Positions 1 to 61,505 of a stretch of 61,505 nucleotides of DNA are shown here, piece after piece. The DNA comes from Desulforadius tongensis. GTDB taxonomy: Bacteria; Bacillota; Desulfotomaculia; Desulfotomaculales; Desulfohalotomaculaceae. The position numbers and the translations under genes were made by a program. Position 1 is the first letter of the stretch; the number at the start of each line of letters is the position of its first letter. Below the pieces are notes generated by a model. That model had not been told where the DNA came from. It saw nothing but the letters and a program-made list of their open reading frames with translations, and ran no database searches. The stretch spans positions 1-61,505 of the forward strand of contig NZ_JAFBCW010000015.1 in assembly GCF_016907915.1 (NCBI RefSeq). Reading direction: 5' to 3'.

Positions 1-93
1 AGGTTTATCAGGAGCCGTATACGAGGCCCGTACGTACGGTTCTGTGAGAGGGATAACGCCGTAGCAAATTACTGCGGCGTTACCCTACTCGAT
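1..93 (+). mobile_element. Group II intron, 3' end only (domains V and VI)
   Basis: Positions 12-42 fold as a group II domain V hairpin, with GAGCCGTA pairing to TACGGTTC around a bulged distal stem. Positions 53-80 form a domain VI hairpin (AACGCCG with CGGCGTT). An unpaired A follows shortly before the end, and the terminal CTACTCGAT matches bacterial group II introns. The intron therefore runs left out of the window on the plus strand and ends at about 93. Its reverse transcriptase is not visible. The downstream exon is the antisense strand of gerB, so splicing of plus-strand RNA cannot repair gerB mRNA. The exact end could be off by one or two bases. Confidence 0.85.
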
Positions 94-851
94 CTTTGTG
101 CCGCGTTATGGGCGGGAAAATAGTTGCTCGAAGCTGACTCCACCCCGATGGTTAAAACCTCTGCCAGGGAAGTGGCCAGCAGCAGCCCCCCGCCGATCAT
201 TAAGCCTAAGGTGAAAACTTTATGGGCGGCTTTACTTTTCAACCCGGAAAAGACCATCATACATATTACCGCTTCAGCCAGCGGGAAGGAGAAGGTGGAA
301 AAGGCACCTTTTAAAACCGGCGCCATCCCGTTGTACAGCACCGGGCGGATATTTTTTATTTCCCATTCCGGGACCATCAGCAGGATGGTAAAAATGATCA
401 TTATTATCATTATGCACAGGAAACATTCTCCCACCCGGCTCAATACTTCAATGCCCTCTTTTAATGACCAGACGCATAAAATAACCAGTCCCGCCAGGGG
501 AGCCAGCATGGGGGTTTCCGGAAAAGCCACGATAGTGATAAACTCGGTGAAAGTTCTTAAAACAAGGGCTCCTAACAAAAGGGCAAACCAAATATAAATG
601 AGGCTGATTAAATTACCTATCACAGCACCGAAAACTATTTTGGCAATGTCAAATAAATCCTTTCCCGGGTAAAGGGAGAGAATTCTGGCATAAACGGACA
701 GTACAGCGTAAGCCGGCAGAACGGCTAATAAAATGGCCAGCCAAAAATCCTTTTCTGCCGTTATCCCGCTGGTAAATACCAGGGAATCGCCGATGATTAC
801 AAAGGTAACCAGGGTGATGCCCTGCTTTTGCGAGATTATTTCTTTATTCAC
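94..851 (-). pseudogene. Spore germination permease GerB family, truncated by intron
   Basis: This is the N-terminal part of a GerAB/GerKB-type permease (APC superfamily), the membrane subunit of a nutrient germinant receptor in the spore inner membrane. About 250 residues with several hydrophobic helices remain, against roughly 360 usual. The reading frame enters the intron at 93 and stops soon afterwards, so the C-terminal helices are lost or lie left of the window. I place the start at GTG 851: GGAGGA lies seven bases upstream, and translation from the ATG at 890 would add an unlikely N-terminus. It overlaps the preceding small gene by eight bases. Loss of function is inferred from the antisense intron insertion. 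Confidence 0.85.
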
Positions 852-1065
852 CGCTGATTCCTCCAATAAATAATGACAGGGACTGTTCAATTACACGGGC
901 CGCACTGGGAATTTTAATACCGGAATTAAGCAGCAGGCTGATTATTAGAGAGAATAAAAACACGGCAGTATTAAAGGCTGCTTCCTTTTTTTGATTATTT
1001 TTATACAGGGGGAATATTTCTATAAATCCCAGTATTAGGTAAGCCAGCGTTATTACCAGGTACAT
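844..1065 (-). CDS. Small membrane protein of the germination operon
   Basis: A 73-residue protein with two hydrophobic segments (about residues 2-20 and 33-48) separated by a lysine-rich loop. It lies between gerC and gerB, three bases after the gerC stop and overlapping the gerB start, with a GGGAG ribosome site. Small membrane proteins inside ger operons are known, and some modulate receptor activity. Assigning that role here is inference from position. No family is recognised with confidence. Confidence 0.7.
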   Translation of the reverse strand: MYLVITLAYLILGFIEIFPLYKNNQKKEAAFNTAVFLFSLIISLLLNSGIKIPSAARVIEQSLSLFIGGISGE

Positions 1066-1068
1066 AAA

Positions 1069-2232
1069 TCAATCTCCCACTTTAATGCTCCTTGATGTTA
1101 AAGCGCTGCTCCTGATATCAATGTTTATATTTATGTCTGTGTCCAGCTGGGGGAATATTTCATCCCAATTGGGCTCCATTTGTTTCCATAATGAGGGCAT
1201 TTCCCTTTGTATGAGTTGGCCGAAGCCAAATACATCACTTTGGTAACTTTGTGCTTTTTTGATGGCGTTTTGCAGGCGCCTTTTCATCTCTTCAACGACG
1301 GCCTGTTTTATTTCACTTTCTACCTTTTTATCTAAGAGATCCGCGCCGGCGGCATCAATCTCTGCTATGGCCGCTTCCATATTTATATTAACATTCATAA
1401 CAAGCCGGTCATCTTTGTAAACCGGTTTTATTTTAGTCTTAGCGTCAAATATTTCCAAGGTAATCTTTGTCTGCTTGCCCTTGATGTTAGCTAATTCTTC
1501 TATCAGCGCGCCGCCCTTCATTTCGTTCCTCAACCATAACAACCCCCTGGTTTCAGAACCGTTAAACCAACCCACCTGTGTGTCTTTTTTAAAAATTGCT
1601 GTGCCGTGCATTTGAGGCTTTGTTTTTCCTTTAACCGTTACGGTGTTAACGGTGGCCGCGGCGGCTGAAATGCCCTTGGCAGACAGGTCGTTTATAAATT
1701 CCCATAACTCAAAGGAGGGATACGTGGATAAGCTTTTTTTGTTTTTTAACATATCTTCCAGTTGAAATGAAACAATACTTTCTATTTCCACGCTGCTTTC
1801 TAATATTTCCCCGGCGGTTTTTTCCCTGGAGATAATTAAAAACATATCCGGCCTTACCTCCGCGTCTCTGTTTATCCAATCAATAATGGGGACAATATTT
1901 TCCTGGGCAATTTCTTTACTGACGATAATTACCTTGGCGTGACTCCAGTATAATTTTTTACCTGTGAGGGCGATGAAGTTGCGTATGGCGCTGAAGATTG
2001 TATCACCCTTCATTTTTACAGTAGTTGATTTTATCTGCATTTCTTTTTCCTGGGCCTGGGGTTTGATGATTTCTACCGTTAAAAGGTATTTGCCGTCTTT
2101 GGGGTCTTTATCTACCGCCAGGCCGGCTGCTATAGCCAAATCTTCCACTTCTTTGTAATTCCAGCAGCCTGCCGGTATCAGCATATTTACAAGCAGCATG
2201 AAGGTAAGAAGCATTACTTTTGCTTTCCGCAA
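1069..2232 (-). CDS. Spore germination lipoprotein, Ger(x)C family
   Basis: The C subunit of a nutrient germinant receptor. Residues 1-23 are a lipoprotein signal ending in the lipobox LIPAGC, so Cys23 is the expected lipid-modified residue anchoring the protein to the spore inner membrane. The remainder (387 residues total) matches the Ger(x)C pattern: an N-terminal domain beginning WNYKEVEDLA and a C-terminal domain of long amphipathic helices. The start is TTG with GAAGG upstream. It follows gerA by five bases and is clearly co-transcribed with it. The operon's B subunit is interrupted, so this receptor is probably incomplete. Confidence 0.93.
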   Translation of the reverse strand: MRKAKVMLLTFMLLVNMLIPAGCWNYKEVEDLAIAAGLAVDKDPKDGKYLLTVEIIKPQAQEKEMQIKSTTVKMKGDTIFSAIRNFIALTGKKLYWSHAKVIIVSKEIAQENIVPIIDWINRDAEVRPDMFLIISREKTAGEILESSVEIESIVSFQLEDMLKNKKSLSTYPSFELWEFINDLSAKGISAAAATVNTVTVKGKTKPQMHGTAIFKKDTQVGWFNGSETRGLLWLRNEMKGGALIEELANIKGKQTKITLEIFDAKTKIKPVYKDDRLVMNVNINMEAAIAEIDAAGADLLDKKVESEIKQAVVEEMKRRLQNAIKKAQSYQSDVFGFGQLIQREMPSLWKQMEPNWDEIFPQLDTDININIDIRSSALTSRSIKVGD

Positions 2233-2237
2233 TGATA

Positions 2238-3746
2238 CTACCTTCTTTCAATAAGCCTGGGGCCGGATTTACGCAGCATGTTTTTGGTCATTAACTTTGG
2301 TCGAAAATACATGGCGTACCAGGGGGCCCTTACTGCCGTATCTTTCAAGTCCCGTACGTTTATGGAGCTGACATTTAACATGTAGGGAACACCGAAAGAG
2401 CGCATGGACATTAAGTGAATAAACAGGCCGATTACGCCGAAAATGTAACCGTACAATCCTAAAACAGATGATAATAGTAAAAGGATTATTCGCACTAGAA
2501 TTAAAGCTCCCAGCATTTCTGTGATTAAATAACTGGTGATGCCGGTTAAGGCCACCACTATAATCATGGGGGCGCTGGCAAACTTAGCGGTAACCGCTGC
2601 CTCTCCCAGTACCAGCGCCCCCACGATGCTTACCGTTTGGCCGATGGGGGTTGCCAACCGGACTCCTGCTTCTCTCAGCATTTCAAAGGTGACCAGCATG
2701 GCCGCTGCTTCCACCACTGTGGGAAAGGGCACTCCTTCCCTGGAAGCAGCGATGCTGAGCAAAAGCGGCGTGGGTATCATTTCCTGGTGATAGGTGGTTA
2801 AGGCTAAAAAAATGCTCGGCACGCTGATGGTTAAGAAAAATGAAAAGTAGCGCAGCATTCTGTTGATTGAAGCAAAAATAAAGTTATTATAATAATCTTC
2901 GTTTACTTGAAAGGCTTCTATAAATATATGGGGTAAGGTTAAAACAAAGGGGCTGCCGTCGCATACAACGGCAACTCTTCCTTCCAGTAACTTACCGGCC
3001 ACCGTGTCCGGGCGCTCGGTACTGCCGATTGTTTTAAAGGGTGACAGGGGCGAATCTTTTATTAATTCTTCTATATAACCGGAATCAAGCACACCGTCTA
3101 TGTTTATATTGTCCAGCCTTTTTTCCAGTTCGTTTATTATTTTTGCGGGGGCCAGCCCTTCTATGTAGCATATGCAGATGGTGGTTTTGGTACGGGTGCC
3201 CAACTGTTTAAATTCAAATTTCAAATCTGTGGTTAACAGCTTTCTGCGGATTAAAGAAAGATTGATAATGATAGATTCGGTAAAGCCCTCCCGTGCCCCC
3301 CGGACTACTTTTTCTGTTTCCGGGGGGGTTATTGATCTTACCTTCCATCCCTTGGTGTCGATGATTAAAATTTCACTAAAACCGTCTACCAGCAGCATTG
3401 TATCCCCGTATAATATTGCCTCTGCTAAACAGCTGATGTCAGAGGATTTTTTAACATTACCGGAAATAAGCACTTTATTGACAATGAAATCCAGTATTTT
3501 GCTTTGCGGGATGTTTTCATATTCATCCAGGTACATAACGGGCTGCATGATGTTTTCGTTGATGATTTCGCGATCTGCCATTTCATCCACATAGATCAGA
3601 CAGCATTTTATGTTTTTGTAACCGGCTTTAAAATGCCTGAAAATAATAGTCCGGTCGTGGGAAAAAATTTTTTGAAATAAAGAGATGTTCTGATCAATGG
3701 ATTTGGTCAGCTTTAAATGAGCGGTATTAAAAAGTTTATTGAACAT
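2238..3746 (-). CDS. Spore germination protein GerA family
   Basis: The A subunit of a Ger nutrient receptor, 502 residues, usual for the family. A soluble N-terminal half contains characteristic segments such as SDISCLAEAILYGDT and GFSEILIID. A membrane half follows with several hydrophobic helices between about residues 290 and 460, including REGVPFPTVVEA and PIGQTVSIVGALVLGE, which are typical of GerA proteins. First gene of the operon gerA-gerC-small gene-gerB on the minus strand. It is divergent from the helicase cluster at 3891 across a 144-base gap that should hold promoters for both. Such receptors are usually expressed in the forespore; I could not identify a sigma-G promoter with confidence. 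Confidence 0.95.
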   Translation of the reverse strand: MFNKLFNTAHLKLTKSIDQNISLFQKIFSHDRTIIFRHFKAGYKNIKCCLIYVDEMADREIINENIMQPVMYLDEYENIPQSKILDFIVNKVLISGNVKKSSDISCLAEAILYGDTMLLVDGFSEILIIDTKGWKVRSITPPETEKVVRGAREGFTESIIINLSLIRRKLLTTDLKFEFKQLGTRTKTTICICYIEGLAPAKIINELEKRLDNINIDGVLDSGYIEELIKDSPLSPFKTIGSTERPDTVAGKLLEGRVAVVCDGSPFVLTLPHIFIEAFQVNEDYYNNFIFASINRMLRYFSFFLTISVPSIFLALTTYHQEMIPTPLLLSIAASREGVPFPTVVEAAAMLVTFEMLREAGVRLATPIGQTVSIVGALVLGEAAVTAKFASAPMIIVVALTGITSYLITEMLGALILVRIILLLLSSVLGLYGYIFGVIGLFIHLMSMRSFGVPYMLNVSSINVRDLKDTAVRAPWYAMYFRPKLMTKNMLRKSGPRLIERR

Positions 3747-3890
3747 ATGAAAACACCCTTTACCGTTATTTACCTCGTTATTCTAATGTTTCCGAAATAT
3801 GATATATTATGTAACATTGGCCCGGTGGTTAATAAAGGGAAATAGTTTTCGGGTATGGAAATAAGATATAAATAAAAAAATACGGGGTGT

Positions 3891-5888
3891 TTGAACTTGA
3901 AACAAGTTATCTCCGGACCGCTGGGCAGTGGGAAAACCAGTGCCTTGAAAGAAAAATACCGGCATTTAATTGCCGGCGGGGTTAAATCGGACAATATACT
4001 GGTTATGGTTCGCTCATCACTGGATGAGGATAAATGGAGAAAAACCTTAAAAATTCCCGTCAGCGGCACTTTACATATTCACACCTATTTCGGTTTGGTA
4101 CAAAATCAGCTGACTAAGTTTTGGCCGCTGGTGGAATCAAAGCTGCCCGGCACCAGTAAACTGCTGCAGCCGGTTTTTATGACGGTGGAGGCGTCTCACT
4201 ACTTAATAAGTACCATGGTGGAGGAAGTGCGCCACAGCGGCGGCTTTGCGGAGGTCAAGTCCACCACTGAAAATATTGCCATTCAGTTAATTGATAACTT
4301 GAACCAGGCGGCGGTAAACGGCATATCTTTACCCGCGGCGGCCAAGCGGCTGCACATGCTGGCCGTTTCCAGCGGCGGTGAAGAAAAAACAGCTGCTTAC
4401 CTTGATGCCATCACGGTGATGAAACAATTCCGGGAAAAGTGTCTTCAAACCCGTAGTATTGACTATTCCCTGGCGGTGGAATTGTTTAACGGTATTTTGA
4501 TGTCAGACTGCCGGTTCCTTAAATATTTAAAGGAGCAGTGGCGTTATATTATTGTGGATGACATTGAAGAAATGGTACCCACCGCCCAGGATTTAATATT
4601 ATACCTGCTCAATGATGCTGCAGGTGCTTACATGGGGTATGACCCCGAAGGCGGTCATACGGTGTTTTTTGGCGCTTACCCCGAAGGGGTAAGGCAAAAA
4701 ATACTGCCCCGGTGTGAGATTAAAGAATTAAAACCGGCGGGGGGAGAGCAAACCAGGGAATTGGCCGCAAATCTGGTCCGGGTTATTACCGGTAAAGCAA
4801 GGGAAATGACCGGTTCGCCGGCCCTTAAGGGACAGATTGTTACCGTCCTGCGGGGAGAAATGCTGGAAAAGGTGGTTGGGCAGGTTGAACGGTTAATTGC
4901 TTCCGGTACAAAACCCAAAGAAATAGCGGTTATAGCGCCGGTGGTGGACAAGGTGCTGGAATTTAGTCTGCATAATAAGCTGGCAGAACGGGAGATAGGT
5001 ATTGCTAATTTATCCCGTTCTAAAAGGCTGTTGGATCAACCCTTTGCCAATGCCATGATCACACTGGCGGTGCTGGCCAATCCGGATTGGAAGACGGAAA
5101 TAAATTTTTCATCCCTGGTTCAGACGCTGTGTTTGTTGTTAAAGACGGATCCGGTACGGGCATCTTTACTGGCGGAAGAAACCTTTAAAAATGATTTAAA
5201 GCTGCCCGACCTGGATGAGCTGAATTTAAGGGAACAGGTTGGCTACCGGTACGCGGAACATTACCAGGAACTGAGGCAGTGGGTAGAGCGGAGACGGCAG
5301 GACAAACCGGACTTGGAACTGCTGTTTCAACAGGCCTTTGCAGAGCTGCTTTCGCCCCTGCTGCCCGGGGAAGAGGATTTACTGGCCTGCCGCCAGATGA
5401 TTGATTCGGCGGTTAAACTGCGCCGGGTGTTAAGCTGCTATAATGACGCCCCCCTGGGGCATAACTTTATTGACATGATTCAAAAGGGAACGCTGGCGGC
5501 GGAGGTGCTCTACCGCCCGCCTGCCCACCGGAATAAAGTTATTCTTACTTCTCCGCTGAATTTTATATTAAACCCCTATATTGAAAGGGTTAAGTATCAA
5601 TTTTGGCTGGATATCGGGGGTAACCAGTGGATGAGGGGCATGGCCAAGGAACTGGCCAATCCCTGGGTGCTGTCCCGGCGCTGGACCGGTCACCAGGTGT
5701 GGGATGACGGTGTGGATCAAAATATCCGCCGGCAAAAACTGGGCATCCTGGTCAGGGCGCTGCTGGGCAAATGCAGCGAAGGTATATTTGTTGCTTACAG
5801 TGAAATAAACAGCCAGGGCTGGGAACAAAACGGGTTACTGGTGGATGTTTTTGACAGCGTGCAGCAGGGGAGGGAAGCAGGTGATTAG
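3891..5888 (+). CDS. AddB-like P-loop helicase-family protein (split AddB N-terminal part)
   Basis: A 665-residue protein with a Walker A motif GPLGSGKT at residues 9-16 and a possible Walker B segment YIIVDDIEEM near residue 220. The N-terminus resembles AddB, which starts with a P-loop but lacks most other helicase motifs. The C-terminal stretch GIFVAYSEINSQGWEQNG resembles the last motif of UvrD/AddB-like proteins. No nuclease domain is present here; a separate nuclease is encoded two genes downstream. First of four overlapping genes, ending eight bases inside the helicase gene. Start TTG 3891 is used, TTG 3897 being an alternative behind a weak GGGG site. The AddB relation is inferred from motifs and context; it could be a different UvrD-like partner. 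Confidence 0.7.
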   Translation: MNLKQVISGPLGSGKTSALKEKYRHLIAGGVKSDNILVMVRSSLDEDKWRKTLKIPVSGTLHIHTYFGLVQNQLTKFWPLVESKLPGTSKLLQPVFMTVEASHYLISTMVEEVRHSGGFAEVKSTTENIAIQLIDNLNQAAVNGISLPAAAKRLHMLAVSSGGEEKTAAYLDAITVMKQFREKCLQTRSIDYSLAVELFNGILMSDCRFLKYLKEQWRYIIVDDIEEMVPTAQDLILYLLNDAAGAYMGYDPEGGHTVFFGAYPEGVRQKILPRCEIKELKPAGGEQTRELAANLVRVITGKAREMTGSPALKGQIVTVLRGEMLEKVVGQVERLIASGTKPKEIAVIAPVVDKVLEFSLHNKLAEREIGIANLSRSKRLLDQPFANAMITLAVLANPDWKTEINFSSLVQTLCLLLKTDPVRASLLAEETFKNDLKLPDLDELNLREQVGYRYAEHYQELRQWVERRRQDKPDLELLFQQAFAELLSPLLPGEEDLLACRQMIDSAVKLRRVLSCYNDAPLGHNFIDMIQKGTLAAEVLYRPPAHRNKVILTSPLNFILNPYIERVKYQFWLDIGGNQWMRGMAKELANPWVLSRRWTGHQVWDDGVDQNIRRQKLGILVRALLGKCSEGIFVAYSEINSQGWEQNGLLVDVFDSVQQGREAGD

Positions 5889-8088
5889 TTTAAGACCGGG
5901 GCAAAAGGAAGTGGCCCGGTACCGGGGCGGGCTGCTGGCGGTGCCGGCGGTGCCGGGGGCCGGAAAAACCACTGTGCTGGCTCACCTAACGGCGGATTTG
6001 ATACAAGAGGGATGCAGCGGTTCGGGTAAAATTCTCATTGTAACGGTGATGAACTCTGCGGTGGCTAATTTTCGCAGCCGCATTGGGGATTTTTTGCAGC
6101 AGCGGGGGCTGCCCCGGGGTAAAGGGTATGAAGTTAAAACGCTGCATTCCCTGGCCATGACCATATTGAAAGAAAAACCGGAATTTTTACTGATTAACCA
6201 AAACTTCCGGATTATTGACGAGGGCGGCCGGTACGAACTGTTAAATGATTTAGTTAAAGAGTGGATGATCACAAACAAAAATTTATGGAAAGAGCCCATT
6301 AAAATTAAGAAAAATGACCGGTGGTATCAAAGGGCTTTAGAGAGGTGGGAGCAGAAGGACCTGCCCAATATATTTTGCAGCGGGGTGAGCACCGTTAAAT
6401 CCACCGGTTTAACGGCGGAACAGGTGCGAAACTTGCAGCAGCGGCTGGATGAAAGGTCGTATTTAAGCTGGGTACTGAGCATTTATCAGCGGTATAACCA
6501 GGTATTAAACCGGGAAGGACTGCTGGATTTTGACGACTTAATTGTACAGGCCCTGCGCCTGTTAAAAGAAGACGGCGGGGTACTGGAACGCCTGCAAAAT
6601 CGCTGGACCTTTTGCTTTGAAGATGAAGCCCAGGATTCCACCCCGCTGCAGGAAGAGATTTTAATGCTGCTGGCTGAAAAATCCGGCAACCTGGTGCGGG
6701 TGGGGGATTCCAACCAGGCTATTTTGGGTACCTTTACAGCGGCGGAACCGGAAATATTTCGCCGCTATTGTACCCGGGAAGATGTAAAAAAGGAATCAAT
6801 TTTATATTCCAGCCGCAGCACAGTACAAATAATTAACCTGGCCAATTACCTGGTGGACTGGACAAATAACTGCCATCCCCAGCAGGAATGCCGGGAGGCG
6901 CTGGAAAACCGGCATATTCACCCGGTGGACAAAAGTGCCCCCTACCCCAACCCCAGCACAAAGGGATACACCATTGGGGTGCGGGGATTTAAGGATCAGG
7001 CCGCCGAAATTAAGCTGGTGGCCCAACTGGCCGGTGATTATATCAACAGGACCCCCCGGGATACCGTGGCCATACTGGTATCCAACCGGTACGTGCAGCA
7101 GGATATGGCCCAGGTGTTAACTGAATTAAATGTTCCCTTCGAGGAAGTGGGTAAAATAACTAACCGGCAGGCGAAAACCATTGTCGATGTGGAAAGGGCT
7201 CTGGAGTATCTGGCCCAACCGCACCGGGTCAATTTGCTGGTGGCGCTGGTTAAAAACGTATTTCTCAGCCAGTTAAGTGCAGAGGAAGGCAAATTTTTAA
7301 CTAAATTGTTTCAAAAATATACCCTGCAGCAGGTGCTTTATCCCATTGGCGGTCAGCTGCCGTGGCTGGAGATGCCCGATGAGCTGTCAGACCCGGCCAT
7401 TTACACCGGTTTTGTGGAGGGGTTAAAAACCATACAAAAATGGCTGGCGGCCAGTGTACAGCTGCCGCCCGATGAATTGGTGCTGTACCTGGCGGAGGAT
7501 ATGGATTTAGATATGGAACAGCTGGGCATTGCCCATAATTTAGCCTTGTTAATCAGGCAAAAAATGTACCAGCATCCCCACTGGCGGCTGTACGACATTG
7601 CTTTGGATTTACCGAGCCTAAAAAGTTCGGTGCGTCATTTTTTGCGGGTGGTCAATGAACAGCAGGGGTTTGAACCCACCCCGGGGGTGATATCGCTGAT
7701 TACTGCCCACAAGTCCAAGGGGTTGGAATGGGATACCGTTTATTTGACCGGAGTTACTGCGGCGGAATATCCTTCTTCAAGAACAGACAGGTTTAAAAGT
7801 GAGATGTGGTACTTGAAGGAAGATTTAAACAATCCCTTGGCGTTAATTAAAGCAGAGCTGAAGTCTTTAACCGGTGAAAGGGTAACTGACCCGCTGTACC
7901 AGTTTAAAATTGATGAAATATGCGAACGCTTGAGACTGCTCTATGTGGCTGTCACCAGGGCAAAGAAAAATCTTTTAATAACCTATCACGATAAAAATGT
8001 TTTTAACCAGCGGATTGGCCCCAGCCTGGTCCTGAAAGCACTGATGGATCATATATCAAAGGAGCGTGCAGCCAATGATAACGTGTGA
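5881..8088 (+). CDS. UvrD/AddA-type superfamily 1 DNA helicase
   Basis: A superfamily 1A helicase, about 735 residues from the GTG at 5881, which has GGAGGG upstream and overlaps the preceding stop by eight bases. Visible motifs in order: Walker A PGAGKTT near residue 25, motif II FEDEAQDSTPLQ near 245, motif III VRVGDSNQA, motif V TAHKSKGLEWDTVYL near 606 and motif VI RLRLLYVAVTRAK near 683. These predict an active 3'-5' translocase. It is far shorter than Bacillus AddA (about 1230 residues) and has no C-terminal nuclease domain. Lying between an AddB-like protein and an AddB-type nuclease, it probably forms the motor of a RecBCD/AddAB-like end-resection complex. Confidence 0.9.
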   Translation: MISLRPGQKEVARYRGGLLAVPAVPGAGKTTVLAHLTADLIQEGCSGSGKILIVTVMNSAVANFRSRIGDFLQQRGLPRGKGYEVKTLHSLAMTILKEKPEFLLINQNFRIIDEGGRYELLNDLVKEWMITNKNLWKEPIKIKKNDRWYQRALERWEQKDLPNIFCSGVSTVKSTGLTAEQVRNLQQRLDERSYLSWVLSIYQRYNQVLNREGLLDFDDLIVQALRLLKEDGGVLERLQNRWTFCFEDEAQDSTPLQEEILMLLAEKSGNLVRVGDSNQAILGTFTAAEPEIFRRYCTREDVKKESILYSSRSTVQIINLANYLVDWTNNCHPQQECREALENRHIHPVDKSAPYPNPSTKGYTIGVRGFKDQAAEIKLVAQLAGDYINRTPRDTVAILVSNRYVQQDMAQVLTELNVPFEEVGKITNRQAKTIVDVERALEYLAQPHRVNLLVALVKNVFLSQLSAEEGKFLTKLFQKYTLQQVLYPIGGQLPWLEMPDELSDPAIYTGFVEGLKTIQKWLAASVQLPPDELVLYLAEDMDLDMEQLGIAHNLALLIRQKMYQHPHWRLYDIALDLPSLKSSVRHFLRVVNEQQGFEPTPGVISLITAHKSKGLEWDTVYLTGVTAAEYPSSRTDRFKSEMWYLKEDLNNPLALIKAELKSLTGERVTDPLYQFKIDEICERLRLLYVAVTRAKKNLLITYHDKNVFNQRIGPSLVLKALMDHISKERAANDNV

Positions 8089-8887
8089 CGTTAAAGAAAT
8101 GTATTTCAGCCAGAACTCTTTCAGCACTTATGACTTTTGCAGCCTTAAATTCCGCCGCCGCTATATTGATGGGTTGTACTGGCCGGGCAGCTGGGTAACA
8201 GATAACGAAAAGAGGGAGATGGTGGAACAGGGGCAGCTTTTTCACCTGCTGGCCCATCGTTACTACTGCGGCATAGCAATGGGGGAGTTGGAAAGGTATT
8301 TAACGGAACCGGTGAGCAGCTGGTTTAAGGAATTGCAGAATTTTCGCCCGCTCACCGCTGGGGCGGTATTTCTGCCGGAGCAGGAACTGCGCTGCCACCA
8401 GGATGGGATTAGGCTGGTGGCTAAGTTCGACCTGCTGATGGTACTGCCCGACGGCCGGGCGGTGATATATGATTGGAAGACTGCCCTGGGCAGGCCCAAA
8501 AGCCAGTATTATCGGCAGCATATTCAAACCATTGTTTACCGCTATTTGCTGGTTAAAGCCGGCGGTTTTCTTTCCCCCCGGGGGGCGTTTTCTCCTGCAG
8601 ACATTTCTATGATTTACTGGAATCCCCGCTATCCCAGGCTGGTGGAGCCGCTGGCCTATTCAGAGGACAAATACCAGAGGGATGCGGATATGATTGAGAA
8701 GAAGATTAAAGAAATTGAGAGCAGGGACTATGATCAGTTTTATGCCACCGGTGATCAAAAAAAATGCCGGCATTGTGAGTATTCGCCCATCTGCCACGGC
8801 AGGCCCATGGCTGCCGACTTATCTGAAGAAGTTGAAGAAGAATTGGATATAGATTGGGATGACATTGATGAAATGCTCTTTGAATAA
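8075..8887 (+). CDS. PD-(D/E)XK nuclease with AddB/Cas4-type Fe-S cysteines
   Basis: A 270-residue stand-alone nuclease from ATG 8075, with AAAGGAG ten bases upstream. It carries the N-terminal signature of the family, SFSTYDFCSLKFRRRY. The catalytic core follows as KFDLLMVLPDGR near residue 117 (metal-binding Asp) and IYDWKTA near 132 (the D...xK pair). The C-terminus has CRHCEYSPIC, a Cx2Cx5C pattern which, with the early Cys, matches the four-cysteine Fe-S staple of the AddB nuclease domain. It overlaps the helicase stop by 14 bases and runs into recJ. It is best read as the nuclease domain of AddB encoded as its own subunit, and is the only such nuclease in the cluster. Confidence 0.88.
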   Translation: MITCDVKEMYFSQNSFSTYDFCSLKFRRRYIDGLYWPGSWVTDNEKREMVEQGQLFHLLAHRYYCGIAMGELERYLTEPVSSWFKELQNFRPLTAGAVFLPEQELRCHQDGIRLVAKFDLLMVLPDGRAVIYDWKTALGRPKSQYYRQHIQTIVYRYLLVKAGGFLSPRGAFSPADISMIYWNPRYPRLVEPLAYSEDKYQRDADMIEKKIKEIESRDYDQFYATGDQKKCRHCEYSPICHGRPMAADLSEEVEEELDIDWDDIDEMLFE

Positions 8888-11141
8888 ACGGCACATACCG
8901 GCTGAATATTTGCATGCTGTGGGCGGCAGTGAAATTTTAGCCCGGATATTATTAAAGCGGGGTATTACTCCCGGGGAACTGGAAGGATTTTTAAACTGGG
9001 AAAAATATACCCCCACCGGGCCGGAAGAATTACCGGGTTTAAGCCGGGCGGTGGATATTGTTAAGCAGGCCCTGGATAAAGGGCAAAAAATTTGTGTATA
9101 CGGGGATTACGATGTGGATGGAGTTACTTCCACCGTTTTGCTGGTGTCGGTGTTAAAACTCTTAAATGCCGATGTGATTTATAAGGTTCCTGACCGGTTT
9201 AAAGAGGGCTACGGGTTAAATGCCGGGGTAATTAAAAAGCTTTGGGACCGGGGGGTTAACCTGATTATTACCTGTGACTGCGGCATTGCTAATGGTGATG
9301 AAATTGCACTGGCCAGGGACCTGGGCATGCAGGTGGTGGTTACCGATCACCACCATTTACCGCCGGAACTGCCCGGCGCCGATGCCATTGTAAACTCACA
9401 AATGCTGCCCGACGGTCACCGGGCCAAATATATGCCCGGGGTAGCGGTGGCTTACTTTTTGGCTCAAGCGCTGCTGGAACGGTATCATCGCCGGCGGGAA
9501 GCAGAGCAGTTTATAGACCTGGTGGCGTTGGGTGTAATTGCCGATGTGGTGCCCTTAAAAGGGGAAAACCGTTATTTTGTACAAAGGGGGCTGCCGGAAA
9601 TACGCCGGGCCGGGAGGCCGGGTATTGCCGCGTTAATAGAAGTGGCCGGTCTGGATCGGGAGAACATAACGGAAGAAGATATCGGTTTTCAGATGGTTCC
9701 CCGTCTTAACGCCGCCGGGCGCATGAAAACAGCCCGGTATGCAGTGGAACTGCTTTTAAGTACCGGTATTGACGGGGCCAAAAAATGGGCCGGCATACTG
9801 GATGAACTAAATCAAGCAAGAAAGCAGATAGGCCACCGGATGCTGGAAGAGGCGGAAGCCATGCTGCAGGGTGAGGAGACGGGGCCCATTGTACTTTTCC
9901 AACCGCACTGGCATCACGGTATTATCGGTATTACCGCCGGCAGGCTTTGTGAGAAATACCGGGTGCCGGTGATATTGATGGGTCGGAAGGAAGACGGCCA
10001 AACAGTGGTGGGTTCCGCCAGGTCGGTGGAGGGTATCCACATCTTTGAGGTGCTGCAGCAGTGTGGAGATTATTTGGACAGGTACGGTGGACACGCCGGG
10101 GCGGCGGGATTATCTCTGCACCGGGATAAACTGCCGGCCTTTACCAAGATATGTAAGAGGATACTAACTGAAAAACTGGCGGGAATAAAAGGGAAGGGGA
10201 AAATAAAGTATGATTTAGAAATGCCTTTGGCCCAGGCAACCGCTGAACTTTTCTACCAACTGCAAACTTTAGCCCCCTATGGAGAAGGGTGGCCCCAGCC
10301 CCTTTTGTACTGCCCCGGTGTTAATGTACTGTCTGCCCGCTTTACCACCGGTAAAAAACACCTGCGGCTGGTACTGGAACACCGGGGGCAAAGGGTGCCG
10401 GCCATTCACTGGTGGGGTGCGGACAGCGGTGTGCAGCAGGGAGATCTGCTGTACAGCATTGCTGTTAACCGCTGGCGGGGAGAAGAAAAGGTGCAGTTAG
10501 TGGTGAATGAACTTATAACACCGGCGGCACCCCCGGTAAACGAGAGAAAAACTATATTTATTCAACGGGTACTGGATTGCCGGCGGTGGCGGGAACTGGG
10601 GGAGAAACCGCCTCAGTTTGCCGGCGCGGTATACTTTTATGAAGGTCTGCCGTTAAAGGATTTTCCCCATCCCACCGCTGATCGTTATTCAATAACAAGG
10701 GCCGGGCATCTGGTCCTGTTGAGCTGCCCGCCTAGTAATCAAATTTTTAAAGAAATTATTGCCCTTTCCGGGGCTGAAAATTTAGTTTTGGCCTATTCAC
10801 CACTGCCCGACCTCTCACCGGCAGAGTGTATCAAGCGGGTTATGAGCTATATTAAATACGTGGATAAAAAACTGGGCGGCAAAACCACTGTTTTTGAACT
10901 GGCAGCAATCACCGGGCAGACGGAACTGCTGGTGATGGCGGTAATAAGATTATTAAGGGATAACGGCCTGCTGGAGGTGGGGATAATGGAAAAGGGTAGA
11001 CTGTCTGTTAAATTAAAACGGGGGGCGGGCTTGAAAACTGCTCCGCCGGTGGAAATAAAAGACATGCTGGCAGAGAGCAGCGCCTACCGCCGGTATATGA
11101 ACAATATAACCCCGGAATTGTTATTAAAAAATATTAATTAG
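8868..11141 (+). CDS. recJ: Single-stranded-DNA-specific 5'-3' exonuclease RecJ
   Basis: A DHH-family exonuclease acting in recombination and repair, about 757 residues, the size of long Firmicute RecJ proteins. Motifs: YGDYDVDGVTST (DHH motif I), TCDCGI, VVTDHHHLP (the DHH signature), ALGVIADVVPL, and the DHHA1 motif GGHAGAAGLSL. A C-terminal domain of about 200 residues follows, as in Bacillus-type RecJ. ATG 8868 is preferred over 8859 because GGGA sits at a reasonable distance. The gene overlaps the nuclease gene by about 20 bases, so the two are likely translationally coupled. The arrangement suggests that RecJ works with the helicase-nuclease set; that is inference. Confidence 0.95.
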   Translation: MKCSLNKRHIPAEYLHAVGGSEILARILLKRGITPGELEGFLNWEKYTPTGPEELPGLSRAVDIVKQALDKGQKICVYGDYDVDGVTSTVLLVSVLKLLNADVIYKVPDRFKEGYGLNAGVIKKLWDRGVNLIITCDCGIANGDEIALARDLGMQVVVTDHHHLPPELPGADAIVNSQMLPDGHRAKYMPGVAVAYFLAQALLERYHRRREAEQFIDLVALGVIADVVPLKGENRYFVQRGLPEIRRAGRPGIAALIEVAGLDRENITEEDIGFQMVPRLNAAGRMKTARYAVELLLSTGIDGAKKWAGILDELNQARKQIGHRMLEEAEAMLQGEETGPIVLFQPHWHHGIIGITAGRLCEKYRVPVILMGRKEDGQTVVGSARSVEGIHIFEVLQQCGDYLDRYGGHAGAAGLSLHRDKLPAFTKICKRILTEKLAGIKGKGKIKYDLEMPLAQATAELFYQLQTLAPYGEGWPQPLLYCPGVNVLSARFTTGKKHLRLVLEHRGQRVPAIHWWGADSGVQQGDLLYSIAVNRWRGEEKVQLVVNELITPAAPPVNERKTIFIQRVLDCRRWRELGEKPPQFAGAVYFYEGLPLKDFPHPTADRYSITRAGHLVLLSCPPSNQIFKEIIALSGAENLVLAYSPLPDLSPAECIKRVMSYIKYVDKKLGGKTTVFELAAITGQTELLVMAVIRLLRDNGLLEVGIMEKGRLSVKLKRGAGLKTAPPVEIKDMLAESSAYRRYMNNITPELLLKNIN

Positions 11142-11232
11142 GGATTTTATTTTTAAATTTTTATGGTACAATTAATATGTGAAGTTGTGTAAATAATTAA
11201 ATTTTAAATATTTTATTAAGGAGGGAGCTGTC

Positions 11233-12078
11233 ATAAACAACGCTAAAGCATTCATTTTAATGGGTGCATTGAGCATTCTTTTGGTTCTGCTGGGGAATAC
11301 CATTGGGGGGAAGTCAGGGGCGCTTCTGTTTTTCCTAATTTCTTTGGGAATTAATTTCTTCGGTTATTTTAACAGCGACAAAGTGGCTATTAAAATGACC
11401 GGATCACAGCCCATTTCCGAACAGCAGGCGCCGGAACTTTATGCCATGGTGCGCAGGTTGGCAAACCGGGCGGGTTTGCCCATGCCCAGGCTCTACCTCA
11501 CCCCTTCCCAGCAGCCCAACGCCTTTGCCACCGGCCGCAACCCGGAACATTCCGCTGTGGCCATAACTGAAGGATTATTGAGAATGCTGGATAAGGAAGA
11601 GCTGGAGGGAGTTATCGCCCACGAGCTGGCCCACATTAAAAATCGCGACGTGCTGGTGGGCACCATTGCTGCAAGTTTTGCCGGGGCTATCACTATGATC
11701 GGCAACATGCTGCAGTGGACGGCTATATTTGGCGGGATGAGCAGCGATGATGAAGAAGAAGGAGGCGTGGGAGGTATTGCCGCGCTGGTGCTGGCTATTT
11801 TAGCCCCCATTGCAGCTACGATAATCCAGCTGGCCATATCCCGTTCCCGGGAATATGGTGCCGATGCCACCGGAGCCCAAATTGCCGGCAGTCCCGATGG
11901 CTTAGCCGATGCCCTGCTGAAGCTGGAGCGGGCTGCTCACAGTGTACCAATGCAGGTTAACCCCGCTTCCTCACATTTATTTATTGTCAACCCGCTGTCT
12001 GGTGCTTCAGTGGCCAGGCTGTTCAGTACCCACCCGCCAATTGAAGATCGGGTGAGAAGATTAAGGCAAATGAAATAA
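11233..12078 (+). CDS. htpX: Membrane zinc metalloprotease HtpX (M48), apparent AUA start
   Basis: A heat-shock-type membrane protease that degrades misfolded membrane proteins. It has N-terminal hydrophobic segments, the zinc motif HELAH with a downstream glutamate (REYGADATGA), and further membrane segments around LQWTAIFGG and IAALVLAILAPIA. The first ATG is at 11260, but the family N-terminus (N-N/T-A-K-x-F-x-L-M) is encoded upstream of it. The only codon placed correctly behind the strong AAGGAGGG at 11218-11225 is ATA at 11233, with seven bases between. No ATG, GTG or TTG is available there. Translation from 11260 has no ribosome site. A base change from ATG or a sequencing error could also explain it. 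Confidence 0.9.
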   Translation: MNNAKAFILMGALSILLVLLGNTIGGKSGALLFFLISLGINFFGYFNSDKVAIKMTGSQPISEQQAPELYAMVRRLANRAGLPMPRLYLTPSQQPNAFATGRNPEHSAVAITEGLLRMLDKEELEGVIAHELAHIKNRDVLVGTIAASFAGAITMIGNMLQWTAIFGGMSSDDEEEGGVGGIAALVLAILAPIAATIIQLAISRSREYGADATGAQIAGSPDGLADALLKLERAAHSVPMQVNPASSHLFIVNPLSGASVARLFSTHPPIEDRVRRLRQMK

Positions 12079-12137
12079 CCAGTTCCCGGTTGTTAACAAC
12101 CGGGTTTTTATATTTTGGAGGTAAAAAGTAAACAATG

Positions 12138-12146
12138 TGCTATAAT
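12138..12146 (+). promoter_or_regulatory. Possible extended -10 promoter for the Crp/Fnr gene
   Basis: TGCTATAAT lies 65 bases before the regulator start, which fits an extended -10 element. No convincing -35 hexamer is seen upstream, so the assignment is tentative. Confidence 0.4.
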
Positions 12147-12211
12147 AATTTAAGGTGTATTATATGACATTAATTTACTTGTAAGGAAAATCACGGGAGG
12201 ATGTTGACAAA

Positions 12212-12892
12212 ATGAGCATTAACGGCAGCAGTATCGTAGAAGCACCACCGGATTTAACCGATGTAGAAAAAATGATGATTCGGGAAGCAGGTACAACGGT
12301 ATATTATTCTAAAGGCCATAATATTTTTTCAGCCGGGGAAGTTTCCGACCGTGTATATTTGATAGAGAGCGGTTATGTGAAAATTTACAGGCTGTCTGCA
12401 GACGGCAAAAGGGTAACGGTGGGCAGCATGCGCAGTCCCGGGGAACTGATGGGACTGGCAGAAACGCTGCTGGGAACGGAAAGAACGTGCTTTGCCGGGG
12501 CGATTACAAATTCATCCCTGGTGGTACTGCACAAGAATAAATTTGAAGAACTGTTAGCCCGGCAGCCTTTTCTGGGAATAAAAATATCCAAACTGCTGGC
12601 AGCCAGAATGAGGGATGCCGAAGGCATCATTCACGAAATGGTGGCCTGGCAGACTCCCGGCAGATTGGCCCTGATGCTGTTGAAAATGGGAGAACGGGCG
12701 GGGGTACGAACCAAGAATGGTATTCAAATCAACCTGCCCCTTACCCATGAGGAAATCGCCAGTATGATTGGCGCCTCCAGGCAAACTGTAACCAGCCTGC
12801 TCAATACCTTCAAAAGGGAAAAGAGCATTGTACTGGAGAACAGGAATATTATCATCGCTGATCCGGATAAACTGGCATCCTGGCTGACTTAG
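12212..12892 (+). CDS. Crp/Fnr family transcription regulator
   Basis: 226 residues with an N-terminal cyclic-nucleotide-binding-type beta barrel (about 20-135, including FSAGEVSDRVYLIESGYVKIY) and a C-terminal winged helix (about 150-226). The recognition helix lies in THEEIASMIGASRQTVTSLL. There is no N-terminal cysteine cluster, so it is not a classical oxygen-sensing Fnr. The ligand and regulon are not visible. The start is ATG after GGGAGG. A symmetrical terminator follows 15 bases after the stop, so the gene is probably monocistronic. Confidence 0.93.
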   Translation: MSINGSSIVEAPPDLTDVEKMMIREAGTTVYYSKGHNIFSAGEVSDRVYLIESGYVKIYRLSADGKRVTVGSMRSPGELMGLAETLLGTERTCFAGAITNSSLVVLHKNKFEELLARQPFLGIKISKLLAARMRDAEGIIHEMVAWQTPGRLALMLLKMGERAGVRTKNGIQINLPLTHEEIASMIGASRQTVTSLLNTFKREKSIVLENRNIIIADPDKLASWLT

Positions 12893-12906
12893 AGGATAAT
12901 TACCGT

Positions 12907-12954
12907 GAATAAAAAAGCCGGCACGTTAGATTTCTTGTGCCGGCTTTTTTATTC
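12907..12954. terminator. Bidirectional rho-independent terminator
   Basis: Perfect 18-base arms, 12907-12924 and 12937-12954, with a GCCGGCAC core, flanking A and T runs and a 12-base loop. It ends the Crp/Fnr transcript. Confidence 0.9.
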
Positions 12955-12961
12955 GCCGATT

Positions 12962-13066
12962 TTGCAAAAGTCACCGGCTTAGAACCGCAGCATTTTTCAG
13001 GGCAGACATTCATGCTATAGATGGCACCACCAGGGGATGAAAAGCAGGCGGCTCAGTAAGATAACC
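12962..13066 (+). repeat. Dispersed repeat family 1, copy A
   Basis: Two modules. 12962-13005 matches 48308-48351 at 41 of 44 positions (core AACCGCAGCATTTTTCAGGG). 13023-13052 matches 48193-48222 at 28 of 30 and is also shared with 38384 onward. The tail CTCAGTAAGATAAC is shared with copy B. The module order is reversed relative to copy C. There is no coding potential. It fills the gap between the Crp/Fnr terminator and the PBP1A end. Function unknown. Confidence 0.8.
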
Positions 13067-13074
13067 TTTTCAAA

Positions 13075-13131
13075 ATATAAATACAGAATAAAGGCAGGCC
13101 CTTAAGGCCTGCCTTTATTCTGTATTTATAT
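13075..13131. terminator. Long perfect palindrome at the 3' end of the PBP1A gene
   Basis: A 26-base arm at 13075-13100 and its exact complement at 13106-13131, separated by CTTAA. The right arm encodes the last residues and stop of the minus-strand PBP1A gene. The GGCAGGCC core with A/T-rich outer arms can act as a terminator in either direction, but the perfect arm length is well beyond usual terminators. Confidence 0.85.
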
Positions 13132-15463
13132 CTTTATCTTTACCGCGGTTCTTTTTATTTTGGAAAGCAGGATTTTCTACTGCCTGGCTGCTGTGCCCCT
13201 TTGATGTTTCCAATTCATCTGCCGGTGGGGCCCACGGGTTATCTAAACCCGGCAGCCAGCCTGCTGAATTTTCTGCCGTATGAACATCGCACATTTCAGT
13301 GGGAGCCCGCAGCGCATAATCTTCTACCTTTTCACTGACTGTATAAGGCAGCTTAACAAATACTTTGGTTATCCTGTCGGGACAGAATTCATTGGGCAGC
13401 TTGCCGGTTTCGGCACAAACCTCCATTAATACATGGGTATCATCTATCTCGGTGGGTACGGTGCCCTTGACAAACCAATCGGTAACCTTGTGCTCATCCG
13501 GGGTATGGGGACCGGGCAGCTTACCTGATTTGCTGTCCACCGTTGCTCTAACCAATCCCTGGGGCATGGGGAAGTCCCGGTTGGGGATTCCTTCCAACGC
13601 CTTGGTCATCATTTCCTTCCATAAAAATGCGGTATAAGTACCGCCAAAGGGTGTAAACTTCCCTCTTCTTAAGGGATTTCTCTGATCCTTATTACCTATC
13701 CAGGTGACCCCTACCAGATCCGGGGTATACCCGGCAAACCAGATGTCGGAAGTACCTCTTCTACCGTCATCAACGGTACCTGTTTTACCGGCCATGATGC
13801 GTCCGTTTATACGGGCCCCGGTGCCGGTGCCGTACCGGACAACATCTTTTAACATGTCGGTGATTAACCAAGCGGTGGTTGGCTTCATGGCCCAGTGTTT
13901 TTCCGGTTTATTTTCAAACAGCACCGTGCCATCTAATTTTTCCACCCGTCTTATTACGATGGGTTCGGTATAAATACCGTTGTTTGCAAAGGCGCCATAG
14001 GCAGCAGCCATCTGCAGCGGTGTTACCCCGTGGGTTAAACCGCCCAGCGCGGCAGATAAGCCCGCCTGTGCAAAGTGTTCTTTACCAAAGCCCAGGCCCT
14101 GGGCGTAGGAAAAGGCCCTTTGCGTGCCCACTTCTTTCAATAATTTTACCGATACCACGTTGATGGACTTGGTTAATGCTTTACGCATTGTAATCAGCCC
14201 GCGGTAGCGCCTATCGTAGTTTGGCGGAGCATATTTTCCTGTTAACGGCGCGTCGTCAATAATGGAAGCCGGTCCTTTGCCTAAAAATTCAATGGCCGGA
14301 CTGTAAGAGATAATGGGCTTAAAGATGGAGCCCGGGCGGCGCTGTTCTTTAGTGGCCCTGTTCCAAGCCCGCCGGTTCTGATGCTCCCTGCCGCCCACCA
14401 GGGCTTTAACATAACCTGTTTTGGGTTCAAAAATTACGGCGGCACCGTTTGGTTTGATAAGTTCACCATTTTTTTCGTATGCCGGCGGGAAGTTGTTGTC
14501 ATTAGCCATGGCCTGTTCAGCTGCTTCCTGCATTTTAGGATTTAAAGTGGTATAAACCCGCAGGCCGCCTTTATACACTTCATTGGCATTCAGTTTAAAT
14601 TTCCCGTTGGGATCTGTTAGCACATCGATAACGTAATCAATAAAATAAGGGTATGGATAATTAACCGGGGAAACCTTACCTTCATTTAATACAATTTCTT
14701 TCTTCTTGGCCTCTTCGGCCTCACTGGCGGTGATATAGCCGCATTTTACCATTTGATTCAGTACAATATTGCGCCGTTTTTTGGCGTCTTCAGGGTTTTG
14801 GAAAGGGTTATATGCACTGGGGGCCTGGGGCAGACCGGCCAGCAGCGCCGCTTCTTCCAGTGTTAACTGGCCTACGTCCTTGCTGAAGTAGGTTTGCGCG
14901 GCGGCTTGAATGCCGTAGGCCCCTTCACCCAAGTAAATACCGTTGAGATATTTCTCCAGTATTTCATCTTTGGTAAAATGCCGTTCCATTTGCACTGCTA
15001 AGATAGCTTCTTGGATTTTGCGTTTAAAACTTTTAGCGTTGCCGATGTCAATGGATTGGCGAACTAACTGCTGGGTGATGGTACTGGCTCCTTCTTTAAG
15101 ACTGCCGGACTTAATGTCAGCCCAAGCTGCACCCAGGATGCGGTATGGATCTATACCGTGATGCTTATAAAAACGATTGTCTTCTACGGCTAAAAAAGCC
15201 TGCTTAACTATTTCCGGCACATCGTCGATGTCCACCGGTTCGCGGTTTTCCACACCCACTCTGGCCACGAAATTATCGTTTTCATCGTAAATGTCAGTGG
15301 AAGCAGAAAAGTTTATATCTTCAGGATTAAAGGTGGGCATATCGGTTACACTGCTGTAGACCAGGGCAGCAGCGGCACCACTGGCGGCCATAATAACTAA
15401 AAATAAAATTAATAAGGCCAAACGCATGACGTTGAGTTTTTTACGGCGTTTTTTCTTAGCCAA
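13115..15463 (-). CDS. Class A penicillin-binding protein 1A
   Basis: A bifunctional peptidoglycan synthase of about 782 residues. A short basic cytoplasmic stretch (KKKRRKK) precedes one membrane anchor. The GT51 glycosyltransferase domain follows (EDNRFYKHHG and GASTITQQLVRQ). The transpeptidase domain has SIFK (catalytic Ser), SIN as the SxN motif and KTGT. The start is TTG 15463, because AAGGAGG lies seven bases upstream; the longer frame from 15520 would put extra residues before the basic cytoplasmic tail. The C-terminus ends in a hydrophilic lysine-rich tail partly encoded by the palindrome. Monocistronic, convergent with the Crp/Fnr gene and divergent from tyrS. Confidence 0.95.
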   Translation of the reverse strand: MAKKKRRKKLNVMRLALLILFLVIMAASGAAAALVYSSVTDMPTFNPEDINFSASTDIYDENDNFVARVGVENREPVDIDDVPEIVKQAFLAVEDNRFYKHHGIDPYRILGAAWADIKSGSLKEGASTITQQLVRQSIDIGNAKSFKRKIQEAILAVQMERHFTKDEILEKYLNGIYLGEGAYGIQAAAQTYFSKDVGQLTLEEAALLAGLPQAPSAYNPFQNPEDAKKRRNIVLNQMVKCGYITASEAEEAKKKEIVLNEGKVSPVNYPYPYFIDYVIDVLTDPNGKFKLNANEVYKGGLRVYTTLNPKMQEAAEQAMANDNNFPPAYEKNGELIKPNGAAVIFEPKTGYVKALVGGREHQNRRAWNRATKEQRRPGSIFKPIISYSPAIEFLGKGPASIIDDAPLTGKYAPPNYDRRYRGLITMRKALTKSINVVSVKLLKEVGTQRAFSYAQGLGFGKEHFAQAGLSAALGGLTHGVTPLQMAAAYGAFANNGIYTEPIVIRRVEKLDGTVLFENKPEKHWAMKPTTAWLITDMLKDVVRYGTGTGARINGRIMAGKTGTVDDGRRGTSDIWFAGYTPDLVGVTWIGNKDQRNPLRRGKFTPFGGTYTAFLWKEMMTKALEGIPNRDFPMPQGLVRATVDSKSGKLPGPHTPDEHKVTDWFVKGTVPTEIDDTHVLMEVCAETGKLPNEFCPDRITKVFVKLPYTVSEKVEDYALRAPTEMCDVHTAENSAGWLPGLDNPWAPPADELETSKGHSSQAVENPAFQNKKNRGKDKDINTE

Positions 15464-15547
15464 GGTAAATCCTCCTTCGGCCTGGTATCGTTCATAATCG
15501 ATTATAACACAGCGGTACAAATATTTTGTAGATAATTTTTACCTGCC

Positions 15548-15577
15548 TTGTCACGGCTTGTAACATTTTGGTATAAT
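15548..15577 (+). promoter_or_regulatory. Sigma-A promoter of tyrS
   Basis: TTGTCA at 15548-15553 and TATAAT at 15572-15577 with an 18-base spacer, 53 bases before the tyrS start. The short leader leaves no room for a T-box. Confidence 0.75.
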
Positions 15578-15629
15578 GTTTTATGTTTAGCATTTTGGCA
15601 ATGTTAATCTGAAAGGAGCCGGTGCTGTT

Positions 15630-16859
15630 ATGCCTAACATAGAACAGGATTTAGAAAAACAGTTAAAAGAAATTCGCCGTGGGGCGGTGGAGATTATACC
15701 GGAAAATGAGCTGGTGGAAAAGTTAAAGAAGTCTATCCGGGACAATAAGCCGCTGAAAATAAAACTGGGCTTGGATCCCACTGCACCGGATATTCACCTG
15801 GGACATACGGTGGTGCTGCAGAAACTGCGTCAATTTCAGGACTTTGGCCACCAGGTGATTATCATCCTTGGTGATTACACCGGTCGCATTGGTGATCCCA
15901 CCGGTAAGTCTGAAACCAGAAAGCAGTTGACGGAAGAAGAGGTGCTGGCCAATGCCCGTACTTATAAAGAACAGATATTTAAAATTCTTGATGCGGAGAA
16001 AACCCGCGTGGAATTCAACAGCAAATGGTTGGCACCGTTAACCTTTGCGGATGTAATTAATTTGTCTGCCAAATATACCGTGGCCCGGATGCTGGAGCGG
16101 GATGACTTTCACAAGCGTTATAAGAATAATTTGCCCATCAGTATTCACGAGTTTTTCTACCCGTTAATGCAGGGTTACGACTCGGTGGCTTTGGAAGCGG
16201 ATGTGGAGCTGGGGGGAACGGATCAAAAATTTAACCTGCTGATGGGCAGGCACCTGCAGAAGGAATATGGGCAGGAACCGCAGGTGGCCTTAATGATGCC
16301 GATACTGGAAGGTTTAGACGGCGTCAATAAAATGAGTAAAAGTTTGAACAACTATGTCGGTATTAATGAAGCCCCCGGCGAAATGTACGGTAAAGTTATG
16401 TCTATGCCCGATGAACTGCTGGTGCGTTATTTTGAACTGGTGACCCGGGTGCCGGTGGAAGAGGTACGGGAGATAGAAGCGGGTTTAAAAGATGGACGCC
16501 TGCATCCCAGGGATGTAAAAATGCGCCTGGCCAGGGAGATAGTTACCATTTACCATGGAGAAGAAGAAGCCCGGCAGGCAGAAGAAGCCTTCAAGCGGGT
16601 GTTCCAAAAGAGGGAACTGCCGGAAGAAATTCCGCAGTTTAAAGTAACAGGTGAGGTAAAAGAAGGTGACCAGGTAGTGCTGCCCAAACTGCTGGTGCAG
16701 GCCAAGTTGGTGGTAAGCAGCAGCGAGGCCAGAAGAATGGTTAAGCAAAATGCGGTTAAGATAAACGGGCAGTTGGTAACGGATCCCAACCTGAGATTCA
16801 CCCCGGAACCGGGAACCGTTATCAAAGTAGGGAAGAGGAAGTTTGTTAAATTGGTATAA
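15630..16859 (+). CDS. tyrS: Tyrosyl-tRNA synthetase
   Basis: A class I aminoacyl-tRNA synthetase that charges tRNA-Tyr in the cytoplasm; 409 residues. The nucleotide-binding signature is HLGH in [17 protein letters not shown], the second signature is KMSKS, and a C-terminal S4 RNA-binding domain spans about residues 345-405. The [14 protein letters not shown] segment places it with the TyrRS subfamily found as the second (TyrZ-like) type in Bacillus. The start is ATG after GAAAGGAG. It is transcribed alone from the promoter at 15548. Confidence 0.97.
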
Positions 16860-16920
16860 GGATTACTAAGGCACGTGACTTTGCATGTGTTAAATATATA
16901 CAATAGTTTTACCCAAATTA

Positions 16921-17002
16921 ACCTGCATTGACAAGCGTTTTTTTCGCACCGCCGGGGGGTTTTTCCCCTAACCCCCCCTTTACTCTTCGCAAAAATGCAG
17001 GT
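16921..17002. repeat. Intergenic inverted-repeat structure with G/C tracts
   Basis: Outer arms ACCTGCAT (16921-16928) and ATGCAGGT (16995-17002) enclose a GCG/CGC pairing and a central run of six G followed by runs of C. The whole 82 bases can fold as one long irregular hairpin. It sits between tyrS and the toxin gene in a 177-base gap and may end tyrS transcription or be a small mobile remnant. Confidence 0.5.
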
Positions 17003-17036
17003 ATATTAATGGTTTGAGGCCGTTATCTGGCTAAAA

Positions 17037-17453
17037 CTAACAAAATTTGGATAAAAATTCGATTGGCTTAAGTATTTTTATGCCTTCAAACTCTTTCAAA
17101 TTCAACAAATGCTCATCGCCAGAAATAATTACTTCTGCTTTGGCCTCTAACGCACACTCTAAGAAAATATTATCATCCGGGTCTTCAACAATAGCTTTTA
17201 TACGAAAATCAGGATTAACTACGCTGGTGTGCTCCAACTCAACTAATCCGGATATTATTTCGTACCTTTCTTGCGGCGAGCCTATGCCTTTAAACTTTGG
17301 TCTTAATAAAACCGAAATGTATTCTTCAACTATTTCTGCAGTTATACATACAATAATACAATTAGACATCCATAAATCCAAAATTTGGGCAGGATGGCTT
17401 TTAGAAGAAATAAGTCCTGAAATTAGTACGTTGGTATCAATTACAACCTTCAT
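17037..17453 (-). CDS. PIN-domain ribonuclease toxin
   Basis: A 138-residue PIN protein of the COG1569 type. The conserved acidic residues are visible in VIDTNVLISGL (N-terminal Asp), EDPDDNIFLECAL and SGDEHLL. PIN toxins are metal-dependent ribonucleases that cleave specific RNAs. The ATG overlaps the antitoxin stop by four bases, typical of translational coupling in toxin-antitoxin pairs. The gene looks more AT-rich than its neighbours, which fits horizontal acquisition. The RNA target cannot be read from the sequence. Confidence 0.88.
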   Translation of the reverse strand: MKVVIDTNVLISGLISSKSHPAQILDLWMSNCIIVCITAEIVEEYISVLLRPKFKGIGSPQERYEIISGLVELEHTSVVNPDFRIKAIVEDPDDNIFLECALEAKAEVIISGDEHLLNLKEFEGIKILKPIEFLSKFC

Positions 17454-17737
17454 TCATTCTTACCTCTTTTTGCCTTTCTATAGTTCGCTATCTCTTTTGC
17501 TACATCACATTCGGTTAATCCGGCATCTTCAGCTTGCCCCCTAGCCTTTTCAACGGCTAACTTCAAAACTAACTGTTTATTCTCTTTTTCTGCCTTGTAA
17601 AGCCTGATGTATTCGTCATATCGCAAGAGAACACTTTTAGGTTCCGAATTTACCGTTATTATTACTGGTTTATCCAAAGTTTCAATTAATGACGATAATT
17701 TAGGTCGAGCCTCGTTAATTCCGATTATTTTTTCCAT
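17450..17737 (-). CDS. Phd/YefM-like antitoxin
   Basis: A 95-residue protein with a Phd-type N-terminal DNA-binding and dimerisation domain (INEARPKLSSLIETLDKPVI, followed by SVLLRYDEYIRL). Its charged, lysine-rich C-terminal half should wrap and inhibit the PIN toxin. It precedes the toxin in one operon, with GGAGG six to eight bases before ATG. The inverted repeat between its start and its -10 box is a good autoregulatory site. Confidence 0.87.
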   Translation of the reverse strand: MEKIIGINEARPKLSSLIETLDKPVIITVNSEPKSVLLRYDEYIRLYKAEKENKQLVLKLAVEKARGQAEDAGLTECDVAKEIANYRKAKRGKNE

Positions 17738-17803
17738 AAAGGTAAACCTCCATGTATTATTTTAGGTTTGCCTTTATTATACTATCGCCATCTTAAATGT
17801 CAA
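17738..17803 (-). promoter_or_regulatory. Promoter and operator-like palindrome of the toxin-antitoxin operon
   Basis: Read on the minus strand, TTGACA (17798-17803) and TATAAT (17776-17781) are spaced by 16 bases. An inverted repeat follows directly: AAAGGCAAACCT (17764-17775) and AGGTTTACCTTT (17738-17749), 12-base arms with one mismatch. It covers the transcription start region and ribosome site, where Phd-type antitoxins usually bind to repress their own operon. Confidence 0.75.
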
Positions 17804-17824
17804 TAAACGAGAAGCCGCTGTTTC

Positions 17825-17884
17825 ATACAGAAGGCTTGGAGTTACCACTGGAAGCCGCGCAGCCTTGTGCCCGCGGCAGCTCAC
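17825..17884 (+). repeat. Dispersed repeat family 2, copy 1
   Basis: About 60 bases closely matching 58161-58219, including the shared block CCACTGGAAGCCGCGC and GCCTTGTGCCCGCGG. The block forms a hairpin (CCGCG with CGCGG around a CTTGT loop). It lies between the toxin-antitoxin promoter and yunB. Confidence 0.7.
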
Positions 17885-17960
17885 AACTCCTTATTTTTTA
17901 TGCCGCAAAACTATCACGTTAAGAACTAAACGCACATATATATAAACTGGAGGTGAGTGC

Positions 17961-18638
17961 ATGTTTAAAAGAAGGCGGCGGATCTCCGGTACAACCTTTT
18001 TTATTGTCCTGCTGATAGTTTCCGTTGGGTTGATATACTGGTATGTGGATAAAAATCTGCGCCCCAGCATCATTGCCATTGCTGAATCCAGAGCCAACCT
18101 GATGGTTAATGATGTGGTAAGTGAAGCGGTGCAGCAAAAAGTGGCGGAAGAAAATGTGTGCTATGAAGATTTAATCAATTTACATAAAGACAGCAGCGGC
18201 AAAATTGTAATGATGCAGGCCAACACGATACGAATAAACCAGCTGGCCACCGACATAACGCTGGAAGTGGACAAGGCACTGCGGCAGATTGAACATGAAA
18301 ACATAGAAATATCATTGGGCCAAACCATGGGCAGCCACTTTTTAGCAGACTTTGGCCCGCGCATTAATGTCAGCATTTTGCCCGTGGGAAGTGTTAATGT
18401 TCTTGTATCAGATAAATTTGATTCCACCGGTATTAACCAGACCAGGCATCAAATAACATTGGATTTAAAAACTAGAGTAGCAATTGCCGTTCCCTTTTAC
18501 CAAAGGGACATTAATGTACATACCGTTGTTCCCCTGACCGAAAGTATTATTGTGGGTGATGTGCCGGAAACCTGGGTCAGCATACCGGGTGGTTTGCTTG
18601 GGGGCGGCAGTTTAAGTGAAACAATGCTGGAAAAATAA
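17961..18638 (+). CDS. yunB: Sporulation protein YunB
   Basis: 225 residues, matching YunB in length and pattern: a basic N-terminus, one membrane helix (about 12-30, TTFFIVLLIVSVGLIYWYV) and an extracytoplasmic domain with LGQTMGSHFLADFGPRI and a C-terminal GDVPETW motif. In Bacillus subtilis yunB is a mother-cell gene needed for efficient sporulation; its biochemical role is unknown. The start is ATG after GGAGGTGAG. A symmetrical terminator follows 15 bases after the stop. Confidence 0.9.
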   Translation: MFKRRRRISGTTFFIVLLIVSVGLIYWYVDKNLRPSIIAIAESRANLMVNDVVSEAVQQKVAEENVCYEDLINLHKDSSGKIVMMQANTIRINQLATDITLEVDKALRQIEHENIEISLGQTMGSHFLADFGPRINVSILPVGSVNVLVSDKFDSTGINQTRHQITLDLKTRVAIAVPFYQRDINVHTVVPLTESIIVGDVPETWVSIPGGLLGGGSLSETMLEK

Positions 18639-18653
18639 TTTTAATAATATCAA

Positions 18654-18683
18654 AAACCCTGATCAAATTACTGATCAGGGTTT
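18654..18683. terminator. Bidirectional terminator between yunB and the NSS operon
   Basis: Twelve-base perfect arms AAACCCTGATCA and TGATCAGGGTTT with a six-base loop, serving the convergent yunB and transporter transcripts. Confidence 0.85.
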
Positions 18684-18689
18684 CGATTA

Positions 18690-18791
18690 CTAGTTATGTC
18701 TGTTTTTCATAGCCACGTTGATACAGTACGCGGCACCACCCCACAGCATAACCATGGCAAATATCATCATGACGATGGCACTACCGGACAT
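18690..18791 (-). CDS. MetS-like small subunit of an NSS transporter
   Basis: A 33-residue protein beginning MSGSAIVMMIFAMVMLWGG, with a single membrane helix and a basic C-terminal tail (MKNRHN). It starts one base after the transporter stop codon, and its strong AAGGAGG site lies within the last codons of the transporter gene. Tiny single-helix partners of this form (MetS type) accompany bacterial NSS family methionine/alanine importers. Confidence 0.85.
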   Translation of the reverse strand: MSGSAIVMMIFAMVMLWGGAAYCINVAMKNRHN

Positions 18792-18792
18792 A

Positions 18793-20292
18793 TTATTCTA
18801 CCTCCTTAATTAAAGACTGCTCGTCTTTCCACTTCAAGGCAGACAGGAGGAAACCACCAACTATTACAACAACCATTACAACCCAACCGAACCATAACAG
18901 GGCATCTTGGGGATAATCGCCGTAGGGGGTGGTTAAATCTCCCTTTAGGTTCATAACTGCCATGTAACCCAGTACCACCGGTGTAATAATTTTCAGGGCA
19001 AACTGCCACCAGCTGCCCACCTTGAGTTCGGAAATGGGGTTGACATGATCTTGAATGGACTTCAAATTAAACAACCAGCCGATGAGAATAACTTCGATTA
19101 AGCCGCCAAATACAATGCCGAAACTGTTGATAAAGTGGTCTACAATGTCCAGAATGTACAGCCCCGCTCCGGTGGCAAACAGCAGGCTGCAGGTAGTGGC
19201 CACTGCGGTATAAATAATTACAGCTGGTTTGCGGGCTAAGTTAAACTTGTCCATAAAAGCGGCTATGGCAGCTTCATTAATGGATATTAACGAAGACAAG
19301 CCGGCAAAGGTTAAAGACAGGAAGAATAAAATACCGAATAACGGTGCCAAGCTGCCCAGGGTGCTAATGGCGGCAGGGAACGAGATAAATGCCATACCAA
19401 CACCGCCGCTGCCTGCTACTTCTGCCACCGGTTTTCCCTGGATAAGGGCCATATGTCCAACAACACCAAATACGGCAATACCGGCCAGCAGACTGAAACC
19501 GCAGTTAATGAATGCGGTCATAAACGCGTTGTTGACAATGTCGGATTTCTTGGGCAGGTAACTGGAATAAGCGATCATAATACCAAAAGCAATACTTAGG
19601 GTAAAGAAAATTTGTCCATAAGCTGCGGTCCAAATTTTATAATCTAAAATTTTACTGAAATCCGGCTGGAATAAGTAATTCAAACCTTCCGCAGCACCGG
19701 GCAGTGTAACGCCGCGAACGGCCATTAATATGGTCATGATGAAAAGAACGGGCATTAAAATTTTATTTGCCTTTTCAATACCGCCTTTTACGCCGCCAAA
19801 CAGGGCCAAGAAGGTAACACCCCACGCTATTAACAGGGGTAATAAAATATTAGTGCGCAGTCCGCCCAGATCAAAGGGCCCTTCGGTTAAACCAAGGAAT
19901 TGACCGAAGAAGAAACCTCCCGGGTCATCTCCCCAAGCCTGGGATAAAGAGTAGCCCACGTAGGAAATAGCCCAGGCAATAATAACTACGTAATAGACCG
20001 CAATAAAGAAACATACCAAAACCTGCCACCAACCGAGCCATTCCCACCTGCGGTTTAACTTGGCTAAGGTGAGAGGAGCAGAGCCGCGGAATTTATGACC
20101 GATACCAAATTCGAGCACTAAAATAGGAATTCCCGCGGTTAACAGGGCAAATAAGTAAGGAATAAAGAACGCTCCACCGCCATTTTCCGCTGCCATGTAG
20201 GGAAAGCGCCAGATGTTGCCCAAACCGATGGCAGAACCCACTGCAGCCAGAACAAACCCGGCCCGGGTACCCCATTGTTCACGTTTTGCCAA
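18793..20292 (-). CDS. Sodium-dependent amino acid transporter, NSS (SNF) family
   Basis: 499 residues with about 11-12 membrane helices and the family signature near the N-terminus: REQWGTRAGFVLAAVGSAIG followed by LGNIWRFPYMAAENGGGAFF. These proteins couple sodium entry to uptake of amino acids such as methionine, alanine or tryptophan. The MetS-like partner immediately downstream suggests the methionine/alanine (MetP) branch, but the substrate is inferred. The start is TTG after GGAGG. The 250-base upstream gap is AT-rich and should hold its promoter, which I could not place with confidence. Confidence 0.95.
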   Translation of the reverse strand: MAKREQWGTRAGFVLAAVGSAIGLGNIWRFPYMAAENGGGAFFIPYLFALLTAGIPILVLEFGIGHKFRGSAPLTLAKLNRRWEWLGWWQVLVCFFIAVYYVVIIAWAISYVGYSLSQAWGDDPGGFFFGQFLGLTEGPFDLGGLRTNILLPLLIAWGVTFLALFGGVKGGIEKANKILMPVLFIMTILMAVRGVTLPGAAEGLNYLFQPDFSKILDYKIWTAAYGQIFFTLSIAFGIMIAYSSYLPKKSDIVNNAFMTAFINCGFSLLAGIAVFGVVGHMALIQGKPVAEVAGSGGVGMAFISFPAAISTLGSLAPLFGILFFLSLTFAGLSSLISINEAAIAAFMDKFNLARKPAVIIYTAVATTCSLLFATGAGLYILDIVDHFINSFGIVFGGLIEVILIGWLFNLKSIQDHVNPISELKVGSWWQFALKIITPVVLGYMAVMNLKGDLTTPYGDYPQDALLWFGWVVMVVVIVGGFLLSALKWKDEQSLIKEVE

Positions 20293-20489
20293 TTAAAATA
20301 CCTCCTCATTATATAACTCTTATATTTATTATATTAAAGTGATAAATAGAGCCTGTAGAGAACCACCTCCTTGATGAGTGGACAAGTGTTTATAAAAAAT
20401 AAATTGACTACATTATTCGATAGAATTAAAAAAATTCCTTTCAATTTAGGTGTTTAAATAATTGACAGTTTGTGGATGAGCTGCTGATG

Positions 20490-20520
20490 TAAAAGCCCGC
20501 CGGATGATGGCGGGCTTTTA
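20490..20520 (-). terminator. Terminator of the hydABC operon
   Basis: AAAAGCCCGCC and GGCGGGCTTTT arms around a seven-base loop, located just downstream of the hydA stop on the minus strand, with a T run in that direction. Confidence 0.85.
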
Positions 20521-20544
20521 AACACTTTATTTACAGCTGACCGG

Positions 20545-22317
20545 TTAGTGATCGCTGCCTTCCGGTATTCCTTCCGGCTTGCGATATACACCCCGGGGTA
20601 CATAGTGGGTATGCAGCAGTTTGTGGGACAGTTCGCCCAGCGGCTCACCCAGGTAGTTTTTATAGAGGGCGGTGATGGCCGGGTTTTCATGGGACTTGCG
20701 GATAGGCAGGTCTTCATCTATCTTGTAAGTTCCGGCGATACGGGCCAACCTAACCTCCAGGTTGGTGGGAATGGGCTGGCCGCCGCCGCCGATACAACCG
20801 CCGGGGCAGCACATAACTTCGATGAAGTGGTAATCGGCCTTGCCCTCTCTAATCAGATCCAGCAGCTTGCGGGCGTTGCCCAGGGTGTGAGCCACCGCCA
20901 CTTTAACATCCAGGTCGCCAATTTTAACGGTGGCTTCTTTAATACCTTCCATACCGCGTACAGCAGTGAAGTTAATGTCAGGCAGTTCTTCTTTGGTAAT
21001 TAACTCGTAAGCGGTGCGCAGGGCGGCCTCCATAACACCGCCGGTAACCCCGAAGATAACTGCGGCACCGGTGGATATGCCCAGCGGGTCATCGTAGTTT
21101 TCCTCCGGCAGGGAATCCCAATCGATACCCGCGTTGCGGCACATGCGGGCCAGTTCCCGGGTGGTGAGAACTACATCAACATCCTGGTACCCGCTGTCTG
21201 CCATTTCATCCCGCTGGGCTTCGAATTTTTTGGCGGTGCAGGGCATAATGGACACACTGTAAATGTTTTCAGCGGCAATACCAGCATGTTTGGGATAATA
21301 GTCCTTAATTAGTGCTCCCAGCATTTGCTGCGGTGACTTACAGGTGGAGAGGTGGGGGAGCAGGTCTGGGTAGTAATGCTCAATGTATTTAATCCAACCG
21401 GGACTGCAGGAGGTAATCATCGGTAATGTACCGCCGGTGGTGATGCGCTGGATTAACTCCGTACCCTCTTCCATAATAGTCAGGTCGGCGGAAAAGTCGG
21501 TGTCAAATACCTTGTCGAAGCCCAGGCGTCTCAATGCGGCCACCATTTTGCCGGTGCTGATGGTGCCGGGTTCCTTACCGAATTCCTCCGCAATGGCAAC
21601 ACGGGTAGCAGGGGCTGTTTGTACCACAACGTGTTTATTGGGATCGGATAAGGCGGCCCATACTTTGTCGGTGTCGTCTTTTTCGGTGATGGCACCGGTG
21701 GGGCACACCAGCGAGCACTGCCCGCACATAGTACAGTTAACATCCATCAGCCCCTGTCCGAAGGGCGGGGCAATTATCGTTTCAAAGCCGCGGTTAACCG
21801 GTCCGATGGCTTTAACGCCCTGTACCTTTTCACAGACGGCAACACAGCGGCGGCAAAGTATACACTTGCGCGGATCGCGAACAATTGAAGGTGAAGAGTC
21901 GTCAATATCCTCGATTTTGGCACTTTTAGCAGCGCCGCGGGTAAAGCGCACTTCTTTTATTCCAAAGGCTTCTGCCAGGGCCTGTAGTTCGCAGTTTGTG
22001 TTTCTTAAGCAGGTAAGGCACTCGGCAGGGTGGTCGGAAAGAATCAGTTCCAGCGTCATTTTACGTGATTTCCGAACCAGTTCGGAATTGGTTTTCACTA
22101 CCATACCCTCAGCTACCGGGGTTACGCAGGCAGCCTGCAGTGCGCGGGCACCTTCCACTTCCACCACGCAGATGCGGCAGGCACCGATGGCGTTGATGTC
22201 CTTCATGTAGCAGAGGGTGGGTATTTCGATGCCGACTTTTTTGGCCGCTTCCAGGATGGTAGTACCCTGTTCAACTTCCACCTTCTGGTTATCAATGGTT
22301 AAAGTTACTGTTGCCAT
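20545..22317 (-). CDS. hydA: [FeFe] hydrogenase catalytic subunit of NAD(P)-linked complex
   Basis: 590 residues. Domains in order: an N-terminal [2Fe-2S] ferredoxin domain (CYMKDINAIGACRICVVEV); the His/Cys [4Fe-4S] site (DHPAECLTCLRNTNCELQ); two [4Fe-4S] motifs (CILCRRCVAVC and CTMCGQCSLVC); and the H-cluster domain with TSCSPGW, MPCTAKK and MCCPGGCIGGGGQ. The small-subunit region ends in LLHTHY. It oxidises or produces hydrogen, exchanging electrons with the NuoF/NuoE-like subunits encoded upstream. Electron bifurcation with ferredoxin is known for related complexes and is inferred here. The maturation genes hydEFG are not in the window. The start is ATG after TAGGAGGG. Confidence 0.96.
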   Translation of the reverse strand: MATVTLTIDNQKVEVEQGTTILEAAKKVGIEIPTLCYMKDINAIGACRICVVEVEGARALQAACVTPVAEGMVVKTNSELVRKSRKMTLELILSDHPAECLTCLRNTNCELQALAEAFGIKEVRFTRGAAKSAKIEDIDDSSPSIVRDPRKCILCRRCVAVCEKVQGVKAIGPVNRGFETIIAPPFGQGLMDVNCTMCGQCSLVCPTGAITEKDDTDKVWAALSDPNKHVVVQTAPATRVAIAEEFGKEPGTISTGKMVAALRRLGFDKVFDTDFSADLTIMEEGTELIQRITTGGTLPMITSCSPGWIKYIEHYYPDLLPHLSTCKSPQQMLGALIKDYYPKHAGIAAENIYSVSIMPCTAKKFEAQRDEMADSGYQDVDVVLTTRELARMCRNAGIDWDSLPEENYDDPLGISTGAAVIFGVTGGVMEAALRTAYELITKEELPDINFTAVRGMEGIKEATVKIGDLDVKVAVAHTLGNARKLLDLIREGKADYHFIEVMCCPGGCIGGGGQPIPTNLEVRLARIAGTYKIDEDLPIRKSHENPAITALYKNYLGEPLGELSHKLLHTHYVPRGVYRKPEGIPEGSDH

Positions 22318-22337
22318 GCCTAGTTTTCCCTCCTATC

Positions 22338-24050
22338 CTACGAGGTGGCTTTTTTAGCGCCTCTAATTTTACACACGCCAGCCGGGCAGGTTTTATCTTT
22401 AATGTGAGCTTCATACTCATCCCGGTAGTATTTCAAAGTGCTGAGAATGGGATTGGGGGCTGTTTGACCTAACCCGCAAAGTGCAGATTGTTTAATCATA
22501 TATGCCAGTTCTTCCAGCAGTTCAATATCGCCTTCACGTCCCAGCCCTTTGGATATGCGTTCCATAATTTCCAACATCCGCTTGGTACCGATGCGGCAGG
22601 GTGTACACTTACCGCAGGATTCATCCTGGGTAAAACCGAGATAAAACTTGGCCAGGTCTACCATGCAGGTGTCTTCGTCGGTGATGATCAGTCCGCCGGA
22701 TCCAACTATGGAACCCAGTGAGGCCAGAGTTTCGTAGTCCAGCGGGGTATCAAAATGCTCAGCCGGGATGCAGCCGCCGGAGGGTCCGCCGGTTTGGGCT
22801 GCTTTAAATTTCTTACCGCTGGCTATACCGCCGCCGATTTCTTCTACGACCTCCCGCAGTTTAATTCCCATGGGAACTTCCACCAGGCCGGAGTTAACAA
22901 CTTTACCAGCCAAGGCAAATACCTTAGTACCCTTGGACTTGCCCACGCCGATACCGGAGTACCAGTCAGCACCCTTTAAAATAATGGGGCAGATATTGGC
23001 CCAAGTTTCCACGTTGTTTATATTGGAAGGCTTGCCAAATAAACCTGAAACGGCGGGGAACGGCGGACGGGGTCTGGGCTCACCGCGTTTACCTTCGGTG
23101 GAGGCCATTAAAGCGGTTTCTTCACCGCATACAAAGGCCCCGGCACCTTCGCGAATTTCAATATCAAAGCTGAAGTCAGTGCCTAAAATGTTTTTGCCCA
23201 GCAGTCCCTTTTGACGGCAAACTTCCAAGGCCTTTTTGAAATTCCTAATGGCCAGCGGGTATTCTAAACGGATATAAGCGTAGCCCTTGGTGGCGCCGGT
23301 GGCATAACCGCAAATGGTCATCGCTTCTATTACGGAGTAGGGGTCGCCGGTAAGTACCGCATTGTCCATAAAGGCACCGGGGTCACCTTCGTCACCGTTA
23401 CAGATTACATATTTTTGATCGGCCTGCTGATCGGCCATGAACTGCCACTTCAAACCGGTGGGGAAACCGGCACCTCCGCGGCCGCGTAAGCCGGATTTTT
23501 TCACTTCGTCAATAACCTGCTGCGGGCTCATTTCTTTCAGAACTTTGGCCAGGGCGGCAAAACCATCCATGCCGATATATTCTTCTATTGAAACGGGATC
23601 AATTAAACCGCAGTTGCGCAGGGCAATCTTATGCTGCTTTTTAAAGAAATCCATTTCCGGCATGGTTGCCTGCAGCTCGCCTTTGCTGTTACGGTAGCAG
23701 AGGCGCTCAACAAACCTGCCGTTTTTCAAGTGTTCATTAACTATGTCTGCCACATCTTCCGGCTTAACACTGCAGTAATGGTATGCACCGGGGTATACCA
23801 TTACAACAGGTCCCAATTGACAAGCCCCCATACAACCGGTTTGAATCAGCTTGACAGAGTTTTTCAAACCTTCATCTGCCAGGGCTTTTTCCAGCGCATC
23901 CGCCACTGCTTGACAACCGGAGGAGTGACAACCCGTACCACCGCAAACCAGTACATGATACTTGTATTCATCGGTAGGTTCTTCACCTAAACGAGCGGCT
24001 AAAGCTTTTTTGGCTTTAATTCTAATTTCTTCCAGTTCTTGAAATGTCAT
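22338..24050 (-). CDS. hydB: NuoF-like diaphorase subunit of [FeFe] hydrogenase
   Basis: 570 residues. An N-terminal thioredoxin-like [2Fe-2S] domain (CGGTGCHSSGC and TGCMGACQLGP, residues 33-80) precedes the NuoF core. The core has the FMN/NAD site GLRGRGGAGFPTGLKW and GDEGDPGAFMD, and a [4Fe-4S] site ESCGKCTPCRIG. It accepts or donates electrons at NAD(H). The chain ends at CPAGVCKIRGAKKATS, where many relatives continue into a two-cluster ferredoxin domain, so that domain is absent. The next gene starts 20 bases later with its own ribosome site, so no frameshift is obvious. Confidence 0.95.
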   Translation of the reverse strand: MTFQELEEIRIKAKKALAARLGEEPTDEYKYHVLVCGGTGCHSSGCQAVADALEKALADEGLKNSVKLIQTGCMGACQLGPVVMVYPGAYHYCSVKPEDVADIVNEHLKNGRFVERLCYRNSKGELQATMPEMDFFKKQHKIALRNCGLIDPVSIEEYIGMDGFAALAKVLKEMSPQQVIDEVKKSGLRGRGGAGFPTGLKWQFMADQQADQKYVICNGDEGDPGAFMDNAVLTGDPYSVIEAMTICGYATGATKGYAYIRLEYPLAIRNFKKALEVCRQKGLLGKNILGTDFSFDIEIREGAGAFVCGEETALMASTEGKRGEPRPRPPFPAVSGLFGKPSNINNVETWANICPIILKGADWYSGIGVGKSKGTKVFALAGKVVNSGLVEVPMGIKLREVVEEIGGGIASGKKFKAAQTGGPSGGCIPAEHFDTPLDYETLASLGSIVGSGGLIITDEDTCMVDLAKFYLGFTQDESCGKCTPCRIGTKRMLEIMERISKGLGREGDIELLEELAYMIKQSALCGLGQTAPNPILSTLKYYRDEYEAHIKDKTCPAGVCKIRGAKKATS

Positions 24051-24077
24051 TTGTATATCTTCACCTCCCTGGAGGTT

Positions 24078-24563
24078 TTATTCGTATTTTGATAGCACTT
24101 CGGAAACTTTTTCCGGAGTCATACGCGGGTGTACTTCGCCGTCCACTGTCATTACCGGAGCGATACCGCACGCACCAAGGCAGCGGACAACATCAAAGGT
24201 AAAACGACGGTCTTCAGTGGTTTCACCCGCTTTAATTTTAAGTTCCTTTTCAATGGCTGCCTGTACTTCAGGGGCACCTTTTACGTAACATGCCGTTCCC
24301 AAACAGAGGTTAATGCTGTGCCTACCCCTGGGTCTTAAGGTGAAAGCGGCATAGAAAGTGGCAACGCCGTAAACATCGGTAAGCGGGACATTTAATTCTT
24401 CAGCTACTTTAATCATTAAATCCTTTGGCAGATAACCCATTTCCTGTTGAATGGCTGCCAATACCACAATCAGGCCATTGGGATTACCACGGTATTTTAA
24501 AATCAGTTCATCAATTTTTTTGTTGGAATCAGCCTGACAATTGCAGTTGCATTCTGCACCCAT
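24078..24563 (-). CDS. hydC: NuoE-like subunit of [FeFe] hydrogenase
   Basis: 161 residues. A thioredoxin-like [2Fe-2S] protein with the four ligands in CLGTACYVKGA and VVRCLGACGIAPVM, preceded by the helical NuoE region including YLPKDLMIKVAEELNVP and GVATFYAAF. It relays electrons between the flavin of the NuoF-like subunit and the other clusters. First gene of the minus-strand operon hydC-hydB-hydA. Its promoter must lie in the 24564-25068 gap. Confidence 0.95.
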   Translation of the reverse strand: MGAECNCNCQADSNKKIDELILKYRGNPNGLIVVLAAIQQEMGYLPKDLMIKVAEELNVPLTDVYGVATFYAAFTLRPRGRHSINLCLGTACYVKGAPEVQAAIEKELKIKAGETTEDRRFTFDVVRCLGACGIAPVMTVDGEVHPRMTPEKVSEVLSKYE

Positions 24564-25068
24564 GCAGTCAGATCCCCCTTTCTTGCATCTTCCGCTTAAA
24601 TTTAAATTAGTGCTGGTACACTACTTGTTACTGGTTGACTAATTAACTTCCAGCCGGTTCACACCACCTTTCATGACAAAATTTAATGCAACCCTCTGGC
24701 TAACTGGATGTTTTAAATTGAGGAGGGTAAGATGTACATGCTTCCAGGGACAGCCGCTGTCAAAAAATCGATGCAGATATAGAGATGCCGAAATGTCAAA
24801 TGGAAAACAATTTTCAACAAATTAAATTAAATTTAAATTTTCAAACAGTTCCCAATTTAGTATTATTGTACTGCTAGTTAAGAGTTTAAGCAACCCCTTT
24901 TTTTAGCGTAATTTGGCTTGTAAAGAAAATGGTATTTAGCATGCTGTGAATTAGCGCTTGGCACAATGTCACATACTAAATACAAATATAATTATTTTTA
25001 ATTGCACTTAAAGTACGGGCTGTGTTAAGATTATCTTTGTAAATCGAAAAATGGTGGAGGGGTTTGCC
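24564..25068. other. Divergent intergenic region, hydC/nadE
   Basis: About 500 AT-rich bases between the divergent hydC and nadE. No protein of normal size is seen. A 16-codon frame at 24732-24782 behind GGAGGG is the only notable small ORF. A redox-responsive control site would be plausible, but I do not see a clear Rex-type palindrome. Confidence 0.6.
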
Positions 25069-25800
25069 TTGGTAGTAAATGAAGTGGCAGACAAGCTTTC
25101 GGCATGGCTGGAGGCCAAGCTGAAGGAATCGGGTACCAAGAGTTTTATAGTAGGGTTAAGCGGTGGGGTTGATTCTGCCGTGGTTGCGGGGCTTTGTCAG
25201 CGTGTTAGACCAAATGACACTTATGGTGTAATTATGCCCTGTCACAGCAATCCGGATGATGCCAAATACGGCAGAATGGTTGCTGAGGCTTTTAACATAC
25301 CGGTTAAAGAGGTTGTACTGGATGAGGTTTTTGATGCATTGGTGGCAAGATTAACCGATGAACCTTATGAAAAAAACAAACAAAATCTGGCCTTTGCTAA
25401 TATTAAACCGCGCCTGCGCATGACTACCCTGTACTTTTATGCATCAAAATATAAAGGTCTGGTGGTGGGAACGGGCAACAAGGCGGAAATCACCGTTGGA
25501 TTTTATACCAAGTACGGTGACGGAGGATGCGATCTTTTACCGATAGCCAATTTGGTAAAGGCCCAGGTGTACGAACTGGCCAGGTACTTGGGAGTGCCGC
25601 AGCCAATTATAGATAAAAAACCCTCTGCCGGTTTATGGCATGGACATGACGATGAGGAAGAGATGGGTGTAACTTACCGTGAATTGGACCGCTATATTCT
25701 CACCGGTGAAGCGGAACCAAGGGTAAAAAGAATAGTGGACCAACTGCACCGTCAAAGTGAGCATAAAAGACATATGCCCCCCATTCCACCGGAATTTTAA
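25069..25800 (+). CDS. nadE: NAD+ synthetase
   Basis: Converts deamido-NAD to NAD+, the last step of NAD synthesis. About 243 residues from TTG 25069, with GGAGGGG six bases upstream; ATG 25051 lies before that ribosome site and is less likely. The ATP-pyrophosphatase loop is SGGVDSAV near residue 20. GTGNKAEITVGFYTKYGDGG is the deamido-NAD binding segment. The length and lack of a glutaminase domain indicate the ammonia-dependent type. It lies back to back with the NAD-linked hydrogenase operon. Confidence 0.95.
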   Translation: MVVNEVADKLSAWLEAKLKESGTKSFIVGLSGGVDSAVVAGLCQRVRPNDTYGVIMPCHSNPDDAKYGRMVAEAFNIPVKEVVLDEVFDALVARLTDEPYEKNKQNLAFANIKPRLRMTTLYFYASKYKGLVVGTGNKAEITVGFYTKYGDGGCDLLPIANLVKAQVYELARYLGVPQPIIDKKPSAGLWHGHDDEEEMGVTYRELDRYILTGEAEPRVKRIVDQLHRQSEHKRHMPPIPPEF

Positions 25801-25974
25801 ACCCTAATAGCCATAAATACATTTTTGTAACGGCATTTTTGTTTCTGCCGGTTACAGCAAATTAGAATTACAGAGTTACTTAGTTATCTATAATAAAATA
25901 AAATATAGATATGCAGTAATGTATATATAAATAGGAAAGAAAAAATTTTCACAAAGTAGGGAGATGAGGTTGCT

Positions 25975-26706
25975 ATGGCCGGCCATTCTAAATGGGCTAA
26001 TATTAAACGTAAAAAGGCCAAAGTAGATGCTCAACGAGGCAAAATATTTACCAGGTTAACTAAAGAAATTATTTTGGCAGCTAAATTGGGTGGAGGCGAC
26101 CCCGCCGGAAACATGAGATTAAAGGCAGCGTTGGAAAAGGCTAAAGAGGCCAATTTGCCAAAAGATAAGATAGAGAGAGCTATTTTAAAAGGTACTGGCC
26201 AGCTCAGTGCTTCCAATTTGGAACAAATTGTATACGAAGGTTACGGTCCGGGCGGCGTGGCGGTGCTGATGAATATCACCACCGATAACCGCAACCGCAC
26301 TGCCGGTGAAATACGTCATATTTTTTCCAAGCATAACGGCAACCTTGGTGAAAGCGGCTGTGTATCCTGGATGTTTGACCGCAAGGGTCTGCTGGTGGTG
26401 GAAAAAGAAAATGCCGGAATAGAAGAAGATGATTTGATGATGATGGTGCTGGAAGCCGGGGCGGAAGACATGAAGGTTGAAGATGACGTTTACGAGATTT
26501 ATACCGCAGCGGATGATTTTACCGAGGTATATAAAAACCTGGAAGCTAAAAATATACCGGTGGCTGAAGCGGAAATAACCATGATACCTCAAACCACCGT
26601 CAAACTGCAGGGTGAAGAGGCGGAAAAAATGATGAAGCTGTTGGAAGTGCTGGAGGAGCACGATGATGTGGATGACGTGTACTCCAACTTTGAAATGGAA
26701 AAATAA
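25975..26706 (+). CDS. yebC: YebC/PmpR family protein
   Basis: 243 residues of the YebC/TACO1 family, starting with the invariant MAGHSKWANIKRKKAKVDAQ segment and containing YEGYGPGGVAVLM and NRTAGEIRHIFSKHNGNLG. Members act as transcription regulators and as translation factors that help ribosomes through difficult sequences. In many bacteria the gene lies beside ruvC, as here, with only a bofC-like gene between. A terminator follows, so it is probably transcribed separately. Confidence 0.96.
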   Translation: MAGHSKWANIKRKKAKVDAQRGKIFTRLTKEIILAAKLGGGDPAGNMRLKAALEKAKEANLPKDKIERAILKGTGQLSASNLEQIVYEGYGPGGVAVLMNITTDNRNRTAGEIRHIFSKHNGNLGESGCVSWMFDRKGLLVVEKENAGIEEDDLMMMVLEAGAEDMKVEDDVYEIYTAADDFTEVYKNLEAKNIPVAEAEITMIPQTTVKLQGEEAEKMMKLLEVLEEHDDVDDVYSNFEMEK

Positions 26707-26711
26707 GAATT

Positions 26712-26748
26712 AATAAGGGCTCAAAGATGGCGAGCCCTTATTTTTTTC
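26712..26748 (+). terminator. Terminator after yebC
   Basis: AATAAGGGCTC pairs with GAGCCCTTATT around a nine-base loop, followed by a run of T. Confidence 0.9.
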
Positions 26749-26967
26749 TAAAAACTTGTTTAATATGCCAGGCCAGAATGGTGAGAGGTGGGAACTTAAA
26801 AATGAATTTAAGCATGTTCTTTTCCCCCACAAAGTGCTGATTTTTAATTACTGTATTCTAACAACCTGTACTATGTTAAGGGATTTTAAAGAACTGTATC
26901 AACCCTAAGATATTTGGAAATAATAATACCTAATTAGATAAATGGCATTCTTAGGGGGTATTCAGCC

Positions 26968-27600
26968 GTGTTGTGGCGTAGGTTAATTTTGGCTGCGGTC
27001 AGTGCTTTTTTAGTGGGGGTAATGGTAACCTCGGCCTACCTGGCAACCAACGCGATATTTAACTGGACAAATAATACTGTGGTGAATCCATCCTGGGCCA
27101 CCGAGGAAGCGGCGTTGGAAAACCTGGTGGTAACAAAAAGAACAAAAGTTTATAAACAAAATATTTATTTGTGCGGCGATGCGGCAGAGCTGTCGGTTGA
27201 ATCCGGAGATGCACTGGTGGGCATGGGGAAAGATGATTTGTTAAACATGTTTTCTGCTGCCGACGGTTGGCAGGTGCGCTTTGATTCCCCGTACCAGTTG
27301 GTGCTGGCCAGAAAGGTTAATGCACTTTGTCCCCGGCACCGGCACTACCGCCATCTGGGCATTTACAACGGCAAACTGGCGGTATTTCAAGGGCCGCTGG
27401 GGGTTAATACCCTGTTGATAAATGTGGTTGAAAACAAACCGGTGGAAAAACTTTCCCGGCCATTATACCAAAAGCTTAAACAGGGTATGGAATTTGACAA
27501 ACAGAAACCGGAGCTGCAGGCTAAATTAAAACAGGAGCTGGAATTTGCAGGGGATAAAGAACTGTATGCCGTTTTAGAAAATATTGATGAGCTGAGCTGA
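26968..27600 (+). CDS. BofC-like sporulation protein
   Basis: 210 residues with an N-terminal membrane or signal segment (LILAAVSAFLVGVMVTSAYLA). A C-terminal domain resembles the BofC C-terminus, with CPRHRHYRHLGIYNGKLAVF followed by GPLG. In Bacillus subtilis BofC is a forespore-exported regulator of the SpoIVB protease in the sigma-K checkpoint. The assignment rests on this domain and on the position before ruvC, where such genes commonly lie in this clade. The start is GTG 26968 after GGGGG; TTG 26971 is possible. Confidence 0.75.
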   Translation: MLWRRLILAAVSAFLVGVMVTSAYLATNAIFNWTNNTVVNPSWATEEAALENLVVTKRTKVYKQNIYLCGDAAELSVESGDALVGMGKDDLLNMFSAADGWQVRFDSPYQLVLARKVNALCPRHRHYRHLGIYNGKLAVFQGPLGVNTLLINVVENKPVEKLSRPLYQKLKQGMEFDKQKPELQAKLKQELEFAGDKELYAVLENIDELS

Positions 27601-27696
27601 CGGCCGTAAAATGATTGGTGGCAGTGTTTCCCGGCAGGTGGTATAATGTACCTGAACAACTGTTCTTTTTAACTGACTGATGGAGGAATGTGTTTG

Positions 27697-28188
27697 ATGT
27701 TAATTATGGGAGTTGACCCGGGCACCGCCATTACCGGTTACGGGCTGGTGTATTATTGCGGTAACAGTTTTAAGCTGGTGGAATGCGGTGCTGTTCGCAC
27801 CAAGGCGGGGCTGCCGTTATATGACCGTTTACATACGCTGTACAGCGATTTAACTGAACTGATAAAGCGGCATAAACCGGATCAATATGCGGTGGAGGAA
27901 TTGTTTTTTAATAAAAATACCCGTACCGCCATGGCGGTGGGGCATGCCCGGGGAGTGGCGCTTTTAGCCGGTGCCAATGCCGGGTTAAAGGTTTTTGAGT
28001 ACACACCGCTGCAGGTGAAACAATCGGTGGTGGGGTATGGGCGTGCTGACAAAAAACAGGTTCAATACATGATTAAAACACTGCTCAACCTGGCTGTGGT
28101 GCCAAAACCCGACGACGTGGCAGATGCCCTGGCGGTGGCCGTTTGTCATGCTCACCATGCTAAAAATGTGGGGAGAGTGTCGTTATGA
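27697..28188 (+). CDS. ruvC: Holliday junction resolvase RuvC
   Basis: A crossover junction endonuclease of about 163 residues. The catalytic acidic residues are visible in GVDPGT, AVEELFF and [12 protein letters not shown]. It cuts Holliday junctions driven by RuvAB. ATG 27697 follows GGAGG at 27682-27686; TTG 27694 is an alternative. A TATAAT box at 27642-27647 may be the promoter of the ruvCAB group. It overlaps ruvA by four bases. Confidence 0.97.
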
Positions 28189-28796
28189 TTGCTTTTCTGC
28201 GCGGTAAGCTGGCAGCAGAGTCAACGGGGAAAGTGGTGCTGGATGTTAACGGTGTGGGATACCAGCTGCTGGTTTCCAGCGCCACCCTGGCCGACATGCC
28301 TCCGGTGGGGGAGGAAGTTTTTCTGCATACGCATATGGTGGTGCGGGAGGACAGTATGCAGCTGTACGGTTTTAAAACAGAGGAAGAGTTATTCATTTTT
28401 ACCGCGGTGCTGGGGGTTTCCGGGGTGGGCCCCAAAGGGGCACTGTCGCTGCTTTCAACGTATCAACCGGGCAGTATAAGAGAAATTATGGCTAATGAAG
28501 ATGTAACCGCTCTGACCAAAGTTTCCGGCATCGGTAAAAAAACTGCCCAGCGGCTTATTTTAGAGCTGAAGGATAAACTGGGCAGCATACCAGCGGCGGC
28601 GAAAAAGACAGCACCAAACATAAAACATCAGGGTTCAATGCACAGAGATGCGGAATTTGCCTTGATGGCCCTGGGTTACAGCCAATCTGAAGCGGCGGAG
28701 GCGGTAAAATTGGCCTGCGCTGACAGCAGCAATCCGCCTGATGTTTCAGCGCTGGTTAAATCAGCCCTTAAATATTTGATGAAGGAGCAGCGGTAA
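28185..28796 (+). CDS. ruvA: Holliday junction helicase subunit RuvA
   Basis: 203 residues. An OB-fold N-terminal domain ([13 protein letters not shown]) is followed by helix-hairpin-helix motifs ([15 protein letters not shown] and [20 protein letters not shown]) and the C-terminal domain III that contacts RuvB ([17 protein letters not shown]). It binds Holliday junctions as a tetramer and loads RuvB. Translationally coupled to ruvC by an ATGA overlap. Confidence 0.97.
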
Positions 28797-28827
28797 AATT
28801 AACCTTTCCGGAGTAGGTGATAATTTA

Positions 28828-29865
28828 ATGATTGAAAGGGATGAGCGCCTGGTATCCCCGACAGCGGGGGGCGAAGACAAAGAAATAGAAAACGGGTTAA
28901 GGCCCCGGCGGCTGGGGGAATATATAGGACAGCAAAAGGTTAAAGAAACCATAGATATATTTATAAAGGCTGCCCTGGGGCGGGGGGAAACGCTGGATCA
29001 CGTTTTGCTGTTTGGTCCCCCGGGTTTGGGGAAAACCACACTGGCAGGCATTATAGCCAACGAGATGGGGGTAAGTATGCGCACCACCTCCGGCCCGGCC
29101 ATAGAACGGCCCGGTGATTTGGCTGCTATTTTAACCAACCTTAATCCCGGGGATGTGCTGTTTATAGATGAGATTCACCGGTTGAGCCGTTCGGTGGAAG
29201 AAGTTTTATACCCGGCCATGGAAGATTTTGCCCTGGACATAATCATTGGGAAAGGACCCAGTGCCCGTTCCATCCGCCTGGATCTGCCCAGGTTTACACT
29301 GGTGGGAGCCACCACCAGAGCCGGGTTGTTAACTTCGCCCCTCAGAGACCGGTTTGGGGTAATCAGCAGGTTGGATTTTTACCGGCCGGAAGAACTGGCT
29401 GAGATACTGCGCCGGTCGGCAGGTATTTTAAATATTAAATTAGGTGACGGCGGGGTGGAACAAATAGCCCGCCGGTCCCGCGGCACTCCCAGAATAGCCA
29501 ACAGGCTGTTGAAACGTGTTCGTGATTACGCGGAAGTTAGGGCCGGTGGAGTGATAACTGCAGAAGTGGCGGATGAAGCGCTGCGGTTTTTAGAAGTGGA
29601 TTCTTTAGGTTTGGACAAATCTGACCGCCGGCTGCTGAGGGCGATAATAGAAAAATTTGGCGGCGGGCCGGTGGGACTGGATACCCTGGCCGCGTCAATA
29701 AGCGAAGAACCGGGCACTGTGGAAGATGTGCTGGAGCCTTACCTGTTACAGGTGGGAATGCTGGCCAGAACTCCCAGGGGCAGGGTGGCCACTCCAAATG
29801 CCTACCGCCAGTTGGGGATACCGCTGCCCAAGCAGCATGACGGGCAGCGTAAATTGTGGGATTAA
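28828..29865 (+). CDS. ruvB: Holliday junction branch migration ATPase RuvB
   Basis: An AAA+ motor of 345 residues. Walker A is [11 protein letters not shown], Walker B is LFIDEIHRL, sensor 1 lies in VGATTRAG, and the arginine finger region is TSPLRDRFG. The C-terminal winged helix contains TPRGRVAT. It pumps DNA through the RuvA-bound junction. It follows ruvA by 31 bases, completing ruvCAB. Confidence 0.98.
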
Positions 29866-29902
29866 GCGGTGTGCAAATGTAAAAAAGAAAGGTGATTCCA
29901 TC

Positions 29903-30487
29903 ATGCCTAAAATTCTACTGCACAGCTGTTGCGGGCCTTGTTCCATTTACCCGCTGGAATATTTGCGTAACGAAAACTTTGACATTGTAGGACATTTTTA
30001 CAATCCCAATATCCATCCATATACAGAATGGCAGAAAAGAAAAGACAACTACCAGTGGTTTATGGAAAAAGAGGGAATAAAAAGCATTATTGAAGATGAC
30101 TACGATTTAGAAGGTTTTCTGCAAAACGTGGTGCACCGGGAAGCCAATCGCTGCCGGTACTGCTACAGCATGCGCCTGAACCGGGCAGCGCAAATCGCCC
30201 GCAGGGGTAAGTTTGATGCCTTTACCACCACCCTTTTGGTAAGTCCCTTTCAAAAACACCAAATGCTGAAAGAGATAGGCGAAGCGGTGGGCGAAAAATA
30301 TGGCGTACCCTTTTACTACGTGGATTTTAGACCCGGGTTCAAAGAGGCCTATATGAAAGCCAAGGAAACGGGACACTATACCCAGCAGTACTGCGGCTGC
30401 ATATACAGCGAAAAGGAGCGCTACATGCCTAAGAATAAGAAAAAGAAGGGAGAGAAGCAGCTTGGATCCCCTTCAGTCTATGGGTAA
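29903..30487 (+). CDS. queH: Epoxyqueuosine reductase QueH
   Basis: A DUF208-family enzyme of about 194 residues that reduces epoxyqueuosine to queuosine in tRNA without cobalamin. Cysteine pairs for the metal centres are visible in HSCCGPCS, RCRYCYSMR and QYCGCIYS. The start is ATG 29903 behind GAAAGGTG; the longer frame from 29726 overlaps ruvB in the wrong phase and is rejected. queA and tgt lie 2-3 kb downstream, giving three queuosine steps in one neighbourhood. The 3' end overlaps the next gene by 26 bases. Confidence 0.92.
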   Translation: MPKILLHSCCGPCSIYPLEYLRNENFDIVGHFYNPNIHPYTEWQKRKDNYQWFMEKEGIKSIIEDDYDLEGFLQNVVHREANRCRYCYSMRLNRAAQIARRGKFDAFTTTLLVSPFQKHQMLKEIGEAVGEKYGVPFYYVDFRPGFKEAYMKAKETGHYTQQYCGCIYSEKERYMPKNKKKKGEKQLGSPSVYG

Positions 30488-30686
30488 AATGGTACTGGTG
30501 TTGGGGCTGTTTCTAATAATTATTGGCGGGCTGATGATGGGAGCGGGGAAGTTTTTAAACTTCGGCCGGCTGCCGGGAGACATTTACGTACAAAAAGGAA
30601 ACTTTACTTTTTATTTTCCGGTAGTGAGCATGATACTTCTAAGCCTGCTGCTTACCTTTTTGGCAAATATATTTTTTAGAAGATAA
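30462..30686 (+). CDS. DUF2905 family small membrane protein
   Basis: 74 residues with two hydrophobic helices flanking the conserved loop GRLPGDIYVQKGNFTFYFP, which is diagnostic of DUF2905. Function unknown. Start TTG 30462 overlaps queH; ATG 30480 is the alternative and would keep the conserved GK segment. Such genes commonly follow ruvB or queA in Firmicutes. Confidence 0.85.
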   Translation: MDPLQSMGKMVLVLGLFLIIIGGLMMGAGKFLNFGRLPGDIYVQKGNFTFYFPVVSMILLSLLLTFLANIFFRR

Positions 30687-30891
30687 TATTCACAAGATAA
30701 TATTCACAGCGCCAAGCGAGCATTTTTCAGTGCGCAGCTGCCGAACGGAATAAAGACGGGCTTAAGCAGGATAATTTTTCCATGGCGGTTTGCAGCCTTG
30801 ATTTTTCTACCTCTGCAAGGAAACAGGAAACATTTGTCGAAGTATTAAGCTTATGCTTTAAATGCCAGCATTATCAAATGGGGGTAGAAAA

Positions 30892-32304
30892 ATGAAAAGA
30901 AATTTTTTTACATATATAGGTCTATTTGTGATAATCACAGCTTTGTCAGTTATTTATTTAACCAGGGAAGAACCCGCCGCCGAGGGCCGGGGGGTGTCAG
31001 TAATTCCTAAAACCATTCGCATAGGAATAGTGCGGGAAGCAGAGAAACTGCAGTTTGCCGTACAGGGCAAATACAGGCTGTTAAACGGCTACAATGGTGA
31101 AATGATTGCACTGGCAGAACCTAACAGGCGTTACACGGTGGAAATGATTGACCGGGGTGGAGAACCGCTGATTAAATTAAGCTGTGATGGCCGGCAGATA
31201 GGTGTTTACAGCGGCCCGCTGGTGGTGCAGAAAATAAACCGGGAAGCCAGTATTCTTAGCGGCAGCGGGGCGCTGGCCAAAAGAACCGGCGGCAGGGGCT
31301 TAACCGTTATCGACGCCAGCGGGGAAATAACCCCGCTGCCTGAAGATATGTCCAAATATACGCTGCTGTCTGCCGGCGGTTTGAGCAGCCTGCGGGTTAA
31401 CGATGAATTACAATTGGTTACATTATATACAGGGGATAAAGCAGGGCGCTACCGGGGTGATTTCGATTTTCGATTGGGAGAAAAGGGCATCACAGCCATT
31501 AATGACCTGCCCTTTGAGGAATACCTTTACGGTGTGGTGCCCAGCGAGATGCCCCATAAGTGGCCGGAGGAAGCGCTGAAGGCCCAGGCGGTGGTGGCCC
31601 GCACCTACGCCCTATATTCCAGGGGACAGTACCTGGCGTACGGGTTTGACATTCTGGCCAACCAGTACAACCAGGTGTACCATGGCTATGACCACGAAAC
31701 ACCGGAAACCACAATGGCAGTGCAGCAAACCAGGGGACAAGTTCTTACCTACGAAGGCCGGTTAATACTGGCTGTGTTTCACTCCAGCAGTGGGGGCTAT
31801 ACAGGTAATTGTGCTGAAGTTTGGAAAGAAGACATTCCCTATTTAAAGGCGAAAAAAGACCCCTATGATTATAACGAAAAACACTACAACTGGTCAGTTA
31901 ACTTAACTGCCGAACAACTGGCTGAACGGTTTACTGCCAAGGGATATCCTTACACTAAAGTGCTGGACATAGAAGAAGTGCAGCGGGATAAAGTGGGAGC
32001 AAGGGTTAAAGTGATGCGCGTTAAAGGCATCGACCGGGAGGGAAAAATAAAAGAAGAAGAGATCTATAATGCCGACCGGGTACGCTACCTGCTGGGGCTG
32101 AAAAGCAGCATTTTTACCATGGATAAGCAGTATGACCAGGATAAAAACCTCAGGTCAGTTACATTTACCGGCAGCGGCTGGGGCCATGGATTGGGAATGA
32201 GTCAATATGGTGCCAGGGCAATGGCGCTGGAAGGTTATAGTTACCAGGATATTTTGCAATACTACTACAGTGGTGTAAATTTAGAATACAACTATGGAGT
32301 GTAA
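30892..32304 (+). CDS. SpoIID/LytB-domain protein
   Basis: About 470 residues. An N-terminal membrane anchor ([19 protein letters not shown]) is followed by a SpoIID/LytB domain with [30 protein letters not shown] and [13 protein letters not shown]. SpoIID is a lytic transglycosylase that degrades glycan strands during spore engulfment. This copy sits beside the ruv/que genes rather than in the spoIID-spoIIID context, so it may be the paralog with sporulation or germination roles. ATG 30892 follows GGGGGTAG and is preferred over 30862. Confidence 0.9.
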
Positions 32305-32312
32305 AAGAGCGT

Positions 32313-34482
<2,170 letters not shown>

Positions 34483-34580
34483 AAAAATTTACCCGCATAA
34501 AAGCAGGAAAAAAACCTTATTAAGCAGAAACTGGTAGTAGCATTTTTATTAATTTTGCTTGACTGAAGGGAGGTTTTGTT

Positions 34581-34874
34581 TTGAATCCACAAGTGGTGTC
34601 AGTTATTTACGTAGTGGCGTTATTTGCGTTGCTTTATTTTTTGTTTATCAGGCCTCAGCAAAAGCGTCAAAAAGAACATCAAAAAATGATAAACGAGCTG
34701 AAAGTTCACGATGAGGTGGCCACAGTTGGCGGTATTATCGGCACCGTGGTAAGAATAAAAGAAGAAACGGTGGTGCTGCGGCTGGGGGACAACGTAAAGG
34801 TGGAGTTTTTAAAGAATGCTATTGGCCAGGTACGCAAAAAAGCAAACGGGTCAAATAATGAGAAAAAAGAGTAG
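34581..34874 (+). CDS. yajC: Sec translocase accessory protein YajC
   Basis: 97 residues with one N-terminal membrane helix (VVSVIYVVALFALLYFLFI) followed by RPQQKRQKEHQKM and a basic cytoplasmic domain (VATVGGIIGTVV). It joins SecDF at the SecYEG translocon; secD and secF follow within 1 kb. Start TTG 34581 behind GGGAGG. The stop lies inside a terminator hairpin. Confidence 0.95.
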   Translation: MNPQVVSVIYVVALFALLYFLFIRPQQKRQKEHQKMINELKVHDEVATVGGIIGTVVRIKEETVVLRLGDNVKVEFLKNAIGQVRKKANGSNNEKKE

Positions 34875-34893
34875 ACGCAGTCTACTCTTTTTT
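34863..34893. terminator. Terminator overlapping the yajC stop
   Basis: Fourteen-base perfect arms AAAAAAGAGTAGAC and GTCTACTCTTTTTT with a GCA loop; the yajC stop codon lies within the left arm. Confidence 0.88.
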
Positions 34894-34928
34894 CTAAATT
34901 AAATTGTTAATTTACGAGGGAGGGCGTA

Positions 34929-35594
34929 TTGATTTTGGTTACCTTAGATGATGTAAAAGCAAACCCGGTTATAGATACCTGTATCAGAAAAGGAAATGAA
35001 TTTTTGGGTTCCATGGGTTTTACAGAGCACAGCTACCGGCATGTCAACCTGGTATCAAGCATTGCCGAAAGTATTATTAGGAAGCTGGGCTACCCGGAGC
35101 GTGACGCCCAGCTGGCAGCCATAGCCGGTTACCTGCATGACATTGGCAATGTGGTAAGCCGCAATGATCACGGTATTTCCGGTGCCCACATTGCCTTTCC
35201 CATCCTGCTGCAGATGGGTATGCCGCCGGAGGAAGTTTGTACCGTAGTATCAGCCATCGCCAATCACGAAGAGCAGTACGGCCAACCGGTGAATCACATT
35301 GCCGCTGCTTTAATTCTTGCCGATAAATCCGATGTGCACCGGTCGCGGGTGCGCAATACAGATTTTGCCACCTTTGATATACATGACCGGGTAAATTATG
35401 CGGCGGAACATGCCTTTGTCTATGTAAATGAAAAAAATCGTATTATCACAATGGAACTGTCCATTGACATATCCATTACCCCGGTGATGGAGTACTTTGA
35501 AATATTCCTGGATCGAATGATTTTATGCCGCCGGGCCGCCAATCACCTGGGGTGCAACTTTGAACTGGTTATAAACGGTGCCAAATTACTTTAA
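34929..35594 (+). CDS. HD-domain phosphohydrolase
   Basis: 221 residues with an HD metal-binding core: H in FTEHSYRHVNLV, the HD pair in GYLHDIGNVVSR, and further His/Asp in NHEEQYG and LILADKSDVHR. HD proteins hydrolyse nucleotides or phosphodiesters; the substrate cannot be read from the sequence. The C-terminal 60 residues form a beta-rich extension. Start TTG 34929 follows GGGAGGG. Homologous genes often sit between yajC and secD in this clade. A separate promoter follows it for secDF. Confidence 0.85.
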   Translation: MILVTLDDVKANPVIDTCIRKGNEFLGSMGFTEHSYRHVNLVSSIAESIIRKLGYPERDAQLAAIAGYLHDIGNVVSRNDHGISGAHIAFPILLQMGMPPEEVCTVVSAIANHEEQYGQPVNHIAAALILADKSDVHRSRVRNTDFATFDIHDRVNYAAEHAFVYVNEKNRIITMELSIDISITPVMEYFEIFLDRMILCRRAANHLGCNFELVINGAKLL

Positions 35595-35617
35595 AAATTC
35601 ATGTTAAGGTTTGTTAA

Positions 35618-35647
35618 TTGACATGCCCCGCTCCACAGGTATATAAT
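35618..35647 (+). promoter_or_regulatory. Sigma-A promoter of secDF
   Basis: TTGACA at 35618-35623 and TATAAT at 35642-35647 with an 18-base spacer, about 205 bases before the secD start. Confidence 0.85.
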
Positions 35648-35653
35648 TACTTT

Positions 35654-35853
35654 TGTTCAGTGTATCAAAAGTATTTTGACCTCTGAAAATGCTGCTTTGC
35701 CGATTCAAAAAGCAGCTGGGCTGAAAAGTGCCGGGCCTGTGGGAAAAAATTGTACAGGCACCGAAAGTAAATAGGCTTGTTCAGTTTTTGGACCGGCATG
35801 TCTTCGGAGGTAATAGGTAATCTTTTTTTGGTTTTAAAGGGGGAAATTAAAAA
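35654..35853 (+). other. Long structured 5' leader of secD
   Basis: About 200 untranslated bases between the promoter and secD. They include a strong hairpin at 35690-35715 (GCTGCTTT with AAAGCAGC, ten-base loop) and a second at about 35735-35757 (CCTGT with ACAGG). No open frame and no known riboswitch signature are recognised. GGGGG lies just before the secD start. Confidence 0.5.
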
Positions 35854-37095
35854 ATGAGATGGGGCAGTACAATAAAACTGGCCGGCCTGCTGGTACTGGT
35901 GGCCGTAATAGCGGTGCTGGCTGTTAAACCGGTGTTTCCGGAGGGAAAAGTACCCTGGCTGCCGCTGACCAGGGATATTGACCTGGGGCTTGATTTGCAG
36001 GGCGGGGTACATGTGGTATTAGAAGCCAAGGACACAGAAGATATTAAAGTAGACGACCAAAAAATGGATCAGCTGCTGGCTACCATTGAACGGCGGGTAA
36101 ACGGTTTTGGTGTATCGGAACCGGTTGTACAGAGGGAAGGTGAGCGCCGTATTGTTGTAGAGCTGGCCGGCATAGATGATCCTGAAGCGGCGGTAGATTC
36201 TATTGTTAAAACTGCCTACCTGGAATTTATTGCTCCCGACGGGAAGGTGATACTTACCGGTGCCGATTTGGAGAATGCCGTGGAATCAATACGGCAGGAC
36301 ACCAATCAGGCCATAGTTAATTTGGAATTTACACCGGAAGGGACTAAAAAATTTGCCGAGGCCACAAAAAAATACCTGCATCAGAACATAGCCATTGTGC
36401 TGGACGGGCAGCTGCTGCAGAACCCGTATGTTAAAGATCCCATTTTAGACGGGAAGGCATTCATAGATGGCTATGCCAGTTTTGAAGAGGCTCATGAAAT
36501 TGGCGTGCTGCTGCGTTCCGGGGCGCTGCCGGTGAAAGTGGAAGTAATGGAAAAACGTACCGTTGGCCCCACACTGGGTAAGGATTCGCTGGATCGCTCC
36601 ATTAAGGCTGGTATTATAGGTCTGGCCTTGATTTTGGCCTTTATGGTAACCTACTACCGTGTGCCGGGGTTGGTTGCCAATATAGCGCTGTTAATTTACT
36701 CAATTATTGTGTTAGGGTTATTTGTGGTCTTTGATGTTGTACTGACGCTGCCCGGCATTGCCGGATTCATTCTGTCGCTGGGTATAGCGGTGGATGCTAA
36801 TATTATCATTTTTGAACGGATAAAAGAGGAACTGAAAAACGGCAAGAGCCTGCGTTCGGCCATTGATGCCGGTTTTAAACGGGCCTTTGTGGCGGTGCTG
36901 GATTCTAACGTAACCACATTGATTGCCGCTGTGGTGCTGTACTACTTCGGTGCCAGCATGGTCAGGGGATTTGCCCTAACCCTGTCCATCGGTATTTTAT
37001 CCAGCATGTTTACTGCCATTACTCTAACCCGGTGGATGTTAAAGCTGACGGCAGATACCCGTATTATTAAAAACACCAAGTTTTACGGGGCATAA
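35854..37095 (+). CDS. secD: Protein translocase subunit SecD
   Basis: 413 residues. An N-terminal membrane helix is followed by the periplasmic-type P1 domain (LGLDLQGGVHVVLEA and ERRVNGFGVSEPVVQ) and a bundle of membrane helices. The family motif LGIAVDANIIIFERIKEEL is present. With SecF it uses the proton or sodium gradient to pull preproteins out of the Sec channel. The start is ATG after AAAGGGGG. Shorter than Escherichia coli SecD, as usual in Firmicutes with separate SecD and SecF. Confidence 0.98.
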   Translation: MRWGSTIKLAGLLVLVAVIAVLAVKPVFPEGKVPWLPLTRDIDLGLDLQGGVHVVLEAKDTEDIKVDDQKMDQLLATIERRVNGFGVSEPVVQREGERRIVVELAGIDDPEAAVDSIVKTAYLEFIAPDGKVILTGADLENAVESIRQDTNQAIVNLEFTPEGTKKFAEATKKYLHQNIAIVLDGQLLQNPYVKDPILDGKAFIDGYASFEEAHEIGVLLRSGALPVKVEVMEKRTVGPTLGKDSLDRSIKAGIIGLALILAFMVTYYRVPGLVANIALLIYSIIVLGLFVVFDVVLTLPGIAGFILSLGIAVDANIIIFERIKEELKNGKSLRSAIDAGFKRAFVAVLDSNVTTLIAAVVLYYFGASMVRGFALTLSIGILSSMFTAITLTRWMLKLTADTRIIKNTKFYGA

Positions 37096-37109
37096 GGGGG
37101 AGAATGTAA

Positions 37110-37985
37110 ATGTTTCATATAATTCATAAACGCAAACTGTGGTATATTATCTCGGCAGCAATTATCATCCCCGGCCTTATTTCCCTGTTTATCCAGGGCC
37201 TGAACCTGGGCATTGACTTTACGGGTGGTAACATTACCGAGGTAAAATTCAAGAAGGATGTAACCACTGCCCAAGTACGGGAAGTTGTTAAAGAGCAGGG
37301 TTTAACGGATAAATACATTCAAAAAAGTACCGGAGGCGTATTTTTAATCCGCACCGAAGTGCTGACAGAGGAAGAAAATGAAAAGATGCTGAAAGCCCTG
37401 GATGAAGAACTGGGCGGCATGACTTTGCTGCGCAATAACAAGGTGGGCCCCACCATTGGTGCGGAACTAACCCGGCAGGCGCTGCTTGCCCTGGCAGTGG
37501 CTTCGGTACTGATGGTGCTATACATTACCTGGCGCTTTGAATTTAAACAGGGCATTGCGGCCATTGCGGCCATATTACACGACGTACTGGTGACAGTGGG
37601 CCTGCTGTCCATAATGCAGGTGGAGATAAACAGTGCCTTTGTGGCAGCTATTTTAACCATAATTGGTTATTCTATTAATGATACCATTGTAATATTTGAC
37701 CGCATAAGAGAGAACCTGGCCCTGAAAAAAGGGATGAAGATTGCCGACGTAATTAACATCAGCCTGTGGCAGACCATGGCCCGCTCCATCAACACCACAG
37801 GTACTGTGCTGTTCGTGCTGGCTGCTCTTTACTTCTTCGGCGGTACAACCATTAACAACTTTGTGCTGGCCCTGATTATCGGTGTTACCAGCGGGGCATA
37901 CTCGTCCATCTTTACTGCCAGCCCCTTGTGGTATGATATGCTGGATAAAAAACGCCGCCAAAAGGCAGTTAAGCCGACAGCTTAA
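37110..37985 (+). CDS. secF: Protein translocase subunit SecF
   Basis: 291 residues and six expected membrane helices. The N-terminal GLNLGIDFTGGNITEVKF and the motif GYSINDTIVIFDRIRENL identify SecF. It follows secD by 14 bases, and a terminator closes the operon. Confidence 0.98.
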   Translation: MFHIIHKRKLWYIISAAIIIPGLISLFIQGLNLGIDFTGGNITEVKFKKDVTTAQVREVVKEQGLTDKYIQKSTGGVFLIRTEVLTEEENEKMLKALDEELGGMTLLRNNKVGPTIGAELTRQALLALAVASVLMVLYITWRFEFKQGIAAIAAILHDVLVTVGLLSIMQVEINSAFVAAILTIIGYSINDTIVIFDRIRENLALKKGMKIADVINISLWQTMARSINTTGTVLFVLAALYFFGGTTINNFVLALIIGVTSGAYSSIFTASPLWYDMLDKKRRQKAVKPTA

Positions 37986-37999
37986 TAATACAGGGATTG

Positions 38000-38026
38000 C
38001 GCGGGAAAACCCGCGTGATTTTTTTA
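38000..38026 (+). terminator. Terminator after secF
   Basis: CGCGGG and CCCGCG arms around a short loop, followed by GTGA and a run of seven T. Confidence 0.85.
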
Positions 38027-38063
38027 ATTAATTTAACTGGAAAAACAAGGAGGGACTTAAACA

Positions 38064-38369
38064 ATGAATCACATTAAGAATGATGACGGCGGCGGCAGCC
38101 GGGTAATAATTTCTGTCATCGGTAAGGACCGGGTGGGCATCATTGCTGGCGTATCCGGTGTTTTAAAAGATGCCAACGTTAACATTTTAGATATCAGCCA
38201 GACCATCATGCAGGATTTGTTCACCATGATACTGGTGGGAGATATGACCGCAAGCAGTTTGGATTTGGCCGCGTTAAAAGACCGTTTAAACGAGCAGGCC
38301 GAGGAACTGGGTGTGCGCATTGATGTCCAGCATGAAGATGTTTTTCGATATATGCACAGGATACAGTAA
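38064..38369 (+). CDS. ACT-domain protein, UPF0237 type
   Basis: 101 residues forming a single ACT domain: VIISVIGKDRVGIIAGVSGV, then NVNILDISQTIMQDLFTM. ACT domains bind amino acids and regulate metabolism. This type is almost always encoded next to the UPF0210 gene, as here 84 bases downstream, so the pair probably works together. Its ligand is not known. Confidence 0.92.
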   Translation: MNHIKNDDGGGSRVIISVIGKDRVGIIAGVSGVLKDANVNILDISQTIMQDLFTMILVGDMTASSLDLAALKDRLNEQAEELGVRIDVQHEDVFRYMHRIQ

Positions 38370-38383
38370 CCGTGCCGCATTGC

Positions 38384-38446
38384 GGTACCATCAGGGGATG
38401 AAAAGCCACCGGCTCAGGAAGATAACATTTTTCAGGATAGGGGGCA
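38384..38446 (+). repeat. Dispersed repeat family 1, copy B (compact)
   Basis: Shares the CACCATCAGGGGATGAAAAGC-like block and the CTCAG-AAGATAAC tail with copy A, and continues into CATTTTTCAGG as in the other module. The two modules are fused into one short copy. It lies between the ACT and UPF0210 genes, inside a likely transcript. Confidence 0.7.
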
Positions 38447-38453
38447 ATAAGCC

Positions 38454-39812
38454 ATGCTTACAATGAATGAAATATTAGAAACCATCCGCATGGTACAAAA
38501 AGAAAAACTGGATATTCGTACCATTACCATGGGCATCAGCCTGCGGGACTGCGTTCACGCTGACCCCAAAGCGGCCTGCAGGAAAATATATGATAAAATT
38601 ACCACCCGGGCGGAAAAATTAGTGGCCGTTGGAGAAGAAATTGAACGGGAATACGGTATTCCCATTGTAAATAAACGCATTTCTGTTACCCCCATTTCCC
38701 TGGTGGCTGAAGCCAGCAGCACAGATAACTACGTAATGTTTGCCCAAGCTATGGATAAGGCTGCAGCCCAGGTGGGAGTTAACTTTATCGGCGGTTTTTC
38801 TGCCCTGGTACATAAGGGTGCCACCACGGGGGATGAAAAACTAATTCACTCCATTCCCGAGGCACTGGATGTTACCGAACGGGTGTGCTCATCGGTTAAC
38901 GTGGCCACCACCAAAGACGGGATCAACATGGATGCCGTTTACCGCATGGGCCAGGTGATAGTGGAAACAGCCAAGCGCACCGCCGACCGGGATGGACTGG
39001 GATGTGCCAAACTGGTGGTATTTGCCAACGTACCCGAGGACAATCCATTTATGGCCGGGGCCTTTCACGGGGTAGGTGAGCCGGAATGTGTAATAAACGT
39101 TGGTGTAAGCGGTCCCGGGGTGGTAAAAAATGCAGTGGAAAAGGTAAAGGATGAAGATTTTGGTACACTGGCGGAAACGGTAAAAAATACCGCCTTTAAA
39201 ATCACCCGCATGGGTGAACTGGTGGGACGGGCAGCGGCTAAAAAATTAAATGTGCCCTTTGGCATTGTGGACCTCTCACTGGCACCCACCCCGGCGGTGG
39301 GAGACAGTGTGGCCGAGGTGCTGGAGGCAATGGGTTTGGAGCGCTGCGGCACCCACGGTACCACAGCGGCGCTGGCGCTGCTTAACGATGCGGTGAAAAA
39401 GGGCGGGGCCATGGCCTCCAGTTACGTGGGCGGCTTATCCGGGGCCTTTATTCCGGTAAGTGAAGACGCGGGTATGATTAGAGCAGCCCAAGAAGGCGTT
39501 TTAACCTTGGAAAAATTAGAAGCCATGACCTGTGTATGCTCTGTGGGCCTGGACATGATAGCAGTACCGGGTGACACCCCGGCGGAAACGATAGCAGCCA
39601 TAATTGCAGATGAAGCCGCCATCGGCATGATTAACCAAAAAACCACGGCGGTGAGAATAATTCCCGCGCCGGGCAAAAAAGTGGGTGACAGGGTGGAGTT
39701 CGGCGGCCTGCTGGGGCACGCGCCAATTATACCGGTAAAGCAGCCTTCACCGGCCCACTTTGTAAAAAGAGGCGGCAGAATTCCGGCACCGATAAACAGC
39801 TTGAAAAACTAA
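38454..39812 (+). CDS. UPF0210 (PFL) family protein
   Basis: 452 residues of the UPF0210/DUF711 family, distantly related to glycyl radical (PFL-like) folds. Conserved stretches include [48 protein letters not shown] and [15 protein letters not shown]. Function is not established. The start is ATG 38454 after GGGGGC; a second ATG lies three codons on. It is paired with the ACT-domain gene upstream and closed by a terminator. Confidence 0.93.
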
Positions 39813-39823
39813 AAATTTTAATA

Positions 39824-39901
39824 ACAAAAGGGGCTTGATTTTTATCAGGCCCCTTTGCTGCTGCCCGGGCTTTTAAATACTAAATAAAAAACAGCCCGGC
39901 A
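39824..39901 (+). terminator. Terminator region after the UPF0210 gene
   Basis: A first hairpin, AAAAGGGGC with GCCCCTTT (39826-39856), is followed by a second pairing of CTGCCCGGGC with GCCCGGCAG (39858-39901). Confidence 0.75.
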
Positions 39902-39946
39902 GGGTAAATTAAATTTGTAAATATATCAAGCACAGGAGAATTTAAC

Positions 39947-40243
39947 ATGGCCGAAGTGACAGACAAGAGTTTAAAAGCCCTGGAAGAGCGGGTTCATAAA
40001 TTAGCCACCAACATGGAAAAAATGAAACTGGCCGAGTACGTGCGGCTGCTGGAAAGTCCCTGGCGTTTGTTATATGTCAATTTTATCAGCGGTGTGGCCA
40101 GGGGTTTGGGTATCGGTGTCGGTTTTGCTGTTTTAAGTGCCGTTATAATTTATATATTGAAATCCATGGTTACAATTCCGGTGATTGGCAGCGTTATTGC
40201 TCAAATAGTAGAAATAGTTCAGATCAGACTGGGTACATATTAA
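39947..40243 (+). CDS. DUF5665-type small membrane protein
   Basis: 98 residues. A helical charged N-terminal third (KALEERVHKLATNMEKMKLAEY) is followed by YVNFISGVARGLGIGVGF and a long hydrophobic helix (AVLSAVIIYILKSMVTIPVI). The pattern matches the DUF5665 family of spore-forming Firmicutes. Function unknown. The start is ATG after AGGAG. It lies 32 bases before the YteA-like gene and is probably co-transcribed with it. Confidence 0.8.
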   Translation: MAEVTDKSLKALEERVHKLATNMEKMKLAEYVRLLESPWRLLYVNFISGVARGLGIGVGFAVLSAVIIYILKSMVTIPVIGSVIAQIVEIVQIRLGTY

Positions 40244-40275
40244 AGTAATCATTAAAATGAGCAGGAGGAGATAAG

Positions 40276-40953
40276 GTGCGGTCCAGGCAGATGGAGTATT
40301 TGAAGCAGCGCATGTTGGAAGAACGGGAGCAGCAGCTGCAGAATATCAGAAATATAGATGAAGGCGGCTTGGGTGAATCAATGGATACCTCCTTTGGAGA
40401 GCTTTCCACCATAGACAATCACCCCGGTGATGTGGGCACTGAGATGTTTGAACGCAGTAAAGATTCAGCATTAAAGGAACAGGCCCGGGTGATAATACAG
40501 GCCATAGATAATGCTTTAAAAGCCATGAAACAGGGTACTTACGGCCGGTGTGAAGTATGCGGCAGAGAGATTCCCTATCAGAGATTAGAGGCCGTTCCCT
40601 ACACCACCATATGCAGGGAATGTAAGGCGGCGGAGGAAAGCATACCGCCGAGGCATCCCCGCCCGGTGGAAGAGGATGTATTGATGCCTCCCTTTGAACG
40701 AACATTCAATGACAACAGCGGTAAAAACTTCTACGACGGGGAAGACACCTGGCAGGAAGCGGCCAGGCACAGCACCAGTTATGAAACAGACCCGGAATAT
40801 GAAGTGGACAGCATAGACCCGGAGGGAGATAAAAGACAGCTTCAGGGGGCGGTGGAAGCGGTGGAAAATATACCCTATGAAGTGGACGATGGGGTGCTGT
40901 ATAAAAGCTTTTCTCCCGTTAAAGAATTTGGCTCAGAACCGGAAGGAAGATAG
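40276..40953 (+). CDS. TraR/DksA-type zinc-finger protein, YteA family
   Basis: 225 residues. A coiled-coil N-terminus (QMEYLKQRMLEEREQQLQNI) precedes a DksA-like helical region and a four-cysteine zinc finger (CEVCGREIP then CREC, residues about 93-118). The acidic tail is typical of YteA-type proteins of spore formers. DksA relatives bind RNA polymerase through the secondary channel; that role here is inferred. The start is GTG 40276 after GGAGGAG. A GC-rich terminator follows. Confidence 0.88.
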   Translation: MRSRQMEYLKQRMLEEREQQLQNIRNIDEGGLGESMDTSFGELSTIDNHPGDVGTEMFERSKDSALKEQARVIIQAIDNALKAMKQGTYGRCEVCGREIPYQRLEAVPYTTICRECKAAEESIPPRHPRPVEEDVLMPPFERTFNDNSGKNFYDGEDTWQEAARHSTSYETDPEYEVDSIDPEGDKRQLQGAVEAVENIPYEVDDGVLYKSFSPVKEFGSEPEGR

Positions 40954-41026
40954 AGGGGATAATGATATTGATGCAGCTGCAGATTAAGCTGAATTAAAAG
41001 AGCTGGCAGATTGTTTATGTGTAAAG

Positions 41027-41069
41027 CAAAGGGCCAGGGGGACAGTGTTTATGCCCCCTGGCTTTGTAT
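41027..41069 (+). terminator. Terminator after the YteA-like gene
   Basis: GCCAGGGGG (41033-41041) pairs with CCCCCTGGC (41054-41062), extended by flanking CAAA/TTTG and followed by a T-rich run. Confidence 0.82.
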
Positions 41070-41131
41070 TTTTGTGCAAATATGCTATATTAATATTATT
41101 TGGTAATATATACATACTGGGGGGGTTAATG

Positions 41132-41590
41132 ATGCCGTTGATTTTTACAGCGCTGGTTGTTTTAACTATTGATTTGTTATCTAAATATATCGTGCAGTCT
41201 AATATGGAATTGTACCAGTCCATACCGGTGGTAGAAAATATCTTTCACATTACGTATATATTAAATCCCGGGGCTGCCTTTGGTATGCTGGCTTACAAAA
41301 CTTCTTTTTTTGTGGCTGTAAGCGCGGCACTAATTTTAGGGGTGGTATTCTTTTACCGGCGTATTGCCCGGGAGACACTGCTGGTGAAATTGTCCCTGGG
41401 CATGGTGGCCGGGGGGGCAGTTGGCAACTTGATTGATAGAATAAGGTACGGGAAGGTGGTAGATTTCTTAGATTTTCGCGTTTGGCCGGTATTTAACCTG
41501 GCCGATACAGCCATAGTAATAGGCGTGGGTTTACTGATACTGGAGATAATGAGACGGCCGGAACAGCAGGACATGGAGGGGGAAAAGTAA
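41132..41590 (+). CDS. lspA: Lipoprotein signal peptidase (signal peptidase II)
   Basis: A membrane aspartyl protease that removes lipoprotein signal peptides, such as that of GerC in this window. About 152 residues and four membrane helices. Catalytic Asp regions are GNLIDRIRYGKVVDFLDF and FNLADTAIVIG; ITYILNPGAAFGM is also conserved. The long frame from 41045 runs through a terminator hairpin and is rejected. ATG 41129 or 41132 sits directly behind a run of seven G at 41119-41125. Confidence 0.96.
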   Translation: MPLIFTALVVLTIDLLSKYIVQSNMELYQSIPVVENIFHITYILNPGAAFGMLAYKTSFFVAVSAALILGVVFFYRRIARETLLVKLSLGMVAGGAVGNLIDRIRYGKVVDFLDFRVWPVFNLADTAIVIGVGLLILEIMRRPEQQDMEGEK

Positions 41591-41591
41591 T

Positions 41592-42506
41592 ATGCCGGAG
41601 ATACACAGTTTTCAGGTGACAAAAGATGATGCTGGCATGAGGTTGGATAAATTTTTAGCCCGGGAAATAGATGATTTAACCCGTTCCTATATCCAAAAAT
41701 TACTGCATGAAAATATGGCCCGTGTGAACGGGAAAAAGGTTAAAGCCAGTTATAAACTGCAGCCCGGTGACAACGTTGAACTGGAACAGCCTGATCCGGT
41801 GGAACTTTCCGTTGAGCCGGAAAATATTCCCCTGGATATATACTATGAAGATGAGGACATTATTATTGTCAACAAGCCCCAGGGAATGGTGGTGCATCCC
41901 GCCGACGGTAATTACTCCGGTACCCTGGTAAATGCCCTGCTGTATCACTGCCGTGACCTGTCCGGTATTAACGGTGTATTGAGGCCCGGTATCGTTCACC
42001 GTATAGATAAAGATACCAGCGGCTTGCTGATGGTGGCTAAAAATGACGCTGCCCATTTAGATTTGGCCCGGCAGCTGAAAGAGCACAGTGTAACCAGGCG
42101 TTACCTGGCCCTGGTACATGGGAATATAAAAGTTGACAGTGCGGTCATAGATGCACCCATCGGCCGGGACCCCAGGGACAGGCAGAAAATGGCAGTAACC
42201 GATAAAAACTCAAAGCCGGCTGTCACCCATTTTACCGTCAAAGAAAGGTTCGGCCGGTACAGCTTGGTGGAATGCCGGTTGGAAACCGGCCGTACCCACC
42301 AAATCCGGGTACACATGGCTTATATTAAGCACCCGGTGGTGGGGGATGCCAAGTACGGCGGTCAAACCAGGGAGTTTAAACTGGCGGGCCAGCTGCTTCA
42401 TGCTGCGGTGCTGGGTTTTAAACATCCCGGCAGCGGTGAATACATGTGCTTTGAAGCGCCGCTGCCCCGGCATTTTCAGGCGGTGCTGAATAAATTAACT
42501 ACTTAA
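41592..42506 (+). CDS. rluD: Ribosomal large-subunit pseudouridine synthase, RluA/RluD family
   Basis: 304 residues. An N-terminal S4 RNA-binding domain (GMRLDKFLARE and SYIQKLLHENMARVNG) is followed by the RluA-type catalytic domain with HRIDKDTSGLLMVAK, containing the catalytic Asp, and ETGRTHQIRVHMAYI. It modifies uridines in 23S rRNA. It follows lspA by one base, a common pairing (Bacillus ylyB). The 3' end overlaps the convergent DUF441 gene by eight bases. Confidence 0.95.
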   Translation: MPEIHSFQVTKDDAGMRLDKFLAREIDDLTRSYIQKLLHENMARVNGKKVKASYKLQPGDNVELEQPDPVELSVEPENIPLDIYYEDEDIIIVNKPQGMVVHPADGNYSGTLVNALLYHCRDLSGINGVLRPGIVHRIDKDTSGLLMVAKNDAAHLDLARQLKEHSVTRRYLALVHGNIKVDSAVIDAPIGRDPRDRQKMAVTDKNSKPAVTHFTVKERFGRYSLVECRLETGRTHQIRVHMAYIKHPVVGDAKYGGQTREFKLAGQLLHAAVLGFKHPGSGEYMCFEAPLPRHFQAVLNKLTT

Positions 42507-42951
42507 AATAACTGAATATCTCCAGAAACAGTGCCGCGATTCCCGCGGCCATTAAGGGTCCCACCGGCTGCCCGTTAAAGAACACTATGCCGATGATGCA
42601 GCCCAGCACCAGGCCAAAAATAATTTCCGGATCAAGCTGTAATAATCTTAGACCCTGCTGGTTTAAATGGGTGGCCAGCGTTCCGCCGATGATGGCCATA
42701 ATACCGGGCACTGAGGTAAGGTTATAGATTAAATCTTTTTCTGTTACCCTGCCGCTGGCCATTGGCACCAGAATGGAAAGCAGTAAAAAAAGTAAACCTA
42801 GTTCCAACCCCCGTCTTTCCAGCAGGGGAAATACAAAGTTCAGGTTAGTTAGTTTCAATATCAGCAGTACACAAGCTGCGGTGGCTATAAGGTTGGAACG
42901 GGAGATAAGCCCCACCAGCAGCAGGGCTACCAGCATCATTTCGGCCTTCAA
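42499..42951 (-). CDS. DUF441 family membrane protein
   Basis: 150 residues and about four membrane helices. Conserved DUF441 segments include LLERRGLELGLLFLLLSILV, PVPMASG-type residues at the loop, GTLATHLNQQGL and NGQPVGPLMAAGIAAL. Function unknown; YeaL/YtwI-type membrane proteins. The start is ATG after GAAGTG. It is convergent with rluD. Confidence 0.9.
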   Translation of the reverse strand: MKAEMMLVALLLVGLISRSNLIATAACVLLILKLTNLNFVFPLLERRGLELGLLFLLLSILVPMASGRVTEKDLIYNLTSVPGIMAIIGGTLATHLNQQGLRLLQLDPEIIFGLVLGCIIGIVFFNGQPVGPLMAAGIAALFLEIFSYFK

Positions 42952-43020
42952 ATCACTTCGCCTCTCAAAAAAGTTTGTCTAATTTATATGCAGGCTATCT
43001 CAAAGGGATAACTAAAAAGA

Positions 43021-43072
43021 GACAAACCGCCTGGCCAGGGCGGTCTGTCATCGGCTGCCGGCAGCCGTTTTT
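43021..43072. terminator. Two adjacent terminator-like hairpins
   Basis: GACA-AA-CCGCC pairs with GGCGG-TC-TGTC (43021-43049). A second palindrome, CGGCTGCCGGCAGCCG (43052-43067), is followed by five T. It lies between the minus-strand ComA-like and DUF441 genes. Confidence 0.6.
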
Positions 43073-43094
43073 GTGTATACAATTTGCTTATGCT

Positions 43095-43898
43095 TTAATC
43101 ACATACAGATTTAAGGGTGTCCGCCCGCAGGCCCACGCGCAGTGCTTCCACTGCCAGCACTTCGTGGGCATTGATGTTGCCAAAGTTTACATTGGGACCG
43201 AAACGCAGGATTAAATCCTGCTGCTGGTCTTTTAATGGTGCCTCCCATATCAGCACTGACGGGTCGGGTAGGGCGGATACAAGTTCCTCCATTTCCGTTT
43301 GGATTATTTTTCCTGTGGAATCATACAAGCCTACACCCTTGCCCGATTCTCTACCTTCCACAATGACCTTTTGAGCACCGTATTTCAGATCTGACAAAAC
43401 CTGTTTAATTAGTTGACTTAATGGGGCCCGCCTTTCGGTGTCTTTTTTTCCCACTTCTGACAGGACAATTAACCCCTTTTCTGCCGCCATGTTGATGGCG
43501 TTGGCCCGCATGGTACTGTCAAATGTAATTGTACCGTCGGAGATTTCTACCGCTGTAAATCCCAGCTGTTTGACCATATTCAGGTATTCTTCCAGTTTAT
43601 CCTGCAGTATGGCCACTTCTAAAAAAGTGCCTCCCGGGTATATATCAACGTTATAAGAGCGCACCAGATTGATTTTTTCCTCTAAAATCTCGGTGGCATA
43701 AAAGGCAGAAGTGCCAAACCCCAGTTTTAAGTAATCGATATAATCCCCGGCCAGGTTGAGCAGGTCCCTGGTTTCACCCAGTCCCAGCCCCTTGTCAATA
43801 ACCATGGTAAGGCCGGATTTTCTGGGTTTGCTGGTACGGCTGCCCAGTGGAAATTTTAAAATACTCATCCAATTACTGCCGGAATGGCGTTGGGCCAT
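43095..43898 (-). CDS. Phosphosulfolactate synthase-like protein (ComA family)
   Basis: About 267 residues with the ComA/YitD (TIM-barrel) pattern: KPRKSGLTMVIDKGLGLGE, YIDYLKLGFGTSAFY, YPGGTFLEVA, EISDGTITF, VIVEGRESGKGVGLYD and IWEAPLKDQQQDLILRFG. ComA joins sulfite and phosphoenolpyruvate to make phosphosulfolactate. In methanogens this leads to coenzyme M; in Bacillus it leads to sulfolactate, a major spore component. The second role fits a spore former, but no comB or comC lies nearby. ATG 43898 follows AAGGAG; the longer frame is rejected. Confidence 0.9.
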   Translation of the reverse strand: MAQRHSGSNWMSILKFPLGSRTSKPRKSGLTMVIDKGLGLGETRDLLNLAGDYIDYLKLGFGTSAFYATEILEEKINLVRSYNVDIYPGGTFLEVAILQDKLEEYLNMVKQLGFTAVEISDGTITFDSTMRANAINMAAEKGLIVLSEVGKKDTERRAPLSQLIKQVLSDLKYGAQKVIVEGRESGKGVGLYDSTGKIIQTEMEELVSALPDPSVLIWEAPLKDQQQDLILRFGPNVNFGNINAHEVLAVEALRVGLRADTLKSVCD

Positions 43899-44016
43899 TG
43901 TCACAACTCCTTTCACGGGTATAATCACCATTGAATAAGGTGATTTCTGGCACCTCCCGTTCTGCTGCCCGTGATTCCATCTCTAGGTGTAGTGTATTCG
44001 CAACAACTATTATTGG

Positions 44017-45366
44017 TTACCGGTTATTTCTTTGACCATTATTTACCTGGTCTTTATAATGATGGTTATTGAGGGGTTTTCTGGCTGGTTCAGGGGTTGG
44101 GGCCAAATATCCGCTGTATCTTTTGTTCTTTAACTGCTCCTTTTCCCGGTGTTTATTAGGCGCGTTTTTAATGGCCTTAATGCGGATAAAGAAAAATGAA
44201 ACAGCGGCAGCAGCTCCGGCCAGGGCTGCGGCACTCCAAAACATTACCGGCTGTCCGAAATTCATCAGCCATCCGAAAACCGGCGGTCCAAAGGCCACTC
44301 CAAAAAAACGCACACTGCCGTAAAGGGAAGTTACCATGCCCCGCTCTTCGGTGGCGGTGGTACTGGTAATCAGCATGTTTAAACACGGTAAAATCAATCC
44401 GGTACCAATGCCGGCTGCAGAAATGGCAGCAAAGAACATGTACACACCTTTAAGCAGCGGCAGCAAACCCAGGGATACAGATAATAAAATTAAACCGGTT
44501 ACAACCAGTATTTTCATCAAGGCAACCTGTTTTTTGATAAAGGCACCGGTGATGTAAGAGGTGGTACTCATAAAAAGCACCGGTACGGCCAGTGCCAGGC
44601 CTTTAATTACACCGTTTAACACCAGAACTTTTTCCAGGTAATCCGATAGAAAGAACAATACCCCGAAAAGTAAAAACAGTGCTGTGGCTCCGGCAAAAAA
44701 ACAGGACAGCAGTAAGGGGGACTTATTTTTAAATATCTGTTTAATGGTCCGGGCATATTCTTTCAACAGGGGAGGTTCCCTCTGCTGTTTCGGTTCTTTG
44801 ACCAATATCCACATGGCCAAAACCACGGGAATAACAATGGCGGGGAAAAATACAAAGGCAGCATACCAAAGGATTGTACCCAGCACGGCACCTAAAACGG
44901 GGCTGATGACTTTGCCCATGCCGTTGGATGCTTCTATTACCCCCAGGGATTTGGCCCTCTGCTTACCCTGCCATAAATCGCCGCACAGCGCCATGGCAAT
45001 GGGGGCGGTGCCGGCGGCACCGATTCCCTGTATTACCCGGCCGGCGAGGATAACAGCAAAAGCTTTTTCTTTCAAAAAGAAGGCGGCCAGTGCTGCCACC
45101 ACGCCACCCAGGCCGTAAAGTACCAGTGAGGGTATAATCACTTTTTTACGCCCAAAACGGTCGGATAAAAAGCCGGCCAGGGGAATTACTATCCCGGCGG
45201 GCACCGAGAATAAAGTAATAATTAAACTAACCTGTACATTAGATATATTTAACGCCTTTTGTACTGCCGGCAGTACCGGTATCAGCAGGGAGTTGCCCAG
45301 CACCATAATCAGAGGAACCCCGGCCAGTGCGGGTAAAGTGAATTTTTTAACTTTCACGTCCTTCAC
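44017..45366 (-). CDS. Major facilitator superfamily transporter
   Basis: 449 residues with about 12 membrane helices. MFS motif A is GFLSDRFGRKKVI after helix 2, and helix 4 contains AGRVIQGIGAAGTAPIAMAL, typical of drug:proton antiporters. A hydrophilic C-terminal tail of about 45 residues rich in Asn, Lys and Arg is unusual. The substrate cannot be assigned. The start is GTG 45366 after AAAGGA; another GTG nine bases on is possible. Divergent from the YqhV-like gene. Confidence 0.92.
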   Translation of the reverse strand: MKDVKVKKFTLPALAGVPLIMVLGNSLLIPVLPAVQKALNISNVQVSLIITLFSVPAGIVIPLAGFLSDRFGRKKVIIPSLVLYGLGGVVAALAAFFLKEKAFAVILAGRVIQGIGAAGTAPIAMALCGDLWQGKQRAKSLGVIEASNGMGKVISPVLGAVLGTILWYAAFVFFPAIVIPVVLAMWILVKEPKQQREPPLLKEYARTIKQIFKNKSPLLLSCFFAGATALFLLFGVLFFLSDYLEKVLVLNGVIKGLALAVPVLFMSTTSYITGAFIKKQVALMKILVVTGLILLSVSLGLLPLLKGVYMFFAAISAAGIGTGLILPCLNMLITSTTATEERGMVTSLYGSVRFFGVAFGPPVFGWLMNFGQPVMFWSAAALAGAAAAVSFFFIRIKAIKNAPNKHREKEQLKNKRYSGYLAPTPEPARKPLNNHHYKDQVNNGQRNNR

Positions 45367-45495
45367 GTCCTTTCATAACCAGACGAGTGTATTTTTCCTC
45401 TCTGGGTGTTAAGGTATTCATTAAAGAAACAAAGACAGCATAAGAAATGGAGTAGGTAAAATATGTATCGGTAACCGGAAAGGGATGATGCTGCT

Positions 45496-45771
45496 TTGTT
45501 TCACGTTTTTGATAAAATTGTTTTCGGCATGGCGGCCATGCGTTTTTTATCGTCATTAATTGAATTTTCAGCGGCGATGTTAATGTTAAAGTTTAACCGG
45601 GTGGAAACGGCATTTAAAATTAATGCCTTACTGGCGTTAATCGGCCCCAGCGTATTGATAATTGTAACTTCTTTGGGACTGATTGGTTTGGCGGGGAAAA
45701 TACCGGTCAGCAAAATGATATGCATTGCGGCCGGGGTGGCGCTGATTTTTATTGGGGTTAACAAGACATAA
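45496..45771 (+). CDS. YqhV-like small membrane protein (DUF2619)
   Basis: 91 residues with three hydrophobic segments. FDKIVFGMAAMRFLSSLIEF followed by SAAMLMLKFNRVETAFKIN matches Bacillus YqhV (DUF2619), a sporulation-associated membrane protein of unknown function. Start TTG 45496. In Bacillus it lies upstream of spoIIIA; here it is isolated between an MFS gene and a chemotaxis receptor. Confidence 0.82.
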   Translation: MFHVFDKIVFGMAAMRFLSSLIEFSAAMLMLKFNRVETAFKINALLALIGPSVLIIVTSLGLIGLAGKIPVSKMICIAAGVALIFIGVNKT

Positions 45772-45795
45772 AAAAGGGCGTTAAAACGCCCCGGA
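45771..45795. terminator. Bidirectional terminator between the YqhV-like gene and the chemoreceptor
   Basis: GGGCGTT and AACGCCC (45776-45791) with an A run on one side. Confidence 0.7.
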
Positions 45796-45812
45796 AGATC
45801 AGTTTTTTAGTT

Positions 45813-47153
45813 TTAGCGCAGCTTGAATCTGTCTGCCGCTGCTTTTAATTCTTCAGCTATTTCAGCTAAAGAATTGAGGGCTGTGCTGATTTCATCCATG
45901 GAAGAGGATTGTTCTTCCGCGCTGGCGGTGATATTTTGAACACCGGCGCTCATCTGCTGGCTGGCGGCAGCTACGTCGTTTATCTGCCCGGCCAGGTTGT
46001 GTACCGTACTGATGATTTGTTTAAAGGTGTCGCCCACCTGGCTGACTATTTTCGTGCCCTCTTCAACCTCCTGCGAGCTCTTTTCCATCACCAGTACGGC
46101 GGCATTGGCCTCCTGCTGAATGCTGTTTATTAACCCGTGGATTTCTTTGGCCGCAGAGGATGACTGTTCTGCCAGCTGGCGAACTTCGTCGGCTACCACT
46201 GCAAAGCCTTTGCCGTGCTCTCCCGCCCGGGCCGCTTCAATGGCGGCGTTCAGCGCGAGCAGGTTTGTCTGCTCGGCTATGGTGGTGATCAGTTCTACTA
46301 TTTGAGTGATTTGGCTGGAAATTTTGCTTAATGTATTTATGGCCGTACTTGCTTGACTGCTGGCGGAATGAATGCCGGTCATTTGATTCTGCAGCTGCTG
46401 TACGCCCTGCTGCCCTTCATCGGCAAGGGAACTTGCTTGATCTGCGGCTGCCGAAACCACCTGAGTGTTTTGGGCCACCTGCTCCACCGTGGCGGAAACT
46501 TCGGAAAGGGTGCTGGCGGTATCAGCGGTACCGGCGGCAGTCTGCTCGCAGGTGGCATTGAGCCGTTCCGTTGCTTCGGCCACCTTTTGGGATTTGTCCG
46601 CCAGCTGCTGTACCACATCCTGCATGGTGATGACCATCTGATTAAAGGCATTGGTGAGCACACCCAGCTCGTCCCGGTGAATAATCTTCAGTTCTTCCAC
46701 TGACAGGTCGCCCTCGGCAATACGTACAGCGGAGTTCTGCAGCTGTTTAACCGGGTTTTCAACGGTTCTGCGCAGCCAATATGCAGCGGCGAAGGCAAGT
46801 ATAAAGCTTAAAGCCCCGCCGGAAATCATTATCATGGCTCCCTGGGTATCTTCCATTTCAAAGGCGTGATGAATTCCCAGTAACGAGGTAATAAACATTG
46901 GAATTACCACTGCAATAAAGGCTCCACGGATTTTGGTTTTAATGCTCACTGTAATTTTGTCCGCCGTGGTTTTATAATAATCGCACCTGCGGCAGTGAGT
47001 AATTTTTTGGGCCATGGTGCCCTGGACTTTGCCGCCGCAGTGGGTACCGGTAACCTTCCAGCATTCAGTTCCCCGGTTTTCAGTATAGGCGGGACAGTCT
47101 TTCATGTGTTCTTCGGGACAATTAAGTACTTCCCAGCAGTTTTTTTCTGACAT
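45813..47153 (-). CDS. Methyl-accepting chemotaxis protein with cysteine-rich N-terminal domain
   Basis: About 446 residues. Residues 1-60 form a soluble cysteine-rich domain with seven Cys, in the order [22 protein letters not shown] and HCRRCDYY. Two membrane helices follow with only a short intervening loop, so there is no external sensor domain. A HAMP-like segment ([20 protein letters not shown]) precedes the signalling domain with the hairpin tip [31 protein letters not shown] (split here: [18 protein letters not shown], then [13 protein letters not shown]). The cysteine domain probably binds a metal or Fe-S cluster and could sense redox or oxygen inside the cell; that is inference. ATG 47153 follows GAGGGGG. 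Confidence 0.93.
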
Positions 47154-47365
47154 GATAACCCCCTCACAATTTATTAAACTAGGTAAATGTTTGACAAGCA
47201 CGGCTGCTTTTGATTATTTTAAATATTTAATAAACTTTAGGCCCAAATTACAATTGTTCCTGAATGTACCTAATATTATAAATTATATAACCACATATTG
47301 CTATATCAAACTTGTCGTTTTATGTAATTTTTAAGAAGGGCATGGTTATTATGATATGTTTTTCC

Positions 47366-47394
47366 TTGACAGCACGGTGGGGGTGCTGTAAAAT
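47366..47394 (+). promoter_or_regulatory. Sigma-A promoter of the pyr operon
   Basis: TTGACA at 47366-47371 and TAAAAT at 47389-47394 with a 17-base spacer, just upstream of the PyrR-binding leader. Confidence 0.88.
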
Positions 47395-47405
47395 AGTTAA
47401 TGAAA

Positions 47406-48071
<666 letters not shown>

Positions 48072-48076
48072 TGCAG

Positions 48077-48180
48077 CTTCCTTTTAATTCGGTCCCGTGA
48101 GGCCGGCAAAGGAAGGGTTGAAATTTTTGGCTCTTTTTTGCTGGCCTCGTTTCGGATTAATCCGGGACGAGGTTTTTTTA
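48077..48180 (+). promoter_or_regulatory. PyrR attenuator 2, between pyrR and pyrB
   Basis: CTTCCTTT and AAAGGAAG close a hairpin (48077-48115) with the PyrR loop GGTCCCGTGAGGCC. The terminator is CCTCGT/ACGAGG with an inner CGGA/TCCG stem and seven T (48144-48180). GAGGCCGGCAAA can pair with the TTTTGCTGGCCTC strand as antiterminator. This allows separate control of pyrB and downstream genes. Confidence 0.92.
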
Positions 48181-48184
48181 ATGC

Positions 48185-48351
48185 CGCCGTGCGGCACCAT
48201 CAGGGGATAAAAAGCAGGCGGCCTTTTGCAGAAGTGATCGTTTATGGTTGAGCCGGAGCCGGCAGACCGAGCGCTGAGTTTGGCCGGCGAAGGAATTTAA
48301 GCGAACGTTGCAAAAGCCGCCGGCTTTGAACCGCAGCATTTTTCAGGGCAG
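48185..48351 (+). repeat. Dispersed repeat family 1, copy C, in the pyrB leader
   Basis: Contains the GGGGAT-AAAAGCAGGCGGC module (48193-48222) and, about 85 bases later, the 44-base module at 48308-48351. Both match copy A, but in the opposite order. The segment between is GC-rich, with GAGCCGG/GGCCGGC pairings. It occupies the whole stretch from attenuator 2 to the pyrB ribosome site. Confidence 0.8.
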
Positions 48352-48379
48352 TTTACTTTAAATGTAAGGGGGGATAATT

Positions 48380-49318
48380 TTGGGTCTGCAGAGCAAACAC
48401 ATGCTGGGCTTACAGCATACCCCAGCACAGGATATTCTGACCATACTGGATACCGCCGGTGCCATGAAGGACATAATCCGCCGGGACATTAAGAAAGTAC
48501 CCACCCTGCGGGGGCGTACAGTGGTGACGTTGTTTTACGAAAACAGCACCCGCACTAAAACATCCTTTGATTTGGCGGGTAAATATTTAAGTGCGGACAC
48601 AGTGGGGTTAAGTGCCTCCAGCAGCAGTGTCCGGAAGGGGGAAAGTTTGATAGATACCGCCCGCACGGTGGAAGCGATGGGTGCGGATGTGCTGGTAATC
48701 AGGCATCCCGCCGCCGGGGCGGCGGAAATAGTGGCCGATAACGTGCGGTGTTCGGTTATTAATGCCGGGGATGGTATTCATGAGCACCCCACCCAGGCCC
48801 TGCTGGATATGTTCACCATTAGAGAATACAAGGGTGATTTTTCCGGTTTAAAAGCAGCAATTATCGGTGACATTTTGCACAGCCGGGTGGCCCGGTCAAA
48901 TATTTGGGGGCTGACCAAATTGGGAGCAGAGGTGTCTGTGGCAGGACCGGCCACACTGCTGCCGCCGGAAATAGAAAAGATGGGTGTAAAGGTTTGTACC
49001 AGGGTGGAAGAGGCGCTGGCAGGTGCAGATGTGGTGAATGTGCTGCGCATACAGCTGGAAAGACAAAAGCAGGCGCTTTTTCCCAGCCTGCGGGAATACT
49101 CCCGGTTGTACGGTATTAACAGGGAGCGGTTGGGCCTGGCCAAGGAGGATGCCATTGTGATGCATCCCGGGCCGTTAAACCGGGGAGTGGAAATTGTCAA
49201 AGAGGTGGCAGACAGTGCCCGGTCGGTAATAAATGAACAGGTAACCAACGGGGTGGCGGTGCGCATGGCCCTGTTGTACCTACTAACCGGAGGTGAAGCT
49301 GTTGAAACTGCTGATTAA
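48380..49318 (+). CDS. pyrB: Aspartate carbamoyltransferase catalytic subunit
   Basis: 312 residues. Forms carbamoyl aspartate from carbamoyl phosphate and aspartate. The carbamoyl-phosphate motif is [14 protein letters not shown]. Further active-site segments are [23 protein letters not shown] and [13 protein letters not shown]. No pyrI regulatory gene is present, as usual in Firmicutes. Start TTG 48380 after AAGGGGGG. The 3' end overlaps the pyrC start. Confidence 0.98.
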
Positions 49319-50600
49319 AGGCGGTAAACTGGTAAACCCGGAAAAACAATTGCTGGAAAAGGCTGATGTGCTGGTGGAAAACGGAGTAATTACAGCCATG
49401 GAGAGCAGTTTGTCTGAGCGTGATGCTGAAGTGGTGGAAGCAGGGGGTAAACTGGTGTGCCCGGGGTTGATAGATATGCACGTTCATTTGAGGGAGCCGG
49501 GATTTGAACATAAAGAAACCATTGCCACCGGCACCATGGCGGCGGCCAGGGGCGGTTTTACCGCGGTGGCCTGCATGCCCAACACTAACCCGGTTGCTGA
49601 CAATGCCCCGGTGATACGCTTTATTTTAGACCGGGCGGCAGCGGAGGGAACGGTAAAGGTCTATCCCATTGGGGCCATTACCAAGGGTTCCAAGGGGAAA
49701 GAAATAACCGAAATGGCAGATTTAAAGGCAGCGGGGGCGGTGGCTGTGTCCGATGACGGTGTCCCGGTGCACGATGCCGGGGTGATGCGCCGGGCCATGC
49801 AGTATGCCTCCATGCTGGGTTTGACGGTAATTTCCCACTGTGAAGATAAAAGCCTGGTGGCGGAGGGAGTAATGCACCAGGGTTATCAAAGTACAGTGCT
49901 GGGTCTGCCGGGAATGCCGGCGGAGGCAGAAGAGGTGATGGTGGCCAGGGATATAATACTGGCCGAGGCCACCGGCTGCCGGGTGCACATTGCTCACATC
50001 AGTACCGCCGGTGCGGTGGAACTGGTGCGTCAGGCTAAAAAGAGGGGCGTAAAGGTAACCTGTGAGGTGACCCCCCACCACTTCACCCTTACCGATCAAG
50101 CGGTGAATGGATATGATACAAATACCAAAGTAAACCCACCGCTGAGAACTGCAGCGGATGTGGCAGCGGTTAAACAGGGATTGGCGGATGGAACCATCGA
50201 TGTAATTGCCACTGACCATGCCCCCCATACGGTGGATGAAAAAGAAGTGGAATACCAGTATGCCCCCTTCGGGTTGGTGGGCCTGGAAACGGCGGTGGGC
50301 CTGGTATTTACCGAACTGGTGGACACGGGAATACTTACCGTGCCGGAAGCTGTGGCCAAGTTGAGCACCAACCCGGCCCGGATAATGGCTGTGCCGGGGG
50401 GAAGGCTGGCGGTGGGCGAGCAGGCTGACATAACGATAATAGACCCCGAAGCATTGGAAAAAGTAGATCCCGGTAGCTTTGCAGGTAAGGGCAAAAACAC
50501 TCCTTTTGCCGGCAGAAAGTTAAAGGGACTTCCGGTGATGACCATTGTAAAAGGAAAAATTGTAATGAAGGATAGACGGGTAACAGTATCGAGTGTATAA
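49302..50600 (+). CDS. pyrC: Dihydroorotase
   Basis: A class I dihydroorotase of about 432 residues, a cyclic amidohydrolase closing carbamoyl aspartate to dihydroorotate. Metal ligands: HVH in [10 protein letters not shown], His in HIAHIST and ISHCED, and Asp in [10 protein letters not shown] 49302 sits eight bases after GGAGG; GTG 49293 overlaps that site. It overlaps pyrB by 17 bases. Confidence 0.97.
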
Positions 50601-50639
50601 TTATTTATAAATTTGTATAAATAAACGGAGGTCTCTGCT

Positions 50640-51707
50640 ATGCAAGCATTACTTGTTTTAGAAGATGGTTCTGTTTTTAAAGGTAAAGCGTTTGGTGCCA
50701 CCGGGCAGCGCTTTGGCGAAGTGGTTTTTAACACCGGCATGACCGGTTACCAGGAAATTTTAACCGATCCGTCTTACTGCGGGCAGATTGTGGTAATGAC
50801 TTACCCGCTGATTGGAAATTACGGTATAAATAAAGAGGACTTTGAAGCTAAAAAGTCTTACGTTCGCGGCTTTGTGGTGCGGGAAAACTGTGATAAACCC
50901 AGCAACTGGCGGGTAAGCAGCAGAATAGATGAGTTTCTGGCCCGGGAAGGGGTGATTGGTATCTCCGGCATAGATACCAGGCAGCTGACTAAAATACTAA
51001 GAAATCACGGCACCATGCGGGGTATTATCAGCACCGAGGAACAGGACCCGGCAGTGCTGGTGGCAGAAGCTAAGGCAGCACCCCATTTAACCGGGCAAAG
51101 GTTGGTACCCACCGTGGCCACCAGGGAAATTTATACCGTGCCGGGGGAAGGACCCAGGGTGGCGCTGGTGGACTTCGGGGCCAAGCAGAATATTATCCGC
51201 TGTTTGAATAACAGGGGATGCGAAGTGGTGGTGCTGCCGCCGGATACAGCGGCGGAAGATATACTGTCGTTAAACCCCGCCGGGTTGATGCTGTCCAACG
51301 GCCCGGGAGATCCGGTGGATGTACCGTATGCGGTGGAAACGGTGAAAAAACTAATTGATAAACTGCCCATTTTCGGTATCTGCCTGGGGCACCAGGTGCT
51401 GGGTCTGGCCCTGGGGGGTAAGACCTATAAGCTGAAGTTCGGGCACCGGGGTGCCAACCACCCGGTGAAGGATTTAGCCACGGGGCGGGTTTACATTACC
51501 TCCCAGAACCACGGGTTTGCGGTGGATGCCGGTTCCCTGCCCGGAGATGTGGAAGTGTCCCACATCAACCTTAATGACAATACGGTGGAAGGGTTAAGAC
51601 ATAAACACCTGCCGGTGTATTCTGTACAGTATCACCCGGAAGCGGCCCCGGGACCGGAGGATTCGGAGTATCTTTTTGATGTTTTTATGGAACTGCTGGA
51701 ACGTTAA
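50640..51707 (+). CDS. carA: Carbamoyl phosphate synthase small subunit
   Basis: 355 residues. A glutaminase that feeds ammonia to CarB. The N-terminal CarA domain (FGEVVFNTGMTGYQEILTDP) is followed by a class I amidotransferase domain with nucleophile Cys in FGICLGHQVLGLALGG and the His/Glu pair in VQYHPEAAPGP. The start is ATG behind GGAGG. Being inside the pyr operon, it is probably the pyrimidine-regulated copy (pyrAA). Confidence 0.98.
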   Translation: MQALLVLEDGSVFKGKAFGATGQRFGEVVFNTGMTGYQEILTDPSYCGQIVVMTYPLIGNYGINKEDFEAKKSYVRGFVVRENCDKPSNWRVSSRIDEFLAREGVIGISGIDTRQLTKILRNHGTMRGIISTEEQDPAVLVAEAKAAPHLTGQRLVPTVATREIYTVPGEGPRVALVDFGAKQNIIRCLNNRGCEVVVLPPDTAAEDILSLNPAGLMLSNGPGDPVDVPYAVETVKKLIDKLPIFGICLGHQVLGLALGGKTYKLKFGHRGANHPVKDLATGRVYITSQNHGFAVDAGSLPGDVEVSHINLNDNTVEGLRHKHLPVYSVQYHPEAAPGPEDSEYLFDVFMELLER

Positions 51708-51781
51708 GTATCTCCGGCAGGGGGGCGCAGGCGAATTGAGCATAACAGCGGAACATTTCATTTACAGATAGGAGGACGTCA

Positions 51782-54700
51782 ATGCCACGGCGTAATGATA
51801 TCAGCAAAGTTTTGGTGATTGGTTCCGGACCAATTGTCATCGGTCAGGCGGCGGAGTTTGACTATGCCGGTACCCAGGCCTGCCGGGCACTGAAAGAAGA
51901 GGGCTTGGAAGTGGTGCTGGTAAATTCCAATCCCGCCACCATCATGACCGACGCCAATATGGCGGATAAAGTGTACATTGAACCCATTACCACGGAATTT
52001 GTAACCAAAGTAATTGAAAAAGAAAAACCGGACGGTTTACTGCCCACCCTGGGCGGTCAGGTGGGCTTAAATACAGCCATGCAGTTGGCTGAAGAGGGAG
52101 TGCTGGAACGGTGCGGGGTAAAGCTTTTGGGCACCCAGCTGACGGCTATTAAAAAGGCTGAAGACCGGGAATTGTTCCGGGCTTTAATGGCTGAACTTAA
52201 CGAACCGGTACCGGAAAGCGCCATTGTGGAATCACTGGAGGAGGCGCTGGCCTTTGCCGAAAAAACGGGCTTCCCGCTGATTGTGCGGCCGGCATACACT
52301 TTAGGCGGCACCGGCGGGGGTATAGTGCACAATTACGAGGAACTGCGGGCCACTACTTTGCGGGGATTAAAATACAGCCTCATCGGCCAGGTGCTGATTG
52401 AGCGCAGTGTGGCCGGCTGGAAGGAAATTGAGTACGAAGTAATCCGCGACGGGGCGGACAACTGCATTACAGTGTGCAACATGGAAAACATAGATCCCAT
52501 CGGGGTGCACACCGGGGACAGTATAGTGGTGGCCCCCTCCCAAACTCTCAGCGATAAAGAGTACCAAATGCTGCGCAGTGCTTCGTTAAAAATCATCCGG
52601 GCACTGCAAATTGAAGGGGGCTGCAACGTTCAATTTGCCCTGGACCCCCACAGCTTCAAATACTACGTGATTGAAGTCAACCCCCGGGTCAGCCGTTCAT
52701 CTGCCCTGGCATCTAAGGCCACCGGTTATCCCATTGCCAAGGTGGCAGCAAAAATTGCCTGCGGTTTAACCATGGATGAAATTAAAAATGCCGTAACGGG
52801 AAAAACCTATGCCTGCTTCGAGCCTGCGTTGGATTACGTGGTGGTGAAGTTTCCCCGCTGGCCTTTTGATAAATTCAGCATGGCAGACCGCCGTCTGGGC
52901 ACGCAGATGAAGGCCACCGGAGAGGTGATGGCCATTGACAGGACTTTTGAAGCCGCTCTGTTAAAGGCGGTGCGCTCACTGGACATTGGACCGGTGGCAC
53001 TGGAACTGCCGGAATTGAAAAATTTAACTGCTGAAGAACTGGAAGACAAAATTTTACGCATGGATGATGAGCGGTTGTTTGCCCTGGCTGAGGCAATCCG
53101 CCGGGGGGTATCCACGGATAAGCTGCATCAATTGACTAAGATAGACCCCTGGTTTTTGGAAGCTGTGGGCAGAATAGTAAGCTGGGAAAAACTTCTGGCT
53201 GATGCGGTGAAAAGAGAGGGCCGCTTGGATGGGGAAATGCTGGCCCGGGCCAAAAAATTTGGCCTGGCAGACGAACAGCTGGCCCAAATAACCGGCCTTT
53301 CGCTGCCGGAATTAAGAAAACTGCGGCGGGAGCACGGTGTGCTGCCCACTTACAAAATGGTGGATACCTGCGCTGCGGAGTTTGAAGCCACCACGCCCTA
53401 TTATTACTCCACCTTTGAGGGAGAAGACGAGGTGGCGGTAAGCGGTAACCGGAAAATTGTGGTGCTGGGTTCCGGGCCGATACGCATCGGCCAGGGAATT
53501 GAGTTTGACTACTGCTCGGTGCACTCCGTATGGGCACTGAGGGAAGAGGGAGTGGAAACAGTTATTATCAATAACAACCCGGAAACGGTCAGTACCGACT
53601 TTGACACGGCGGATCGGCTGTATTTTGAACCGCTGGTGCCGGGGGATGTGTTAAATATACTGGATAAAGAAAAACCGGAGGGGATTATGGTGCAGTTTGG
53701 CGGGCAGACGGCCATCAACCTGGCCCGGCCGCTGGCCGATGCCGGTTACAGCATTATCGGCACCGGTGTGGAGGATATAGATGCCGCTGAGGACCGGGAA
53801 CGTTTTGACCGGCTGCTCACCGAGCTGGACATCCCCAAACCGCCGGGGCGTACCGCGTTTTCGGTGGAAGAGGCGGAACAAATAGCCGGGGAGATCGGTT
53901 TTCCGGTACTGGTTCGTCCATCCTACGTGCTGGGCGGGCGAGCGATGGAAATAGTGTTTAACCGGGAAGATTTATTAAACTACATGGCCAATGCGGTAAA
54001 GGTGACACCGGAACACCCGGTGCTGATAGACAAGTACCTGCTGGGCCAGGAACTGGAAGTGGATGCCATATGTGACGGTGAAACGGTGCTGATACCGGGT
54101 ATCATGGAGCATGTGGAGCGGGCCGGGGTTCATTCCGGCGACAGTATAGCGGTGTACCCACCGCAAACCATCAGCTACCGCATTAAGTGCTTGATTGTGG
54201 ATTACACCACCAGGCTGGCCAAAAAGCTGAATGTTAAAGGCATGATTAATATTCAGTATGTGCTGCACAACGGTAAGTTGTATGTACTGGAGGTAAATCC
54301 CCGGTCCAGCCGCACCGTACCCTTTTTAAGCAAAATCACCGGCATACCGATGGTTAAACTGGCCACCAGGTGTGCCCTGGGGTACAGGCTCACCGATATG
54401 GGGTATAAAGGCGGGCTGGCGCCCGAGCCCAAAGTGGTGGGCGTGAAAGCGCCGGTGTTTTCCTTTGCCAAACTGCTGGATGTGGATGTATCCCTGGGAC
54501 CGGAAATGAAGTCCACCGGTGAAGTTATGGGTGTGGATTACAATTACAACCTGGCCCTGTACAAGGCACTGGTTGCCGCCGGCAGTAACTTTCCCAAACA
54601 GGGTACGGTGCTGCTGACAGTGGCTGATAAGGACAAGGCCGAGGTGCTGGCGGTGGCCAGGGAGCTGGTGGAGCAGGGTTACAGCATCTGCGCCACCTCC

Positions 54701-55000
54701 GGTACCGCTGCTTACTTGAGCAGGTACGGCTTTGAGGTGCAGCGGGTAAACAAGATTGGTGCCGGCAGCCCGGATATCGCGGACTTGATAAAAGCGGGCA
54801 AAATACAGCTGGTGATTAACACCATGACCAGGGGCAAAGCACCCCGGCGGGACGGGTTCCGCATCCGCAGGGCGGCGGTGGAACACGGCATACCTTGTTT
54901 AACGTCGCTGGACACCACCTGGGCGTTAATTGAAGTGCTGCGCCTGATTAAAGAAGGTGGGGAATTCAATGTTATACCGCTGCAGGAGTTTCGAGGATAG
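51782..55000 (+). CDS. carB: Carbamoyl phosphate synthase large subunit
   Basis: 1072 residues, full length. Two homologous ATP-grasp halves begin at [20 protein letters not shown] and near residue 556 at [22 protein letters not shown]-terminal MGS-like allosteric domain spans about residues 935-1072 ([17 protein letters not shown]). It makes carbamoyl phosphate from bicarbonate, ATP and CarA-derived ammonia. The start is ATG after TAGGAGG. Confidence 0.99.
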
Positions 55001-55033
55001 CTTACTCTGAAGTAATACGAAAGGATAAATGCT

Positions 55034-55816
55034 ATGTCGCAATTATTAAAAGCTAAAGTAACAACCCACCGGCAGATATCCAGCGGTTATTATTTACTGG
55101 AATTCAGCGGGGCTGAACTGGCTGAAACCGCCCGCCCGGGGCAGTTTGTACATGTTAAGTGCAGCCGCACCACCGACCCCCTTTTAAGGCGGCCGGTATC
55201 CATCCATGACGTAAACAAAGACCGGGGAACGGTGCGCCTGCTGTACCGGGTGGCCGGCAGGGGAACCGAACTGCTGTCGGTCAAGGAACCGGGGGAACGG
55301 CTGGATGTGATGGGACCGCTGGGGAACGGGTTTCAACTGCCCGACCCGGGGGAAAAGGTGGCTGTGGTGGCCGGTGGAATCGGCGTGGCCCCGCTGTTTT
55401 TCCTTCTCCGGCAGGTGGCAGCGGCGGGAAATGATGTCAAAGTGTTTGTCGGGGCCCGCAGCTGCCGGGATTTGCTGGCGGTGGATGATATTAAAGGGCT
55501 GGGGGTTGAGATTCAGCTGGCCACCGATGACGGCAGTGCCGGGCACCGGGGACCGGTTACCGAACTGCTGGCCCGGGGTTTAAAAAATATAGACCGGATT
55601 TACACCTGCGGCCCCGCGGCAATGATGAAAGCGGTGGCCGGGCTGGCCCGGGAATATAATATTCCCACCCAGGTATCATTGGAAGAACGCATGGGCTGCG
55701 GGGTGGGGGCATGCCTGGCCTGCACCTGTAAAATAAAAACCCCGGGGGGCAGCAGCTACAAGCGTGTGTGTGCCGACGGCCCGGTATTTAATGCACAGGA
55801 GGTGGCCTGGGAATGA
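55034..55816 (+). CDS. pyrK: Dihydroorotate dehydrogenase electron-transfer subunit
   Basis: 260 residues. A ferredoxin-reductase-type FAD domain ([11 protein letters not shown]), an NAD-binding domain ([19 protein letters not shown]) and a C-terminal [2Fe-2S] site with ligands in [12 protein letters not shown] and a distal Cys in [10 protein letters not shown]. It passes electrons from the PyrD enzyme to NAD+. It overlaps pyrD by four bases. Confidence 0.97.
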
Positions 55817-56733
55817 ACAAACCTAACCTGGCGGTAAATATCGGGGGAGTTGACATGCAAAACCCGGTTACCACCGCATCGGGTACCTTTGGTTTCGGCC
55901 CGGAGTACAGCCGGTATATAGACATCAATGAGCTGGGAGCTGTGGTTGTCAAAGGCACCACACTGCATCCCCGGGAGGGGAATGCCACCCCCAGAATTGT
56001 GGAAACCCCGTCGGGGATACTGAACTCCATCGGGCTGCAGAACCCCGGTGTGGATTACGTGATAGAGCATTACGTGCCTTACTTTAAAACGCTGCGGGTA
56101 CCGGTAATTGTAAATATATCGGGAGATACAGTAGAGGATTACGCTAAAGTAGCAGAAAAATTAGACGCAGCAGGAGGAATAGCCGGCTTAGAAGTGAATA
56201 TATCCTGTCCCAATGTAAAAAAGGGCGGAATGGCCTTTGGCAGCGACCCGGCCATGGCCGCGGAAGTGACGGCAGCGGTTAAGTCGGCAGCCAAACTGCC
56301 GGTGGTGGTAAAGCTGTCTCCCAATGTCACGGACATAACAGCGGTGGCGGAAGCGGTGGCCGAAGCCGGAGCCGATGGCTTATCGCTGATTAACACGCTG
56401 CTGGGCATGGCCATAGACATAAATTCCCGCCGCCCCATTCTGGGCAGCGTAATGGGGGGACTTTCCGGCCCGGCAGTAAAACCGGTGGCTGTGCGGGCGG
56501 TATGGCAGGTTTACAAAGCAGTACAGCTGCCCATTATCGGTATGGGCGGTATCAGCACCGCCGAAGATGCGCTGGAATTTATTTTGGCCGGTGCCAGTGC
56601 GGTGGCGGTGGGTACGGCTAACTTTGTCAATCCCAGGGCCACCATGGATATAATAGCGGGAATAGAACGGTATTTAATTGATAATGGTGTTAAAGATGTC
56701 AATGAGCTGGTGGGAGCGGCACACGGTAATTAA
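55813..56733 (+). CDS. pyrD: Dihydroorotate dehydrogenase, class 1B catalytic subunit
   Basis: 306 residues. An FMN-dependent TIM barrel oxidising dihydroorotate to orotate, NAD-linked through PyrK. Typical segments: [47 protein letters not shown] with the active-site Cys, and [20 protein letters not shown]. Confidence 0.98.
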
Positions 56734-56796
56734 ATACCGCAGTAAATAATTATTAATTAAGTGCACGCAGGTTATCAAATAGAATAGGAGGAATTT

Positions 56797-57513
56797 ATGG
56801 GTAAGAGAAAACTAATTGCGGCCTTGGACGTTGATTCCCTTGATAAGGCCCTTTCACTGGTAGATCAGCTGGCCTCCCATGTGGGCATGTTTAAAGTGGG
56901 GATGGAACTCTACAATGCTGCCGGGCCGGAGGTGGTACGGCAGATACGCCGGCGGGGGGGCAGGGTGTTCCTGGACCTGAAGCTGCACGATATTCCCACC
57001 ACTGTGGCCAGGACAACCAGGGTGCTGACCAGGTTGGGGGTATCTATTTTAAATATCCATGCCGGTGGGGGACTGGCCATGATGCAGGCAGCGGCCAGCG
57101 CGGTACAGGATGAAGCGGCGGTGCAGGGTATAGAACCGCCCCAGGTTATTGCTGTAACTGTACTCACCAGTATGGATGAGATTACATTAAACACCCAGCT
57201 GAATATTCCCGGTACGGTGGAGGAACAGGTGCTGCGCTGGACCAAGCTGGCCCAACAGGCCGGCCTGCACGGCGTCGTTTGTTCACCCCTGGAAATAAAA
57301 ACCATCAGAGAGACCTGCGGCCCCAATTTCACCATTGTTACTCCGGGCATCCGCCCCGCGGGCAGCGAGAAAAACGACCAGCGGCGGGTTATGACGCCGG
57401 CGGAGGCAGTTAAGCTGGGGGCCACATATCTGGTGGTGGGCAGGCCCATCACCGCCGCGGAAAACCCGGCGGAAGCTGCCAGGGCCATTGTGAAAGAAAT
57501 TGAATCCATATAA
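56797..57513 (+). CDS. pyrF: Orotidine 5'-phosphate decarboxylase
   Basis: 238 residues. The final step to UMP. The catalytic Asp-Lys network lies in VFLDLKLHDIPTTV; the phosphate-binding end is YLVVGRPITAAENP. The start is ATG after AGGAGG, 63 bases after pyrD. Confidence 0.98.
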   Translation: MGKRKLIAALDVDSLDKALSLVDQLASHVGMFKVGMELYNAAGPEVVRQIRRRGGRVFLDLKLHDIPTTVARTTRVLTRLGVSILNIHAGGGLAMMQAAASAVQDEAAVQGIEPPQVIAVTVLTSMDEITLNTQLNIPGTVEEQVLRWTKLAQQAGLHGVVCSPLEIKTIRETCGPNFTIVTPGIRPAGSEKNDQRRVMTPAEAVKLGATYLVVGRPITAAENPAEAARAIVKEIESI

Positions 57514-57529
57514 ACGGGGGAGCGAAATA

Positions 57530-58102
57530 ATGTTAAGTCAGGAACAAATATACGAGATATTCGAAAAAACCAATGCCATGCTTGAGGGACACTTTAAATT
57601 AACCTCCGGGAAGCACAGCAACCGGTACTTCCAGTGCGCACAGGTGCTGCAGCACCCGCAGTACTGCCAGCAGCTGTGCCGGGAGCTGGCCCGCCGTTTT
57701 GCAGATATAGAAGTGGAAACGGTGATCGGGCCGGCCATGGGCGGTATACTGGTATCTTACGAACTGGCCAGGGCACTGGGAGTACGCAGTTTATTTGCCG
57801 AGCGGGAAAACGGGGAAATGAAACTGCGCCGCGGCTTTAGTATTAAGCCGGGGGAAAAAGTAATAGTGGCGGAAGATGTTATTACCACCGGCGGGTCAGT
57901 AAAAGAAGTAATGGAAGTGGTTAAAAACCTCGGCGGCGAAGTTGTAGGGGTGGGTGTATTAGTTAACCGTAGCGGCGGTAAGGCTGATTTGGGTGTACCG
58001 ACGGAAGCGCTGATTACCACCAGCGTGGTTACTTATGAACCGGATAACTGCCCGCTGTGCCAGCAGGGTATACCGGCGGTAAAACCCGGCAGCCGCAGCT
58101 AA
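57530..58102 (+). CDS. pyrE: Orotate phosphoribosyltransferase
   Basis: About 190 residues. Joins orotate and PRPP to form OMP. The PRPP loop is VIVAEDVITTGGSVKEV, and ETVIGPAMGGILVSYELA is also conserved. ATG 57530 follows GGGGGAG; the frame from 57500 overlaps pyrF and is rejected. The last pyr gene. The repeat-family-2 hairpin 60 bases downstream, followed by a T run, may serve as terminator. Confidence 0.97.
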   Translation: MLSQEQIYEIFEKTNAMLEGHFKLTSGKHSNRYFQCAQVLQHPQYCQQLCRELARRFADIEVETVIGPAMGGILVSYELARALGVRSLFAERENGEMKLRRGFSIKPGEKVIVAEDVITTGGSVKEVMEVVKNLGGEVVGVGVLVNRSGGKADLGVPTEALITTSVVTYEPDNCPLCQQGIPAVKPGSRS

Positions 58103-58160
58103 AAATTATTCTTACTTATTACCACTGCATTTTTTGGTAGAAACCCTTACAATTAGTTTT

Positions 58161-58219
58161 ATGCAGAAGTTTGAAGCTGCCACTGGAAGCCGCGCGGCCT
58201 TGTGCCCGCGGTAGTTCAC
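58161..58219 (+). repeat. Dispersed repeat family 2, copy 2
   Basis: Matches 17825-17884 over nearly its whole length. The CCGCGCGGC/GCCCGCGG hairpin is followed after nine bases by TTTTTT, so it could end the pyr operon transcript. Confidence 0.7.
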
Positions 58220-58419
58220 TTTTTTCTAAATAGGGGATATACTTCTTTTTTTAGTAGTGAATAAAGGAAATGCCCTGCTGCCAATAATACAAGCACATAC
58301 TCAATAAGATTAACAATTCCAAATTCTTCAAAAATCGGTGCTTTAAAGAAAATATACCCAAGATACAAAATAAACAAAATAATAATGCCAACTTTCTTTA
58401 AAATGTTCCAAATAATCAA
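58216..58419 (-). CDS. Small membrane protein of unknown function
   Basis: About 67 residues with two hydrophobic helices (VGIILFILYLGYIFF and NLIEYVLVLLAAGHFLYSLL) and a basic C-terminus. TTG 58419 is preferred because AAAGGTGG lies eight bases before it; GTG 58431 lies within that site. More AT-rich than its surroundings. No family recognised. Confidence 0.6.
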   Translation of the reverse strand: MIIWNILKKVGIIILFILYLGYIFFKAPIFEEFGIVNLIEYVLVLLAAGHFLYSLLKKEVYPLFRKK

Positions 58420-58542
58420 TTTTATAACCACCTTTCTTCGGATAATTCATATCTTAACTGCCCGTAGTTGGGCTCTTTTATAGTATCACGCTGGCAGGAT
58501 GCCTCTTTTTGCAGCATATGTATACCTTTATATAATAACAAA

Positions 58543-58578
58543 GAACCCACCTATTGAGATAATCCGATAGGTGGGTTC
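58543..58578 (-). terminator. Terminator of the PepSY/SLH-type gene
   Basis: Perfect 12-base arms GAACCCACCTAT and ATAGGTGGGTTC with a 12-base loop and a T-rich run on the minus strand. Confidence 0.88.
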
Positions 58579-58585
58579 ACAGATT

Positions 58586-60769
58586 TTACTTTTCTACCTT
58601 CAGCAGCTGCACCAGCGCGGTGGCGGCACTGCCCCTGGTGACCTTTTTATTTGGCAGATAATTTCCGTCTATTGCTGACTGCAGGTGCAGCCCCATGCTC
58701 AGGGCGGCGTAGCCCTTTAAATGGTCGGGAATGGTATCAGCATCCCGGGTTTTCAATACATAAATATCTTTTAACTTAGCAGCACCGTCATAGTCCAGCG
58801 TGTTAATCATTAACTGGGCCAGCTCCAGCCTGGTTACTTCACTATCCAAATTAACGGCATCCTTCTGTTCAATAATCCCCAACCGGATGGCGGAATCAAC
58901 TATTTTATTTTTGTTTTCCCGGTAAGGTATTTCGGTGGACCAATGCCGGCTGGCCACCAGCCAGGCTAAAACTTCCAGTTTAGTGATCTCTTTGTCCGGG
59001 TAAAACTTATCGTCACTGCTCTTTATAATATTGGCCCGGGTTAGCAGTTTAATATCCTTTTCCGCCCGGTGACCGCTGATATCGGTAAAGCTCTTTTTTA
59101 ACTGGGGCGGAAGCGGTTTGCCGCGCCAATTTAAAAACTTTCCTGTTTTGGCATCCAGCATGTATGACGGCATGTGCTGCCAGTGGTAAACTAAATGAAC
59201 CTGCTCTTTCTTATTCTCCTGGTACAGCTGCCGGTACTCCAGTGTCAGGTCCCCTGCTGCCAGGAAAGTGTTCACCGCTTTTTGCCGGTCAATGGATCCG
59301 GCAGCTGCTGGGAACTTAACATCCCACCAGTTCATGCAGTAACTGGTTACCTCTCCCGTACGGGAGTCCACCTGAACATCAAAACCGTTGCCGGGGAACG
59401 GTATCCCGTTTACCAGCCGGACAAAGGAAAAACGATACCGGCGGGGCTGTTTTTTGCCCTTGAGAGTTATTTCATCGGTGGAGGTGTTTTCCAATCTTAT
59501 GTTTGCACAGCGCCTGGGCTGCTGTTGGCGAATATAATCTTCGGCAATTTTTTGGGCCTGTTCCCTGCTGAGCTGTCCGTAGTCCTGAGAACTCTTTTTG
59601 CTTTTCAAATCTCTGTTCCATTTGTAAAAAGATATCAGTTCTCCTGTGGCGGCATCAATACTAGCCTCTGTGGAACCGTTTTCACCTTTCCATCGAAAAC
59701 TCCAAATCATTTGTTTCGGGAACCGGTAGTTCTTATTTAAACGGCTGTGAGACAATTTCTGATCTGACGGGATTTTTACCGTCTTTTCAGCCCGTTCCCG
59801 GGCCTTTTCAGCAGTGATGATACTCTTCAGCTTATCCACTTCCGCCTGCTCCGCCGGCGACAGTTCCTGCTTTGTGTTCATTTTTTCACTGAACTCTTTC
59901 ATTTCCCTTTCATCACCAAGCCCGTAGAAGGGAGATTTTATAACCTTACCGGCCAGGGCATCGATAAACAGGGAGCTGCCGCCTTTAACCCGGTATACCA
60001 GTTTAACCGGCTCTGGTTCTTTCTGCTTGTAAACACGGGGTTGAAAATAAACCAGCTCCACCTGGCGGGCAAAAATCTTTTCTGCCTGCCGTGCTGAAAT
60101 TTTGCCTGCCGGTGATGGAAACGGCTGGTTTTCATTCCACTCCAGCCTGTAGCTTTTCAGCTCACCGGTGTCGGCGTTTATACATACGTATATACTGTCA
60201 TCCGGGTAGGCGATACCGTTAACCACCCGCTGGAAGTAATAAGAATATTCAACTGGTCTGCGGGAACCCAAGGGTACAGGATGTTCTTTTTCTGGGGCCG
60301 GTTTGGTTTGCACATAGTAAGCGGGAGCCAATTTTTGTGCCCACTTTTCGGCCAATTTAGCCGCATCACGGTAAGAATACTTGGGTATACCGTTAAATTT
60401 CTGTTCCGGCTGCCGCTGGCCCCAGAGGTACATGCTTAAGATATCGCCGTTGGCGGCATCAACCTGTACGGAAATACCGTTCTCTGATTCTCCGCTGCGC
60501 TCCCAGCGTAAATACCATTCCGCTCTACCGTCAGAAGAGTTCATACTGCTTTCAAAGCGGTCATATTCATCACCGATGTTAAAAAGAGTTTTCGCTTTTT
60601 CAATGGCTTTATCCAAAGGAAATTTAGCTTGGGATATTTGGCTGTTAATTTTTACGGTGGATGCGGGTAATAGCCCTGTTTTAACCTCCGCAGCGGCTGC
60701 CAGTGGGTTGAGCAGTAAACTGGCGGACATGCATCCTGCTGTGAGGGCGGCTGCTGTTTTCTTGAGCAA
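58586..60769 (-). CDS. Secreted protein with YcdB/PepSY-like repeats and C-terminal SLH-type domains
   Basis: 727 residues. A signal peptide ends near AAAAEVKT. Three YcdB/PepSY-like units follow, each with an anchor of the form 'VNGI.[YF]P....V..D..TGE' (VNGIAYPDDSIYVCINADTG, VNGIPFPGNGFDVQVDSRTG) and 'D..A.TG' repeats. The last 170 residues contain SLH-like modules (FTDISGHRAEKDIKLLTRAN, KFYPDKEITKLEVLAWL, VTRGSAATALVQLL), which bind cell-wall polymers. It is probably a cell-surface or spore-envelope protein; PepSY-like units may inhibit proteases. Function is not established. Confidence 0.85.
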   Translation of the reverse strand: MLKKTAAALTAGCMSASLLLNPLAAAAEVKTGLLPASTVKINSQISQAKFPLDKAIEKAKTLFNIGDEYDRFESSMNSSDGRAEWYLRWERSGESENGISVQVDAANGDILSMYLWGQRQPEQKFNGIPKYSYRDAAKLAEKWAQKLAPAYYVQTKPAPEKEHPVPLGSRRPVEYSYYFQRVVNGIAYPDDSIYVCINADTGELKSYRLEWNENQPFPSPAGKISARQAEKIFARQVELVYFQPRVYKQKEPEPVKLVYRVKGGSSLFIDALAGKVIKSPFYGLGDEREMKEFSEKMNTKQELSPAEQAEVDKLKSIITAEKARERAEKTVKIPSDQKLSHSRLNKNYRFPKQMIWSFRWKGENGSTEASIDAATGELISFYKWNRDLKSKKSSQDYGQLSREQAQKIAEDYIRQQQPRRCANIRLENTSTDEITLKGKKQPRRYRFSFVRLVNGIPFPGNGFDVQVDSRTGEVTSYCMNWWDVKFPAAAGSIDRQKAVNTFLAAGDLTLEYRQLYQENKKEQVHLVYHWQHMPSYMLDAKTGKFLNWRGKPLPPQLKKSFTDISGHRAEKDIKLLTRANIIKSSDDKFYPDKEITKLEVLAWLVASRHWSTEIPYRENKNKIVDSAIRLGIIEQKDAVNLDSEVTRLELAQLMINTLDYDGAAKLKDIYVLKTRDADTIPDHLKGYAALSMGLHLQSAIDGNYLPNKKVTRGSAATALVQLLKVEK

Positions 60770-60961
60770 AATATAACACCTTCCTTTTTGGGTATATTTA
60801 CCTTATATGACGGAGAGGAATTTAATAAAGTTTCACCGGTTTGAAATAGGCGTTAATTTTATCTTAACAAGTACCTTATAAGAATGCTTTAAAAGAAAAT
60901 TAAAAAAACGTTCTGGTGGAGGCCCGCTGCATGAGGCTGGATAAAGAAAAAATTTAACTTT
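60770..60961. other. AT-rich gap before the IS element
   Basis: Promoter region of the secreted protein gene (minus strand), followed by sequence leading into the IS200/IS605 left end. No gene supported. Confidence 0.5.
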
Positions 60962-61034
60962 CCCGCCGGGAAGTCCCCGTCCTGAGCTTTCCTTGCTCGC
61001 GAAGCGAGAGTGAAGGGCGGGGATGAAAGGCGGG
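60962..61034 (+). mobile_element. Nested stem-loop at the left end of the IS200/IS605 element
   Basis: Three nested stems: CCCGCC (60962) with GGCGGG (61029), CCCCG (60975) with CGGGG (61018), and CTCGC with GCGAG around a GAA loop (60996-61008). IS200/IS605 transposases recognise subterminal hairpins of this sort. The exact element boundary cannot be fixed from one copy. Confidence 0.6.
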
Positions 61035-61089
61035 TCATGTTTTTCCAGGAAATATTGTTTTGCATTGGTTCCTCCTGTAGAATAAAGCT

Positions 61090-61494
61090 ATGAAATACCA
61101 ATTGGACAAAGGTTGCCATGCTGTATATTCTCTTCGATTTCACTACATTTGCTGCATCAAGTATCGACGCAAGGTGCTTACAGCAGAGGTATCGGAATAC
61201 CTGAAGAAAGTAAACAAAGGCATCGCTGAAAAGTTTGATGTGCAAATAATCGAGCAGGAGACCGATTAAGATCATATTCACATTATCTTTGCTTCCGAAC
61301 CACAAATTCAGCTATCCAAGTTTATCAACTCCTTGAAGTCCGTTTCAGCAAGACTGATTTTCCGGGAGTTCCCGGAAGTAAAAAAGCAACTATGGGGTGG
61401 TCATTTCTGGTCTCCTAGTTATTTTTTGTCCACCGTGGGTGAGGTGAAACTCGAGGATGTCAAACGATACGTTCAATCCCAAGGTAATCCGTAA
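61090..61494 (+). pseudogene. tnpA: IS200/IS605 transposase TnpA, interrupted by a stop codon
   Basis: A Y1 HUH transposase of 134 codons from ATG 61090, read through as one frame except for TAA at 61267-61269. The stop falls exactly before the HUH motif DHIHIIF. After it the frame continues normally through LSKFINSLKSVSARLIF and GGHFWSPSYF to the catalytic-tyrosine segment KRYVQSQG. One substitution would restore a full protein, so inactivation looks recent. The start has only a weak ribosome site. Confidence 0.9.
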
Positions 61495-61505
61495 CTACAA
61501 GTTCC
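61457..61505 (+). CDS. tnpB: TnpB (IS605 OrfB), N-terminal start only
   Basis: A frame beginning at ATG 61457, overlapping the end of tnpA, reads MSNDTFNPKVIRNYKF to the window edge. The VIRxYKF segment is the usual N-terminus of TnpB, the RNA-guided nuclease related to Cas12. Only 16 codons are visible, so its integrity cannot be judged. Confidence 0.75.
   Translation, partial: MSNDTFNPKVIRNYKF

Follow-up and report, generated by a model that had tools for sequence, protein, structure and literature searches.

The window analyzed in this study is a 61,505-nucleotide stretch of DNA from Desulforadius tongensis (contig NZ_JAFBCW010000015.1, positions 1 to 61,505). ORF calling on the window placed four genes, all on the plus strand, between positions 3891 and 11141, and their products are referred to here as P1 to P4. 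P1 (3891..5888, plus strand) is an AddB-like subunit of 665 aa that comprises the helicase-like half only, and its TTG start codon is preceded by GGGGTG. P2 (5881..8088, plus strand; 735 aa, GTG start) is an AddA/UvrD-type SF1A helicase that lacks the nuclease domain. P3 (8075..8887, plus strand) is a free RecB/AddB-type PD-(D/E)XK nuclease of 270 aa starting at ATG 8075, with its reading frame open already from GTG 8066. P4 (8868..11141, plus strand) is an operon-type RecJ, hereafter RecJ2, with an ATG start and a DHH-DHHA1-OB arrangement followed by a C-terminal region of about 200 residues; a further in-frame ATG lies at 8859. The first-pass annotation described four plus-strand genes overlapping by 8, 14 and about 20 bases, and the ORF coordinates give the same picture, with overlaps of 8 bases (P1/P2), 14 bases (P2/P3) and 20 bases (P3/P4), the last being 29 if translation of P4 starts at 8859. 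A minus-strand gene at 2238-3746 diverges from P1. The operon promoter probably lies in the intergenic region between this gene and P1 (3747..3890).

The domain profile search found a UvrD N-domain alone in P1, with no nuclease. In profile-profile comparison, the whole length of P1 aligned with columns 1-679 of the 1046 columns of AddB, and AddB gave the top score (193), above AddA (168) and P2 (138), a modest preference for AddB over AddA. Some P1 homologs also matched Pfam ADDB_N. The predicted structure of P1 (pLDDT 92) covers AddB residues 2-696. Superposed on chains of AddB and AdnB, it gives 4.3-6.0 Å across 584-606 residues, whereas UvrD-type chains fit it worse (8.8-11.6 Å), yet with higher or similar Z. 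A PDB sequence search with the single P1 sequence returned nothing useful, and the placement came from profile and fold. The profile scores, the ADDB_N matches and the predicted fold bear out the initial view of P1 as an AddB-like protein without a nuclease.

The Walker A Lys is present in 73 of 75 P1 sequences, while the catalytic Glu of motif II is replaced in all of them, by Asn in 71 and by Asp in 4. P1 of the window retains Walker A and carries the Glu to Asp change, so its description as a P-loop protein is correct for this protein, but it does not extend to two homologs with the same gene order that lack Walker A. The residues by which AddB contacts Chi (F68, R70, W73, F210 and others) are not kept in P1: the position of F210 is Ile or Leu in 75/75 sequences, that of R70 is Gly in 48 of the 75 and that of W73 is mostly Gln or Arg, although AddB proteins from the same genomes likewise vary at several of these sites.

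P2 contains both the UvrD N- and C-domains, and the domain profile search found no nuclease in it. In profile-profile comparison, its alignment to AddA extends to column 924 of the 1192 columns, which together with its domains agrees with its first-pass reading as a UvrD/AddA helicase devoid of nuclease. The helicase motifs of P2 are complete and its active-site residues are kept across phyla. P2 is likely the motor of the cassette. UvrD and PcrA are its closest solved folds according to Foldseek.

P3 has a PDDEXK_1 domain with a Cx2Cx5C motif plus an early Cys, and it aligned with AddB 725-1046 in profile-profile comparison. Across 39 P3 homologs, C25, C234, C237 and C243 are invariant, as are H60, E105, D122, D136, K138, Q154 and Y158. 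The separate nuclease with its four cysteines was thus identified properly from the start, and the cysteines form a predicted Fe-S ligand set like that of the AddB nuclease. In the nuclease tree, P3 proteins formed one clade and AddA nucleases weakly formed another, with those of AddB in between, a topology that favors neither the AddA nor the AddB type for P3.

RecJ is a 5'-3' exonuclease and is usually regarded as a free-standing enzyme that serves the RecFOR pathway. The DHH, DHHA1 and OB domains were all detected in P4, which scored 519.9 bits against a cut-off of 396.9 for NCBIfam recJ, and the RecJ catalytic residues are invariant. The operon RecJ proteins form a single clade (SH-aLRT 100) separate from housekeeping RecJ, and most of their carriers possess a second RecJ.

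The order P1-P2-P3-RecJ recurs in Clostridia, in Chloroflexota and in single cases in other phyla, one of these being the Salinibacter ruber plasmid pSR56, which carries the entire cassette. Among loci with enough flanking DNA, P2 follows P1 in 46/68, P3 follows P2 in 37/41 and RecJ follows P3 in 27/37, and the spacings between the genes are often -8, -4 or -1. Because order and spacings are kept across loci, the arrangement goes beyond chance. In Clostridia the cassette is patchy (7/113 genomes). P1, P3 and RecJ2 co-occur strongly in 298 Anaerolineae: 146 genomes have both P1 and P3, 25 P1 only, 8 P3 only and 119 neither; for P1 and RecJ2 the corresponding numbers are 118, 53, 3 (RecJ2 only) and 124. 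This co-occurrence, together with the separate RecJ2 clade, supports the proposed coupling of RecJ to the cassette. The distances of all four genes track those of housekeeping RecJ (r 0.90-0.94), and the cassette is passed down with its host. Exceptions to linkage were found in the Promineifilum group, where P1 and P3 are unlinked and a second RecJ is missing, and in one relative whose P1 lies about 45 kb from P2-P3. A search for subunit fusions in the longest P1 open frames (up to 1515 aa) yielded only upstream frame extensions, and no two subunits were seen fused to each other.

The D. tongensis genome also carries a full-length addB-addA pair on another contig. Therefore, the cassette is not a replacement for AddAB in this organism, and a reading in which it stands in for AddAB has to be dropped here. 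In the wider survey, AddA was undetectable in 83 of the 146 Anaerolineae carrying P1 and P3, and AddAB accompanies the cassette parts in the remaining 63. AddA was also undetectable in two further cassette carriers, A. alkalicellulosi and Herbivorax ANBcel31. The coexistence with AddAB in D. tongensis and in 63/146 Anaerolineae implies that the repair task of the cassette may be narrower.

Compared with known systems, the cassette resembles AddAB of the B. subtilis type (PDB 3u44, 4cej) in encoding an active alongside an inactive UvrD-like half, P2 being the predicted AddA part and P1 the predicted AddB part, and in its RecB-family nuclease, whose four cysteines match the set in the AddB nuclease. 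In AddAB, however, nucleases are fused to both AddA and AddB, whereas P1 and P2 stop before the nuclease part, the single RecB-type nuclease of the cassette is a stand-alone protein, and the cassette includes a dedicated RecJ. AdnAB of mycobacteria (PDB 6ppu, 9np6) likewise has two UvrD-like subunits, and the P1 model can be superposed on AdnB along its entire length at 4.3-4.5 Å, but AdnA and AdnB both carry a fused nuclease and motif II is altered in P1. Like the cassette, RecBCD has one RecB-type nuclease overall together with an inactive partner (RecC); its nuclease resides within RecB and it has a second motor, RecD, whereas the nuclease of the cassette is free and no RecD-like gene is found among the four genes. 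The C-terminal domain of Deinococcus RecJ binds the helicase/ATPase HerA and is stimulated by it (PMC4663267). This offers a precedent for the docking of RecJ2, although HerA is an FtsK/HerA-type ATPase rather than a UvrD-like protein, and counterparts of P1 and P3 are absent from that system.

Based on these data, we consider the cassette, at a probability of about 0.7, to be a disassembled resection machine of the AddAB class that has a single motor, a single nuclease on a separate polypeptide and a RecJ of its own. The data establish part homologies, intact active sites, gene order, co-occurrence and shared inheritance, and the assembly, mode of action and repair role proposed below are inferred. 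The four genes would encode a complex dedicated to DNA-end resection, of the AddAB/RecBCD/AdnAB class, whose parts are separate proteins. P1 and P2 would pair in the manner of AddB and AddA, with P2 as the sole motor moving 3'-5' and P1 binding ATP without hydrolyzing it, serving either as a structural clamp or to guide a strand. P3 would be pinned by an Fe-S staple of four cysteines and dock as the single RecB-type cutting module, and RecJ2, held through its C-terminal region, would degrade the unwound 5'-ended strand and leave the 3' tail for RecA. Because the cassette has a single RecB-type nuclease and the Chi pocket of AddB is missing, we propose that these tails would arise without Chi control. 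In AddAB, the AddB nuclease too cuts the 5'-ended strand, so the notion that RecJ serves the other strand holds only if P3 occupies the position of the AddA nuclease. The original proposal of a three-subunit AddAB-like resection machine is borne out for the identities of the parts and the coupling of RecJ; a replacement of AddAB in D. tongensis is not supported.

The four products might instead be repair proteins that share an operon yet work independently; P2, for instance, could be a UvrD-like helicase acting with RecJ2 at stalled forks, and P3 a nuclease on its own. The solved folds nearest to P2 and the unlinked parts in some genomes would fit such a situation, but P1, whose helicase fold carries a changed catalytic motif, is understandable mostly as a partner subunit, P1 and P2 correspond to AddB and AddA as a pair, and P1, P3 and RecJ2 strongly co-occur; we regard separate action as unlikely. 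Anti-phage defense, in which a helicase-nuclease cassette attacks invading DNA ends like Gabija or other UvrD-nuclease systems, appears quite improbable. PADLOC GajB profiles match P2 (8e-46), but these matches reflect the shared UvrD fold, as plain PcrA and Rep profiles score equally, and none of the four proteins matches GajA, so they do not constitute a Gabija system. Cas4-like and DruK nuclease profiles match P3 weakly. The patchiness in Clostridia and the plasmid copy would suit a defense role, whereas no recurrent defense neighbors were seen across 80 loci, no cassette was found in viral contigs, and 171/298 Anaerolineae carry it as an element inherited with the host. A mobile defense island is unlikely on the same grounds of distribution, neighbors and inheritance, despite the plasmid copy. 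The presence of AddAB elsewhere in the genome, the missing AddA nuclease domain and the altered motif II of P1 could also suggest that an addAB operon was duplicated and one copy then decayed to this remnant. This is contradicted by conservation, because the active-site residues of P2, P3 and RecJ are kept across phyla and the identical split is seen in many lineages, and we give it hardly any credence.

Bacterial break repair is described as based on AddAB, RecBCD or AdnAB, and the cassette looks like an undescribed layout of this known kind of DNA-repair machine. In the open-access literature searched, no description of a split AddAB or of a RecJ operon of such type was found; subscription papers may hold an earlier mention. 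Tentatively, and with somewhat less than even confidence, we suggest that it represents a further class of enzyme processing double-strand breaks beside those three, built from four parts (one motor, a partner that binds ATP without hydrolyzing it, an Fe-S nuclease as a protein apart and a dedicated RecJ paralog) and independent of Chi, and that in many Chloroflexota and some Clostridia it is the sole enzyme of this kind. Since motor, cutting module and exonuclease for the 5' strand each have a gene of their own, any one of them could be removed or swapped alone, unlike in the fused enzymes. In contrast to the free-standing view of RecJ, an entire subfamily of RecJ seems here to be linked to a helicase-nuclease. 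One survey found that 88% of genomes encode AddAB, RecBCD or AdnAB (PMC6452273), and the cassette could explain part of the genomes that have none of them, particularly among Chloroflexota.

Four plus-strand genes, P1 (3891-5888), P2 (5881-8088), P3 (8075-8887) and P4/RecJ2 (8868-11141), which we refer to together as the cassette, are most plausibly read from TTG, GTG, ATG and ATG starts and then overlap successively by 8, 14 and 20 bases; the reading frames agree with the coordinates in the first-pass annotation. Divergent from the cassette, genes on the minus strand at 69-3746 resemble, by look, spore-germination receptors of the GerA/GerB/GerC type.

P1 had been described as an AddB-like P-loop protein. 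Its sole Pfam match is an N-terminal UvrD domain, and Pfam ADDB_N was matched individually by three members of the P1 family, one of which exceeds the cut-off. The P1 family profile aligned over its full length with the helicase-like region of AddB (score 193, columns 1-679 of 1046) and scored lower against AddA (168) and P2 (138). The AlphaFold model of P1 is a complete SF1 fold (pLDDT 92, pTM 0.90), with ~590-600 residues superposed on AddB residues 2-696 at 5.6-6.0 Å and ~584-606 on AdnB at 4.3-4.5 Å. UvrD-type chains gave higher or similar Z but covered fewer residues at 8.8-11.6 Å, because their domain arrangement differs. The fold alone would be compatible with a UvrD-type relative, and the profile comparison favours the AddB kinship originally proposed. 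The Walker A lysine is present in 73 of 75 P1 homologues, and the position of the catalytic Glu of active helicases holds Asn in 71 and Asp in 4; given this replacement, P1 likely binds ATP without hydrolysing it. The P-loop description holds for most of the family but not for two relatives with the same gene order, in which Walker A is lost, so ATP binding is not indispensable. At the positions of R70 and W73 of B. subtilis AddB, which count among its Chi contacts, the 75 homologues have mostly Gly and mostly Gln/Arg, respectively. All 75 have Ile or Leu at the position of F210, named as a Chi-contact residue of the same AddB (PMC4824097). Since the AddB proteins of P1-carrying genomes likewise vary at some Chi-contact sites, the apparent loss of these residues from P1 is suggestive only.

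P2 retains the motifs of a UvrD-like helicase, and a domain search found no nuclease domain in it. Its profile aligned with AddA as far as the nuclease boundary (score 487, versus 252 for AddB), which supports its earlier reading as a UvrD/AddA helicase without nuclease; Foldseek placed its predicted fold nearest to UvrD and PcrA, then AdnB and AddA. P3 was identified by domain search as a RecB-family nuclease. H60, E105, D122, D136, K138, Q154 and Y158 are invariant across 39 homologues, as are C25, C234, C237 and C243, confirming a separate nuclease with a Cx2Cx5C motif and an early Cys. This cluster is usually quoted for AddB only. Cx2Cx5-6C occurs in 38/38 P3 proteins of the tree set and in just 6/21 AddB and 4/16 AddA proteins of the same genomes; the AddA of D. 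tongensis itself (L007, 7718-10975) bears a C-terminal Cx2Cx5C cluster. The P3 profile scored 111 and 105 against the nuclease tails of AddB and AddA, a gap that is not meaningful, and in the nuclease tree P3 forms one clade, which may stand nearer to either of them.

P4 is a full RecJ with catalytic residues invariant in 26 aligned sequences, and a second RecJ of 906 aa lies on contig C13 of the same genome. One branch of the RecJ tree (SH-aLRT 100) divides operon RecJs from housekeeping RecJs. Operon RecJs carry a C-terminal region of ~200 residues, which the Chloroflexota housekeeping RecJs (~564-612 aa) lack. The C-terminal domain of Deinococcus RecJ binds the HerA ATPase and is stimulated by HerA (PMC4663267), a precedent for partner binding by this part of RecJ rather than evidence on RecJ2.

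Among 80 loci from a scan of 84,980 species, P1 is followed by P2 in 46 of the 68 loci with room, P2 by P3 in 37/41 and P3 by RecJ in 27/37, and short overlaps are common; with the separate RecJ clade, this upholds the claimed coupling of RecJ to the helicase-nuclease genes. The cassette is carried by Clostridia and Chloroflexota. Isolated carriers assigned to Acidobacteriota, Gemmatimonadota and Cyanobacteriota are metagenome bins, some possibly mislabelled. The 56-kb plasmid pSR56 of the cultured bacterium Salinibacter ruber M8 has the complete cassette in the same order (L199, NC_014028.1 10001-17884), annotated as hypothetical protein, ATP-dependent helicase, PD-(D/E)XK nuclease and RecJ, the last grouping with the operon clade; an XRE regulator and a SocA-type antitoxin gene lie nearby. 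The Ilyobacter polytropus megaplasmid has P1 alone. One relative (G017:C2 161-211 kb; L021, L032-L034) has ~45 kb of other genes between P1 and a still overlapping P2-P3 pair. A truncated P1 of 112 aa (L024:7693-8031, minus strand), in a genome where the cassette is also present intact, seems to be what is left of another copy. P1 without adjoining P2 occurs in Promineifilum, Ardenticatenia-like and related bins (L086-L113); several of these encode secreted-looking proteins of ~615 aa upstream of P1, and a single RecJ was found in four of these genomes.

Strong P1 matches, tallied by hand, occur in 171 of 298 Anaerolineae genomes, many of them incomplete bins. Raw counts ignoring shared ancestry were 146 with P1 and P3, 25 with P1 only, 8 with P3 only and 119 with neither; for P1 and RecJ2, with score and length used to set RecJ2 apart from housekeeping RecJ, they were 118, 53, 3 and 124. 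Pairwise distances of all four cassette proteins in 15 genomes track housekeeping RecJ (r 0.90-0.94), consistent with vertical descent in the host lineage rather than with frequent transfer; the cassette proteins correlate slightly more with one another (P1 with RecJ2, r 0.97).

The D. tongensis genome also holds an addB-addA pair of full length (997 and 1085 aa), with a nuclease domain in each, so the cassette does not replace AddAB in this organism; such a pair was the first refuting result named in the first-pass annotation, and as regards replacement here it goes against that reading. By look, the genome also has two CRISPR-Cas loci (L008 and L009, contigs C8 and C13), one with a stand-alone Cas4 adjoining Cas1 and one with a 546-aa Cas4-Cas1 fusion. 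Elsewhere, of the 146 Anaerolineae that have both P1 and P3, 83 gave no AddA match at E < 1e-100. When 45 P1 carriers were searched with the nuclease family, ~20 gave no RecB-type nuclease match in frames > 600 aa, and the AddA profile found just UvrD/PcrA-sized or weak matches in 22 genomes of this kind. The cassette stands alone in the cultured Acetivibrio alkalicellulosi, Herbivorax sp. ANBcel31 and Alkalithermobacter paradoxus; A. paradoxus has just one RecJ.

A role in defence would suit a plasmid-borne copy and the patchy occurrence in Clostridia (7/113 genomes), but is less likely given the wide presence in Anaerolineae, host-like inheritance and lack of recurrent defence neighbours at cassette loci; a search of viral contigs, which found no cassette, also counts against it. 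It is possible that the four proteins act separately, as their being kept apart in some genomes would allow, but that P1, whose helicase fold has a changed catalytic motif, is retained alongside its partner speaks for a complex.

The cassette is a real, conserved variant of the AddAB/RecBCD class, and in the literature searched this split form is undescribed. From homology with known enzymes, P2 would be the sole motor, moving 3'-5', and P1 an inactive partner to it, with P3 as the only RecB-type cutter. RecJ acts as an exonuclease on 5'-ended single strands. If P3 took the position of the AddA nuclease, P3 and RecJ2 would split the two strands, as first proposed. If it took that of the AddB nuclease, both would work on the 5' strand, leaving the 3' strand untouched from the outset; Chi control would then be superfluous, in agreement with the Chi contacts missing from P1.
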